Below are positions 1-43,628 of a DNA stretch of 43,628 bases, piece after piece. This DNA comes from a virus: the IMG/VR virus record IMGVR_UViG_3300029286_000088, positions 1 to 43,628 of that record. One strand, given 5' to 3'. How positions within the stretch are numbered: position 1 is the stretch's first letter; each line of letters starts with the position of its first letter. The notes under the pieces are model-generated. The model searched no databases, was not told where the DNA came from, and worked only from the letters and a program-made list of their open reading frames with translations. A program made the translations under genes and the position numbers.

Positions 1-340
1 CAGCGTCCAGCGCTTCGGTGTAGTCGATCATTCGCTGCGTCAGACCGGGGTCTCTGGGACTCCAGACGCCATTCTTGACATCATCTTTCGAGATGATGGT
101 AAACGGCGTGGGGTGCGCACCCTTGCTGTTGCGCCAGAAGATGGGATGCGCGACATCGACAAGGTGGTGGGAATCGAGCGAAACGTGAATCTTGGTAATC
201 CTCGCGGCATTGCGCTCGATCATTTCAGCCGCGCGATCCATATCCTTTTCGGCACCTGTGACGTACAGCGCGCCTTTGGGATTGCAGAAATCTTCCTGCG
301 GATCGATGCAGAACAAATGGACATTTTTTCTCGTATTCAT
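1..340 (-). CDS. pncA: nicotinamidase-like cysteine hydrolase (3'-truncated by window edge)
   Basis: Translated from the ATG at 340, preceded by a GGAG ribosome site. The protein begins MNTRKNVHLFCIDPQEDF and continues with a GALYV segment. DPQ(E/N)DF followed by G-L-V is the catalytic-Asp signature of the nicotinamidase/isochorismatase fold. A DSHH motif near residue 57 fits the metal-binding D-x-H of nicotinamidases, which hydrolyse nicotinamide to nicotinate. Only about 113 residues are present, and the active-site Cys region lies beyond the window. In this phage it would recycle the nicotinamide released by NAD+-consuming enzymes such as the PARP-like protein at 7435-8289. The gene is richer in G+C than the endonuclease gene beside it. 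Isochorismatase or another cysteine hydrolase remains possible. Confidence 0.8.
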   Translation of the reverse strand, partial: MNTRKNVHLFCIDPQEDFCNPKGALYVTGAEKDMDRAAEMIERNAARITKIHVSLDSHHLVDVAHPIFWRNSKGAHPTPFTIISKDDVKNGVWSPRDPGLTQRMIDYTEALDA

Positions 341-409
341 TAAATTTTCTCCAAGGAAAAGGGTTAACGTTAGTGGAAGTATTCACCATATAGTCTACAG
401 GAGGATTTT

Positions 410-1216
410 ATGGGAATATACTTACACTGGACAGAAAAAGAGTTAAAATACTTATCACTTAATTACTACGGAACGCCGGGGGAAACACTTCGCAGCAATC
501 TGCGTAATCGTGATTTAGGAGCTATCAACAGAAAAGCTTCTGTTTTGGGTCTTCATAAAGCATCAACTCGTCTTTCCAAAGCGTCTAATCTGCTATCTCA
601 AACTCCAGAAGCCTACTATTGGCTTGGATTTCTATTAGCAGATGGAGGCTTTACAGAGCGCCGTATCGGACTAAAGATTGCAGATAAAGATGCTGATCAT
701 CTGCAATGTTTTCACAATTTTATCGAATCCAAAAACAAAATACGCAGAAAAGATAATACTTGTCAAGTTCGCGTGACTGATATAGCAACAGTGACAGAAT
801 TACGCAAGCGCTTTGACATTACTAACTGCAAGACTTATCATCCTTGTAAAATAGATCAAATAGGCAATGACGATCTATTATTCGCTCTTATTATAGGTTT
901 TATTGACGGTGATGGCTGTGTGACAAAAAACAAAAGTCGTAAAAGCTCTTTCATACTTTCTGTTGTAGGTCATCATTCTTGGCTATCTAATTTCATGTTT
1001 ATGGAAGATAACCTTCGCCGCATTGTTGGTTCAGAGCCTCAACGCTCTGCCAAAATTAGGGATCATTACGTTATGCTCCCTAAACAAACAGAAAAACGCA
1101 AATTTCGTCTTGCAGACTTCTATATTTGTGATCGAGAAACACTACTCGCTATAAGGAAAAAGGCAGATGATCTTCACTTACCTTTTATGGCTCGTAAGTT
1201 AGGCAAGATAGAATAA
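410..1216 (+). CDS. LAGLIDADG homing endonuclease (free-standing)
   Basis: The 268-residue protein has two LAGLIDADG helices, WLGFLLADGGF near residue 72 and IIGFIDGDGCV near residue 163. It should therefore fold as a monomeric two-repeat endonuclease, with the acidic residues (D in LADG and DGDG) binding metal. The first 50 residues (HWTEKELKYL...) look like a helix-turn-helix DNA-binding segment, a common addition in such enzymes. The start at 410 has a strong AGGAGG site six bases upstream. The gene lies on the plus strand against the prevailing direction and diverges from the nicotinamidase gene, as expected for an inserted mobile gene. The target site cannot be deduced here. Confidence 0.9.
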   Translation: MGIYLHWTEKELKYLSLNYYGTPGETLRSNLRNRDLGAINRKASVLGLHKASTRLSKASNLLSQTPEAYYWLGFLLADGGFTERRIGLKIADKDADHLQCFHNFIESKNKIRRKDNTCQVRVTDIATVTELRKRFDITNCKTYHPCKIDQIGNDDLLFALIIGFIDGDGCVTKNKSRKSSFILSVVGHHSWLSNFMFMEDNLRRIVGSEPQRSAKIRDHYVMLPKQTEKRKFRLADFYICDRETLLAIRKKADDLHLPFMARKLGKIE

Positions 1217-1404
1217 GCACAATCTTGCTGCCTTTCTGACCAGATAGGATTATAAACGCAATTTCCTTCACTTTTTCGATTAAGAAAATAATTTGCGGAA
1301 AAAATAAAAACCACTATTAGGCGAAAAGGTTTTACTAAAGCGATCTGGCGTATAAACCTTTCCATGACTTTCTGCTGTCTTTGTATGGAGTCATAAAGTT
1401 ATCC

Positions 1405-1905
1405 TTACTCCTTCTCCTTATCTGTAGAAATATTAGTCCCAGCAGAAAAGATATTTTTGGGAATAGGCATATGTATTCTGGGGAAAGTATGTATTTTCAT
1501 AGGAATATTTTTTATGAAATTGCTATAAGAATCTTTCATTTCCTTAAGCTTGGCATCACGAATATCACTACTTGAAGTTATTTTTACATTTTCTTTGGAA
1601 TAAAAAATTAAAGACGAAAATTGATTATTACCTCTTTTGGAAAGATCATAATAGTACCCAAAAAACGTGTATATATCTCCGTTTTCATCTGTCAAAGAAA
1701 ACTCTCCATCACAACAGCATATAAAATCACCTTTGTCGCTTATTAAAGCCACTGACCCGTTCTTAAACTCTGTTACAATAATTTCATTCTGCCGAAATCC
1801 AAAGTTTCCCCTTTTCTCTCTAACAAAATCGCCCACCCAATATAACAAGTGCAATGTCTCCCCTTTGCTATTTACTATTTTGCCTCTTTCCCCTTTCTTT
1901 TCCAT
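1405..1905 (-). CDS. hypothetical protein
   Basis: A 166-residue protein of unknown function. I chose the ATG at 1905 (MEKKGERGK) because an AAGGAG site lies nine bases upstream. A longer reading to 1983 has no ribosome site. The sequence is rich in beta-type residues with alternating G, F and Y (DENGDIYTFFGYYYD) and has CCC near residue 63. No known family is recognised. It is separated by about 190 bases from the convergent endonuclease gene, and that gap (1217-1404) holds no convincing gene or terminator. Confidence 0.6.
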   Translation of the reverse strand: MEKKGERGKIVNSKGETLHLLYWVGDFVREKRGNFGFRQNEIIVTEFKNGSVALISDKGDFICCCDGEFSLTDENGDIYTFFGYYYDLSKRGNNQFSSLIFYSKENVKITSSSDIRDAKLKEMKDSYSNFIKNIPMKIHTFPRIHMPIPKNIFSAGTNISTDKEKE

Positions 1906-2009
1906 AATATTATACTCCTTAATCAAATAGGCATAATTGCCTCTATTATTGTTGTACGATTGATGCATTAAACAAAAATGCAAAAATAGTACTGTTATAA
2001 GGTATTACG

Positions 2010-2390
2010 CTATCTATGAGAATCTTTTATGAAAAAATCTTTCCACCACTTATCGCTTGCCATTATCAGCATATCTTTTGCGCTTATATCGTCAGGTTTA
2101 ACGATTTTATGAGTGTTACAGCATACACAAAAAGTTATAGTATCATGATAAGTGCCAAAACCTTTGTCGTTTACCGAAGAAGTGCATACAGCTTGCCGCC
2201 ATATACAAACTTTCATTTTCTTGCCATCAACAATTAAAGTTTTTCTACCTGCATAATATAGCAAATCATCAGGAGAATGTGGAGGAGCATCACATCTATG
2301 CTTAATATATTTTACATAAAACTGCATGAAATGTACTAAAAGAGATAGCGAAGATATTATTATAGCTATTATTGACAACGTAGAATCCAT
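2010..2390 (-). CDS. hypothetical membrane-anchored protein
   Basis: A 126-residue protein whose first 25 residues form one hydrophobic helix (STLSIIAIIISSLSLLVHF), so it probably sits in the membrane by its N-terminus. The soluble part contains several cysteines, including CVCC near residue 89, that could bind metal. The ATG at 2390 has a GAAGGAG site at good spacing. Function unknown. Confidence 0.6.
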   Translation of the reverse strand: MDSTLSIIAIIISSLSLLVHFMQFYVKYIKHRCDAPPHSPDDLLYYAGRKTLIVDGKKMKVCIWRQAVCTSSVNDKGFGTYHDTITFCVCCNTHKIVKPDDISAKDMLIMASDKWWKDFFIKDSHR

Positions 2391-2408
2391 ACAATCTCCT
2401 TCACTTTA

Positions 2409-2693
2409 CTATTTTTTGGAAAATGTTTTCTTGAACAAATCCGTAATCTCTTCACGTTTTTCGCCTTCTATAACCACTTCTATGTATATCTCACAAAAAT
2501 CGTCATCACTATCCAAGAAAAGGCAACTGGAGTTTAAAATCACTAATTCAAACTTCTTTTCTACAATGTCTAAAACTTCTTCATAATCCCATCCACCGAT
2601 CTCAAAGCCAATCGCGTAATGAGTTTCATTTCCCCATTCTTCTTGCTGATTATAAAAACGATATGACTTCAATCTAGTATAAGTGTCTTGCAT
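2409..2693 (-). CDS. hypothetical small acidic protein
   Basis: A 94-residue protein starting at ATG 2693, which overlaps the upstream gene's stop as TGATG, so translation is coupled. It contains an acidic stretch (LDSDDDFCEIYIEV) followed by a mixed alpha/beta tail. No family recognised. Confidence 0.6.
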   Translation of the reverse strand: MQDTYTRLKSYRFYNQQEEWGNETHYAIGFEIGGWDYEEVLDIVEKKFELVILNSSCLFLDSDDDFCEIYIEVVIEGEKREEITDLFKKTFSKK

Positions 2694-3313
2694 CAATCTT
2701 CCTTAATCTCTTTGAATGAAGTGCCTTTACAATAAGGACACTCATCATAAATGTCTTTGATTGCTGCATAACATGATAAACAAATCTTATTCTTTTTCTT
2801 TTCTTTAACTTTAACCTCAACGTGTTTTCTTTTATACTTACTGAGATCAGTTAATAGATTTGCTCCCATTTTCACTGCATTCTTTACGTTTGCATCAAGC
2901 ATTTTCTCTTCGCATAGAGAAAGTAGATCATTCCATCTATCTATAAGGGCATTTAAAGCGTCTACAGGGGCTATTACAGCCATTTTGTGGCTTACAGCGT
3001 AAGAATATGCCCCTCCATCCCTTCTTTCTATCTTGAGCCTTTCAATTCTTTTGTATTTTACTTTAATGTTTAGCTTAGATAGATGATAAGAAATAGGATC
3101 GGCACTATTCTCCCAGTCTTTTGACCTGTCATTAAACGTATCAAAAGAGAAGATAAGGTTTTCCATCTCCCAATCCCAGAAATCTAATTGAGCGAGGAAT
3201 ACTAACCTATTCTCATTGGCATTAGCATTTGCTTTTTTATCCGCGAAAAAGAAATCAATAGCATCTTTCAGAGATTGAGTTTTCTGCAATAGATATACTG
3301 ATGGACGTTCCAT
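2693..3313 (-). CDS. hypothetical protein with C-terminal zinc ribbon
   Basis: A 206-residue protein ending in CLSCYAAIKDIYDECPYC, a C-x2-C...C-x2-C zinc ribbon. The segment before it is lysine-rich (HVEVKVKEKKKNK). The N-terminal 150 residues are helical and not recognised. The ribbon suggests nucleic-acid or protein binding, but no function can be assigned. It sits directly downstream of the phosphoesterase gene, two bases apart. Confidence 0.65.
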   Translation of the reverse strand: MERPSVYLLQKTQSLKDAIDFFFADKKANANANENRLVFLAQLDFWDWEMENLIFSFDTFNDRSKDWENSADPISYHLSKLNIKVKYKRIERLKIERRDGGAYSYAVSHKMAVIAPVDALNALIDRWNDLLSLCEEKMLDANVKNAVKMGANLLTDLSKYKRKHVEVKVKEKKKNKICLSCYAAIKDIYDECPYCKGTSFKEIKED

Positions 3314-3314
3314 A

Positions 3315-3923
3315 CTACTTGCCCCTGAAATAAGTTCCTTTCATCCCCCTCTTGCCAACGAATTGCTGATTGATCTCGTTGTAAGCGACCCATATATCAT
3401 TATCGTAGAACTCGCATATCGCCTTGAAGTGAGCAGGAATAGTCTCCATATTGACAGGGAAGAAGTGGTTTGCGTCTACTCCAACATTAAACATATTCAA
3501 CTGGTATTTCCAAGCAGCGTGAATATGACCTACCAGATTGAACCTATCTTTTCTTCCCTCTGTAGGATAATGAGTAATGTATACAGGAAGACCCTCAAAA
3601 AGATCTGGCATATCGAGTCCTTTTCCATCCTCGTATACAACATCAAAATACTTATATAGATCTGTATTCGGGATCTTAGCGTCATGATTGCCTTTGATAA
3701 GTATTTTGTATTTTGCTTCTATTTTAGAAACAAGAGCAATAAGCTCTGGCTTATCTTTATTGCAAACATCGCCATTAAAGATAAGAGTATCTTCATTGCT
3801 TACTCTAAGCTTTATGTTCCACATAAGAGCGTCTTGCATTTCTTCTGCATTACGGAATGGGCGACCAAGGATACCTATTCTCTCATCCCCGAAATGCAAA
3901 TCTGCAACAATGAAAGTAGCCAT
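3315..3923 (-). CDS. calcineurin-like metallophosphoesterase
   Basis: The 202-residue protein carries the full set of phosphoesterase motifs: D-x-H (ADLHFGD, residues 7-13), GD (FNGDVC, near 50), GNHD (near 79), a histidine in THYP (near 117) and GHIH (near 132). These bind the two metal ions of the calcineurin-like fold. The short single-domain form resembles the MJ0936/YfcE group of small phosphodiesterases. The substrate cannot be told from sequence. Phage homologues are often found with nucleotide or RNA-end processing genes, which fits the neighbourhood. Confidence 0.88.
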   Translation of the reverse strand: MATFIVADLHFGDERIGILGRPFRNAEEMQDALMWNIKLRVSNEDTLIFNGDVCNKDKPELIALVSKIEAKYKILIKGNHDAKIPNTDLYKYFDVVYEDGKGLDMPDLFEGLPVYITHYPTEGRKDRFNLVGHIHAAWKYQLNMFNVGVDANHFFPVNMETIPAHFKAICEFYDNDIWVAYNEINQQFVGKRGMKGTYFRGK

Positions 3924-3924
3924 T

Positions 3925-4413
3925 TTATTTACCCTCGTCTACCCAGTATTGAATTGAAACAACATCCTTCAGCATCTCTCTTAGATCGTTATATGGTTCT
4001 TTCTTACGCTCTTTACCATACAGCCAATCCAAGTACCTATTTCCAGGCGCGTCATCCGGACGCCCATAAAGAGATCTATCTGATGAAAAAAACCTTCCCG
4101 CTTCTACGTTGGTCGTAAAGGCTGGCATTGTCTCCAAATCGCGAGGAACCCAGAATACGATTAGGTTGGCTGCTGTCAATCCATAATCTTCCCATCCTAC
4201 TTGACATATGTAATCAATCTTATTATTTCTATCCGCTCGTTCAGGTACTAAAATAGCACCTTCGTATCCAAGCTCTGTAAGAATCTGAATTGCTTCTGGT
4301 CTCCAAGACTTAACATCTTTTCTTCTTGGAGTAGGACCGGCTAGAAAAATGCTGAACTCGTCTTTTCCAAATGTGATACGTTCATCCGAATGAATTACTC
4401 TTACTCCTGCCAT
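3925..4413 (-). CDS. nucleoside 2-deoxyribosyltransferase-like protein
   Basis: The N-terminal FSIFLAGPTPR segment followed by SWRPEAIQIL and ILVPE is typical of the nucleoside 2-deoxyribosyltransferase-like family, a Rossmann-type fold that cleaves or exchanges N-glycosidic bonds. FTTNVEAGRFFSSDRSLYG later in the chain contains the conserved Glu and the nucleotide-side motif. The start at 4413 is preferred because GGAGG lies six bases upstream. Reading from 4434 would overlap the neighbour without a ribosome site. It may act in nucleoside salvage or on modified nucleosides. True substrates of this subfamily are largely unknown. Confidence 0.75.
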   Translation of the reverse strand: MAGVRVIHSDERITFGKDEFSIFLAGPTPRRKDVKSWRPEAIQILTELGYEGAILVPERADRNNKIDYICQVGWEDYGLTAANLIVFWVPRDLETMPAFTTNVEAGRFFSSDRSLYGRPDDAPGNRYLDWLYGKERKKEPYNDLREMLKDVVSIQYWVDEGK

Positions 4414-4616
4414 ATATCCTCCAAAGACGAACAAGCTGCAAGTCTGCCATCTCCAGTAAAAAGGTACTTGTTATGATGCAAAAGGACAGGTCCAATTCTA
4501 CTATCGCTCCATTTAGTAATACACAGCGACTTGAAATCCCCTACATCTTTCCTCTCCTCGAAAACAACCCCCATAATAGAGAAGATACTTTTCATCTTGT
4601 CAAAATCAGTTTCCAT
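4401..4616 (-). CDS. hypothetical protein
   Basis: A 71-residue protein whose start overlaps the upstream stop as TAATG (4614-4618) and whose end overlaps the next gene by 13 bases. It contains no recognisable motif. The tight coupling to both neighbours supports it being a real gene. Confidence 0.55.
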   Translation of the reverse strand: METDFDKMKSIFSIMGVVFEERKDVGDFKSLCITKWSDSRIGPVLLHHNKYLFTGDGRLAACSSLEDIWQE

Positions 4617-5104
4617 TATCGAATCTCACTAACTGGCTTAAAAGCCGGTATCAAAAGCATATCCACAAACTCCATCATTGTCTTATAGATAGAATCATCT
4701 TTCGTAAAGACAAAACGCTTCATAGCTTCTCCGTTAAGCCATTCCCTCAAATCAGTTCCCATCTCGCTTGACCGGGCTTTCCAGTCACAGATCATTTCAG
4801 CCACATATACTTTTGGCATTCCGTGAATTCCCTTATCCCAGAACTCAGGATGATGGTCATTCGTAGAATTGTGCTGTTTGATCGCCGCAACGAGAAGGAG
4901 CTTATCTGAGTTATCGCCAGTCAGGTTATCGAATTCAATTCCAGACATCTTTGATTGGTCATGGATAAGACCATTAGCGATCAGTTGTCTTGCGAGTTTG
5001 AATTCCCCATTGGCGATCATCTTTTCCGCCAGCAAAACACAATTCTCTTGTACATTGTGGATGTGGCGCATCAAATGTCTAATTCTTTCAATGTCGGTAC
5101 TCAC
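4616..5104 (-). CDS. DUF5662 family (HD-like) protein
   Basis: The 162-residue protein starts at a GTG (5104) preceded by GGAG. It has an HDQSK motif near residue 49 and a second motif, HNSTNDHHPEFW, near residue 78, then a D-W pair (MICDWKARS). This arrangement of histidines and aspartates matches the DUF5662 family, a small HD-like helical fold often seen in phages, which suggests a metal-dependent phosphohydrolase. The exact reaction is unknown. Confidence 0.75.
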   Translation of the reverse strand: MSTDIERIRHLMRHIHNVQENCVLLAEKMIANGEFKLARQLIANGLIHDQSKMSGIEFDNLTGDNSDKLLLVAAIKQHNSTNDHHPEFWDKGIHGMPKVYVAEMICDWKARSSEMGTDLREWLNGEAMKRFVFTKDDSIYKTMMEFVDMLLIPAFKPVSEIR

Positions 5105-5116
5105 GCTATTGTCTCC

Positions 5117-5671
5117 TCAAGCCCAGAAGATGATCGAACCAACTCCGACGATAATGAAGAGCATGGCAATGAACCATGCCATCCACTCATTGCGGTAGCC
5201 ACTTCCATACTTATCTTTGGCAAGACCATACTTAACCGAAATCTTTTTCTTTGTCGCAGGATCATAAGTGATCTCATCAATTAAACAAATCCTACGCAAC
5301 AGATAGAACCAGATTGGCAAGAAAACAGCGATGAATCCGACACCGCCAATATAGTGCATAATGTCTCGTCCCATCATTTTATACATAATGAGAAAAGTAG
5401 TCATCTGCCCAACAGGCGTACCAGCAAAATCATTGACTGCAACTCCAAGCTCTTTCGCAGAAGAGCCAAGCGCCTTGCCAATCATTGTGCCGAGTTCGAC
5501 GTATTCCTTTGCCCTTTCGATATAACCACCATCGTTCTTCATCTTCTCCGCTTCAAGCTGAAGCTGAGCGATTTGCGCAGGTGTAAGGTTCTTCGTGTCG
5601 ATTGCGACTTGCGCAGAGACGATAGAAGAAAGACTGAGGACACAAATCAGAATGAGACTCAAGTACCGCAT
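5117..5671 (-). CDS. hypothetical exported/membrane protein
   Basis: The 184-residue protein starts with a signal-peptide-like segment (MRYLSLILICVLSLSS...SAQ) with a likely cleavage site after SAQ near residue 21. Two further hydrophobic helices follow, around residues 105-125 (IGGVGFIAVFLPIWFYLL) and 165-183 (AMLFIIVGVGSIIFW). It is probably an inner-membrane protein. The ATG at 5671 has an AGGAG site. No family recognised. A role in lysis or superinfection exclusion is possible but unsupported. Confidence 0.7.
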   Translation of the reverse strand: MRYLSLILICVLSLSSIVSAQVAIDTKNLTPAQIAQLQLEAEKMKNDGGYIERAKEYVELGTMIGKALGSSAKELGVAVNDFAGTPVGQMTTFLIMYKMMGRDIMHYIGGVGFIAVFLPIWFYLLRRICLIDEITYDPATKKKISVKYGLAKDKYGSGYRNEWMAWFIAMLFIIVGVGSIIFWA

Positions 5672-5964
5672 GGGAACTCCTGTATCAAATGTTCGAGGAT
5701 TTCGGCAATGTCCTTCATGTCACTTGAGGGCATTCCCCAAGGACCAGGTTCTTGTGTAAATAGAAAACGATTTGGAAAGCCTTCGCATCCAGAGGAGAAA
5801 AAGATTCTACCGTAATAATGATTTCTTTCATACACTCCCCAACGGCGAGTTCCGTCATCGCCATTTGGCATAGATATAATGTCAAAGACCTTTTTCTCCT
5901 CAATTACTCTTGGAGGGCGAGGGAAAGTAAAAGCAAGCCTGTCATGTTTCTTATCGACTTCCAT
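5659..5964 (-). CDS. hypothetical protein
   Basis: A 101-residue protein. The ATG at 5964 follows AGGAAAGGA, while an upstream TTG at 5985 lacks a site. The sequence is rich in aromatic residues and glycine (RRWGVYERNHYYGRIFF). Its end overlaps the next gene's start by 13 bases. No family recognised. Confidence 0.55.
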   Translation of the reverse strand: MEVDKKHDRLAFTFPRPPRVIEEKKVFDIISMPNGDDGTRRWGVYERNHYYGRIFFSSGCEGFPNRFLFTQEPGPWGMPSSDMKDIAEILEHLIQEFPCGT

Positions 5965-5994
5965 TGTGAATCCTTTCCTAATCAAAGATATATT

Positions 5995-6273
5995 CTAATG
6001 GACTTCGTATCCACATTTTGCTATATCGTTCTTTATTTGCTTCACTACTTCTTCTTTCGCAGAAGCATAGGATATAATGTGGTATTTTCTGCCGCTCATA
6101 GTGACAAGCATTCCTGTCTGCTCGTCAAAAGACTTTGGTGTAGAAACGAAGACATAAGATCCATTGGGGAAGTTAGGATGCCCGACTACGCAACCATATA
6201 GCGCCCAAGTATCGCCACCTATGCTCATATTCATCAGATACTGAGCGTCACTTAACTCTACGATTTCATCCAT
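5995..6273 (-). CDS. hypothetical protein
   Basis: A 92-residue protein preceded by AAGGAGAG. It is predicted mainly beta, with a central VVGHPNFPNGSYVFVSTPK segment. No known family. It lies immediately downstream of the polynucleotide kinase gene with a 12-base gap. Confidence 0.55.
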   Translation of the reverse strand: MDEIVELSDAQYLMNMSIGGDTWALYGCVVGHPNFPNGSYVFVSTPKSFDEQTGMLVTMSGRKYHIISYASAKEEVVKQIKNDIAKCGYEVH

Positions 6274-6285
6274 TTTGTTCTCTCC

Positions 6286-7230
6286 TTATCCGCCGAAAAA
6301 TTCTGCTTGATCGTGATAAGTCATGCCAAGTCTTTCTGCAAATGTCTTATCTGTAGTTTGATCCCCGATGAACAGACATTGACGAGGATCGAGATTGTAC
6401 TTCTCAATCATGTAAACACCCATTCCGCTTTGGGGTTTACGGCAATAACAAGACGGAGGAACAGAATGAGGACAGGAAACAAACGGAATGTCAATGCCCA
6501 ACAAATCATTCGTCTTCTGGAAGCAATCAGTTGCATCTTGAGAAGTCAGATGTTTCTTGGCGATACCAGATTGATTCGACGCACCAAGGATGATATAGCC
6601 TTTCTTCTTCATCTCTTGAAGCTTCTCTTTCCTGCCTCGCATCAATTTCACTTCTGATGGCTTGACAGGATACTTATACTCTCCACCATTGACTTCTCTC
6701 AGCGTTCCATCGTAATCGACAATCACTGCTTTGACCGTCTTTGCAGGATCGTAAATACGAGTAAACGCCTGAGAAGTAATAGAAGCGAATCCTTCATCAG
6801 TCTTGGGAGGCTCAAACTCCTTCTTATACTTGAAGAAAACACAGATGGGGAACATATTCGGATCCTTCACGCCTTTCAGCGATTCAGGATCAAAGAAGAT
6901 CTTCCCATGACGCTTCCACATCCGATGAAGGGCATTGATGATCGAATCCTCAATGCTAGTCTTCATCCAAGAGCAAGTGATACGGACTCCTTGCTTCTTA
7001 CAGACATCAAGGAAAGGTTTGCGGCTTTCTGCTGTCGCAAAGAGGTTGTCGAGAACGACATTTTTCCCGGCGGAGATAAAAGAATCTAGCTGAGGAGCCA
7101 AAGCAGCAACGCTCCCGCCAGCCTTGTCTCTATTCAAATGCTCATATCCCCTCTGGATAAATCCCTCAGAAAGAGAGCTTTTGCCAGACGCAGGTGCGCC
7201 AAGAACCATTACGACATCAGATTTAGCCAT
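6286..7230 (-). CDS. pnkp: polynucleotide 5'-kinase / 3'-phosphatase
   Basis: A 314-residue two-domain protein. The N-terminal P-loop kinase domain has GAPASGKSS at residues 11-19 and NRDKAG after it, as in T4 Pnk-type kinases. The C-terminal half is an HAD phosphatase with VDYDGTLRE (nucleophile Asp), GASNQSG, CYCRKP and FIGDQTTDK. The kinase-then-HAD order is that of T4 polynucleotide kinase, which heals cut RNA by removing 3' (cyclic) phosphate and phosphorylating 5'-OH ends for an RNA ligase. Start ATG 7230 has AAAGGAG eight bases upstream. RNA-ligase-family genes at 9069 and 34376 could provide the sealing step. Confidence 0.9.
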   Translation of the reverse strand: MAKSDVVMVLGAPASGKSSLSEGFIQRGYEHLNRDKAGGSVAALAPQLDSFISAGKNVVLDNLFATAESRKPFLDVCKKQGVRITCSWMKTSIEDSIINALHRMWKRHGKIFFDPESLKGVKDPNMFPICVFFKYKKEFEPPKTDEGFASITSQAFTRIYDPAKTVKAVIVDYDGTLREVNGGEYKYPVKPSEVKLMRGRKEKLQEMKKKGYIILGASNQSGIAKKHLTSQDATDCFQKTNDLLGIDIPFVSCPHSVPPSCYCRKPQSGMGVYMIEKYNLDPRQCLFIGDQTTDKTFAERLGMTYHDQAEFFGG

Positions 7231-7242
7231 TGCCAATCTCCT

Positions 7243-7416
7243 TTATCTCTTAAATCCAGAGTCCTTGCGCCATTGATCTTCGGCTTCGGAGAGTTCTGCC
7301 TCTCGCTTGACTGTCTCGATATGGTTTCTCTCCGCTCTCTTCCTGAGAGTAGTTGCCCTTGTCCCGATCTCTTCGGGATGCTTACGATAAAACGCACGAA
7401 TCTTTTTCATACTCAT
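7243..7416 (-). CDS. small basic helical protein
   Basis: A 57-residue protein with a strong AGGAGG site before ATG 7416. It begins MSMKKIRAFYRKHPEEIG and is made almost entirely of charged helix (RKRAERNHIETVKREAELSE). It ends 12 bases before the kinase start, so it fills the gap between the PARP-like and PNKP genes exactly. Its function is unknown. It could bind nucleic acid or a neighbouring enzyme. Confidence 0.6.
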   Translation of the reverse strand: MSMKKIRAFYRKHPEEIGTRATTLRKRAERNHIETVKREAELSEAEDQWRKDSGFKR

Positions 7417-7434
7417 TTTTACTTCCTCCTAAAA

Positions 7435-8289
7435 TCACTTTGCAAAACACACCACCTTGTATATCTCAATCTGTTTTCCAGCGCGGACAATCCATTCCTC
7501 GTGAGCAAGCTTACCGCCCCAAGCGCCTTTGATGTCTCTTGCGGCATGTAAGCTATCGTAATGCTCATTCTTCATATCCTCCATATGCTCCTGCTCTTTA
7601 AGGTCTTTGCATTTCCCCAAAAGAACTTGGCATTGAAGAATAACCAAATCCGTATATCCAGAAGCCTTGTGTATGTCTCCCAGATAGATACCAGTCCCCA
7701 AGAAACCTTTTCCTTTCCCAGGTTTCAAACCCCGTTTCATAATGCTTGGAATGTAATTGACCCAAGTCCCATGATATAATGTCATCGTTGTTGAAGGTTT
7801 GCCAGCCGCTTCGAATTCTTCTTTTACCCGCGCAAAAGCGTTTCCATAGGACGGATAATCGACAACCCAAAGCTGATTTTGCTTATAGGGTTTCACTTCA
7901 CGGAAATACTTTGCTTTCTGTGCGTTTGTCGGTTCAAGGACATCTGCGATTTTTCGCAATGTCTCCGTAAAACGCTCCAGAGGTTCATCTTTCTTTTTAT
8001 CTACTCCGCGGTATTCGGTTGACTTGAGCCTGTATCCTCGCTCATACAAATCGAGAACCTTTTTGCAGCTATCAGATTTGCAAGGGTTGACTTCAACATT
8101 TTTGCCGCCCGGGCTCACCATCGTTATCGAATAACCGCCAACTCCAGATATGAGAACAAGCCTGCCATCGTCGCGCCACTTCTTCGCGGTTTCAAAGTTA
8201 GACGTTTCGTCTGACCCAAGCTTATCACGAACGGAGAACATAACTCCGCTGGCGATATAACCATGAATGGATCGTAAAAATTGAGACAT
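7435..8289 (-). CDS. PARP-type ADP-ribosyltransferase
   Basis: The 284-residue protein carries the three parts of a PARP catalytic domain in its C-terminal half. LYHGTWVNYIPSIMKRGL supplies His173, GTGIYLGDIHKASGYT supplies Tyr202 and the following LQCQVLLG, and HEEWIVRAGKQIEIYKVV supplies Glu265. This is the H-Y-E triad of PARPs, with the same spacing and flanking residues (GIY-x-x-D...K-x-x-Y, V-x-LG, E-[YW]-IV). The enzyme should transfer ADP-ribose from NAD+ to a target and release nicotinamide. The first 165 residues are not recognised and may choose the target. Its gene follows directly after a 67-codon gene and the NADAR-like gene. The 2'-phosphotransferase KptA was considered, but the GIYL...K...Y and EEWIV motifs fit PARP better. 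Confidence 0.82.
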   Translation of the reverse strand: MSQFLRSIHGYIASGVMFSVRDKLGSDETSNFETAKKWRDDGRLVLISGVGGYSITMVSPGGKNVEVNPCKSDSCKKVLDLYERGYRLKSTEYRGVDKKKDEPLERFTETLRKIADVLEPTNAQKAKYFREVKPYKQNQLWVVDYPSYGNAFARVKEEFEAAGKPSTTMTLYHGTWVNYIPSIMKRGLKPGKGKGFLGTGIYLGDIHKASGYTDLVILQCQVLLGKCKDLKEQEHMEDMKNEHYDSLHAARDIKGAWGGKLAHEEWIVRAGKQIEIYKVVCFAK

Positions 8290-8493
8290 TCAAGAACTCT
8301 TTTCCGTGGGCTTTATTTCTTCCAAAATATATGACGCAAGGTACTCAGGATGATCTGTCGTTGCCGGTCCGCCAACAAAAGATGAATAATCGTTATCAAG
8401 ATCAATCGAAAGATAAAGATCCCCTTTCCTTATCCTATCAAACCGCGCAATTTCATATTCTTTGCCGGTCTCTGTGTCGATTATTTTCAGCAT
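8290..8493 (-). CDS. hypothetical small protein between ART and NADAR-like genes
   Basis: A 67-residue acidic protein (MLKIIDTETGKEYEIARFD...) with a short beta pattern, possibly an SH3-like barrel. It overlaps the upstream gene's end by 7 bases, and its stop codon abuts the ATG of the PARP-like gene, so the three genes are translated as a unit. No family recognised. It could be a partner or specificity factor of the ADP-ribosylation pair, but that is inferred only from position. Confidence 0.55.
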   Translation of the reverse strand: MLKIIDTETGKEYEIARFDRIRKGDLYLSIDLDNDYSSFVGGPATTDHPEYLASYILEEIKPTEKSS

Positions 8494-9068
8494 TTCAGGT
8501 AATCACTTTCCTTTAGGAAGCCTTCAATGAGCATTGAAATCACGAACGCGTGGCCCATCTTCCTTTCGGTCGAGTTTATCACTTCGTCATAGGACATACC
8601 TAATTCTCTATGATTATACCCGTCGAAATCCCACAAAGTTAAATCCCCGCATAATTCGTACAATTCTTTTAACTCCTGAAAAGCAGGAGATTTAACGACT
8701 GCGCCAGCGTAGATAGGGATATAGATAGCCTTTCGTGCTTCTATGTAAGTGAGTTTTTTGCCGTCCCAATAGGAGTACAAAGGCACAGCACCTTTGTACA
8801 TTGGATAACGATGTGCTTTCTTATCTGCCCATCCCGCTTTCGCCCACTCCCAATACTCTTGCGTGGGATTTTCGTTTTCGTCAACGTGACATCTGAAGAC
8901 CTTACTGAACTGCCATAAATTCTCGACATTCTGCGCAATAAAATCTCCATACAACTTAACTGGACCTAATAGAAATGGACTTAAAACCCTACCAAAGCTT
9001 GTTGAATGAGATGTTGTATTTATTGCGTCAGGGACATTAGGATCATTCGGACCTATTACTGTAATCAC
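8487..9068 (-). CDS. NADAR-like protein (DUF6939-type)
   Basis: A 193-residue protein starting at GTG 9068 after GGAGG. It resembles a conserved phage/bacterial family (I believe DUF6939) with YGDFIAQNVENLWQFSK, YIEARKAIYIPIYA and MGHAFVISMLIEG. The motif order matches the NADAR fold. VENLWQFSK parallels SEHYFQAQK of E. coli YbiA (shared E, Q and K), and the C-terminal KMGHAFVISMLI parallels the NADAR ending N-x-LG-x-LLM. NADAR proteins cleave ADP-ribose-type N-glycosidic bonds, including ADP-ribosyl-guanine. The family link is my inference from the motifs. Being two genes from a PARP-like ART supports a role in ADP-ribose removal. Confidence 0.6.
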   Translation of the reverse strand: MITVIGPNDPNVPDAINTTSHSTSFGRVLSPFLLGPVKLYGDFIAQNVENLWQFSKVFRCHVDENENPTQEYWEWAKAGWADKKAHRYPMYKGAVPLYSYWDGKKLTYIEARKAIYIPIYAGAVVKSPAFQELKELYELCGDLTLWDFDGYNHRELGMSYDEVINSTERKMGHAFVISMLIEGFLKESDYLKC

Positions 9069-9695
9069 TTATTCCTCCGTTTGCTCCTTTACGTTCTCTC
9101 CCAATACCTTACCAAACAATTCAGGCTTACTCTCAGCCAGACCTCTTAGTTTATTAAGCCAAGTCAGAGTTTTAACTTTCGCCATCCATATATTATGAGG
9201 AGGCTTGCCAGTAGGTCTTAATCCCTTCGCTACCACTCCCTCAATTACATCGTACTTCCCATTCCTTACGTCTTGAATAAACTCTGTATTGAAGTTCCCC
9301 TCATACACAACTTTAGCTATTCTAAGATGACCGAATGTCTTCACAAAGTCTCTTGGCGTCATCATTCCACGGCGATCTACTGCCGTATCAAATAATACCA
9401 ACTCCATAGGATCGCCAGGGACATGAACGCCAGCAAAAGAATTAGGACCGACATACTCCATAAAGACAGTCATAATACTATTTTGGCGGGAGAGATAAAT
9501 CTTGATGTCTTTGTTATCGTGGAAGATTCTTTCGAGAGGTTCTGCCAAAGTCTTGTAGAAGATTTCTATAGCGCCGCGCATCCCAGGATCAAACGCTTTG
9601 CAGCGAATACCTATCCTCCGAAACCTCTCAGAAATAGAACAAATGCGGTCAAGAACCGCTTCATCTGCCGCAATCTGTTCTTTCGATCTTCTCAT
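9069..9695 (-). CDS. RNA-ligase-like nucleotidyltransferase, motif I not evident
   Basis: The 208-residue protein shows the later motifs of the covalent nucleotidyltransferase (RNA/DNA ligase) fold: VFMEYVGPNSFAG (motif III), MELVLFD (IIIa), VIEGVVAKG (IV) and NIWMAKVKTLTWL (V). I do not find the K-x-D/H-G motif I that carries the adenylated lysine. The closest is KAFDPGMRG near residue 33. At 208 residues it is short for an Rnl2-type ligase. It could be a divergent or inactive ligase, or a subunit working with another protein. AGAGG precedes the ATG at 9695. It lies three bases from the Nudix gene. Confidence 0.65.
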   Translation of the reverse strand: MRRSKEQIAADEAVLDRICSISERFRRIGIRCKAFDPGMRGAIEIFYKTLAEPLERIFHDNKDIKIYLSRQNSIMTVFMEYVGPNSFAGVHVPGDPMELVLFDTAVDRRGMMTPRDFVKTFGHLRIAKVVYEGNFNTEFIQDVRNGKYDVIEGVVAKGLRPTGKPPHNIWMAKVKTLTWLNKLRGLAESKPELFGKVLGENVKEQTEE

Positions 9696-9697
9696 TT

Positions 9698-10195
9698 TTA
9701 CCTCTTAAACGCAAGCAGCAACCTTGCGAAAAACTCAAGCTGATAATCAAGCACTTTACCAGTGACTTGACCGATAGGGAACCATTGTATTTTACTCACT
9801 TCTCCTATCACAATCTTATTACTTGGGTCAGACGGATCAGTAATTCTGCACGTGTTGCTTTGAAAATGTTCCACTGGCTCATAATCTTGTGGGCATTCAG
9901 CAGCCCACGCCATCACAGTCTTACCTGTCTGCGGGGAAATGGCAGAACCTAACGAAATATGTTTTTCGCTAGGCAATAGAATTGTTCCTGTTTCCTCTCC
10001 AAACTCTCTCAGCGCGGCTTTATACGGTTCTTCGGGATACTCTACAATGCCTTTAGGGATTGTCCAACAATGCTTTTCTACCTTTTCCCACTTCGGACCA
10101 CCGAAATGCGCCAGCAGAACTTCTAAACCCTTCTCAGCGCGGTACAGAACGATTCCCGCGCTAATAGTAGGTTTCCAATCTTTTCTATCTGGCAT
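9698..10195 (-). CDS. Nudix hydrolase
   Basis: The 165-residue protein has a perfect Nudix box, GIVEYPEEPYKAALREFGEETG (G-x5-E-x7-REFGEETG) beginning near residue 54. The preceding GGPKWEKVEKHCWTIPKG matches the predicted NTP pyrophosphohydrolase group of single-domain Nudix proteins (COG4119-like). Such enzymes cleave nucleoside-diphosphate-X substrates such as ADP-ribose, diadenosine polyphosphates or NTPs. Next to ADP-ribose genes, ADP-ribose is an attractive substrate, but this cannot be read from sequence. The ATG at 10195 is taken as start. A GTG at 10291 would run far into the upstream gene. Confidence 0.88.
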   Translation of the reverse strand: MPDRKDWKPTISAGIVLYRAEKGLEVLLAHFGGPKWEKVEKHCWTIPKGIVEYPEEPYKAALREFGEETGTILLPSEKHISLGSAISPQTGKTVMAWAAECPQDYEPVEHFQSNTCRITDPSDPSNKIVIGEVSKIQWFPIGQVTGKVLDYQLEFFARLLLAFKR

Positions 10196-10208
10196 TTTTG
10201 ACACTTGA

Positions 10209-10598
10209 TCACCACTTCTTGTTAATGAATCCCAATGTTGGATCTGCGCCAAAGATTGCGCACGAAGCCAAGATAACAAACATAACAACACAAGGCATTC
10301 CGAATGCCTTCAGAATAACCGCGGGAAGAAGGATCCCAAACAGGCAGACAAGGAGTGAAACAGTATAAGGGACATTGGAGAATCCGTCTTCTTGCGGATG
10401 TTTTGCCGCTTCTGCCGCCAAACGGAAGTGGATAACAATGACAGCAACCACGATCCCGTACATACTGAAAGCTTCTGTCTTTTGCCAACTCGTCAAGTCA
10501 GGCTGATTGACAGTCTTAATCATCCTGTAAGCACAAACGAAACCTGCGAAAGCCACTAAGGCTTCGATAGCGAAGTAAAGCAATTCAATGATAGTCAT
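10209..10598 (-). CDS. hypothetical membrane protein, about four helices
   Basis: A 129-residue protein with hydrophobic helices around residues 5-24 (LLYFAIEALVAFAGFVCAY), 45-60 (SMYGIVVAVIVIHF), 78-100 and 103-117 (VVMFVILASCAIFG). AGGAG precedes ATG 10598. A TATAAT box and inverted repeats lie upstream (10619-10704), so this gene may head a transcription unit that runs on into the Nudix, ligase-like, NADAR-like and PARP-like genes. Function unknown. Confidence 0.65.
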   Translation of the reverse strand: MTIIELLYFAIEALVAFAGFVCAYRMIKTVNQPDLTSWQKTEAFSMYGIVVAVIVIHFRLAAEAAKHPQEDGFSNVPYTVSLLVCLFGILLPAVILKAFGMPCVVMFVILASCAIFGADPTLGFINKKW

Positions 10599-10618
10599 GA
10601 TCGTACTCCTGTTCTACC

Positions 10619-10624
10619 ATTATA
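10619..10624 (-). promoter_or_regulatory. candidate -10 box (TATAAT)
   Basis: A perfect TATAAT on the minus strand 21-26 bases upstream of the ATG of the membrane-protein gene. No good -35 hexamer stands 16-18 bases further up. The repeated TTCCGGCAGGAA element sits there instead, which might be an activator or operator site. Confidence 0.4.
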
Positions 10625-10637
10625 GAAACGAAACTGC

Positions 10638-10704
10638 TTCCGGCAGGAAACGGAGTCTCTTGCCTTATACGCTAAGTTTTCCGGCAGGAAAGACCTTTCC
10701 TGCC
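10638..10704. repeat. repeated TTCCGGCAGGAAA element and 22-bp near-perfect palindrome
   Basis: TTCCGGCAGGAAA occurs at 10638-10650 and TTTCCGGCAGGAA again at 10679-10691. The second copy runs into a palindrome at 10683-10704 (GGCAGGAAAG-AC-CTTTCCTGCC, ten-base arms). On the plus strand a TTTTTCTT run begins four bases after the palindrome, so it could end plus-strand transcripts. On the minus strand, the direction of the genes, no T-run follows. An operator or a bidirectional terminator is possible. Confidence 0.6.
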
Positions 10705-10739
10705 AGACTTTTTCTTAATCTCGTTTTTCGCTATTCCTG

Positions 10740-11855
10740 CTACATTCCTGAACACGCAAGCTCAGGGAACTTCCTTGCATAATAAGTGACCTTGGAGATA
10801 TAATCTACGTCACTCGCAAACACAATCGAACCGTGACCTTTCAAATTGATACAGAAATCTGGTGTATCCCAACCGGGGACCAATTCTCTGATTTCTTCGA
10901 ATTCTTCCATCGCTCCGCAAGGAATAACACTTTTAGTGAAAGGCGCGCCTTCAATGTATGTATGAGAGTGCAACATAAAGTTGACACTAGTGTAAGTCCC
11001 ATACAATGCCACTTGTATTGGAGTATCTACAGAAGGCTTATGCGCTCCGACATATTCAACTGTGTGGTTATATAACGCACCGAAAGAAGTAAGAACGGGG
11101 ACAAACCCGCTCCTATCTATTCCAGTCTTATCGATATTGCGGCGCGATACAAATACCCAATCACCATTTCGGAAAGATGGGAAACCGTGCGGGCACCTGA
11201 ATGAAACATTCCCAAGAAAACGATCTTGATTGACAGCGTAAATCAGCTCGTGGAAGATAGCCGCTTTCTTCTTTACAATGTCGAAAAACTCAGGCTTATC
11301 TGGTACTTCAATGTCAATCTTTTGATCGCCGTCAATCCTCACGCTTTGTGAGCGAGTGAACTTTGTCAACGCCATTACTCTGCTAAACAAAGCGAAAGAA
11401 ACGCGCTTCACATCTGCTTCCTTGTAGGCAAAAGCATTACCAAGAGGATCAAGAATAGTCGCCAGAATCATTCCCTTCTCATCGCGCGTAAACTCGACAA
11501 GCAGATTGCTCTTGACCTTCAAAGCGCGTGCAATCAAATGCAACGTAGTATACTTCTCGCCTACATTGTTCTTAGAAGTGATCAAAATCGCTCTTGGATT
11601 ATTCGCCTTTATATCTTCGACAAGCTTTAGCGGCTTGTCGTTGGAGACATCAGGGAACCAAAAGATAATGTCATATTCCTTGATATGTCCCATGATGCCA
11701 AATACGAGATCCCACGATCCACCATTGTAGAAAGTGAAAGAAGAGCTTTTCTCAGTCTTAAAGAAGTTCTGAATGCCCTGAAACAGTTTGTTGGCGTATC
11801 CAGACGGGTGAGGATCGTCTCCGAAATGACCAGCAACTACCAATATGTTAGACAT
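10740..11855 (-). CDS. class II aldolase/adducin-domain protein with Rossmann-like N-terminal domain
   Basis: A 371-residue protein. The C-terminal ~170 residues follow the class II aldolase/adducin pattern: FRNGDWVFVSRRNIDKTG, then LHSHTYIEGAPFTKSVIP (H-x-H zinc ligands near residue 295) and INLKGHGSIVFASDVDYI (third histidine). The N-terminal ~150 residues (ILVVAGHFGDD..., YDIIFWFPD, RAILITSKN) look like an alpha/beta Rossmann or flavodoxin-like domain that I cannot name. Class II aldolases cleave or epimerise sugar phosphates with zinc. A sugar-nucleotide or cofactor role is plausible. The substrate is unknown. Confidence 0.6.
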   Translation of the reverse strand: MSNILVVAGHFGDDPHPSGYANKLFQGIQNFFKTEKSSSFTFYNGGSWDLVFGIMGHIKEYDIIFWFPDVSNDKPLKLVEDIKANNPRAILITSKNNVGEKYTTLHLIARALKVKSNLLVEFTRDEKGMILATILDPLGNAFAYKEADVKRVSFALFSRVMALTKFTRSQSVRIDGDQKIDIEVPDKPEFFDIVKKKAAIFHELIYAVNQDRFLGNVSFRCPHGFPSFRNGDWVFVSRRNIDKTGIDRSGFVPVLTSFGALYNHTVEYVGAHKPSVDTPIQVALYGTYTSVNFMLHSHTYIEGAPFTKSVIPCGAMEEFEEIRELVPGWDTPDFCINLKGHGSIVFASDVDYISKVTYYARKFPELACSGM

Positions 11856-12021
11856 GATTCTCTCCTTTCTCGTTTATCATCTGATAGACTTTAACCCAGT
11901 CAACCACATCATCCTTAGCGATTCCTTTCGCTTCGGGAAGATAAGGAACTTCTAAGATTACTTTGCCGCTTCTCTGGCAGTAATCTTTAACGAGTTTATC
12001 CATGTAGGCTTTTGTGATCAT
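11848..12021 (-). CDS. hypothetical small protein
   Basis: A 57-residue protein starting at ATG 12021, directly after the upstream stop (TGA at 12024-12026), and ending with an 8-base overlap into the next gene. It has a basic N-terminus (MITKAYMDKLVKDYCQRSGK). No family recognised. Confidence 0.5.
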   Translation of the reverse strand: MITKAYMDKLVKDYCQRSGKVILEVPYLPEAKGIAKDDVVDWVKVYQMINEKGENHV

Positions 12022-12023
12022 AT

Positions 12024-12431
12024 TCAGAACCAATCCGGGTTAGACGTTTTTGCTTTCTTGTATCCGTTTGGGTATTTCAGCCCAGTCGGTCTACCACGTT
12101 TCTGCTTCTTCCTATCTTTCAACTTACAGAAAAGATCAGGATCTAAAGTTTCGCCTTGTACTTCTTTTTCGGCGGCTAAAAGAATGTCGATATATTCTCT
12201 CCGCTCTAATGGACGCCGCTTTTCTTTTATCTTCGTGCTTCTCTCAATAACAACAAAATGATCGTCATAAAGGGTATCAGACCCTAAACGATCATGCATA
12301 TTCTTGATTTCTTCTTTCCACTTCAAGACAACAACAACAGCATTGTTGTGCTTGAACAAATCAATCCAGTCACAAGGTCGTATCTTATGCTCCAATTCAT
12401 ATTTCTTGCCCGTATGCTGCAAAACAAACAT
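12024..12431 (-). CDS. hypothetical basic protein with AT-hook-like motif
   Basis: A 135-residue protein. Near the C-terminus KKQKRGRPTGLKYPNGYKK contains the RGRP core of an AT-hook, surrounded by lysine, which suggests minor-groove DNA binding. A second basic stretch (KIKEKRRPLERREY) lies near residue 70. GAGGGG precedes the ATG. Function unknown. Confidence 0.55.
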   Translation of the reverse strand: MFVLQHTGKKYELEHKIRPCDWIDLFKHNNAVVVVLKWKEEIKNMHDRLGSDTLYDDHFVVIERSTKIKEKRRPLERREYIDILLAAEKEVQGETLDPDLFCKLKDRKKQKRGRPTGLKYPNGYKKAKTSNPDWF

Positions 12432-12439
12432 ATTCCCCT

Positions 12440-12808
12440 CTACGCGCCTTTGAAAGCTTTGTCAATCTTCCTAAACATACTTGGAAGAACCTTTTTCATT
12501 GCGCGAATATAATCTCTCCCGACAACACCTTTCAAAGCGTGGTCGATAGACGAAGAAGTGTCTCTAATCCTATCATCGGTAATCTTCTTTTGTCCACCGA
12601 CAAACTCTATTTTCACTCCAGAATGATACTGGAGGTAAGGAGGATTCACGGCATTGCTAGGATAAATGCTAACCCTAAACACATTAAAACTATTCATTTG
12701 TGCATTTATTTCTATTCTAACTTCTGCTCCATATCTTTTCACAGACGCATAGCATAGAAATCCTACTGAAGATAAACGAATATATGTTTTGAACCTTATC
12801 TTTTTCAT
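12440..12808 (-). CDS. hypothetical protein
   Basis: A 122-residue basic protein, predicted beta-rich in the first 70 residues (EVRIEINAQMNSFNVFRVSIYP) and helical at the end (RAMKKVLPSMFRKIDKAF). It begins one base after the ligase stop. No family recognised. Confidence 0.55.
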   Translation of the reverse strand: MKKIRFKTYIRLSSVGFLCYASVKRYGAEVRIEINAQMNSFNVFRVSIYPSNAVNPPYLQYHSGVKIEFVGGQKKITDDRIRDTSSSIDHALKGVVGRDYIRAMKKVLPSMFRKIDKAFKGA

Positions 12809-12809
12809 A

Positions 12810-14963
12810 TTATCTCATCCCAAGTAGTTTTTCCAGATCCTCAATGTCCTCGATCAGAACAGGCTTGCCTTGCTCAATCTTAGTAGGCTCACCAGCCTTC
12901 TTCCAAAGGTCTTTCGCAATGTCTGCCTTCTGTCCGGCATCAGTCCCAATCACAACGTAATCAGTCTTACTGCTTACGCTGGAACCGACTTTACCGCCCT
13001 GATCCTTGACCAGATCCTTCCAATACTCTTTACCATTCGGAGGCGCGCCGGTGAACACAAAGGTAAATCCAGACAGTTTGCCAGTTTTCGGTTTCTCAGG
13101 CTCGACAAACTCAAGAAGCGCATCAAGCTGCTTCTCATTGCTCTTGAACCATTCAACCAGCGAATCGGCAGTCTTGTCTCCAATGTTCGGAACCTGCAAG
13201 AACTGATCTTTTGTGGCTTTCCTGATCGCTGCAAAATCACCGTTGAAATGATCCGTAAGACCATCTCCAGTTCCTGCGCCAGCCCCCGGAATACCGAAAG
13301 CGGCAATCAGAGTAGGCAGCGGGAATACCTTCTTCTTCTGTTGCGCCTTCTCTGTTTTCTCTCTCAGTTTGTCATTGTCTTTGATCTTCTCAGGTGCAGA
13401 AATCATATTGATTCTGGCGATTGCCAAAACTGCTTGCCGTTCACGCCATCCCGCCTTCTCAATGTTATCCTCGACCAACGTGTAGAGATCGGCAAAGGTC
13501 TTAATGAATCCGCCAGAGACCAGCGATTCAATCATGCTCTCGCCAACACCCTTAGAACCAGTCGTGAACAGATAGTGAGTAAAAGCAAGAACATTCTGCG
13601 CGGGGCAAGTTGCCTTGTTCGGGCAAATCAGATCGAGCGTTCCCGCACTCTGCCTCTTAATCAGAGTAGTGCCGCAAGACGGGCACTTATCGATGATCAT
13701 CGGTCTTGGTGACTTCTTGATAATCTTGGAAATATAAGGAATGATCTTGCCACTCTTATAGATACCGATAACTGCGCCGATTCCAAGACCCCAATCAATT
13801 ACCTGTCCTGCGTTAAATGCAGTCGCATTGGAAACGGTAGTCCCATCAATCAAGATGCCGGGGAATTCGGCAACAGGCGTTGCGCGTCCAGTTCTTCCAG
13901 TTTGCCAACGAAGACCGGAAATAGTGGCTTGCTTTTCTTCTTCCGCGAATTTCCATGCAAGTTTGCCTTTGGGATCGGCAGCAACCGAATTGCCATATCT
14001 TCCCAACTGCTCCTGAGACTCAAGATTATTGACGCTGATTACAACACCGTCAATCTCCCAAGGGAACTTGCCATCTGTGTTGTTCTTTTCAATCTCCGCC
14101 AAATCAGAAAACTTAAACGGGCGGGTTTGAACGAAAGGAACTTTCAGAACCTTATTGCTCCATTTCGCCCTGCCGATCTCCGTAGTAAACGGAGGATTGT
14201 CGAGATTGAGGATGGCATATCCCATAAAACTCAATTCGTAATCAGCGGTCTTTTTCGGATCCTTGAACTGGCGAATACCGCCAAGCGTATGAGTGCGCGG
14301 ATTGGAATATGCTTTTCCGCTTCCAGAAAACACCTTTGTCTGAAGCTTCTGGAAAACGTCTTTCGGGCATTCCAACTCACCACGAATCGTGCAAGTGATA
14401 GGCAACGGCAATTTCTGAGGAATCCCTTTAACGTACTTGACATTCTCCGTAATGATTTCGCCAGTCACACCATCTTGAGGGCGAAGACCCGCTTGCTTCA
14501 AATCTCCTTTGACATAATCCAGAGAGCAAGCAATTCCGTCATGCTTGATGGATGACGTAAAGATCGCGTCATCTGTTCCGTCAACTGCCTTGACTTGCGC
14601 GGCAGTTAGATTCAAACCCAAAAGACAATCTTGCAAAAACTTCACAAGACGTTCTTCTTTCTCTCTTTGAGTCCCATTCGCTTTCGCGATAGAAGTCATC
14701 GGAGGATCGTGTTTCATTTTCTTTGCGCCTGAATCCTTGCCAGCGGCGGACGGAGTCGTGAAGATTGCGGAATTGGCGCGCAAGGTTTTGAGATTCAGAC
14801 GAAGAACGTCATAGATCGTATTCGTGACTTGGCATCCCGTAATCGGGCAAACGCAATCGCGCTCATCTTGCGACTCATTCCACGCTTCATCCAGCTCGGT
14901 AATGACTTCTTCAAGCTGATCTGCGCTAAACTGGTCAGCCTGTTGTCTCGTCAGTGTCTTCAT
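12810..14963 (-). CDS. ligA: NAD+-dependent DNA ligase
   Basis: A 717-residue protein with the LigA order of domains. A partial Ia-like region has TIYDVL and KHDPPMTSIAKANG. The adenylation domain has the active-site lysine in SIKHDGIA (about Lys140). Then come an OB fold, a four-cysteine zinc site (CPSCGTTLIKRQ...CPNKATC), helix-hairpin-helix repeats (FGIPGAG, VPNIGDKTADSLVEWF) and a C-terminal BRCT domain (LSGFTFVFTGAPPNGKEYW). It seals nicks using NAD+, releasing NMN. ATG 14963 is chosen because AGGAGAG lies nine bases upstream. Longer in-frame readings add unrelated residues. It overlaps the upstream gene by 29 bases. Most phages use ATP ligases, and LigA is typical of T5-like and many jumbo phages. 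Confidence 0.95.
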   Translation of the reverse strand: MKTLTRQQADQFSADQLEEVITELDEAWNESQDERDCVCPITGCQVTNTIYDVLRLNLKTLRANSAIFTTPSAAGKDSGAKKMKHDPPMTSIAKANGTQREKEERLVKFLQDCLLGLNLTAAQVKAVDGTDDAIFTSSIKHDGIACSLDYVKGDLKQAGLRPQDGVTGEIITENVKYVKGIPQKLPLPITCTIRGELECPKDVFQKLQTKVFSGSGKAYSNPRTHTLGGIRQFKDPKKTADYELSFMGYAILNLDNPPFTTEIGRAKWSNKVLKVPFVQTRPFKFSDLAEIEKNNTDGKFPWEIDGVVISVNNLESQEQLGRYGNSVAADPKGKLAWKFAEEEKQATISGLRWQTGRTGRATPVAEFPGILIDGTTVSNATAFNAGQVIDWGLGIGAVIGIYKSGKIIPYISKIIKKSPRPMIIDKCPSCGTTLIKRQSAGTLDLICPNKATCPAQNVLAFTHYLFTTGSKGVGESMIESLVSGGFIKTFADLYTLVEDNIEKAGWRERQAVLAIARINMISAPEKIKDNDKLREKTEKAQQKKKVFPLPTLIAAFGIPGAGAGTGDGLTDHFNGDFAAIRKATKDQFLQVPNIGDKTADSLVEWFKSNEKQLDALLEFVEPEKPKTGKLSGFTFVFTGAPPNGKEYWKDLVKDQGGKVGSSVSSKTDYVVIGTDAGQKADIAKDLWKKAGEPTKIEQGKPVLIEDIEDLEKLLGMR

Positions 14964-15324
14964 CTTCTTCTCTCCTGATATCTTCTTTACTGTCCTTGCG
15001 CGTTTCGCCCCAAACCAATTCCTCACCATCACGCAATAAGAATGTTTGGAGTAGAAAGCCAAGTGTATCAACCAATTTATTCACAATGACTTGATTTATC
15101 GAATCAAACTCTTCTTTCGAAATCTCGTCATATTGGACACACACTTTGAAACCGTCTTCGCCATTTTGCTCCATCCATCCTATCCTAGTAAAAACCGTTT
15201 TGCTTCCGGCAGGAAGGTCAGCCGATATAGGATTATCCCGCTTCAAAACGATTTCCGCAAGGATAAAAGGATCGTCAATAGTCCTTAGTGTAAGATTCCC
15301 AGACTCCACCTTGAATTCAATCAT
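14935..15324 (-). CDS. hypothetical protein with acidic tail
   Basis: A 129-residue protein whose last 25 residues are strongly charged (KDSKEDIRREEDEDTDETTG). The body has an alternating beta pattern. Its ATG overlaps the stop of the cREC gene upstream, and its end overlaps the ligase start, so it is co-translated with both. No family recognised. Confidence 0.6.
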   Translation of the reverse strand: MIEFKVESGNLTLRTIDDPFILAEIVLKRDNPISADLPAGSKTVFTRIGWMEQNGEDGFKVCVQYDEISKEEFDSINQVIVNKLVDTLGFLLQTFLLRDGEELVWGETRKDSKEDIRREEDEDTDETTG

Positions 15325-15701
15325 GACACACCATTCTCCGATTCAACGATTTTTTTCAGTGTAGCATAATTAATTCGCTTCACATCTTTATGGCTTTTCA
15401 ATACAGACTCCATATTCACGGCACCACCATAGTTGAGCGAGTGAATAATGATGGGGGTATCCAAATGAAGTGACTTTTCAGCCATCCACTTAGCGAGCTG
15501 CATCCCAGTCGTGGGATCTGCCGAATCCACATATTGCTCACCACCCAAATCGTGATCAAGAAAAATCATCCCATAATCACTATTTTCTTCAAGCATCTTC
15601 AACCCGTCAATAGGGTTGTCAGCATGATCCACGTTAATAAAAGTGGCTTTAAACCACTTAATGCGCTTTGGGTCATCTTCCAATAAAAACACCTTTTTCA
15701 T
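15321..15701 (-). CDS. cyclic-phosphate processing receiver (cREC) domain protein
   Basis: A 126-residue receiver-like single domain: VFLLEDDPKRIKWF at the N-terminus (acidic pair), IFLDHDLGG in the middle, and TPIIIHSLNYGGAVNMESVL near residue 87. The DHDLGG and IIIHS-N-GA-M motifs mark the cREC branch of the receiver fold. That branch was proposed from gene neighbourhoods to process cyclic phosphate ends in RNA repair. It lacks a histidine kinase partner here. A PNKP gene and RNA-ligase-family genes in this window fit the proposal. AGGAG lies upstream of ATG 15701. Confidence 0.78.
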   Translation of the reverse strand: MKKVFLLEDDPKRIKWFKATFINVDHADNPIDGLKMLEENSDYGMIFLDHDLGGEQYVDSADPTTGMQLAKWMAEKSLHLDTPIIIHSLNYGGAVNMESVLKSHKDVKRINYATLKKIVESENGVS

Positions 15702-15741
15702 CACAAATCTCCTATCTATATGATACTACGAAAATCATCCA

Positions 15742-16620
15742 CTACGCAAAAAGATCCGGCATTTCATTCGTCCTTTCAAACAACTTCTCACTAGGCACAA
15801 TGATCAGCTCCATCTTAATCCTACTTTTGTGAATTGTATACTTAAATCGAATTGCCTTTATCTCAGCCCATTTATAAATCTTACGGATCTCCTCACAATC
15901 ATCGTATGATAATAACCAAGGATAGCTAGTCTCTTTTAATGACTTAGCAAGACGATAATGATCGCTCAATGTAAATGAATACTGGTAAAGCTCTGGTCCT
16001 TTCTCGTAATATGGAGGGTCTAAATACAGAAAACATTCTCCATCTTGTTTCATTAGATCCATAAAATCAAAAGAAGTACATTTACCATAACGTAGATTCT
16101 TGCTACTTAATAGAGAATGTATATCCCGTATCATTTTGCGAATATGAGAAGGACTCCAACGGCAAGATATATCATATGATGAAGTCTGATGCTTACCACC
16201 TAATGGTCCTCCAGACATAGCTCCAAGTCCAGAGTAAGAAATCTGATGTATCGCAAGTTTCTTAAAACCTATGGATACAACATCATTTACTTCTCTACCC
16301 ATTTTAAGAAGCTCTTCTTTATACGCGAAAAACTTGTCTACATCTGGTTTGAAATCATCTACCATATCAGACAAGTCTTTCGGGTTGAACAGAATAGCAT
16401 TCCACAGTGCTGCGATTGCAGGATCATAATCGTTGATCCATATGTTTTTAATCTGGCTGCGGCTTTCTAGTAGCGACAAACCTACACTACCAGCGCCAAA
16501 GAAAGGTTCTCTATATTCAATGTCGTATCTATTGTTATCAAAGTAAGATGATACCCTATCTAGAATCTGTGATTTAGACTTGTTCTTCCCACCGGGATAA
16601 CGACATATTACTAGAGGCAT
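15742..16620 (-). CDS. D12-class adenine-N6 DNA methyltransferase (Dam-like), copy 1
   Basis: A 292-residue protein with RYPGGKNKSKSQIL at the N-terminus, REPFFGAGSVGLSLL (AdoMet-binding motif I), INDYDPAIAALW and LYLDPPYYE (DPPY catalytic motif IV). These define the alpha/D12 class that methylates adenine N6, as in Dam. The target sequence cannot be deduced. The gene lies 10 bases downstream of a putative PD-(D/E)XK nuclease gene, so the two may form a restriction-modification-like pair or a self-protection system. Confidence 0.9.
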   Translation of the reverse strand: MPLVICRYPGGKNKSKSQILDRVSSYFDNNRYDIEYREPFFGAGSVGLSLLESRSQIKNIWINDYDPAIAALWNAILFNPKDLSDMVDDFKPDVDKFFAYKEELLKMGREVNDVVSIGFKKLAIHQISYSGLGAMSGGPLGGKHQTSSYDISCRWSPSHIRKMIRDIHSLLSSKNLRYGKCTSFDFMDLMKQDGECFLYLDPPYYEKGPELYQYSFTLSDHYRLAKSLKETSYPWLLSYDDCEEIRKIYKWAEIKAIRFKYTIHKSRIKMELIIVPSEKLFERTNEMPDLFA

Positions 16621-16630
16621 AAGCTTCTCT

Positions 16631-17257
16631 TTACAAATATAGTGCTTCGTCTATAAACTTACCCATAAAACCTGCCTTTGTTAAATCAGGTCTAACCATT
16701 AAATCAACATATACCACTTCCTTTGTCTTCCATAGTTTATTGCTTTTTGGCATCTGAAATAGATTATGTTTCTTCAGTGCTAGGATTGGAACGATTGCGC
16801 GAAGGACTCCACTCCTGTTCTTTTTATCTACTGTGACAAAAGCTACATAACCTCTTGCATCATCTTTGTAAATAGCATCTTTGCCACCTGGCTTATCGAT
16901 ATTGCCCAAATTGAAAGTCCAAGAATCACCGAATCTTCTTGCTGATTCGGTGTCTTGTGTTTTAATATGAATGTCTATATCGCCATTCTTCATATCTGCT
17001 GCCCAGCTTTTCTGCTTCGCAGTATAGATTTTGAAGTCTGGATAAGTAAGATTTTCCCAGTATGGCTTCAAAAGAAAATAGGCGATTAGCTCGCCCATCT
17101 TCCCTACAAGAATCTGATCTTGAATAATCCTAAGATTATCTTGATTCCTATGAGCATACTCTGAATAGCCAGAGCTTTCCATAAACTTAACACATTGGTC
17201 ATGCTCTAGATCTGTCAAAGTATAATCTTGGGAAAAAACTTCATTGATGTCTTTCAT
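16631..17257 (-). CDS. putative PD-(D/E)XK-type nuclease
   Basis: A 208-residue protein not assigned to a named family. GKMGELIAYFLLK (Glu56), then YPDFKIYTAKQKSWAADM (Asp88) and DIDIHIKTQ (His97-x-Lys99) give an E...D-x8-H-x-K arrangement. This resembles the PD-(D/E)XK core of restriction and repair nucleases, with His replacing the usual D/E before Lys. Position directly upstream of a D12 methyltransferase supports a restriction endonuclease role. The fold call is an inference from motif spacing. The ATG overlaps the preceding stop as ATGA. Confidence 0.5.
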   Translation of the reverse strand: MKDINEVFSQDYTLTDLEHDQCVKFMESSGYSEYAHRNQDNLRIIQDQILVGKMGELIAYFLLKPYWENLTYPDFKIYTAKQKSWAADMKNGDIDIHIKTQDTESARRFGDSWTFNLGNIDKPGGKDAIYKDDARGYVAFVTVDKKNRSGVLRAIVPILALKKHNLFQMPKSNKLWKTKEVVYVDLMVRPDLTKAGFMGKFIDEALYL

Positions 17258-17463
17258 ATTTTTATAGCCTCAAACTTACTTTTTCTAACATCGCACATCT
17301 TCTCTATATTGTTAGTTATATCAACAATGCCTTTAGAACCTTGTATGCAATTAAATAAATTGCATACAGCCATCTCGCATTCTATTGACATATTTCTCAT
17401 ACCAAACATGTATCTTGCAAAAGAAATAGCCATCTTGTATTCTTCTGTGTCATTTTCTTTCAT
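17254..17463 (-). CDS. hypothetical small protein
   Basis: A 69-residue helical protein (EEYKMAISFARYMFGMRNMS). I chose ATG 17463, preceded by AGAGG. An in-frame ATG at 17490 overlaps the upstream gene. Its stop overlaps the nuclease start as ATGA. No family recognised. Confidence 0.5.
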   Translation of the reverse strand: MKENDTEEYKMAISFARYMFGMRNMSIECEMAVCNLFNCIQGSKGIVDITNNIEKMCDVRKSKFEAIKI

Positions 17464-17471
17464 AACGACCT

Positions 17472-17771
17472 CTATGCCACAACTCTCCATTCGGTGCCAG
17501 AAGAACGAATCTTTCTAACTCCAGAAAGGTTGATCATGCGATACCCTTTATCCGCCATACTGAAAACAGTTATCAAACCTGGATTCTTCTTTTTCTTACG
17601 CTCACCACCAACAAGGTCTTTCTTAACACCAGTATGGCAATTCATAGTTCTAAGAGTATTATCAGTTCTCTTAACGAAGGTGACAGTGAAAAACTTACCA
17701 CCGATTCCCTTAATGATGCTTTCGATACGTTCAGGCTTAATCTTGCGAACTACACACTTTGTTTTCTTCAT
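17472..17771 (-). CDS. WYL_2-like SH3 beta-barrel protein
   Basis: A 99-residue protein with FFTVTFVKRTDNTLRTMNCH, GVKKDLVGG, LITVFSMADKGYRMINL and VRKIRSSGTEWRV. This pattern is common in phages and matches the small SH3-barrel family called WYL_2 (formerly DUF2693). Members are thought to bind nucleic acid or a ligand, but no activity is established. The start overlaps the stop of the GMP reductase gene (ATGA), so it is co-translated with it. Confidence 0.7.
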   Translation of the reverse strand: MKKTKCVVRKIKPERIESIIKGIGGKFFTVTFVKRTDNTLRTMNCHTGVKKDLVGGERKKKKNPGLITVFSMADKGYRMINLSGVRKIRSSGTEWRVVA

Positions 17772-18853
17772 TTCTTTTCTCCTTGTTCAAACTTGTCAAA
17801 TACATTGTTATACTGTCTATTCACTCTTGTAAATAATGCACATTTAGGTAGGTCTTTTATGTTCGCTGCACCTTCATAAGCACAAGCAGATCTTAACCCT
17901 CCCATAATCTCCTTCAGTAATCCTTCTACTGGACCTTTGCATGGTAATACAACTTCTTTCCCCTCTGATGCTCTGTAATCGCTAAGTCCTCCATTCCACT
18001 TCTCTTGAGCTTCTTTAGAAGACATACCATGAAACTTAAAACCTGTTTTATCTCCGCCCATATTCCTAACCCATGCACCATCACATTCATCTGTTCCCGC
18101 GAAGAATCCACCTATCATAACAAAATCGGCTCCCACACCAATTGCCTTACATACATCTCCGCTTCTTTTTATTCCGCCGTCAGAGCAAATATGACCACTC
18201 AAACCATGCGCCTGATATGCACATTCATCTACAGCAGTTAGCTGTGGAACTCCAACACCAGCCACTAAACGAGTTGTACAGGCGCTTCCACCGCCAATCC
18301 CTACCTTGACGATTGATGCTCCGCTCAAAATCAATTCTTCTGTCATATTGCCAGTGACAACATTGCCAGCCATAAGAATAGCTTCAGGATATAAAGAATG
18401 TACTTTCTTAACATGATCAACAAAGTTTTCTGTATACCCATTAGCCGCATCAAGACATATCATTTTAGGGAAATCAGATTGAAAGTTTACCGACAGGATC
18501 TTGTCTCTTACACTTTTTAACTTAGCCAGATCTCTGTCATTAGCCCCAATAGTATAAAACGTATAAAGTGATGCAGAGATCTCTCCCAAAAAGAAATTAA
18601 CCAGCTCATCTTCTGAATAGAACTTATGCAAAGCAGTTAAAGCACAATGCTTAGAGAGTACCTTTGCCATCTCCATAGAACCAGTAGAATCCATATTCGC
18701 GCTAATAACAGGCAGACAAGCTAAAGTTCGCGGAGAGTTGCAGAACCTAAAAGTCCTTATCAGGTTTGCATCTGCTCTACTATCTACAGACGATCTCTGA
18801 GGGACAAACATTACATCATCGAAATCTAGTGCTACGCCTTCTCTTATTCTCAT
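17768..18853 (-). CDS. guaC: GMP reductase
   Basis: A 361-residue IMP dehydrogenase/GMP reductase barrel. VGIGGGSACTTRLVAGVGVPQ holds the catalytic cysteine. AVDECAYQAHGLSGHICSDGG, GADFVMIGGFFAGTDE and FHGMSSKEAQEKWNGG...DYRASEGK match GMP reductases rather than IMP dehydrogenases, and there is no CBS insert. The enzyme converts GMP to IMP with NADPH, releasing ammonia, and so rebalances purines. It starts with an ATGA overlap from the upstream gene. A metabolic gene of this kind is unusual in phages and suggests tuning of the nucleotide pool. Confidence 0.92.
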   Translation of the reverse strand: MRIREGVALDFDDVMFVPQRSSVDSRADANLIRTFRFCNSPRTLACLPVISANMDSTGSMEMAKVLSKHCALTALHKFYSEDELVNFFLGEISASLYTFYTIGANDRDLAKLKSVRDKILSVNFQSDFPKMICLDAANGYTENFVDHVKKVHSLYPEAILMAGNVVTGNMTEELILSGASIVKVGIGGGSACTTRLVAGVGVPQLTAVDECAYQAHGLSGHICSDGGIKRSGDVCKAIGVGADFVMIGGFFAGTDECDGAWVRNMGGDKTGFKFHGMSSKEAQEKWNGGLSDYRASEGKEVVLPCKGPVEGLLKEIMGGLRSACAYEGAANIKDLPKCALFTRVNRQYNNVFDKFEQGEKK

Positions 18854-19374
18854 ATTATCAAACCCTTAATCCCCAGCAATTCTTTATCTTCATCAGTAAG
18901 CTTAGCAAATGCTTTAAGCTTCTTCTGCCTTAACTCTTGATTTTCTGCATTCTTCTTTCTTTCGCGCTCCACATCTTCCCAATAATCTTTTACGTCTTTA
19001 ATAACGTATGCTATTATTTCTTCATCTGTCGCAAATAGGAAATCATACGGGAAGCACCAATTATAACTACAATCCTTCCCAGACATATTGCCAAAGTCTT
19101 TCCAAGTATCAGAGACTTTATATTCTATTTTGTATTTGCCAGCCAAAATATCAGTATCTATTTCGTCTCTTGTCGGTTCAAAACGATAAGCAAGTTCGCT
19201 ATCAAATAGCCATGATGGTTTTAAATAGCCAAAATGCCTGAATATAACTTCAATGATATGATCTACGCGATGTATCAAAGCCAAATGTTTGTTATGATAT
19301 TCTTTTTTAGAGTTTAAGTATATATCTACTTCTGACTGAATCCAAGGCTTGCTATTTATATCTTTAGCACTCAT
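18850..19374 (-). CDS. hypothetical protein
   Basis: A 174-residue protein with a charged helical C-terminus (ERERKKNAENQELRQKKLK). It is aromatic-rich in the middle (DCSYNWCFPYDFLFAT). It overlaps genes on both sides by a few bases. No family recognised. Confidence 0.6.
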   Translation of the reverse strand: MSAKDINSKPWIQSEVDIYLNSKKEYHNKHLALIHRVDHIIEVIFRHFGYLKPSWLFDSELAYRFEPTRDEIDTDILAGKYKIEYKVSDTWKDFGNMSGKDCSYNWCFPYDFLFATDEEIIAYVIKDVKDYWEDVERERKKNAENQELRQKKLKAFAKLTDEDKELLGIKGLII

Positions 19375-20846
19375 TCTCTATCCCCTCTAATACGTCTCCC
19401 TCTTGTACATAAATTGGATCAATCGAGCCAAGTATCTCCCTTGACATTTCGTAATACTCAGGATTTAGCTCCAACCCTAAATAGCTATGACCCAATTTAA
19501 TTGCACAAACGCCAGTAGTCCCCGAACCTGAAAACGGATCAAGAACCGTACAAGATACATTATCCTCTTCTTTCTCTCCACATTGGCAAGTAGGAACCCA
19601 TTTTTCTATTCGTTCTATTCCCCAATAAAACAGAGAATAACCTTTTCTGTCAAAATGATAAGTCCTGCCACCCTTAATTGGTTCATCTTTCCAGTTGCTA
19701 CAATGCTTATCTCCCTCTACGGAAATGCGATAGTCGCCACCATGCTTTTCAATATATTCTATAACTGCACTATCTTCTGGAGTAAGCTCAACGTCTTTTC
19801 TCTTAATCGGTGCTACAGGATCTAGATTATCCACTACGCTTCCAAATACTCGCTCCCAAGGACTCCTACACTTCGGGCAACATCCTTTTTGAGAGACAGA
19901 TGGCTTGATGCAGGTACTAGCCAGTTCTTCTGCCATAATAGCAAAATGCTTCTTTCCATATACTCTACTAGCCAAAGATATATCCCATACAGATCTCTTA
20001 TTCGCAAAATACCTACCGCATGGATCGTAAACACTTTCCTGATCATTTCTGTCATCATTCCCTGACTTAGAGAACTTCCTTGGCTTACCTGGATCTTTTA
20101 TAGGCGTTGCAATAGACATATAATCATAGAAATACTTTCCAGATTTAGACAGAAGGAAAACATATTCATGGGCTTTCGTACATCTGTCAGTCACAGATTC
20201 TGGCATTGCATTAATTTTCCGCCAAATAATGTCTTGTCTAAGAAACCATCCATCCTCTCTAAGAGAAAATGCCAGCATCCACGGAATGCCCATTATATCC
20301 TTTGTCTTCATCCCATCGGGAACAACAGGAGGCAAAGAATCAAACCCTTGTCTCATAGTCTGATCTACTTCACGATAGCCCTTATTACACATTCCAGTCT
20401 CGCCAGTTGGACCTCGTCCAGAACCTGCATAACTATCACCAATGTTTACCCAGCAAGTGCCGTCATGCCTCAATACTCTTCTAACTTCTCTAAAGATTTC
20501 AGTAAGGTGCGCGACAAACAATTTAGGGTCTGGTTCAAGACCTAACTCACCTTTCCACGCACCACATTTCTCACAAACATGAGAAGAAGGCGGCTTTGTG
20601 TTAGATCTCTTTTGACCTACATTATCGTGAGTCCCACCTTGTTTGCCGTTCTTTGTGGGGCAGAATAAATCTTCTCCCCACTCATGAGAGCAGTTAAGAT
20701 CTCCTCCCCATACTTGGGGATTAGTTTTATACGAACGCAAACCAAAAGTAAGGCGGGCTCGTCACACAGCACTGAATGCTGTCTGACGGTAGCCCGCGCA
20801 ATATCTCCAAAGAATTACCTTGAATAATCTGAAATTTCGGATTCAT
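19364..20846 (-). CDS. SPPY-type (beta-class) DNA methyltransferase, broken by a one-base frameshift
   Basis: The gene starts at ATG 20846 with GGAGATATT before it and reads MNPKFQIIQGNSLEILRGL...CCVTSPPYF, which is the amino-methyltransferase motif IV. One extra base in a four-T run (20744-20747) then leads to a stop at 20727. Dropping one T gives TSPPYFGLRSYKTNPQVWGG and continues in one frame to 19364. That part holds VRRVLRHDGTCWVNIGDSYAG, a zinc-like CPKC and LDPFSGSGTTGVCAIKLG (AdoMet site). The restored protein is about 493 residues, normal for phage cytosine-N4/adenine-N6 methyltransferases. As sequenced, the AdoMet-site fragment (from TTG 20740) lacks SPPY. Sequencing error, decay or +1 frameshifting are all possible. 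Confidence 0.85.
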
Positions 20847-20935
20847 AATATCTCCATAAAAAATAAAGGAACATACTTCTTAGTATCGGTATATTATAAG
20901 TAGTTTCTCAAACACAAGTATAGAGGATTATAAAA

Positions 20936-22084
20936 ATGAATAAACTACTTTTTTCTTATTTAGCTGGAATTATGGATTCCGATGGATATTTTTCTATTAA
21001 AAAGTCACTTTCTACAGGCAAAGCCACATATTGCGGCATAGTAGGGATGAAGCAAGTATGTGATAAAGTCCCGTTTTTGTTAAAAGACACTTTTGGAGGA
21101 TCTGTCTGCAATGAAAAACCAGCAGCCGCAAACAGGAAGGCATGCTTTAGGTTCTCTGCGAGTTGTAGAGAAGCAGCTACATTATGTAAATCTTTATTGC
21201 CTTATTTAAAGGTCAAACGAGATCAAGCACAAAACATTATAAATATGAATGAAACTAAGTCTTTAGGAAAGAGATTAACACAAGACATAATAGACTTGCG
21301 AGAAAAGCTTTACACAGAGAACAAAGAGAAAAACAAAAATGGCATAACAGGAATATTAGAAGTTGATAATAACGAAATCCTTATATCTTATATATCTGGA
21401 GCGATAGATGCAGATGGATGCATAACGATTAAAAAATCTAACTATAAGAAAAGAAAGATAGGAGATTGTGTAAATAACAACTATTATGGGAGAGTATTGC
21501 TATCGCAAACATCTCCCACTATCCCTTATATATTGAAAAAAGTATTCGGGGGGAATATATCTATAACCAAATCTAAACACGGGAAAGATCTATACAGATA
21601 CGAAGCCAGAAATGCTCAATCTTACAATATATGCAAATCAATTATAAAGTATCTAAGGATAAAAAACGAGCAAGCTAGCCTAGTGATAGATCTGCAAGAG
21701 ACAAAAAACAACAAATATAGACAATACAGCTACTGGTTCGAAAAAGAAAATCCAGAATGGAAAAACATGGATATGATAACAATAGACGAAACTATGGGCA
21801 TATTAAAATACAAAGGCGTAAGTCAAGTATCTCAGGCTATCCATAACGGAACAATTCTAGCACTGCCATATAATCATGAAAACAATAAGCCTAGAATATG
21901 TAAACCTCTCATAATGAGAATAGCTAATGAGATTAAAAGCAGCAGAACTGGCAAAGCCTTAGCCCTGCCTCAAGAGCTAATAAAATGGAAAGAATCTTTA
22001 TGGACTAAAATGAGTATATTGAACAAATTAGGAATTAATGGAACAGAGGCTAATCATAGAACAGGAGTTCATAAACCTAAATAA
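20936..22084 (+). CDS. LAGLIDADG homing endonuclease (double motif)
   Basis: A 382-residue protein with YLAGIMDSDGYFSIKK at residues 8-23 and YISGAIDADGCITIKK near residue 150. It is thus a monomeric two-repeat LAGLIDADG enzyme with paired acidic residues at each helix end. The C-terminal 130 residues include a segment like a helix-turn-helix (TIDETMGILKYKGVSQVSQAI). It is transcribed opposite to its neighbours and starts 89 bases from the frameshifted methyltransferase gene, with GAGG before the ATG. It ends 11 bases from the convergent HD-domain gene. Confidence 0.92.
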   Translation: MNKLLFSYLAGIMDSDGYFSIKKSLSTGKATYCGIVGMKQVCDKVPFLLKDTFGGSVCNEKPAAANRKACFRFSASCREAATLCKSLLPYLKVKRDQAQNIINMNETKSLGKRLTQDIIDLREKLYTENKEKNKNGITGILEVDNNEILISYISGAIDADGCITIKKSNYKKRKIGDCVNNNYYGRVLLSQTSPTIPYILKKVFGGNISITKSKHGKDLYRYEARNAQSYNICKSIIKYLRIKNEQASLVIDLQETKNNKYRQYSYWFEKENPEWKNMDMITIDETMGILKYKGVSQVSQAIHNGTILALPYNHENNKPRICKPLIMRIANEIKSSRTGKALALPQELIKWKESLWTKMSILNKLGINGTEANHRTGVHKPK

Positions 22085-22095
22085 AAGCAGTGGAT

Positions 22096-22713
22096 TCATG
22101 ATGAAACTACCCTCTTATCTGGTTGTTTATTATTAGCTACATATTTAGAGCATCTAGAGCTCATCATATCTACAAGATGGACAAACCACGCTTCTGGTGA
22201 TTGTGGCTCTACAGGGCTTCCCCATTCTTGTCTACCATGATGAGACAGAATACAATGACTTATCTTCCTTGCTAATTCGGTGTCAGCGAAATTCAATTTT
22301 TCCGCCATAGAATAGAACATCGCATAAGATAAAGGCAAATGATCTATACCTTTGATATGATCCTTATATAGAATCTGACCTTCTTCTTGTGTTCCGTACA
22401 TCCCATTCCTATATGCGCCAATCTTCCCTATATCGTGCAGCAGAATAGCAGCAGCGATAACTTCAAAATCGAGATGCTTATAGAATGCGTTTTCGCTCAT
22501 AGACTTCGCCATTGCAAGCATCTCAGCATTATGAATCAGGAAACCTCCTTCCATAGCATGATGATAGCTTCTCGCAGCACGTTCTTTCTCTATGCTCTCT
22601 TTATCTCCGTATATCTTAAAGATAATACCAAGCAATCTGGCATCATGAATGCATCGAATTGCCCAGTTAAAAAGACCCCAAAACTCTGCAAGCTCTTCTT
22701 GATTAGTTTCCAT
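22096..22713 (-). CDS. HD-domain phosphohydrolase, YhaM-like
   Basis: A 205-residue HD protein: SYHHAMEGGFLIHN near residue 49, AAAILLHDIGKIGAY near residue 86 (the HD pair), and ISHCILSHHGRQEWGSPVEPQSPEAWFVHLVDMMSS. The last block, with SHHG-x-x-E-x-GSPV-x-P and EA-x-x-(L/V)H-x-x-D, closely follows the catalytic domain of YhaM-type 3'-5' exoribonucleases. Unlike YhaM it has no N-terminal OB domain. It may trim RNA or hydrolyse nucleotides. The end is convergent with the homing endonuclease gene. Confidence 0.8.
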   Translation of the reverse strand: METNQEELAEFWGLFNWAIRCIHDARLLGIIFKIYGDKESIEKERAARSYHHAMEGGFLIHNAEMLAMAKSMSENAFYKHLDFEVIAAAILLHDIGKIGAYRNGMYGTQEEGQILYKDHIKGIDHLPLSYAMFYSMAEKLNFADTELARKISHCILSHHGRQEWGSPVEPQSPEAWFVHLVDMMSSRCSKYVANNKQPDKRVVSS

Positions 22714-23476
22714 CTTTAACCTCCAAGTCTATCGTATCCAGAACGTAATCATTTATCCAAACTTCTCCTATCTCTTCTTTGATAGTCCATCCCAATCGAA
22801 GTCTATTCTTAAACGGCTTGCAAGGTCTATGAGGATTGCTGAAACTATAGTACTCAGTAGAGCTTTTAACTTCTACCCCACAACAAAAACATTTATAATA
22901 TGTATCGTATTGGTTCTCATATATACCAGTATCTTCATTTAAGGATGTGCCTAAACATCGTGCAACGTTTTTAGTCCCTTTATCGTAATCTGTGACATTT
23001 ACATCTCCGCCACATTTAGAGCAAGTATAAATATACCGCTCAAAGCAAGTAGGCATCCCTTTTAGGATTTTACGTTCCTTAGTTATCCATACATTATAAT
23101 TAGGTACTTTTTTACCATCTGCTTCTTTAGAGCCATGCCCTTTATACTCGTATACAAAAGCGTTTGCACATCCTCCGCAAATACAACTTTCCCAATGATG
23201 ATTACAGTCCTCACCGGGACCAGAACCCACTGCGGTGCTATGCCAAACTAATACAGATATATTAGTGCTATTGCAAAATGGGCATACCTTATTATCCTTA
23301 TCGAGAGTAGGATCAACTCGATCCTTTACGATGTCAAGAAACTCGTTATAAGGCTTGTTCTCCCATCCACTTTTAAGAAGATTCTTATATACGCGCAAAT
23401 GTCTTTTGTATCTTGCGATTTCATCTTTTGTATAAGTGTATCTTTTATGCTTTTGCCTTTCTTTTATAGTCAGCAT
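22703..23476 (-). CDS. hypothetical protein with several zinc-binding CxxC pairs
   Basis: A 257-residue protein with CPFC (near 66), CICGGC (near 98), CSKC (near 152) and CFCC (near 198), enough for two zinc ribbons. The N-terminus is highly basic (KERQKHKRYTYTKDEIARYKRH). It may bind nucleic acid. No named family. AAGGTG precedes the ATG. Confidence 0.6.
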   Translation of the reverse strand: MLTIKERQKHKRYTYTKDEIARYKRHLRVYKNLLKSGWENKPYNEFLDIVKDRVDPTLDKDNKVCPFCNSTNISVLVWHSTAVGSGPGEDCNHHWESCICGGCANAFVYEYKGHGSKEADGKKVPNYNVWITKERKILKGMPTCFERYIYTCSKCGGDVNVTDYDKGTKNVARCLGTSLNEDTGIYENQYDTYYKCFCCGVEVKSSTEYYSFSNPHRPCKPFKNRLRLGWTIKEEIGEVWINDYVLDTIDLEVKDGN

Positions 23477-23484
23477 ATATCACC

Positions 23485-23895
23485 TTATCCATTAAACCAG
23501 GTTGCAGAGTAATAATGAGGCGATGGCAAGCCCAATGTCTTTGCTATTCCATCCAATTTAATCATATCTTCTTTAGACGGTTCATCTGTGACATAGTCTT
23601 CCCAATCTTCGTCTTCATCAAGACCGTGATCTATCTCATCCTCAAAATTGCCTACTCCAACAACATAATTATCATCAGGAGATGGTGACACGATCAAGTC
23701 AAAAGAAAACTCATCTTTAACTTCTTTAATAAGGTTGTTAGCCATAAAATACTCAGTCTTATACTTCTCGCATTTTACGAAACAAGAGGCAATACATGGA
23801 ATATGTTTATAGTCTTTCAGATCTTCATCTGTCCATCCATAAATGCAAAAAGAGCTTGCAGAGCTGTTAGAAACGAATCCTTGTCTTATTTTCAT
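23485..23895 (-). CDS. GFVSNSS-motif protein of unknown function
   Basis: A 136-residue acidic protein that opens MKIRQGFVSNSSASSFCIYG. A start of the form (K/R)xGFVSNSSSSSF recurs in many otherwise unrelated hypothetical proteins of phages and bacteria, but its role is not known to me. The rest is rich in Asp/Glu (DEIDHGLDEDEDWEDY). GGGGATT precedes the ATG at 23895. Confidence 0.6.
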   Translation of the reverse strand: MKIRQGFVSNSSASSFCIYGWTDEDLKDYKHIPCIASCFVKCEKYKTEYFMANNLIKEVKDEFSFDLIVSPSPDDNYVVGVGNFEDEIDHGLDEDEDWEDYVTDEPSKEDMIKLDGIAKTLGLPSPHYYSATWFNG

Positions 23896-23905
23896 CTTTA
23901 ATCCC

Positions 23906-24748
23906 CTAATAATTCATCACAATAATTTCTTCACTTTCTGATTTGCCGTTGCGGCTTACAACGTCATAATCGAACTTCAAAGACACTACATTATACTTCT
24001 TTACTCTACACATGTAAGGATTTTCTTTCCCCTTATGCTTAGAAACATTCGACATCATAAAATGTATACCGTCTTCATCCAATTCGTCAAGATAATCATA
24101 AAGCCGTTTTTCGTGTTCTTCCGACCAAGTTGTATTATATCCTGCACCTGTTATGGCATAAGGAGGATCAAGATAAACAAAATCACCTACATTCGGAGTA
24201 CATTCAAAGAAATCTTTATTAGAGAAGATAATGTTAGGATCGTTATATATCCTTCTCCAATAGCCTTTCAGCTTACCTCTTGTCCAATCGCTATAATGTC
24301 TCTGTCCCCAAGTCTGATTAAACTCCCCCTTCTGATTGAATCTCATCATATTATTAGTGCAAGAGCAAACAAGAATGAAGAAGTCAATACAATCTCTTTT
24401 ATCGTTATATCTCTTTCTTAATTCGTTGTATGCTTCATGATTGCTGTCAGATATGTTTCTTGCAAGCAACGTTTCTTCTATAGTTTTCCAGTCGTTGCTT
24501 TGGAGGAATTGGTAGAATTGGATTAAAGGGGTCACAATGTCGTTGCAATGCGTTTTAAGACCATTTCGCATTAGGTTGATAAAGATAGACCCTCCTCCGC
24601 AGAAAACGTCCCACAAGTCATTGTAGACCTTTGGGAGGTAGTTCTGGAGTTGTGGTAAAAGATCATACTTAGAACCAGTATAGTTAAAAGGCGATTCTAT
24701 ATATGTCCAAAATGGATTACCAAATACATCTGTTTCTATCTCGATCAC
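23906..24748 (-). CDS. D12-class adenine-N6 DNA methyltransferase (Dam-like), copy 2
   Basis: A 280-residue protein starting at GTG 24748, which overlaps the upstream stop (TAGTG). It has FNYTGSKYDLLPQL, LWDVFCGGGSIFINLM (motif I) and FVYLDPPYAITGAGYNTTW (DPPY motif IV). This places it in the D12 adenine methyltransferase class. It differs clearly from copy 1 at 15742, so the two probably recognise different sequences or have different histories. Confidence 0.9.
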   Translation of the reverse strand: MIEIETDVFGNPFWTYIESPFNYTGSKYDLLPQLQNYLPKVYNDLWDVFCGGGSIFINLMRNGLKTHCNDIVTPLIQFYQFLQSNDWKTIEETLLARNISDSNHEAYNELRKRYNDKRDCIDFFILVCSCTNNMMRFNQKGEFNQTWGQRHYSDWTRGKLKGYWRRIYNDPNIIFSNKDFFECTPNVGDFVYLDPPYAITGAGYNTTWSEEHEKRLYDYLDELDEDGIHFMMSNVSKHKGKENPYMCRVKKYNVVSLKFDYDVVSRNGKSESEEIIVMNY

Positions 24749-24987
24749 TATTTATTTTCCCAGCATAAGACTTTTACTATATCGTTCTCTATCAACAGAA
24801 GTCTCCAAGTTTGCAATTTAGACAAAACATCGTCTAACGTGACTGTGGCAGGAAACCTACAGCCAGGTGTCACTTCTATACATCTCTTTGCTTCTGCAAT
24901 CGTCATTTCTTTGCCTTTTGCGGCTATAGCATCATAGGCTACAGTCCAAGCAGAAGGTCTTGGCGTGTAATCAGATCCAATAGTCAT
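24748..24987 (-). CDS. hypothetical small protein
   Basis: A 79-residue protein starting at ATG 24987, chosen because GGGGAG lies eight bases upstream. An in-frame ATG at 25002 overlaps the radical SAM gene. The sequence has a helix-turn-helix-like central part (MTIAEAKRCIEV...TLDDVLSKLQTW). No family assigned. Confidence 0.5.
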   Translation of the reverse strand: MTIGSDYTPRPSAWTVAYDAIAAKGKEMTIAEAKRCIEVTPGCRFPATVTLDDVLSKLQTWRLLLIENDIVKVLCWENK

Positions 24988-24989
24988 TT

Positions 24990-25913
24990 CTATACTCCCC
25001 ATGACGCTTTAGTGTCGAATGAATTATATTTCAAATACTTATCCATCATAAACGCTCCACAAGAAGAACCTATATCTCTTCCCGGCGGATCATAATACTC
25101 ATTGATTATATCAAAATCAGTCAACACTTGTCTAAACTTCGCCACTCTTTCTTCATCCGCCGAAATTACACTAAGAGAATCTTTCTCATTATATTTTAGA
25201 ATCTTTACCGGAATGTCTCTCTTATCTAAAAGCTTACCAAGAGCAACAGCGTCTTTCAAAGAATCATTTACATCTTTCATCAAAGCATAATGTATCTCTA
25301 CAGAATTGCCAGTAATGTTCTTATAGAACTCTAAAGCGCTGATAGCAGATCTAATGTCTAATGCCATAGGCATCCATTCCGATCTTATCTTGTCATCTAC
25401 GAAGTGCAAAGACAAATGTATCTTGACTTTCAAATCATAGTACTTGATATCATCCGCCAAGCTAAAGAAATGAGTCCACTTGTTCTTAGGTAGCATAGTT
25501 GCGATAGCAAAACGTGTCATACCTTTCTGGAAGTCACGCCTAATAAGAGACATACTATCGACAGTACTCCCAAAATCATTCAAAGGTTCTCCACAGCCCA
25601 TATACGAAACCAAAAGCATTTGTTTCATATTAAGCATATCAAAACCCTGATCTGCGTATATAGTCTTTACTGCTTCATAGATCATATCGCTAAATATGTT
25701 ATGATCTGATACTTTACTGGAATAGTCAGACAGGTGACAGAACTTACAGCCCATTCTACACCCGAAATGGGTAGATGTACAGATAATGTCTTTCCCGTCA
25801 TCTTTATTGATATAAGATGCTTCAAAGATACATCCATTACCATATGCATCATCTTGGAAGATATACTTTACTGTCTTATCTACTTGAGAACTGATCTTTT
25901 CTATTAGCTTCAT
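24990..25913 (-). CDS. RlmN-like radical SAM RNA methyltransferase
   Basis: A 307-residue protein with the RlmN/Cfr signature set: DIICTSTHFGCRMGCKFCHLSD (C52-x3-C56-x2-C59 for the 4Fe-4S cluster), YMGCGEPLNDF, IHLSLHFVDDKIRSEWMPM, DVNDSLKDAVALG and GRDIGSSCGAF. The last contains Cys285 at the position of the RlmN methyl-carrying cysteine. Family members make 2-methyladenosine in 23S rRNA and tRNA. It is shorter than cellular RlmN (about 380), lacking most of the N-terminal accessory domain. A tRNA target would fit the RNA-repair theme, but the substrate is not shown by sequence. It overlaps dCMP deaminase by 38 bases. Confidence 0.85.
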   Translation of the reverse strand: MKLIEKISSQVDKTVKYIFQDDAYGNGCIFEASYINKDDGKDIICTSTHFGCRMGCKFCHLSDYSSKVSDHNIFSDMIYEAVKTIYADQGFDMLNMKQMLLVSYMGCGEPLNDFGSTVDSMSLIRRDFQKGMTRFAIATMLPKNKWTHFFSLADDIKYYDLKVKIHLSLHFVDDKIRSEWMPMALDIRSAISALEFYKNITGNSVEIHYALMKDVNDSLKDAVALGKLLDKRDIPVKILKYNEKDSLSVISADEERVAKFRQVLTDFDIINEYYDPPGRDIGSSCGAFMMDKYLKYNSFDTKASWGV

Positions 25914-26418
25914 CTTTACCTCGAAAAATGTTCTTCGTCTTTAAATAGTTTTCTAAGATGTCAAATGGCTCCCAGAAATTCCCCTTAAACTCAACAAACT
26001 CTACTTTACTTCCTTTAAGCATCTTCTTAATACTTCTTACTTCATCATCGCTGAGAGAAACGGAAGGGATGGGACCATATACTATCTTAGCCACTCCACT
26101 CTGTACAAGCGCCCTAAAGCAATTGATACAAGGATGACCAGTAATATAGGCTGTAGCACCTTCAATAGAAGAACTTCTATTATATACTGCATTTCTTTCA
26201 GAATGTTCAAGCTCATTATACTTTTCTGGCGGAGATAAAGAAACTTCATCGTCGTTAGTCCCACGCAACGGTCCATTGTAGCCAGCGCTGAGAGGTTTAT
26301 TATGCTTGTCTACGACATAACAACCGTGTTTAGTTCTTGGATCAATAGAACGAGTACACATTATCATGGCAATAGCCATATTGAAGTTATCCCATTCTGC
26401 TCTGCCAAACTTATCCAT
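25876..26418 (-). CDS. dcd: dCMP deaminase
   Basis: A 180-residue zinc deaminase. SIDPRTKHGCYVVD, GYNGPLRG, ELEHSERNAVYN (zinc His and catalytic Glu, HSE instead of the usual HAE) and HPCINCFRALVQSG (PCxxC zinc cysteines) are all present. It deaminates dCMP to dUMP, feeding the thymidylate-synthase family enzyme at 31887. The C-terminal 40 residues extend past the usual domain. The gene is embedded in a run of overlapping genes. Confidence 0.88.
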   Translation of the reverse strand: MDKFGRAEWDNFNMAIAMIMCTRSIDPRTKHGCYVVDKHNKPLSAGYNGPLRGTNDDEVSLSPPEKYNELEHSERNAVYNRSSSIEGATAYITGHPCINCFRALVQSGVAKIVYGPIPSVSLSDDEVRSIKKMLKGSKVEFVEFKGNFWEPFDILENYLKTKNIFRGKDEANRKDQFSSR

Positions 26419-26689
26419 TTCTTATTTCATTCCTTGTGCTATCACTAATTTCATCATTCTCTATCCCGAAGAAATTTATAATCTCTTTTAACCCAATTAC
26501 TTTTACAGCCATAAGATTAAGCATCATAGAACACGCATTTAGCTCTTCCGCTGACATAACTTCGCCACTACGCAAAGCCTTAATCTCTACCATATCCTCA
26601 TATACTTTGCTGTTCTTAATAGCATTAGCGTTGATTACGCCCAAATTAAAGAGGTTCATAAGCATATCGATTCCGAGGTCTTTTCTCAT
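26411..26689 (-). CDS. hypothetical protein
   Basis: A 92-residue helical protein (MRKDLGIDMLMNLFNLGVINA...). The ATG overlaps the kinase stop (ATGA), and its end overlaps the deaminase start by 8 bases. No family recognised. Confidence 0.55.
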   Translation of the reverse strand: MRKDLGIDMLMNLFNLGVINANAIKNSKVYEDMVEIKALRSGEVMSAEELNACSMMLNLMAVKVIGLKEIINFFGIENDEISDSTRNEIRNG

Positions 26690-27225
26690 AATTTCTCCTT
26701 TTCTTCTTTTCGTATTGCCTTAGCAGCAATCTCATATAATCTTTGTTTATGTAATGTTTTCACTTTGATAAGGCTTTTACCATAGATGCCTTTCATAAAA
26801 TTAAACATATCTTTCTCCATTTCTATAGCCTCTTCCTCTGTTTGCCATCTGCCCTTTGTTTGATATGGTATTCCTTCCCTATCCAACCATATATTCAGAG
26901 GTTTTCTAACGTTGTCATACTCTTTTACGATATCTACAATGTATTTACGGAAAACAGTTTTCTCATAATAGGCGCAAAGCATGACAGGACATTCAGTGAT
27001 GATATGTTTAAAGCCATTGATAAATGGCGCGACCTCAAGCATAATCTGGTTTCCGAAGATGAAGAATTGATCCATTTCGTGAATCTTTTCTTTACGATGT
27101 GCTTTTGTCTTCACAAACTCATGGACGAAAGGGACTTCATATCCATTCAGATTAAGCTCTCGACAAAGCCACGATGCAGTCATCGATTTACCACAACCCG
27201 GCGGTCCATAAACACATATTCTCAT
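26686..27225 (-). CDS. P-loop nucleotide kinase/ATPase
   Basis: A 179-residue protein with a Walker A motif at the extreme N-terminus (MRICVYGPPGCGKSMTASWL) and a kinase-like layout. EFVKTKAHR follows, then HIITECPVMLCAYY and an Arg-rich lid near residue 115. It resembles phage ATP-binding proteins related to nucleoside or nicotinamide-riboside-type kinases, but the substrate is not clear. Its first bases are duplicated upstream beyond the inserted homing endonuclease gene (28139-28176), showing that the 5' end was rebuilt by that insertion. The ATG overlaps the endonuclease stop. Confidence 0.7.
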   Translation of the reverse strand: MRICVYGPPGCGKSMTASWLCRELNLNGYEVPFVHEFVKTKAHRKEKIHEMDQFFIFGNQIMLEVAPFINGFKHIITECPVMLCAYYEKTVFRKYIVDIVKEYDNVRKPLNIWLDREGIPYQTKGRWQTEEEAIEMEKDMFNFMKGIYGKSLIKVKTLHKQRLYEIAAKAIRKEEKEKL

Positions 27226-28058
27226 AAATCATATTTCTCCTTAAACATCTTTTCATAGTTCCCGCAAAAAACTAAGCTTCCATTTTTTCTCATTATTTTT
27301 ATCTCTTCCGTAGATAGTAATTCAACATCAGTCAAAATATATTCAAATCCCATCTTCTCGCAAAATGCTTCTGCATATTTTCTTTTATTGCTAACAGAAG
27401 GAGAATTATGCAAATTCGAAGGCTTTACTTCTACAAGATAATGGTCATCAATAAAAAAATCAGCTCTATACGTTCTTTTATTATTCTGCCAATCTAAGTA
27501 CTCTATAGTCAAATTTTTTCTTTCCGCTGGTATCCATTTTTTATTATTAGCGTCAATGACCTTTATGCGATAAGACAATTCTCTCAAACTTCTAAAATAC
27601 CATCCGTTATACCACCCTTTCCATCCATTCCCAGATCCACTTGGAGTTGGTTTACCATACATAGGATTTTTTTCACCAGTAGCTGATTTAGATAGTTTTT
27701 CTATAAAAGATTTTTGCCTCAAATCTGCTTCTTCTTTGCCATATTTTTCCGTCCAGATTTCATAATTGCATCTTGTTTCTTTTCTAAGTTTCTGAGTTAT
27801 TTTGCCTATTTCTCTTAATTTATCTTTAGTCTCATCGGTATGTTTTCTGCCGTAGAAAGTGCCTTTCTCCCCTTTGAATCTGCCAAGCATTACCTGCCTT
27901 CTATGTTCTCTATCTCCTGGTCTTAAAGATCTGTTTTTAGCTGCGCAACTCTGACAAATAGAATTTTTTTTATTCCCATTCCACCAAGAAACATAATGAG
28001 TATAAACCATTTGTTTGCCGCATTGATGGCAAGTTCTGTATAATAATCTGTCTCCCAT
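27222..28058 (-). CDS. homing endonuclease with NUMOD3-like repeats and PD-(D/E)XK core
   Basis: A 278-residue protein starting at ATG 28058 with AAGGAGG before it. An N-terminal zinc finger (CHQCGKQ...CQSC) is followed by NUMOD3-type segments (GTFYGRKHTDETKDKLRE, NPMYGKPTPSG). The catalytic region is YRADFFIDDHYLVEVKP, a D-x9-E-V-K core. This layout is that of phage homing endonucleases. It sits at the 5' end of the kinase gene, its stop overlapping the kinase ATG, with a duplicated kinase start on its other side, which marks the insertion point. Confidence 0.82.
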   Translation of the reverse strand: MGDRLLYRTCHQCGKQMVYTHYVSWWNGNKKNSICQSCAAKNRSLRPGDREHRRQVMLGRFKGEKGTFYGRKHTDETKDKLREIGKITQKLRKETRCNYEIWTEKYGKEEADLRQKSFIEKLSKSATGEKNPMYGKPTPSGSGNGWKGWYNGWYFRSLRELSYRIKVIDANNKKWIPAERKNLTIEYLDWQNNKRTYRADFFIDDHYLVEVKPSNLHNSPSVSNKRKYAEAFCEKMGFEYILTDVELLSTEEIKIMRKNGSLVFCGNYEKMFKEKYDL

Positions 28059-28089
28059 ATTTACCTCCTTATTATAAACATATATAATG

Positions 28090-28176
28090 TTATATAAACA
28101 AGGAGATAAGTCCTTCATCAAAATTTATTTTTTTCAGATTACCACAACCCGGCGGTCCAAATATATTTATTCTCAC
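28090..28176 (-). pseudogene. remnant of the P-loop kinase 5' end left by endonuclease insertion
   Basis: A GTG at 28176, six bases after GGGGG, reads VRINIFGPPGCGN and then runs into unrelated codons to a stop at 28090. The first 13 residues parallel the kinase start MRICVYGPPGCGK. Bases 28139-28159 are identical over 21 positions to 27188-27208 in the kinase gene. This is the old 5' end of the kinase gene, cut off by insertion of the endonuclease gene. Confidence 0.8.
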
Positions 28177-28185
28177 ATCAACCCC

Positions 28186-29073
28186 CTAAAATAGCATAAT
28201 TTTTACTACAGCTTCAGGATAGATTATAGCACATCCAAATTCACCAAATGAAGAAAGTTTCAATTTTCTATTATAATCACTTGGCTGACCAATAAAACCA
28301 TAATCCATTATTATAGACCAAACACCTACTTCGTCCTGAGCACCAAATACATAAACAACATCGTCTAATACGTTTTTATTAGTATTTACATCTGCTGCCC
28401 ATAACGAACCTTTTAATGTATACACGCCAGGCATAGCATATTGAAAAGTTCGATTCTCCTTATCGAAATGATCTTTAGAGATACTCTGACTAAACTTGTA
28501 AAACGTTTTATCATTCATCAAAACGGATCTTACTTTACCGCTACTTGAATGCTGTTCTACTCTGTGAAAAGCATCATTAAACACCTCTTCGCAAAAACTT
28601 TCACCTAACATTATATTATTCTGATACTTTTCACAAGCTTGATCTATCCCGCCAAGCATTATCTTAGATTCTCTATTTACTTGATAATAAGCCAAATCAG
28701 ACACCTTTTTATCAATATATGACTTTATCCCGTTGAAAGGTCTTGAAATGTCTATATGAAATGATGTCTTTTTATTCCCGCGTAATTCAAAAACAGGAGA
28801 TATAATCTCACTTGCAAAGACTATTTCGTAATCTTCGCCATTCCATACAACTATATCTCCATCATCCTCCCTTCCATGATGAGCACAGGCTCCAGAAGGG
28901 ATTTCATCAATCATTAAAGGATGACCGTGATTTATTGTACTTACAATTTGGTTAAATACATTGGCGCAAGCCTGCGTAAATGCACCAAAACCACTATTTC
29001 TATCTTCCATAAGAAGATTATAAATAACTGTATCTTCTGGCGTAAGGTTTATGTGCCTATACGGTCTACTCAT
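28186..29073 (-). CDS. hypothetical protein
   Basis: A 295-residue protein of mixed alpha/beta character without recognised motifs. It has CAHHGRED near residue 63 and a repeated pattern of aromatic and Asp residues. It was probably the direct upstream partner of the kinase gene before the endonuclease insertion, since its stop lies about 10 bases from the remnant start. The start overlaps the ATPase gene by 8 bases. Confidence 0.6.
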   Translation of the reverse strand: MSRPYRHINLTPEDTVIYNLLMEDRNSGFGAFTQACANVFNQIVSTINHGHPLMIDEIPSGACAHHGREDDGDIVVWNGEDYEIVFASEIISPVFELRGNKKTSFHIDISRPFNGIKSYIDKKVSDLAYYQVNRESKIMLGGIDQACEKYQNNIMLGESFCEEVFNDAFHRVEQHSSSGKVRSVLMNDKTFYKFSQSISKDHFDKENRTFQYAMPGVYTLKGSLWAADVNTNKNVLDDVVYVFGAQDEVGVWSIIMDYGFIGQPSDYNRKLKLSSFGEFGCAIIYPEAVVKIMLF

Positions 29074-30064
29074 CTTCTATTTCTGGATCTATTTCATTGC
29101 TCAAATTAACCAATCTATCAGCGCCAGGCGCAACTACAAATTGATCACAAGCTCCCATCTCTGGCAAAACGACTTGACCCAATCTCCTTGCTTCATCTGC
29201 TTTGTATATTTCTATATCATATTGATACTTCTTATTCGTAAACTCTATAATAACTCCACTATGAGTAGTCACTAAGAACTGCTTATCTGGAAATCTCGAC
29301 AAAATCTCTCTCAACATCTGTATATGCCTCTTAAAGTAAACATGCATATCGATGTTGTCAATCAACAGGATGTCAATGTTATCCATATAGATAGGATTGC
29401 ATAAAGACGTAATCATCTTGGCAATCTTTCTTTCGCCGTCAGACATTCGCTTGAAGTGTACTTTAACTCCACTTTCTTTCTGAATAGTAAAGTCAGTATA
29501 GAAACCTACATCAGTATTATAGAGATCAGAGACCTCTCTACCAAGTTCTACCTTGTATCCATAAATAATCTCAGCTAAATCCTTAAACTCACAAGCCTTT
29601 TCCTCATGGAGCAAGAACTTTCTTCGTTCTGATTCCTTATCAGAATCTATGAAGTAGCAATGATCTGATGGTCCCATTGTAGGGTTTTTCAAAGGAAGCT
29701 CATTCTTTATGACCCCCTCTGTGGTGATAATAACTGATCTATCTGATGCATTACCATTCCTATCTACATATCTGAATACACCATGAACCTCCATTGGGTC
29801 TGATGCTATTTGAAAACCAGCATAGGTTGGGTTATAATCAGGGTGAAATGTAAGTTTACGAAAAAGAAGACCTGTGTCTTTGTTTGTATATCGATGAGCC
29901 TGACCAAGCATATTCGCAGCATTCAGCAAATTGCTCTTTCCGGCACCGTTCGGACCATAAAACATGGCGATAGGTTTAACTCTGCCATCTTCTCCAACAA
30001 AATCGAATATTGTATCTCTATAACCGCAATAATTCTTAAACTTAACAGACTTCAATTTGATCAT
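29066..30064 (-). CDS. SMC/RecF-like AAA ATPase
   Basis: A 332-residue ABC-type ATPase. It starts KLKSVKFKNYCGYRDTIFDF, with Walker A FYGPNGAGKSNLLNA near residue 35, the signature MSDGERKIAKMI near residue 213, Walker B IDILLIDNIDMHV and the H-loop LVTTHSG. Walker B ends with Asp-Asn rather than the Asp-Glu usual in SMC, so ATP hydrolysis may be altered. Such ATP-binding proteins (AAA_15/21 type) act in DNA repair or phage-defence contexts. No nuclease domain follows here. GGGAG precedes the ATG. Confidence 0.8.
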   Translation of the reverse strand: MIKLKSVKFKNYCGYRDTIFDFVGEDGRVKPIAMFYGPNGAGKSNLLNAANMLGQAHRYTNKDTGLLFRKLTFHPDYNPTYAGFQIASDPMEVHGVFRYVDRNGNASDRSVIITTEGVIKNELPLKNPTMGPSDHCYFIDSDKESERRKFLLHEEKACEFKDLAEIIYGYKVELGREVSDLYNTDVGFYTDFTIQKESGVKVHFKRMSDGERKIAKMITSLCNPIYMDNIDILLIDNIDMHVYFKRHIQMLREILSRFPDKQFLVTTHSGVIIEFTNKKYQYDIEIYKADEARRLGQVVLPEMGACDQFVVAPGADRLVNLSNEIDPEIEDE

Positions 30065-30119
30065 TTATAATTTTCTCCCTTTATCTTCTCTATTATCGGT
30101 TTTTGCCGAATATATTGAT

Positions 30120-30374
30120 ATGGATAAGAAGGCAGTAAAAAAAGCGGCGAAGAAATGTAGAATATGCAAAACAGACATATATGCTACTCTACACGTTCAT
30201 CGCATAAACCCAGGATCTAAAGGTGGCAAATACAGAGAACAAAACGTAGTTGTCCTTTGCTCTAATTGCCATAACTCAGTCCATAGCGGTATTATAGAGA
30301 TAGACAGATACTATCAATCTACAGCAGGAATGCTTCTCCGTATTATCCGCGATGGCAAAGAAGAATTCATCTAA
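30120..30374 (+). CDS. small HNH endonuclease
   Basis: An 84-residue protein consisting mostly of an HNH zinc finger: CRICKTDIYATLHVHRI (CxxC and H), GSKGGKYREQNVV and LCSNCHNSVH. It starts MDKKAVKKAAKK at ATG 30120. No clear ribosome site is visible and a TTG at 30057 is an alternative. It is on the plus strand, divergent from the ATPase gene and convergent with the 5'-nucleotidase gene, whose stop overlaps its own. Probably a free-standing homing-type nuclease. Confidence 0.8.
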   Translation: MDKKAVKKAAKKCRICKTDIYATLHVHRINPGSKGGKYREQNVVVLCSNCHNSVHSGIIEIDRYYQSTAGMLLRIIRDGKEEFI

Positions 30375-30958
30375 ACATTAGAATCTATAACCTTGTTAAG
30401 ATACCTGCATTTCCCCTCAAGCTGTTGGAAGACATCTTCAATCTTAACATCGCCATCAAGGATAGTGTACGACACTGGCCAACGGAATACATGACCTCCA
30501 TGCTCATCAAACTTATCAATCTTCTTTTCGCTATCATCTACTAGAAGAGTATTCGGTGCTGCGCAAAACCATTTATGATAACCAATCAGATAACTGTATG
30601 TATTGAAATGCTTGTATATCCATCTGATCTTTCCACAAGCGCCATCTGGAGCTGTGGCGATATGTTTAGACGCAGAAGTGAGAAAACAAAAATCTCCAAG
30701 CTTATTCATTCTCTCGTATAGTTCTTTTGCCCAAGGGAGAGGTTCTAGGTTCTCCCACCAATCGGGTCCACAAGCATTGATCTTATCCCACATCTCTCTA
30801 TCGCCAATGTACCCAGTATCTTCAAGGCTCATACCAGATTTCAACATGGCACGAAGCTTAGGGTCTTTTTCTGGGTCAAGCCCGCAAGTCTCGCAAGCGG
30901 CTTTCATCCAATCTGCTACTACACCGTCACAATCAACAAAAATCCTCAATCTCTCCAT
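30371..30958 (-). CDS. 5'(3')-deoxyribonucleotidase-like HAD protein
   Basis: A 195-residue HAD protein: LRIFVDCDGVVADWMKAA (nucleophile Asp), LTSASKHIA and LLVDDSEKKIDKFDEHGGHVFRWP. This is the NT5C-type 5'-nucleotidase pattern. It dephosphorylates (deoxy)nucleoside monophosphates and may shape the dNTP pool together with dCMP deaminase and the TS-family enzyme. Its start overlaps the upstream gene by 13 bases. Confidence 0.82.
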   Translation of the reverse strand: MERLRIFVDCDGVVADWMKAACETCGLDPEKDPKLRAMLKSGMSLEDTGYIGDREMWDKINACGPDWWENLEPLPWAKELYERMNKLGDFCFLTSASKHIATAPDGACGKIRWIYKHFNTYSYLIGYHKWFCAAPNTLLVDDSEKKIDKFDEHGGHVFRWPVSYTILDGDVKIEDVFQQLEGKCRYLNKVIDSNV

Positions 30959-31236
30959 TTGTCTTTCTCCGTTGCAAGTTTGTATCCCTCAGAAAAAGCT
31001 CCATCAAACTTGACAAGCACTTGTTTATAGCATACTTGTATCTTGTTTTTCTCGAAGCTTTTTACAGTCTTTATCGCAAGCTTCTCATTGAAAGTCGCTT
31101 TGTACAGAACAGGAACAAACTTAATAGTATCAAAGATGTATACCTCGTACACATATAAACCACCAAACTCATATAATCGCTTCATCGTCTCCAGATTGAG
31201 AACTTTGGGTTTATTTTCTTCTTTCTTCTTTTTCAT
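30946..31236 (-). CDS. hypothetical protein
   Basis: A 96-residue basic protein (MKKKKEENKPKVLNLETMKRLYEFGGLYVYEVY). No family recognised. It ends overlapping the 5'-nucleotidase start. Confidence 0.55.
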   Translation of the reverse strand: MKKKKEENKPKVLNLETMKRLYEFGGLYVYEVYIFDTIKFVPVLYKATFNEKLAIKTVKSFEKNKIQVCYKQVLVKFDGAFSEGYKLATEKDKWRD

Positions 31237-31239
31237 ATA

Positions 31240-31587
31240 TCACCAACTGACCTCAATAATATATTTTCCCGCGGGGATAATACCCTTTTTGTACAACATA
31301 GTAAGCATTTCGTCTTCGATTGGCAGATATGGATAATCGCCAGTTGCAAATCTCATTATCTGCTCTTCCATTTTTACTACCGCCTGGTCAGTCATATCAT
31401 ATCGAGGAATGTTAAAGACATAGCAAGAATCGTTTTTACGGAGAGGATGATCAAGAAATCTATACTCTATACCAAGATGGTATGACATGAAAGAATCTAA
31501 ATCTTCGTATTCTATAGTATAAACAGGAACATTCTCAGTTTTCTTTATCTTTAAGTCTTTAGTCTTTTCAATCGGCATCTTCCCCAT
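31240..31587 (-). CDS. hypothetical protein
   Basis: A 115-residue protein. ATG 31587 is taken, with an in-frame ATG at 31578 as alternative. The sequence is acidic and aromatic in the first half (VYTIEYEDLDSFMSYH). It starts within the end of the upstream gene, overlapping by 20 bases. No family recognised. Confidence 0.55.
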   Translation of the reverse strand: MGKMPIEKTKDLKIKKTENVPVYTIEYEDLDSFMSYHLGIEYRFLDHPLRKNDSCYVFNIPRYDMTDQAVVKMEEQIMRFATGDYPYLPIEDEMLTMLYKKGIIPAGKYIIEVSW

Positions 31588-31852
31588 TTTCTTCGTCCCT
31601 CACTTTTACGTCAATTACTTCTACCTTCTCTATAAAGATTTCTGTCCCCGATGGAATCGAATACCTTCCTTCTCTTGGGAAGCTTCCGAATAGCGTCTTA
31701 AACTTATCTGACGGAATAGCAATGATGGCTGAACTTCCCCTAGTATCAGATTGTATCAGACGAAAATCCCACATCATCACTAAATCAAATAAGATTTCTA
31801 GTGAAGTCGTATATGGATGCAATAAATGGATTTTAGTGTATGCTTCAATCAT
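31568..31852 (-). CDS. hypothetical protein
   Basis: A 94-residue protein with a helical first half (TTSLEILFDLVMMWDF) and an acidic C-terminus. No ribosome site is obvious before ATG 31852, and the start is less certain. No family recognised. Confidence 0.5.
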   Translation of the reverse strand: MIEAYTKIHLLHPYTTSLEILFDLVMMWDFRLIQSDTRGSSAIIAIPSDKFKTLFGSFPREGRYSIPSGTEIFIEKVEVIDVKVRDEENGEDAD

Positions 31853-31886
31853 ACAGATAATATATTAGAATAGAGTAAAGAAACCT

Positions 31887-32813
31887 TTATCGGACTTTGT
31901 CTTCAAGCGATTTCTTTACGGTACTAATAATTGACTTCTTCATATTAGGCATATCTTTCTCCGCCAATAATTGATCACATCCGTCAATAAAGAAATCATT
32001 AGCAAACTCCGTAGTATAAACTCTTTCACTTTCTGGTCTACTCTTAACCGTTTCTAAGAAAGACTTGAAAGCATCAAAATAACTCCCGTAAATGTGGAAG
32101 CTGTCAGCAACATGAGTATAAGACCCAAGTTCCACACCAAGGCATCCAGCAATCATCCTTTGAAGCTCAGTAAAAGCATACATATTCATAAACCCTGCTT
32201 TGAATGCATCATTGCTCCGTATGTTTATGTTCATATGCAGTCTTTTAACACCTTGATCGTCTTCTTGTATTCTAAGCCACAATCTTTGCAAACAGGAGGG
32301 ATCGGAAATACCCATATCTTCCCAAGGCATCCATGTAATTGCTTGAGCGCGACGAGTAAACCAACATTTTTTGAGAGCATCAATACATTTTTCAATCTGG
32401 TCTATTTTCATCTTGCCGCTATTCTGACACTTCGGACATAACTGGCTACCAGCCATCAAATCTCCATATAGAGGATTCCCACCGCAATCGCACGGCACTT
32501 CGTATTCAAATAATCTTTTATGATATGTATATTCCCACTTGCCATTCTTAGGATCAATCCAATGATCGTGGACTCCATATAAAACTTCCAGAGTATACTT
32601 TTCAAGATCATCTAATCCGCCGGGGAAACACCTATGTATTCTTGGCTCTGCGAAAGGATTCTTAACGTGAATTGTTGCCGTGACATCTTTACTGTTTGCA
32701 TCACCGGGCTTGTCGTATTGAGTTGGGAAACTATCGCCTTTTTCCCAAGTTTCTATTACTGCCTTCTCCCATGCTATCGGTAATGTCTCTTCTTCTATAT
32801 AAATCGTTTTCAT
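31887..32813 (-). CDS. thymidylate synthase superfamily protein with zinc-ribbon insert
   Basis: A 308-residue protein. QAITWMPWEDMGISDPSCLQRLWLRI contains the catalytic cysteine (Cys174), INIRSNDAFKAGFMNMYAFTEL is the RS-x-D...N block, and VADSFHIYGSY supplies the D-x-H-x-Y end. Asn210 sits where thymidylate synthases have the uracil-contacting Asn and dCMP hydroxymethylases have Asp, which favours a dUMP substrate. An unusual insert, CDCGGNPLYGDL...CPKC (residues 108-129), looks like a zinc ribbon. The motif style is closer to archaeal-type TS than to E. coli ThyA. Hydroxymethylation of dUMP cannot be excluded. AAGGGAG precedes the ATG. Confidence 0.75.
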   Translation of the reverse strand: MKTIYIEEETLPIAWEKAVIETWEKGDSFPTQYDKPGDANSKDVTATIHVKNPFAEPRIHRCFPGGLDDLEKYTLEVLYGVHDHWIDPKNGKWEYTYHKRLFEYEVPCDCGGNPLYGDLMAGSQLCPKCQNSGKMKIDQIEKCIDALKKCWFTRRAQAITWMPWEDMGISDPSCLQRLWLRIQEDDQGVKRLHMNINIRSNDAFKAGFMNMYAFTELQRMIAGCLGVELGSYTHVADSFHIYGSYFDAFKSFLETVKSRPESERVYTTEFANDFFIDGCDQLLAEKDMPNMKKSIISTVKKSLEDKVR

Positions 32814-32836
32814 ATAATCTCCCTTAAATCACTTTT

Positions 32837-32866
32837 TTGAAGGAATGCAGAACCCTTTCCTATAAT
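32837..32866 (+). promoter_or_regulatory. candidate sigma70-type promoter
   Basis: TTGAAG at 32837-32842, an 18-base spacer and a perfect TATAAT at 32861-32866 on the plus strand. It points toward the plus-strand gene at 32986, leaving a leader of about 110 bases. Confidence 0.55.
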
Positions 32867-32903
32867 ATACACTGAATACGTTCACTCTAAGAGGGATTTT
32901 ACT

Positions 32904-32972
32904 TTGGCGGATAAAAATTACTATCATGGCGAAAATGTGTTTTCTAAAAGCGGTATACTCTGTATAGATTAA
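32904..32972 (+). CDS. possible leader peptide (TTG start)
   Basis: Within the leader, AGAGGG followed by TTG at 32904 reads a 22-codon ORF, ADKNYYHGENVFSKSGILCID after the start, ending one base before the GGAG that serves the next gene. The arrangement suggests translational coupling. The non-ATG start and small size make it uncertain. Confidence 0.25.
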   Translation: MADKNYYHGENVFSKSGILCID

Positions 32973-32985
32973 GGAGTAAATAACT

Positions 32986-33348
32986 ATGATTACTCATAAT
33001 GATTCAATCACTGATATGCTGTCCGAAATTGATAGAGATTTTGCTGACGCTCCTGATGACGCTAAACAGCTTAAATGGGAATTGGAATCTTTTCCTCATA
33101 TCTGTTATTACGAAACACATCTCAAACGTATTATATACGATAACGCAGAAGATGCTCTATTCGCCTATTGGGAATCACAAAAGAACGAAATGCTCAAATA
33201 CAAATGGCTTGAAAGCGAAAAATGCGGCTGCGATCTTGGGGAAAACTGTATCTGCCAATGGATTATCAAATATGCAGCAAAGTTCGCATCATTCTGGAAA
33301 CATACACACGCCTTCGTAGACAATCATCGGCCTGACTTCACAACGTAA
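32986..33348 (+). CDS. hypothetical plus-strand protein
   Basis: A 120-residue protein with GGAG eight bases before the ATG and its own promoter upstream. It is acidic at the N-terminus (SEIDRDFADAPDDA) and has a cysteine cluster, CGCDLGENCIC, near residues 81-91 that may bind metal. It is not a recognised nuclease, unlike the other clear plus-strand genes. It stops right against the convergent small gene (33349). Confidence 0.65.
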   Translation: MITHNDSITDMLSEIDRDFADAPDDAKQLKWELESFPHICYYETHLKRIIYDNAEDALFAYWESQKNEMLKYKWLESEKCGCDLGENCICQWIIKYAAKFASFWKHTHAFVDNHRPDFTT

Positions 33349-33477
33349 TCATTTATCTATCTGTATCGTTTCACACGGTTTTGTAGTTGTTTCATAGACA
33401 TAGAGTATATCTTTAACATAAACCATGTTTTTAGGGAATTTAGAATGCACTCCTTTTTTGTAACTTATGTCTGTCAT
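33349..33477 (-). CDS. small protein coupled to recombinase
   Basis: A 42-residue protein (MTDISYKKGVHSKFPKNMVY...) whose ATG overlaps the stop of the recombinase gene (ATGA). Its own stop abuts the stop of the convergent gene at 33348. This exact fit suggests a real gene. Function unknown. Confidence 0.5.
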   Translation of the reverse strand: MTDISYKKGVHSKFPKNMVYVKDILYVYETTTKPCETIQIDK

Positions 33478-34127
33478 ATCGTAGATTTTACACCGTTTTC
33501 TGTCACCTGTAAAGCCTTTTTTCTCTTGCGGTTTTCTGCACTTCTTTTACCATAAATCTTTGCAGAGAATGAAGACATGAGTGATAAAATATCTTCAACC
33601 AATTCTTGCTCATAACTCTTGCCAAGGATTTCATCAACCCACTCGATTTCTACACCATGACTACCGAAATAGCTGACCAAAAACTCAAACATAAATCGGC
33701 ACAATCTATCCCGATGTTCTACAATAACCTTGCTGATTTTATGACTCTCAACCAGCCTGAACAATTGGGTTAGTTTAGAACGAGTGTCACACATGCCAGA
33801 GCCGACTTCTTCATACAATTTAATGACATTGTATTCTTTTTTGACACAATAGGACGATACTCGTCCAACCTGTCGCTCTAGGTCGCCCTTTTGTTTTTGC
33901 TCATGGCTGCTGACACGGCAATAGATTGCTACCGCATTGCTATTTTTTTTATCTTCAGCAGATGTTGAAGTTCCAAAAAACTTCTCTATATCCTCCATCC
34001 GATAGCGACGGTGATTCCCTGCTGTTTTGACGGGTACGAGTTTCCCCTCTCTGTCCCACTGACGTAAGGTTTCTTCGCAAACGCCCAACTGGTCAGCGGC
34101 TTTGCCTATACTGACCAAATTATTCAT
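33474..34127 (-). CDS. IS607-type serine recombinase (MerR-like HTH + resolvase)
   Basis: A 217-residue protein. Residues 1-50 form a MerR-like helix-turn-helix (SIGKAADQLGVCEETLRQWDREGKL...GNHRRYR). Residues 65-200 are a serine-resolvase domain with AIYCRVSSHEQKQKGDLERQ (Arg71, Ser73) and VEHRDRLCRF. This N-terminal HTH order is that of IS607 TnpA. No TnpB gene lies beside it, and both neighbours are tiny coupled genes, so it seems an orphan integrated into a phage operon. It may move itself, act on phage DNA, or regulate. Confidence 0.88.
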   Translation of the reverse strand: MNNLVSIGKAADQLGVCEETLRQWDREGKLVPVKTAGNHRRYRMEDIEKFFGTSTSAEDKKNSNAVAIYCRVSSHEQKQKGDLERQVGRVSSYCVKKEYNVIKLYEEVGSGMCDTRSKLTQLFRLVESHKISKVIVEHRDRLCRFMFEFLVSYFGSHGVEIEWVDEILGKSYEQELVEDILSLMSSFSAKIYGKRSAENRKRKKALQVTENGVKSTI

Positions 34128-34323
34128 TGGACTCCTTTTCGGCTACCAGACCTTTTTCTTTGAATATCTTGAGCCAATCATCGTAGATTTTCTGGAATTC
34201 TTCGACTGTCGGAACTTCATCTAGGGGGAACGGTATTGGGTGGACTACGCCATCGCCCGTTACGAATTCTGTCTTTGTTACTTTCTTAATCATAAATCTC
34301 TTTTCCTGTTTTTGAGGCTTCAT
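34120..34323 (-). CDS. hypothetical small protein
   Basis: A 67-residue protein with a strong AGGAG site before ATG 34323 and an 8-base overlap into the recombinase gene. VTKTEFVTGDGVVHPIPFPLDEVPT is followed by a helical tail. No family recognised. Confidence 0.6.
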   Translation of the reverse strand: MKPQKQEKRFMIKKVTKTEFVTGDGVVHPIPFPLDEVPTVEEFQKIYDDWLKIFKEKGLVAEKESNE

Positions 34324-34375
34324 GCCTTTCTCCTAATATAGTTATGCAGCAGTATATCAAAATCCTTTATTATTT

Positions 34376-35334
34376 CTACAATTTTTTGTAGATTTCTTGA
34401 GATTTATTTTCAACTATGTCGGACCCTTTAGCCAATAGCACTACATATCCCTCACAATCATTACCTTCATATGTAGGCTTATACAAGCTCTTAATCAATT
34501 CCTCATCATAGATATCACGATAAAGAACTGGTACTACTTTCAAATCAAGTAGATCAGCCCACTCTAAAGTATCATCCCAGCTTAAACATTCGTTTATGTC
34601 ATTCCATATGGAGAACATATAGAAATAGGATTTTAGACCTTTATAGAATATGGTATGCTTGGCAAAAAGGTTTTCTCCGCATACTCTATACCCTTCTGGT
34701 ATATTATATCCCACTTGAGAATGAAAGTTCTTGACCCAATGTTTAGAAGGATGTGAGTCTGCTGACAAGGATCTTGCATGATAGTAGTCACGATAAAACG
34801 TGCTATTCTCTCCGTCCATCTTAACACTGACAACTACCTCTTGCCCTTCAAACTGCTTTGTATCTTCTAGCATACGATCATCATTAGTTGTCCCTGGACT
34901 CCAAGGCAAATGATATGTACGAGGATACTTGACGTATTTAGAGAAGAGATGCAAAACAACGCTCAATACTTTTTGTACTGATTCGTCGTAAAACAATTCT
35001 CCGCGCAGTCTTGTTCCATTAGGGAGAATCATATTGCCCCACTTATCCCATTCTGAATCAGAATATAGATGAGGAGGCAATACGATTTCTTCTATACCAG
35101 CCGCTAGTCTCAGCTCGTCACAAGACAAAACGGTTTGCTCCGCCTTGATATGGCATGATCCGCAAAGCGCTACTCCATTACTTAAGTAGTATCCGGAATC
35201 ATCCCACAATCGCCGCTCCAGAATGTGGTGAGCGTCTTGCGCAGGTAGATTGCAAATTGCACAAAGACCATTCTCTCTCTCTCAAAAACAGCTTTCCTGA
35301 AAGAATCTCTATCTAGCAAATCATCATTCTTCAT
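34376..35334 (-). CDS. RNA ligase with N-terminal HNH-like zinc finger, frameshifted in a GA tract
   Basis: The ligase part has VVVSVKMDGENSTFYRD (motif I lysine in KMDG), YHARS, VCGENLFAKHTIFY (motif III), YFYMFSIWND (IIIa) and CEGYVV (IV). From ATG 35334 the frame reads MKNDDLLDRDSFRKAVFERE. After a (GA) tract (35271-35283) the homologous continuation NGLCAICNLPAQDAHHILERRLW lies in another frame. Removing one GA unit joins them into about 318 residues: an HNH-like CxxC...HH...CGSCH finger followed by the ligase. As sequenced, the ligase frame opens only at TTG 35209. It could seal tRNAs healed by the PNKP. Phase variation or assembly error may explain the break. Confidence 0.82.
35271..35283 (-). 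repeat. GA dinucleotide tract at frameshift point
   Basis: On the minus strand the tract reads six GA units plus one A, inside the RNA ligase gene. One unit fewer restores a continuous HNH-ligase reading frame. Short dinucleotide tracts are prone to slipped-strand change and to sequencing error. Confidence 0.8.
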
Positions 35335-35713
35335 CTTTGATCTCTAATGCTTTTCTGACATCTGATTGCGCATCAGATTTTCCCTTTTCGTAAAAAGCAT
35401 TGCCTGTGTTTTTCCTTATATTCGAGATAAGACTAAACATTTTGGATGGAGTTATATTTTCGAGAAGGTATTTCATAGCGATTCTTCCCGCGTTCTTGTA
35501 TCCGTTCTCTTTGTCATCTGCAATCAATTGAGAGAAATCGTTTGCCCCTAGAACTCTAACACCTATCTCTTTCAGAGTGACAGATGCTACATTTATACTC
35601 GGTTTACTGGCAGTAGATCCGCTCCCTCCCAAATGGACAAGTACCTCGTCATTTTCCATGACTTTCTGTGAGCAATAGCCACCATTATAAAATCTAATGT
35701 CTTCATCAAGCAT
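35324..35713 (-). CDS. hypothetical protein
   Basis: A 129-residue protein with a Ser/Gly-rich segment (LGGSGSTASKPSINVASVT) and a helical C-terminus. It overlaps the restored RNA ligase start by 11 bases. No family recognised. Confidence 0.55.
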   Translation of the reverse strand: MLDEDIRFYNGGYCSQKVMENDEVLVHLGGSGSTASKPSINVASVTLKEIGVRVLGANDFSQLIADDKENGYKNAGRIAMKYLLENITPSKMFSLISNIRKNTGNAFYEKGKSDAQSDVRKALEIKDEE

Positions 35714-35728
35714 TGCAAACCCTTTCTG

Positions 35729-36871
35729 TTAATCTACACCTTGTTCGCTGAAGCTGCGGACAGCAGTATTGCGATAAAAGGCATACCAAGATTCTGAATA
35801 CTTCTCAATTGGCGCATGATCATCGTTAGAGTGAGACAGCTTAAAACATTTCGCATAGATTACACCTTGCTTAGAGATTCTGCCATCATATGCGCTAATA
35901 GTATGCAGCGCACTGTCTTTATTATCTATCGGCAAAGAAACTTCACTACTTTGTTGAAACAGTGCGATACATTCTGTCCTTTTTGGGACATCTTTCTCAT
36001 CGACTGGAACGACGAACCATTCCCCTTGCCTTTCCACTCCTGGGATTCTTGCTTCTACTGGTGTCAGATCTTTGAATGCCTCTGCGACTGTCTCTGGATG
36101 AGTAGGGAGTTCAGCTCCAAAGTACATATCCTCATCCTGACCCATCAAAATGCTTCTGCCCTTCTTCCTCATATCTCTCAGAACAACAGTAGAAGAACGG
36201 TGCCAGCAATTACTTTTGCTGCGAATACCGAAGAAAGTAAATCCAGCAGGAGGCAATGGCATCCTTCTCCAGATCTCTGCTTTACCGGCATCAGATTTTG
36301 CCTTACTCCAAGACCTATAAACTGCCTTTTGCTTGTCGCTAAATGATAGATACTCATTAGGAGTAAATGCTACTACTACTACCTTACCGTTTGACAAAAG
36401 AGATGCTGCGTGAGAAGGATCTATATCAATACCATCACTGAAGAATCTATCCAGACACCTAAAGCTGATAGTAGGGAATCCATCAGCATCTTTAGAGCCA
36501 GCAAAGTTCTGAACCAAATCATTGAAGTCTTCATCGCCATTCATAATAATAGACTTCTTTCCATTCTTACCTTCTGCGATGATACCGACAGGAATACTTC
36601 TATCTTCCATATCAGATTTATCCATATTTTCACTGAAAACATCGTTAACAAGAAGATTACTAAGTGCATAAATCACATTATTATCAATGATGATTACGAC
36701 ATCCTGATTAATAAGATACAATAATGGCATACCTCTATAACAAACTTCGCATAATCCTGTTTCAAGATAATAGATCAAAGAACCAAACATATCACATCCA
36801 CCGCCGTTTGAGTAATCATCAAACTTTTTTTTCGCCTCTGCTCTTGCCGCCTTATTTGCAATATCAAACAT
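35729..36871 (-). CDS. conserved hypothetical protein
   Basis: A 380-residue protein preceded by AAGGAG. The middle-to-C-terminal part contains GVERQGEWFVVPV and later a His/Asp-containing GVIYAKCFKLSHSNDDHAPIEK segment with WYAFYRN. I associate this pattern with uncharacterised phage and bacterial proteins. I cannot assign a function. The N-terminal 130 residues contain a possible nucleotide-handling alpha/beta region (VVIIIDNNVIYAL). Confidence 0.6.
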   Translation of the reverse strand: MFDIANKAARAEAKKKFDDYSNGGGCDMFGSLIYYLETGLCEVCYRGMPLLYLINQDVVIIIDNNVIYALSNLLVNDVFSENMDKSDMEDRSIPVGIIAEGKNGKKSIIMNGDEDFNDLVQNFAGSKDADGFPTISFRCLDRFFSDGIDIDPSHAASLLSNGKVVVVAFTPNEYLSFSDKQKAVYRSWSKAKSDAGKAEIWRRMPLPPAGFTFFGIRSKSNCWHRSSTVVLRDMRKKGRSILMGQDEDMYFGAELPTHPETVAEAFKDLTPVEARIPGVERQGEWFVVPVDEKDVPKRTECIALFQQSSEVSLPIDNKDSALHTISAYDGRISKQGVIYAKCFKLSHSNDDHAPIEKYSESWYAFYRNTAVRSFSEQGVD

Positions 36872-36901
36872 TTTTCATCTCCTTATATCTGTAGAAACCA
36901 A

Positions 36902-36933
36902 TCTACCTCTGGCAATCTCTCGCCAGAGGTAGA
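36902..36933 (-). terminator. 12-bp hairpin, candidate terminator or attenuator
   Basis: TCTACCTCTGGC and GCCAGAGGTAGA pair perfectly over 12 bases around an eight-base loop. On the minus strand it is followed by TTGGTTTCT, a weak T-rich run. It lies between the small membrane-protein gene and the start of the 380-codon gene, so it may end or attenuate the upstream transcript. Confidence 0.5.
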
Positions 36934-37007
36934 CAACGACCCGACATCCCCAATTAACGCATCTTAATTCCGCCAAGCCCACCGAGCAATCCTATCACGA
37001 AGATGCT

Positions 37008-37163
37008 CTAGTAAGCCGATGTCCCAAACGAATACGCAAGCAATGTTGCGTTAGGTATATTCGCAAGGAAAACGGTGTTCACAAACCACATGGTTAGGAA
37101 CGGAAAACAAACCAAAATGACCAGGAAAAACACTAAAAGACCAAACGCTAAACCTCCATTCAT
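37008..37163 (-). CDS. small hydrophobic membrane protein (51 residues)
   Basis: ATG 37163 follows AGGAGGGG and a candidate promoter. The protein begins MNGGLAFGLLVFFLVILV and continues CFPFLTMWFVNTVFLANIP, giving a long membrane helix and a possible second one. It stops at TAG (37008-37010), but the same frame continues 17 codons (SIFVIGLLGGLGGIKMR) to TAA at 36957, and this stretch is again hydrophobic. Together with the promoter and hairpin, the gene looks like its own transcription unit. Lysis or membrane roles are possible but unproven. Confidence 0.65.
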   Translation of the reverse strand: MNGGLAFGLLVFFLVILVCFPFLTMWFVNTVFLANIPNATLLAYSFGTSAY

Positions 37164-37198
37164 CTTTAACCCCTCCTTTTGTAAATAGGTTGACTATT

Positions 37199-37226
37199 AT
37201 TATACAGGAGTATATGACACTTTTAA
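37199..37226 (-). promoter_or_regulatory. candidate sigma70-type promoter
   Basis: On the minus strand TTAAAA (37221-37226), a 16-base spacer and TATAAT (37199-37204) stand about 36 bases before the ATG of the small membrane protein. Confidence 0.5.
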
Positions 37227-37241
37227 GAAATGATTATCTTT

Positions 37242-37748
37242 TTAATTTGAAAATCTTTTTAGGCGCAACTTCGCTTTTGCTAATAAAGACTTAAATAGCT
37301 TCTTGGCATTTTCGGGATCATTTGTCTCACCCTGAATAATCGGGAAGAATATAGACATGATATCTTGTTCACTTTTTCCCCTCAGCATTTCAAACGTCAT
37401 ACCTAAAGTGAAAGCTTCGATTTCTTCTGGGTCAGTGAAGTAAGAGATTTTCTCTCTCATTCTTGTAAGCCAGTGAGTAAGCTCATGAACAACGAAATGT
37501 AAGCTCTCATCAAAGAACTTACCATCAGAAAAAAGATTGTTGCTTAAATAGATGTCTTCGCCTTTTGAATGGGCATGCCGATCTTTCAGTTCTGCGATAT
37601 GGAACTGGAGATGATTGTCTATTGTATCTAACGATACGCCGTAGTCATCGAATAATCTATGAAAGAACATATCTTTTCTAATTCTGTCCTTTAACTCTCT
37701 ATTCAGATCTTCTTCAGAGATCCCCGTTTTCGCAAACTTATACCACAT
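37242..37748 (-). CDS. putative zinc metallopeptidase (HExxH)
   Basis: A 168-residue protein with LHFVVHELTHWLTRMR (His88-Glu89-x2-His92) and, downstream, FTDPEEIEAFTLGM, whose Glu residues could give the third zinc ligand of a gluzincin-type site. It begins MWYKFAKTG, an N-terminal tag also seen in nearby proteins at 37748 and 41052. The TAATG overlap couples it to the upstream gene. A role in processing phage or host proteins is possible. The fold family is not certain. Confidence 0.65.
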   Translation of the reverse strand: MWYKFAKTGISEEDLNRELKDRIRKDMFFHRLFDDYGVSLDTIDNHLQFHIAELKDRHAHSKGEDIYLSNNLFSDGKFFDESLHFVVHELTHWLTRMREKISYFTDPEEIEAFTLGMTFEMLRGKSEQDIMSIFFPIIQGETNDPENAKKLFKSLLAKAKLRLKRFSN

Positions 37749-38101
37749 TAACGAATCTTCTCCAAAGTCAAAGATAATTTGGCTGCGTCAAGCAAGCTAA
37801 ATGAAGACGTAGTCCCCTTTCTCTTGCCAGAAAACCATTCTACTCTCATTCTGTTATTAGCTACGTCTGAGACTTTGCCTCTGGAAGACGGTTCTGAACC
37901 TATACCTCCCTTTCTTTCTCTTACTTGATCTCCGACTTGAAAAGGTGCTGGCACAGAATAAGGAACGTTCATCATATCGACTTGTCTATCTATTTTAGGA
38001 TCGTCGCCAGTGCCTTCAAAACCATTAATACCGGGATTCTCACCGGAACTAGCGTCAGCTACCTTGATCCTCTGATACCAACCTATCATTTTCTTGCCCA
38101 T
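37748..38101 (-). CDS. hypothetical protein with N-terminal GWYQRIKVA tag
   Basis: A 117-residue protein. Start ATG 38101 (MGKKMIGWYQRIKVADAS) is the most likely, with ATG 38089 possible. A glycine/proline-rich middle is followed by VGDQVRERKGGIG...RGKVSDVANNRMRVEW, a KOW/SH3-like barrel pattern often found in RNA- or protein-binding domains. It overlaps the CCA-adding gene by 47 bases. Confidence 0.55.
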   Translation of the reverse strand: MGKKMIGWYQRIKVADASSGENPGINGFEGTGDDPKIDRQVDMMNVPYSVPAPFQVGDQVRERKGGIGSEPSSRGKVSDVANNRMRVEWFSGKRKGTTSSFSLLDAAKLSLTLEKIR

Positions 38102-39743
38102 TATTGAATACCTGTTTAATTTGTCCGCGAACAAATACTTTCGCATCTTCTACAGTCTTTATCCTATGAGTCTGCTGCTGCTCAATAAGCTGCTCCTGCA
38201 AATACTTAATCCAATGCAAGTCTTTATGATTAGTAAAGCTATTGTTAATCATAAACTTATATTTCACAGCCCTGAGCCTATCTTCTATCTCTTGACTCAC
38301 TTCGGGGACCATAGATTTTATTACGTCACCATCCAGAAGAGGCTTTTCAAACAAGAAGCCAAAACCAGATACATAACTGTAATATACATATTCGTAAAGT
38401 TCTTTGTATAACCTTTTATTATTGCTGACAATCTTATCTATGTCCTCTTGACTTTGTTTGCCCTTGCTCAATAAGTCAGCTAAACGAAGATACATAATAT
38501 TACTTTCCACTTCAGGGAAATCTCGCAGAAACTTGCCAAATTGCCTTCTTAAAGCAGAACCGTTTTTACCATCAAAAGATGATGGGCGCATATGCCCTTT
38601 GACTATGGCAACTATGTTTTTTCTCATCTGCTCTGGGAAAGACATTTTGATAAGTAGATTATTGATAAACTCAGCAGAAACATCTTCGTGATTGATATAT
38701 TGCATTTTGCCAGGATGCTTAGGATGTTCTTTGCGTATGTCGGGACTCATTTTTCCAAAGTCATGAAAAATAGCGGCAAATAGAAACTCAGCTCTAGAGT
38801 CACCGATAATCCAGTGATCTTCCGCTATCTTTATTGCCTCTTTCAATACAGATAAGGTATGATCAATTAAAGTTAGATTATGATACGGACTCAATTGATC
38901 CATATCAAAAGGAAACCAATTATCAGGAACTTCAAAAACTCTCTTATAGAAACCAGATCTGAATAGAATATATATCGCCCTTTCAGGGTTGTCAGACTCC
39001 ATTATTTTGATAAGCTCTTTTGCCGCTCTAGAAGTAGCAACCTTCTGCCTATAAAGTATAGACAAAGAAGAATTGTCATCGTCCATAGACGCGAGAGACT
39101 TCAATATGCCTGTATCCAAAGTCGATCCCGGAAACTTCGCATAAAACCTTATCGCCCTCAAAAGTCGCAAAGGATCTTCTGCATATGTCTTTTCTGGCTC
39201 GTCTGGAGTTCTAAGATGCATCACTTCCAAATCTTTCAAACCGCCAACATAATCCTCAACCTCGCCAGTTAAGACATTATAGTACAAGGCATTAATCGTC
39301 AAATCTCTGCGCTTGACGTCTTCCAATACATTATCTGTGGCAACGATTTGTGGAGTTCTCGAATCATCCGTATAGATTTCCTTACGGAGACCAATAAACT
39401 CGACCTTCAAGCCGAAAATGTCCATGCCTCCCACTTGGAGTGGGTCAATTGCTTTCTTCTCTTTCGGGTCTGCAACCTTGTCCAAACTGACTTGATAAGG
39501 ATCACTTACGCCATCAATATGATTCTTTTTGGCGTATTGAGAAATCTTTTTGGCGAAAGCATAACCTGTGATGTGATTGACTGTAATGTCAAGATCATCG
39601 CTTTCTCTGCCCAAAATCTTATCGCGTACCCATCCACCGCAAATGCGCGGTTCTACGAGACTGAGAGATGAATCCGCGGAGATAACCCCGCGAATCAAAT
39701 CAAAGATTTTTTGCTCTGTATTGTTCAGCTTGATTTCTTGCAT
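38055..39743 (-). CDS. cca: CCA tRNA nucleotidyltransferase (poly(A) polymerase family) with HD domain
   Basis: A 562-residue class II nucleotidyltransferase. RICGGWVRDKILGRESDDLDITV (GG...DDLDI, metal-binding Asp pair), VKRRDLTINALYYNV, YAEDPLRLLRAIRF and FHDFGKMSPD (HD motif, near residue 326) are all visible. The enzyme adds or repairs the 3' CCA end of tRNA. With PNKP and RNA ligases it supports a tRNA maintenance programme. It is larger than many bacterial homologues because of the HD region and a helical C-terminus. AAAGGAG precedes the ATG. Confidence 0.92.
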   Translation of the reverse strand: MQEIKLNNTEQKIFDLIRGVISADSSLSLVEPRICGGWVRDKILGRESDDLDITVNHITGYAFAKKISQYAKKNHIDGVSDPYQVSLDKVADPKEKKAIDPLQVGGMDIFGLKVEFIGLRKEIYTDDSRTPQIVATDNVLEDVKRRDLTINALYYNVLTGEVEDYVGGLKDLEVMHLRTPDEPEKTYAEDPLRLLRAIRFYAKFPGSTLDTGILKSLASMDDDNSSLSILYRQKVATSRAAKELIKIMESDNPERAIYILFRSGFYKRVFEVPDNWFPFDMDQLSPYHNLTLIDHTLSVLKEAIKIAEDHWIIGDSRAEFLFAAIFHDFGKMSPDIRKEHPKHPGKMQYINHEDVSAEFINNLLIKMSFPEQMRKNIVAIVKGHMRPSSFDGKNGSALRRQFGKFLRDFPEVESNIMYLRLADLLSKGKQSQEDIDKIVSNNKRLYKELYEYVYYSYVSGFGFLFEKPLLDGDVIKSMVPEVSQEIEDRLRAVKYKFMINNSFTNHKDLHWIKYLQEQLIEQQQTHRIKTVEDAKVFVRGQIKQVFNNGQENDRLVSEDQGS

Positions 39744-39754
39744 CTTTTTCTCCT

Positions 39755-40279
39755 TTAGTCGAAAGAAGACCTAAGTGTAGGCAAATCAGTGTCTTGTCCC
39801 ACTTCTATCTTCATTCCACATTCTTCGACAATCTTCTGTATCTTTGGCGAACAAGACCTTGCGAAGTCTTCTCTTAGAATCACTTTTCTGATTTTATCGT
39901 TCACCTGCAAAGACGAGCACGTCTTAGGTATCATTATACCGCCAAAATCGTCACAATCACCCTTTTTTATCTCGATTCCCACAAGAATTGGGTATTCGGA
40001 CTGTAGATACTTTTTGGCTAGATTTATACTGAATAAAGCTATAACGTGTGAATTGTATATGTTCTCAGAGCCTAAAATGTATCTTAGGTCAATAAGGTTG
40101 CATGGATAATAACAGATGTTTGAATAGCAAACATCTTTCATTACCTCTTGGGTAATCCTTTTAGAAGAGGCGTAGAACGCTCCAGAAAGACCCCGGTACG
40201 ATGATAAGGCGCGCGACAGCGAATCAGACTGTCCGCCTGATAAATTGCTCCTAGCGTCATTTATAGAGTTTCTAGGCAT
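39755..40279 (-). CDS. hypothetical protein
   Basis: A 174-residue protein with a Ser-rich start (MPRNSINDARSNLSGGQSDS) and a central GIEIKKGDCDDFGGIMIPKTCSS segment. No family recognised. It starts 8 bases inside the small gene upstream. Confidence 0.55.
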   Translation of the reverse strand: MPRNSINDARSNLSGGQSDSLSRALSSYRGLSGAFYASSKRITQEVMKDVCYSNICYYPCNLIDLRYILGSENIYNSHVIALFSINLAKKYLQSEYPILVGIEIKKGDCDDFGGIMIPKTCSSLQVNDKIRKVILREDFARSCSPKIQKIVEECGMKIEVGQDTDLPTLRSSFD

Positions 40280-40418
40280 TTTTCCTGTTATCCCTTCTTT
40301 TGCATCCCCCGCAACCGCTTCTGCTCTTTCTATCCGATGTAGGTTGAGCGACTTCTGCCGTCTTATCTTTCGGAGGGATTCTGTTATCCCTTAAAACCAA
40401 CCTTCTTTTCTGTCTCAT
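40272..40418 (-). CDS. small basic protein with CGGC motif
   Basis: A 48-residue protein (MRQKRRLVLRDNRIPP...) ending SGCGGCKRRDNRKNA. The C-x2-C in a very basic tail suggests DNA or RNA binding. The ATG overlaps the stop of the terminase-like gene (TAATG), and its end overlaps the following start by 8 bases. It fills the gap exactly. Confidence 0.55.
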   Translation of the reverse strand: MRQKRRLVLRDNRIPPKDKTAEVAQPTSDRKSRSGCGGCKRRDNRKNA

Positions 40419-41065
40419 TAGTCTCTATCCTCAACAAACAGCTCATCTGTCCTCTCTGTAAACTCATCAAGGATGTCTTGCAATAATACCTTTTCACTTT
40501 CTGTAGACGCTTTCATCTTAGAAGTGAATATATCTGCGATAACTTCCATTACAGCATTTACAGGATTCATCTTGAATCGTATCTCTTCTATCTCTTTGTC
40601 AAGAGCGCTTATCGTATTTGAGATTTTAGTCATTGCATCAGCGCTCTTTCTCTTTTCATCAAGAGATTGATCGCCAGTTTCAGATGCAATGTCATACATA
40701 ACATTTTCCATCATCCATATTCTTTCTCTAATCTGATCTTCCCTATTCCTAGTATCTTCTAAGAAGCTAGGTAGATTAGCAGCATAATTGGCAAGTATCT
40801 CTCTCTTAATATGAGGTAGATAGTGCTGATTGATATGATTAGAAACTGCGATTCTGGATATATCTTCTCCTCGATTTCTTAGGAAGTTGCATACAGCACT
40901 ATAGTTTCTAGTTCTGTCAAACTCACCTTCTGCTGCTTCTCTGTTTTTAGATTGGCAGAGTTTACAATTACTTTTCGTGACTGGTGCATTTGACATCCCC
41001 TCAAAATACTTCAATAAAGATGTCTTTGTAGTTGCTTTTGCGATTTCAGTATTACCTTTTGCCAT
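40418..41065 (-). CDS. small terminase subunit-like protein
   Basis: A 215-residue protein with a zinc-like CKLC near residue 34 and RNYSAVCNFLRNRGEDISRIAVSNHINQHYLPH, the helix-turn-helix with an S-x-HI-x-x-H ending typical of small terminase-like DNA-binding proteins. The C-terminal half is a charged coiled coil suitable for oligomerising. The match is by pattern only. A large terminase gene is not in the window, so packaging function is tentative. Confidence 0.5.
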   Translation of the reverse strand: MAKGNTEIAKATTKTSLLKYFEGMSNAPVTKSNCKLCQSKNREAAEGEFDRTRNYSAVCNFLRNRGEDISRIAVSNHINQHYLPHIKREILANYAANLPSFLEDTRNREDQIRERIWMMENVMYDIASETGDQSLDEKRKSADAMTKISNTISALDKEIEEIRFKMNPVNAVMEVIADIFTSKMKASTESEKVLLQDILDEFTERTDELFVEDRD

Positions 41066-41468
41066 TATCGAATCTCTCCTTTAAACGTCTTGGTAATTCT
41101 TTATCGACAAACTCCTTCCTTTTCTTCTCCATTTCTTTGATCTCTGCGTATACAATCTTTAAGGCATCTCTGCAATATCCCCTGAACCTATTATGGCTGT
41201 CCATAGCAACATCATAAGCGTCTTTTAGGCATTTAATAATTTGAGGATATGAGCTTAAAGACTTATCTTTCAAAAGAGAGTTTATTATCTCTCTCGATGC
41301 GACTATATCTTGCTGTCCACCTTTCACTATTTTAAATAGACTAACAGCAACGTCTTTAAACTTGCCAATCTTCTTATTGAGCAGATTACGATCTTTGAAA
41401 GTAGTCAGTTTATCTCTGATACCTTCAAGTTCTTTTTTATCCGCGATTTTTAACCACCAATTAGTCAT
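41052..41468 (-). CDS. hypothetical protein with N-terminal WWLKIA tag
   Basis: A 138-residue, highly basic helical protein. It begins MTNWWLKIADKKELEG, a tag like those at 37242 and 37748. The rest is alpha-helical with charged coils (EIKEMEKKRKEFVDKELPRRLKE). No family recognised. Confidence 0.55.
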   Translation of the reverse strand: MTNWWLKIADKKELEGIRDKLTTFKDRNLLNKKIGKFKDVAVSLFKIVKGGQQDIVASREIINSLLKDKSLSSYPQIIKCLKDAYDVAMDSHNRFRGYCRDALKIVYAEIKEMEKKRKEFVDKELPRRLKERFDNGKR

Positions 41469-41471
41469 TAT

Positions 41472-41879
41472 TTAGCTCAATGTCATTACCAGATCATAAG
41501 ATTCAAGAGGATCAGACGCACCACCTGCCCCAGCAGCGACTAACCTCCCATATATTGTATCTGGTTTCTGATTCTGGTTAGTAAAATCGATATGGAATGT
41601 CCAAGTTTTATTAGACGGGACTCCCTCTGAATTTTTTCCATACTCTGCTCTATCCAAATCATAATCTAATTGCATCTCATCTCTCAAAACCCTAAAAAAA
41701 GCGTGAACAGGCACCCATCCATCATCGCGGAAAATGCCCTTTAATATACCTTCAGTACGTTTATAGATCATAGCTTTCAGTTTATTTTTATTAATACCGC
41801 CAGCAGCGACAGAGGGCGAGACAGCAGGCGTCTCAATCTGTGCTGTTTTGACATATGTTTTGGTCTTGATCACTTTCAT
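41472..41879 (-). CDS. hypothetical protein
   Basis: A 135-residue protein starting MKVIKTKTYVKTAQIETPAV, again with an aromatic-basic-Ala start (YVKTA). It contains a mixed segment (IFRDDGWVPVHAFFRVLRDEM). Its start overlaps the RuvC-like gene by 47 bases. No family recognised. Confidence 0.55.
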   Translation of the reverse strand: MKVIKTKTYVKTAQIETPAVSPSVAAGGINKNKLKAMIYKRTEGILKGIFRDDGWVPVHAFFRVLRDEMQLDYDLDRAEYGKNSEGVPSNKTWTFHIDFTNQNQKPDTIYGRLVAAGAGGASDPLESYDLVMTLS

Positions 41880-42507
41880 CTTTAGGATCTCCAGTCAATT
41901 TATCTAAGTTCTCTTTAACAAAATAGCATATCAAGAGAGATTCTGCCATTCCGTCATTCTTCTTAAGCTTAAACAGGTCAGCAAGTTCTGGATTCTTCTT
42001 AGCCGCCAAAATCCTAGCTCCATCTTTTGCGATAACCTTTACTTGCCTACCAAGCTTCTCTATTTCCTTCTTATTCTCTTTCTTTTTGGCTTTATCCTTT
42101 TCGGTTTTGTCCTTTTCCTTTAATTCTTTTTGCTGTAATTTCAGCTCTTCCATCTCTTTAGTGGTAAGCTCTGGGAAATGTTTCTTCCAAGAAACAGGGG
42201 AAATGATCTTGACATCAAAGCCAAAAGCGTAAGCAACACCTTGTAGCAGCCCGTAGCCGACTCCGATAGTTAAAGCCGAAACTCCGCCCTCTCCGGGTCT
42301 TACTCCCTGTCTTTCTATGCCACAAACGACCTTCTTATCTTTGTATTTAGATAATATAGAAACAAGACCAGATGTGTCCATAACGTTTTTGGTCTTGCCG
42401 CTTTTCTTCTCTTTTTTTACTGGCATTTGATGCACAGTAGTAGACTTGTCATCTATAATAGAAATAGCGCCATTCAAACCACAATCAATACCTATCACAA
42501 CATCCAT
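41833..42507 (-). CDS. RuvC-like Holliday junction resolvase
   Basis: A 224-residue protein. ATG 42507 follows AAGGAG by eight bases. DVVIGIDCGLNGAISIID gives the first catalytic Asp, VVCGIERQGVRPGEGGVSA the Glu, and NDGMAESLLI the C-terminal acidic pair of the RuvC/RNase H fold. A lysine-rich coiled segment (KDKTEKDKAKKKENKKEIEK, residues about 137-156) is inserted before the last motif. It should cut branched DNA during recombination or before packaging. Confidence 0.85.
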   Translation of the reverse strand: MDVVIGIDCGLNGAISIIDDKSTTVHQMPVKKEKKSGKTKNVMDTSGLVSILSKYKDKKVVCGIERQGVRPGEGGVSALTIGVGYGLLQGVAYAFGFDVKIISPVSWKKHFPELTTKEMEELKLQQKELKEKDKTEKDKAKKKENKKEIEKLGRQVKVIAKDGARILAAKKNPELADLFKLKKNDGMAESLLICYFVKENLDKLTGDPKDESDQDQNICQNSTD

Positions 42508-42558
42508 AATAATCACTCCTTCGCCAAACGTCTGAGTGATTATCGTCACTATAAATGA

Positions 42559-42585
42559 AAGAAGCCCACATAAAGTGGACTTCTT
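42559..42585 (-). terminator. Rho-independent terminator
   Basis: On the minus strand AAGAAGTCCAC and GTGGGCTTCTT pair over 11 positions (one G-U) around a five-base loop, followed by a T-rich stretch (TCATTTATAG). It lies after the genes at 42620-43628 and before the RuvC-like gene, so it should end the upstream transcript. Confidence 0.75.
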
Positions 42586-42619
42586 AGATAGATCATGTAT
42601 TAACTCCTTATAACAACAT

Positions 42620-42796
42620 CTATTTCGGCTTCTCTACTTTTCTAAGATTATTGACTAGATCTTGCATACGGTTACAAACATCTGTTTCTTCTGTACCGCC
42701 AAACTCAGTAAGGAGTTCGATCACATCTTCCTTCCTGAAGTAGGTATTTCCATTTAAGGTGACAAAACGGACATCTATTTTATTTTCGCTTCCCAC
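42620..42796 (-). CDS. hypothetical small protein (GTG start)
   Basis: A 58-residue protein. GTG 42796 follows AGGAGG by seven bases, and its start lies inside the upstream gene. Reading from further up lacks a site. The sequence NGNTYFRKEDVIELLTEFG resembles a small winged-helix or MerR-like DNA-binding segment, but this is weak. Confidence 0.5.
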   Translation of the reverse strand: MGSENKIDVRFVTLNGNTYFRKEDVIELLTEFGGTEETDVCNRMQDLVNNLRKVEKPK

Positions 42797-43010
42797 GTTC
42801 TGCCTCCTCAGCAATCCTAATAAGCTCGTCAAAAACTCTTTTATCTTCTGCTGCTATAATTTCTTGTAGTGCTTTAGCTCTCCAACAAGATCTTGCGACA
42901 GGAGATACATTCAAATTATAAAGCTTATCTTCTTCTTTGAAATCACTTAGACGATGTTCTACTTTTACCCTATGAAATTGAGCTATATTTTTCTTATTCT
43001 TTTTACCCAC
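42780..43010 (-). CDS. hypothetical small protein (GTG start)
   Basis: A 76-residue basic helical protein starting at GTG 43010 (GKKNKKNIAQFHRVKVEHR), with GGAG eleven bases upstream. It overlaps genes at both ends. No family recognised. Confidence 0.5.
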   Translation of the reverse strand: MGKKNKKNIAQFHRVKVEHRLSDFKEEDKLYNLNVSPVARSCWRAKALQEIIAAEDKRVFDELIRIAEEAERGKRK

Positions 43011-43197
43011 AAAAGTTCGTATCTCCGAATACCCTTTCTATTGATTTTGAACCATCAAGAAATTCCTTAATTCCCTGTTTGTCTATATCGGCAGAAATCT
43101 CTTGTAATAGAGCCAAAAGTCTTTCATTTTGCTCTGGCGTACCCCTAGCAAATCTGATCTCTCCAGTCTCCAAGATTTCTACTTCAATTTCATCCAT
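43003..43197 (-). CDS. hypothetical small acidic protein
   Basis: A 64-residue protein (MDEIEVEILETGEIRFARG...) with a short beta hairpin and a helical part. It overlaps both neighbours by 8 bases. The weak ribosome site suggests translational coupling. No family recognised. Confidence 0.5.
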   Translation of the reverse strand: MDEIEVEILETGEIRFARGTPEQNERLLALLQEISADIDKQGIKEFLDGSKSIERVFGDTNFCG

Positions 43198-43438
43198 TTT
43201 TTTTCTCTACAAACTCAATATGTCCAGTATTAACATCCTTAAGAAGTGTAGTCAAAGTAAGGACTTCATCTGTCCCATCATCTGCTACTACTCTTCTCAT
43301 ATCTGCATTGTCTGCATTCTGGACTTCTGTGACAACCCAGATCTTACTGTTCATTACAAACTTCTGTCCCTTGACAAACGCCAGCTTGTTCACCGGCTCC
43401 ACTTTCTTCTTTGATACTGCTCTCTTTTCCATTGCCAT
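43190..43438 (-). CDS. hypothetical small protein
   Basis: An 82-residue basic, beta-rich protein. ATG 43438 has GGGAGAG upstream. This start makes a 95-base overlap with the DnaJ-like gene, the longest in the window. A later ATG at 43354 would shorten the overlap but has no good site. No family recognised. Confidence 0.45.
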   Translation of the reverse strand: MAMEKRAVSKKKVEPVNKLAFVKGQKFVMNSKIWVVTEVQNADNADMRRVVADDGTDEVLTLTTLLKDVNTGHIEFVEKKNG

Positions 43439-43628
43439 TATTCTCTCCCAACCCTCTCAGGGTTTCGTATAATCTCCTTTGGTCTTCAGTTAAAGACTTC
43501 GGAATTTCCACAAGCAAATTTATATATAAATTGCCCTTCATATTACCAGGCGCTTTAGGATACCCATATCCCTCTACAGCTATTCTATCCATACTTTGCG
43601 AACCAGCAGGTATATCAATAGATATAAC
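43344..43628 (-). CDS. dnaJ: DnaJ C-terminal domain protein (5' part beyond window)
   Basis: The visible 94 residues run from the window edge to a stop at 43344: VISIDIPAGSQSMDRIAVEGYGYP, then NMKGNLYINLLVEIPKSLTEDQRRL. IPAG-x-x-S/G...GxGxP, G(D/N)LY-x-x-(V/L)-x-V-x-(V/I)P and LT-x-x-Q-x-x-LY follow the C-terminal substrate-binding domain of DnaJ/Hsp40. J-domain and zinc modules would lie outside the window. A phage co-chaperone could aid folding of virion or replication proteins. The tail after residue 50 is Gly/Glu-rich. Confidence 0.8.
   Translation of the reverse strand, partial: VISIDIPAGSQSMDRIAVEGYGYPKAPGNMKGNLYINLLVEIPKSLTEDQRRLYETLRGLGENNGNGKESSIKEESGAGEQAGVCQGTEVCNEQ

What the first reader, a model, noticed from the sequence alone, without database searches (positions are those of the whole stretch)
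7435..9068. Possible ADP-ribosylation writer/eraser cassette: PARP-like ART, 67-residue protein, NADAR-like protein
Three co-translated genes encode an ART, a small unknown protein and a protein whose ENLWQFSK, IEARKAIYIPIYA and MGHAFVISML motifs follow the NADAR fold. NADAR proteins remove ADP-ribose from nucleobases. The set could be a phage toxin-antitoxin-like unit, a regulator of host or phage DNA/RNA by reversible ADP-ribosylation, or a counter to host DarT-like defence. I know of no described PARP + NADAR phage cassette.
Basis: partly seen in the sequence, partly recalled or inferred. Interest (0 to 1): 0.85.

Follow-up and report, generated by a model that had tools for sequence, protein, structure and literature searches.

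The report
Phage ADP-ribosylation writer and eraser genes
A giant-phage DNA fragment carries, side by side, a gene for an enzyme that attaches ADP-ribose and a gene for a likely ADP-ribose remover, within a run of DNA/RNA-repair genes; this exact pair is seen in no other genome found, but related giant phages carry a strongly conserved PARP, macrodomain and NADAR gene set that appears not to have been described.

Summary
On the minus strand, 9068-7435 encodes a NADAR-like protein, a 67-residue orphan and a PARP-type ADP-ribosyltransferase (ART), with touching or overlapping genes. The ART passes Pfam's PARP cut-off and keeps H173-Y202-E265. The NADAR-like protein is DUF6939. It misses NADAR family models by sequence, but its confident fold model (pLDDT 97) has NADAR structures as its two best PDB matches, and it keeps the E-x-x-(aromatic)-Q-x-x-K motif plus a D-x-D that may supply the catalytic acid.

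DUF6939 is common in jumbo phages and usually not next to an ART. Only three members of this ART subfamily were found; one other lies 1.3 kb from DUF6939, on the opposite strand. Flanking genes (Nudix, ligase-like, PNKP; NAD+-ligase 4.5 kb upstream) suggest nucleic-acid end repair more than a toxin-antitoxin pair.

The larger finding lies outside the window. Related jumbo phages carry a collinear NAD+-DNA ligase, WGR-PARP, macrodomain, canonical NADAR series. Of 45 PARP loci, 30 have the ligase, 27 the macrodomain and 25 a NADAR within 8 kb, same strand. I found no description of it. Function is inferred, not shown.

The parts
7435..8289 (-). PARP-type ADP-ribosyltransferase (ARTD, H173-Y202-E265), 284 aa; catalytic domain about 130-284; N-terminal 1-130 without known relatives; no WGR domain detected by Pfam
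   Evidence: PF00644 E 1e-8 over cut-off; PARP4 alignment; triad in register with phage PARPs; relatives L018, L010 only; AF2 model unusable, pLDDT 35
8290..8493 (-). 67-aa orphan protein between eraser and writer; function unknown
   Evidence: no match in Pfam, NCBIfam, PADLOC or IMG/VR; weak PHROG hit E 0.04 only
8487..9068 (-). DUF6939 protein, NADAR-like fold; predicted ADP-ribosyl hydrolase; candidate active-site residues E49, K56, R87, W101, R112, D147/D149
   Evidence: PF22075; AF2 pLDDT 97.4; Foldseek PDB top hits NADAR 8bat and YbiA 2b3w; conservation in 69 relatives
9069..9695 (-). RNA-ligase-like protein that lacks motif I (KxDG), probably not an active ligase by itself
   Evidence: PHROG 548 RNA ligase E 1e-6; homologues L037 and L041 keep KxDG, window copy does not
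9698..10195 (-). Nudix hydrolase with intact Nudix box (the ORF can start further upstream)
   Evidence: PF00293 E 1e-11; Nudix box GIVEYPEEPYKAALREFGEETG
7243..7416 (-). 57-aa small ORF between ART and PNKP, AGGAGG upstream of its ATG
   Evidence: sequence; no family above cut-off
6286..7236 (-). Polynucleotide 5'-kinase / 3'-phosphatase (PNKP-like)
   Evidence: TIGR01663 E 2e-24, below the equivalog cut-off; mammalian PNKP structures E 2e-19; P-loop and HAD motif
12810..15071 (-). NAD+-dependent DNA ligase, 4.5 kb upstream of the ART on the same strand; in related phages an NAD+ ligase precedes the PARP series
   Evidence: (DNA_ligase_aden E 1.5e-30); comparison
34376..35209 (-). RNA ligase; its homologue is the gene next to the ART in L010
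   Evidence: PF09414 E 2e-28; homologue L010:7209-7862

Best explanation
The genes form a small NAD+-fed ADP-ribosylation unit inside a nucleic-acid end-healing operon of a jumbo phage. The PARP-type ART attaches ADP-ribose to nucleic acid (DNA or RNA ends or bases) or to a protein at nucleic-acid ends; the DUF6939 protein, a divergent NADAR-fold hydrolase, removes ADP-ribose from a base-type (N-glycosidic) adduct; the Nudix enzyme may clear the freed ADP-ribose; PNKP and the phage's ligases restore ends. Shown: domain identities, conserved catalytic-type residues, predicted fold, gene contiguity, and that related jumbo phages keep a PARP-macrodomain-NADAR series behind an NAD+ DNA ligase. Inferred: substrate, direction of each reaction, and that writer and eraser act on the same mark.
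For: PARP family and triad. NADAR fold of DUF6939 with E/Q/K and D-x-D conservation. Contiguous genes Nudix, ligase-like, DUF6939, 67 aa, ART, 57 aa, PNKP. A second ART relative sits 42 bp upstream of an RNA ligase and 1.3 kb from DUF6939. DUF6939 elsewhere neighbours ADP-ribose/NAD genes: ADP-ribosylglycohydrolase in 7 loci, NadV in 4, and single cases of sirtuin, canonical NADAR, SLOG and an overlapping Nudix gene. In the PARP-based sample of 45 phage loci: NAD+ ligase 30, macrodomain 27, canonical NADAR 25 on the same strand, PARP/Macro/NADAR proteins 49-82% identical across genomes. Phage PARPs also lie next to ATP-type DNA ligases in LR756511 and Cellulophaga phage phi4:1. Precedent: D. 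radiodurans ligase-PARG-PNK operon (PMC11833690).
Against: Direct ART-DUF6939 adjacency seen only here; no other of about 80 DUF6939 loci has this ART next to it. DUF6939 mostly stands in unrelated contexts. The window ART has no detectable WGR domain, so the DNA-break argument from the long PARPs does not transfer directly. The ligase-like gene lacks motif I. In the literature NADARs act on guanine adducts and not on phosphate-end ADP-ribose (PMC11833690), so PARP end-modification would not be their substrate. The conserved series may reflect one phage clade. No biochemistry.
Confidence: 0.45

Rival explanations
1. Two independent tools that happen to be neighbours: the ART modifies host targets for takeover (as T4 Alt/Mod do), while DUF6939 is a stand-alone counter-defence hydrolase against host ADP-ribosylation (for example DarT1-type guanine marks) or soluble ADP-ribose derivatives.
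For: DUF6939 occurs without a neighbouring ART in nearly all jumbo phages found; phage T4 NADAR hydrolyses guanosine-ADPr in vitro (PMC11125620); Iyer et al. argue that phage NADARs counter host ADP-ribose signals (PMC9503650).
Against: Tight gene coupling in this window; another ART relative also near DUF6939; the one tested phage NADAR (T4) did not rescue E. coli from DarT1 (PMC11125620).
Confidence: 0.33
2. Toxin-antitoxin or superinfection-exclusion pair: ART toxin, DUF6939 antitoxin (with or without the 67-aa protein).
For: DarT1-NADAR and YarT-YbiA are proven ART-NADAR toxin-antitoxin pairs in bacteria (PMC11543638, PMC11125620); eraser gene precedes writer gene, as in YbiA-YarT.
Against: No conserved pairing outside this genome; genes sit in a long phage run with repair enzymes, no dedicated unit seen; no PADLOC match.
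Confidence: 0.12
3. RNA-repair unit in which the ART does a KptA/Tpt1-like job on RNA 2'-phosphates and DUF6939/Nudix clear the by-product.
For: RNA ligase beside the L010 ART, PNKP and ligase-like genes in the window, tRNA nucleotidyltransferase at 38055-39743; weak Tpt1 hits E 0.015-0.09; annotated RNA 2'-phosphotransferase about 5 kb from DUF6939 in Yersinia phage fHe-Yen9-02.
Against: PARP model scores far better and the triad is H-Y-E, not the H-H-h pattern given for KptA-type ARTs in PMC9503650.
Confidence: 0.07

Closest known systems
DarT1-NADAR (DarTG1) toxin-antitoxin
   Same: ARTD-type ART encoded beside a NADAR-fold hydrolase; DUF6939's best PDB match is a DarT1-associated NADAR (8bat)
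   Different: ART here is PARP-type by profile; DUF6939 misses the NADAR-DarT1 cut-off; phage repair context; no evidence of toxicity
YarT-YbiA (myxobacteria, PMC11125620)
   Same: non-DarT ART next to a NADAR-superfamily hydrolase, hydrolase gene first
   Different: YarT is a small HYD1/Rhs-type ART; YbiA is canonical NADAR (PF08719); bacterial
D. radiodurans DRB0100-DRB0099-DRB0098 operon (ligase, PARG, PNK/phosphatase; PMC11833690)
   Same: ligase + ADP-ribose hydrolase + polynucleotide kinase/phosphatase in one operon
   Different: eraser is a PARG macrodomain, no ART in the operon; window ligase-like gene lacks motif I
Phage NADAR/ART early-gene sets of T4-like phages (PMC9503650)
   Same: phage-encoded ARTs and NADARs in early regions; PARPs and NADARs reported separately in jumbo phages (PMC7824862)
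   Different: passages read do not describe a PARP-macrodomain-NADAR series behind a ligase, nor DUF6939; figures and supplements not seen
Phage PARPs (Klebsiella FBKp34, Xanthomonas XacN1, Cellulophaga phi4:1)
   Same: PARP catalytic domain, H-Y-E triad in the phage PARPs aligned
   Different: those are about 380-430 aa with WGR and regulatory domains where annotated; window ART lacks both by Pfam

Membership tests
PARP / ARTD | PARP catalytic-domain profile match over curated cut-off | tested here: met
   PF00644 35.3 bits vs 26.7
PARP / ARTD | H-Y-E catalytic triad | tested here: met
   H173, Y202, E265 in register with 7 phage PARPs
PARP / ARTD | ART fold | tested here: inconclusive
   AF2 model with 3 sequences, pLDDT 35
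DNA-repair PARP (PARP1-3-like) | WGR and helical regulatory domain | tested here: not met
   no WGR or PARP_reg match in the window ART; present in L152 PARP
NADAR superfamily | sequence match to PF08719 or NADAR-DarT1 over cut-off | tested here: not met
   PF08719 none; PF22397 E 0.048, 13.5 bits vs cut-off 27; hhalign to canonical NADARs aligns only the motif, probability 3%
NADAR superfamily | NADAR fold | tested here: met
   top PDB matches 8bat (prob 1.00, E 2e-3) and 2b3w (prob 0.63); TM only 0.42-0.46, so a divergent version
NADAR superfamily | E and K seven residues apart, binding distal ribose/phosphate (E43/K50 in P. nicotianae) | tested here: met
   E49/K56 in 68 and 67 of 69 DUF6939 proteins; residues from PMC11543638
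NADAR superfamily | catalytic acid or histidine near the C-terminal strand (E, D or H) | tested here: inconclusive
   D147 and D149 near-invariant but not superposed residue by residue
NADAR superfamily | guanine-ADP-ribose hydrolase activity | not testable with these tools
   needs biochemistry
ART-NADAR toxin-antitoxin | conserved two-gene pairing | tested here: not met
   direct adjacency in no other of about 80 DUF6939 loci; one loose, opposite-strand case
ART-NADAR toxin-antitoxin | toxicity neutralised by partner | not testable with these tools
   needs expression test

The most novel reading that the evidence does not exclude
Jumbo phages carry their own reversible nucleic-acid ADP-ribosylation and strand-break repair system: NAD+ ligase, WGR-PARP writer, macrodomain and NADAR erasers in one series, with NadV, DUF6939 and ADP-ribosylglycohydrolase about 11 kb away in some members. 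The window would be a rearranged version with a shortened PARP and a DUF6939 eraser, a phage counterpart of eukaryotic PARP-PNKP-ligase break repair.
Probability: 0.25. Interest if true: 0.85.

Novelty: new variant of a known kind. Interest (0 to 1): 0.6.

Why it matters
[quoted passage not shown] A phage-encoded writer with dedicated erasers, repeatedly kept beside a DNA ligase, would show that phages use the mark for their own biology, and gives a defined gene set in which to test it. It would also give DUF6939, a Pfam family without function, a predicted activity (ADP-ribose removal).

Tried and rejected
Chance ORF explanation: rejected (family matches, conservation). KptA/Tpt1 identity for the ART: rejected on scores and triad. 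Close relatives of the ART by single-sequence scan, phage and plasmid tblastn: none; alignment scans gave only L018 and L010/L019 as real relatives (six short local hits L020-L025 not followed). Structure of the ART: failed with 3 sequences. Sequence-only proof that DUF6939 is NADAR: failed; the fold search settled the likely relation. Relatives of the 67-aa protein: none. An ART-like gene near DUF6939 in G063 (L225) has an LYHGT motif but is only a weak match (E 0.0028) and lacks the PARP pattern; not counted. Bacterial DUF6939 copies (7 found) show no ART beside them by motif scan; some may be phage sequence.

Full report
What is there. The window is a 43.6-kb virus record of jumbo-phage type gene content. 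Near the flagged place all main genes read on the minus strand and touch or overlap: Nudix (9698-10195), ligase-like (9069-9695), DUF6939 (8487-9068), 67 aa (8290-8493), ART (7435-8289), 57 aa (7243-7416), PNKP (6286-7236). An NAD+-dependent DNA ligase lies 4.5 kb upstream of the ART (12810-15071).

The ART. Pfam PARP E 1.1e-8, over its cut-off; best solved relative human PARP4. H173, Y202 and E265 align with the triad of full phage PARPs. It lacks WGR and regulatory domains by Pfam, and its first 130 residues have no known relative. Its fold could not be modelled. Only two relatives of this subfamily were found: L018 (536-kb phage, which also has DUF6939, about 345 kb away) and L010/L019 (48-kb contig), where the ART is 42 bp upstream of an RNA ligase and 1.3 kb from DUF6939, on the opposite strand. 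All three ART-bearing contigs thus have DUF6939, but the first two were found through it, so this is weak evidence.

The NADAR-like protein. By sequence it is DUF6939 (E 3e-6) with a sub-threshold NADAR-DarT1 hit; profile comparison with canonical NADARs aligns only the LSPF...ENxWQxSK segment to LSNF...EHYFQAQK. The model (pLDDT 97.4, 69 sequences) finds Geobacter lovleyi NADAR and E. coli YbiA as the best PDB matches, though with TM scores of only 0.42-0.46; in the viral library the closest are unnamed giant-virus proteins (TM up to 0.79), then NADARs. E49, Q53, K56, R87, W101, R112, D147 and D149 are near-invariant; E and K seven apart correspond to the ADP-ribose-contacting pair in NADAR structures (PMC11543638). 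I take it as a divergent member of the NADAR fold group; catalytic membership is untested.

Context of DUF6939. It was found in 64 phage records and about 85 IMG/VR loci; about 80 neighbourhoods were compared. Neighbours are mostly varied, but recur as ADP-ribosylglycohydrolase (7 loci), NadV (4 loci) and tandem DUF6939 copies, with single cases of sirtuin, canonical NADAR, SLOG and a Nudix gene overlapping its start in Lacrimispora. None of the others has this ART beside it.

The conserved series in related phages. Searching 50 DUF6939-bearing records for PARP and NADAR families found PARP in 17 and canonical NADAR in 24, several 1-3 kb apart on the same strand. Reading these regions showed NAD+ ligase, PARP (WGR + regulatory + catalytic), a DarG-leaning macrodomain (DarG models E 7e-6 and 7e-4, Pfam Macro E 0.09) and canonical NADAR. 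To remove the DUF6939 condition, PARPs were searched directly: of 45 loci, 30 have the ligase, 27 the macrodomain and 25 a NADAR within 8 kb, in the same order and on the same strand. PARP, macrodomain and NADAR proteins are 66-82%, 49-74% and 51-72% identical between genomes. Of 35 larger PARP contigs, 17 also hold DUF6939. These loci are related phages, a few are near-duplicates and many contigs are fragments, so counts are not independent events. More distant phage PARPs in LR756511 and Cellulophaga phage phi4:1 lie one to three genes from an ATP-type DNA ligase, while Klebsiella and Xanthomonas phage PARPs show no annotated eraser beside them.

Mechanism. I favour a nucleic-acid-directed ADP-ribosylation writer with an eraser, placed in an end-healing operon (confidence 0.45); the strongest rival is that the two enzymes work separately, DUF6939 as counter-defence (0.33). 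Toxin-antitoxin pairing is possible but has no support beyond analogy (0.12). NADARs tested so far act on guanine adducts and not on phosphate ends or uracil (PMC11833690, PMC13036486), which limits any simple end-modification model.

Known systems. DarT1-NADAR and YarT-YbiA show that ART + NADAR pairs exist in bacteria. The D. radiodurans ligase-PARG-PNK operon is the nearest cellular parallel to the window's gene mix. Jumbo-phage PARPs and NADARs have been reported separately. Paper searches gave no account of a PARP-macrodomain-NADAR phage series; the library is open-access only and figures and supplements were not read, so novelty is provisional. From memory and unchecked, I recall a 2025 report of phage NADARs countering DarTG1; a search for it found nothing in the library.

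Verdict. Observation confirmed; interpretation partly supported; new variant of a known kind; interest 0.6, chiefly for the conserved series and for giving DUF6939 a testable activity.

Noticed in passing
L156:5974-8723 (G041, 80-kb phage contig); an isocitrate-lyase homologue also in L157 and L158: A jumbo-phage contig encodes adjacent malate synthase and isocitrate lyase, i.e. a glyoxylate-shunt pair, next to a second PARP gene (homologues by clustering).
   Followed up: partly
L225:4222-10387, minus strand (G063, 435-kb phage contig): A run of more than ten consecutive small ORFs of unlike sequence almost all end in the same tail, (D)E-L-M-I-K-D-I-I-E or a variant; DUF6939 lies within this run without the tail.
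   Followed up: no
L178:7353-8501 (LR756511): An ATP-type DNA ligase three genes after a phage PARP begins with about 95 residues outside the ligase domain that look WGR-like by eye; Pfam gives no WGR match.
   Followed up: no
window 3925-4434 and L165:8544-9029: Nucleoside 2-deoxyribosyltransferase-like proteins (PF15891) in the window and, homologous, next to a phage PARP.
   Followed up: no
window 15742-16620, 19364-20740, 23906-24748: Three DNA methyltransferase genes within 9 kb.
   Followed up: no
BFVD matches of the DUF6939 model: Uncharacterised proteins of Pithovirus, Marseillevirus and Megaviridae relatives share the fold at 18-28% identity, suggesting DUF6939-like proteins in giant eukaryotic viruses.
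   Followed up: no
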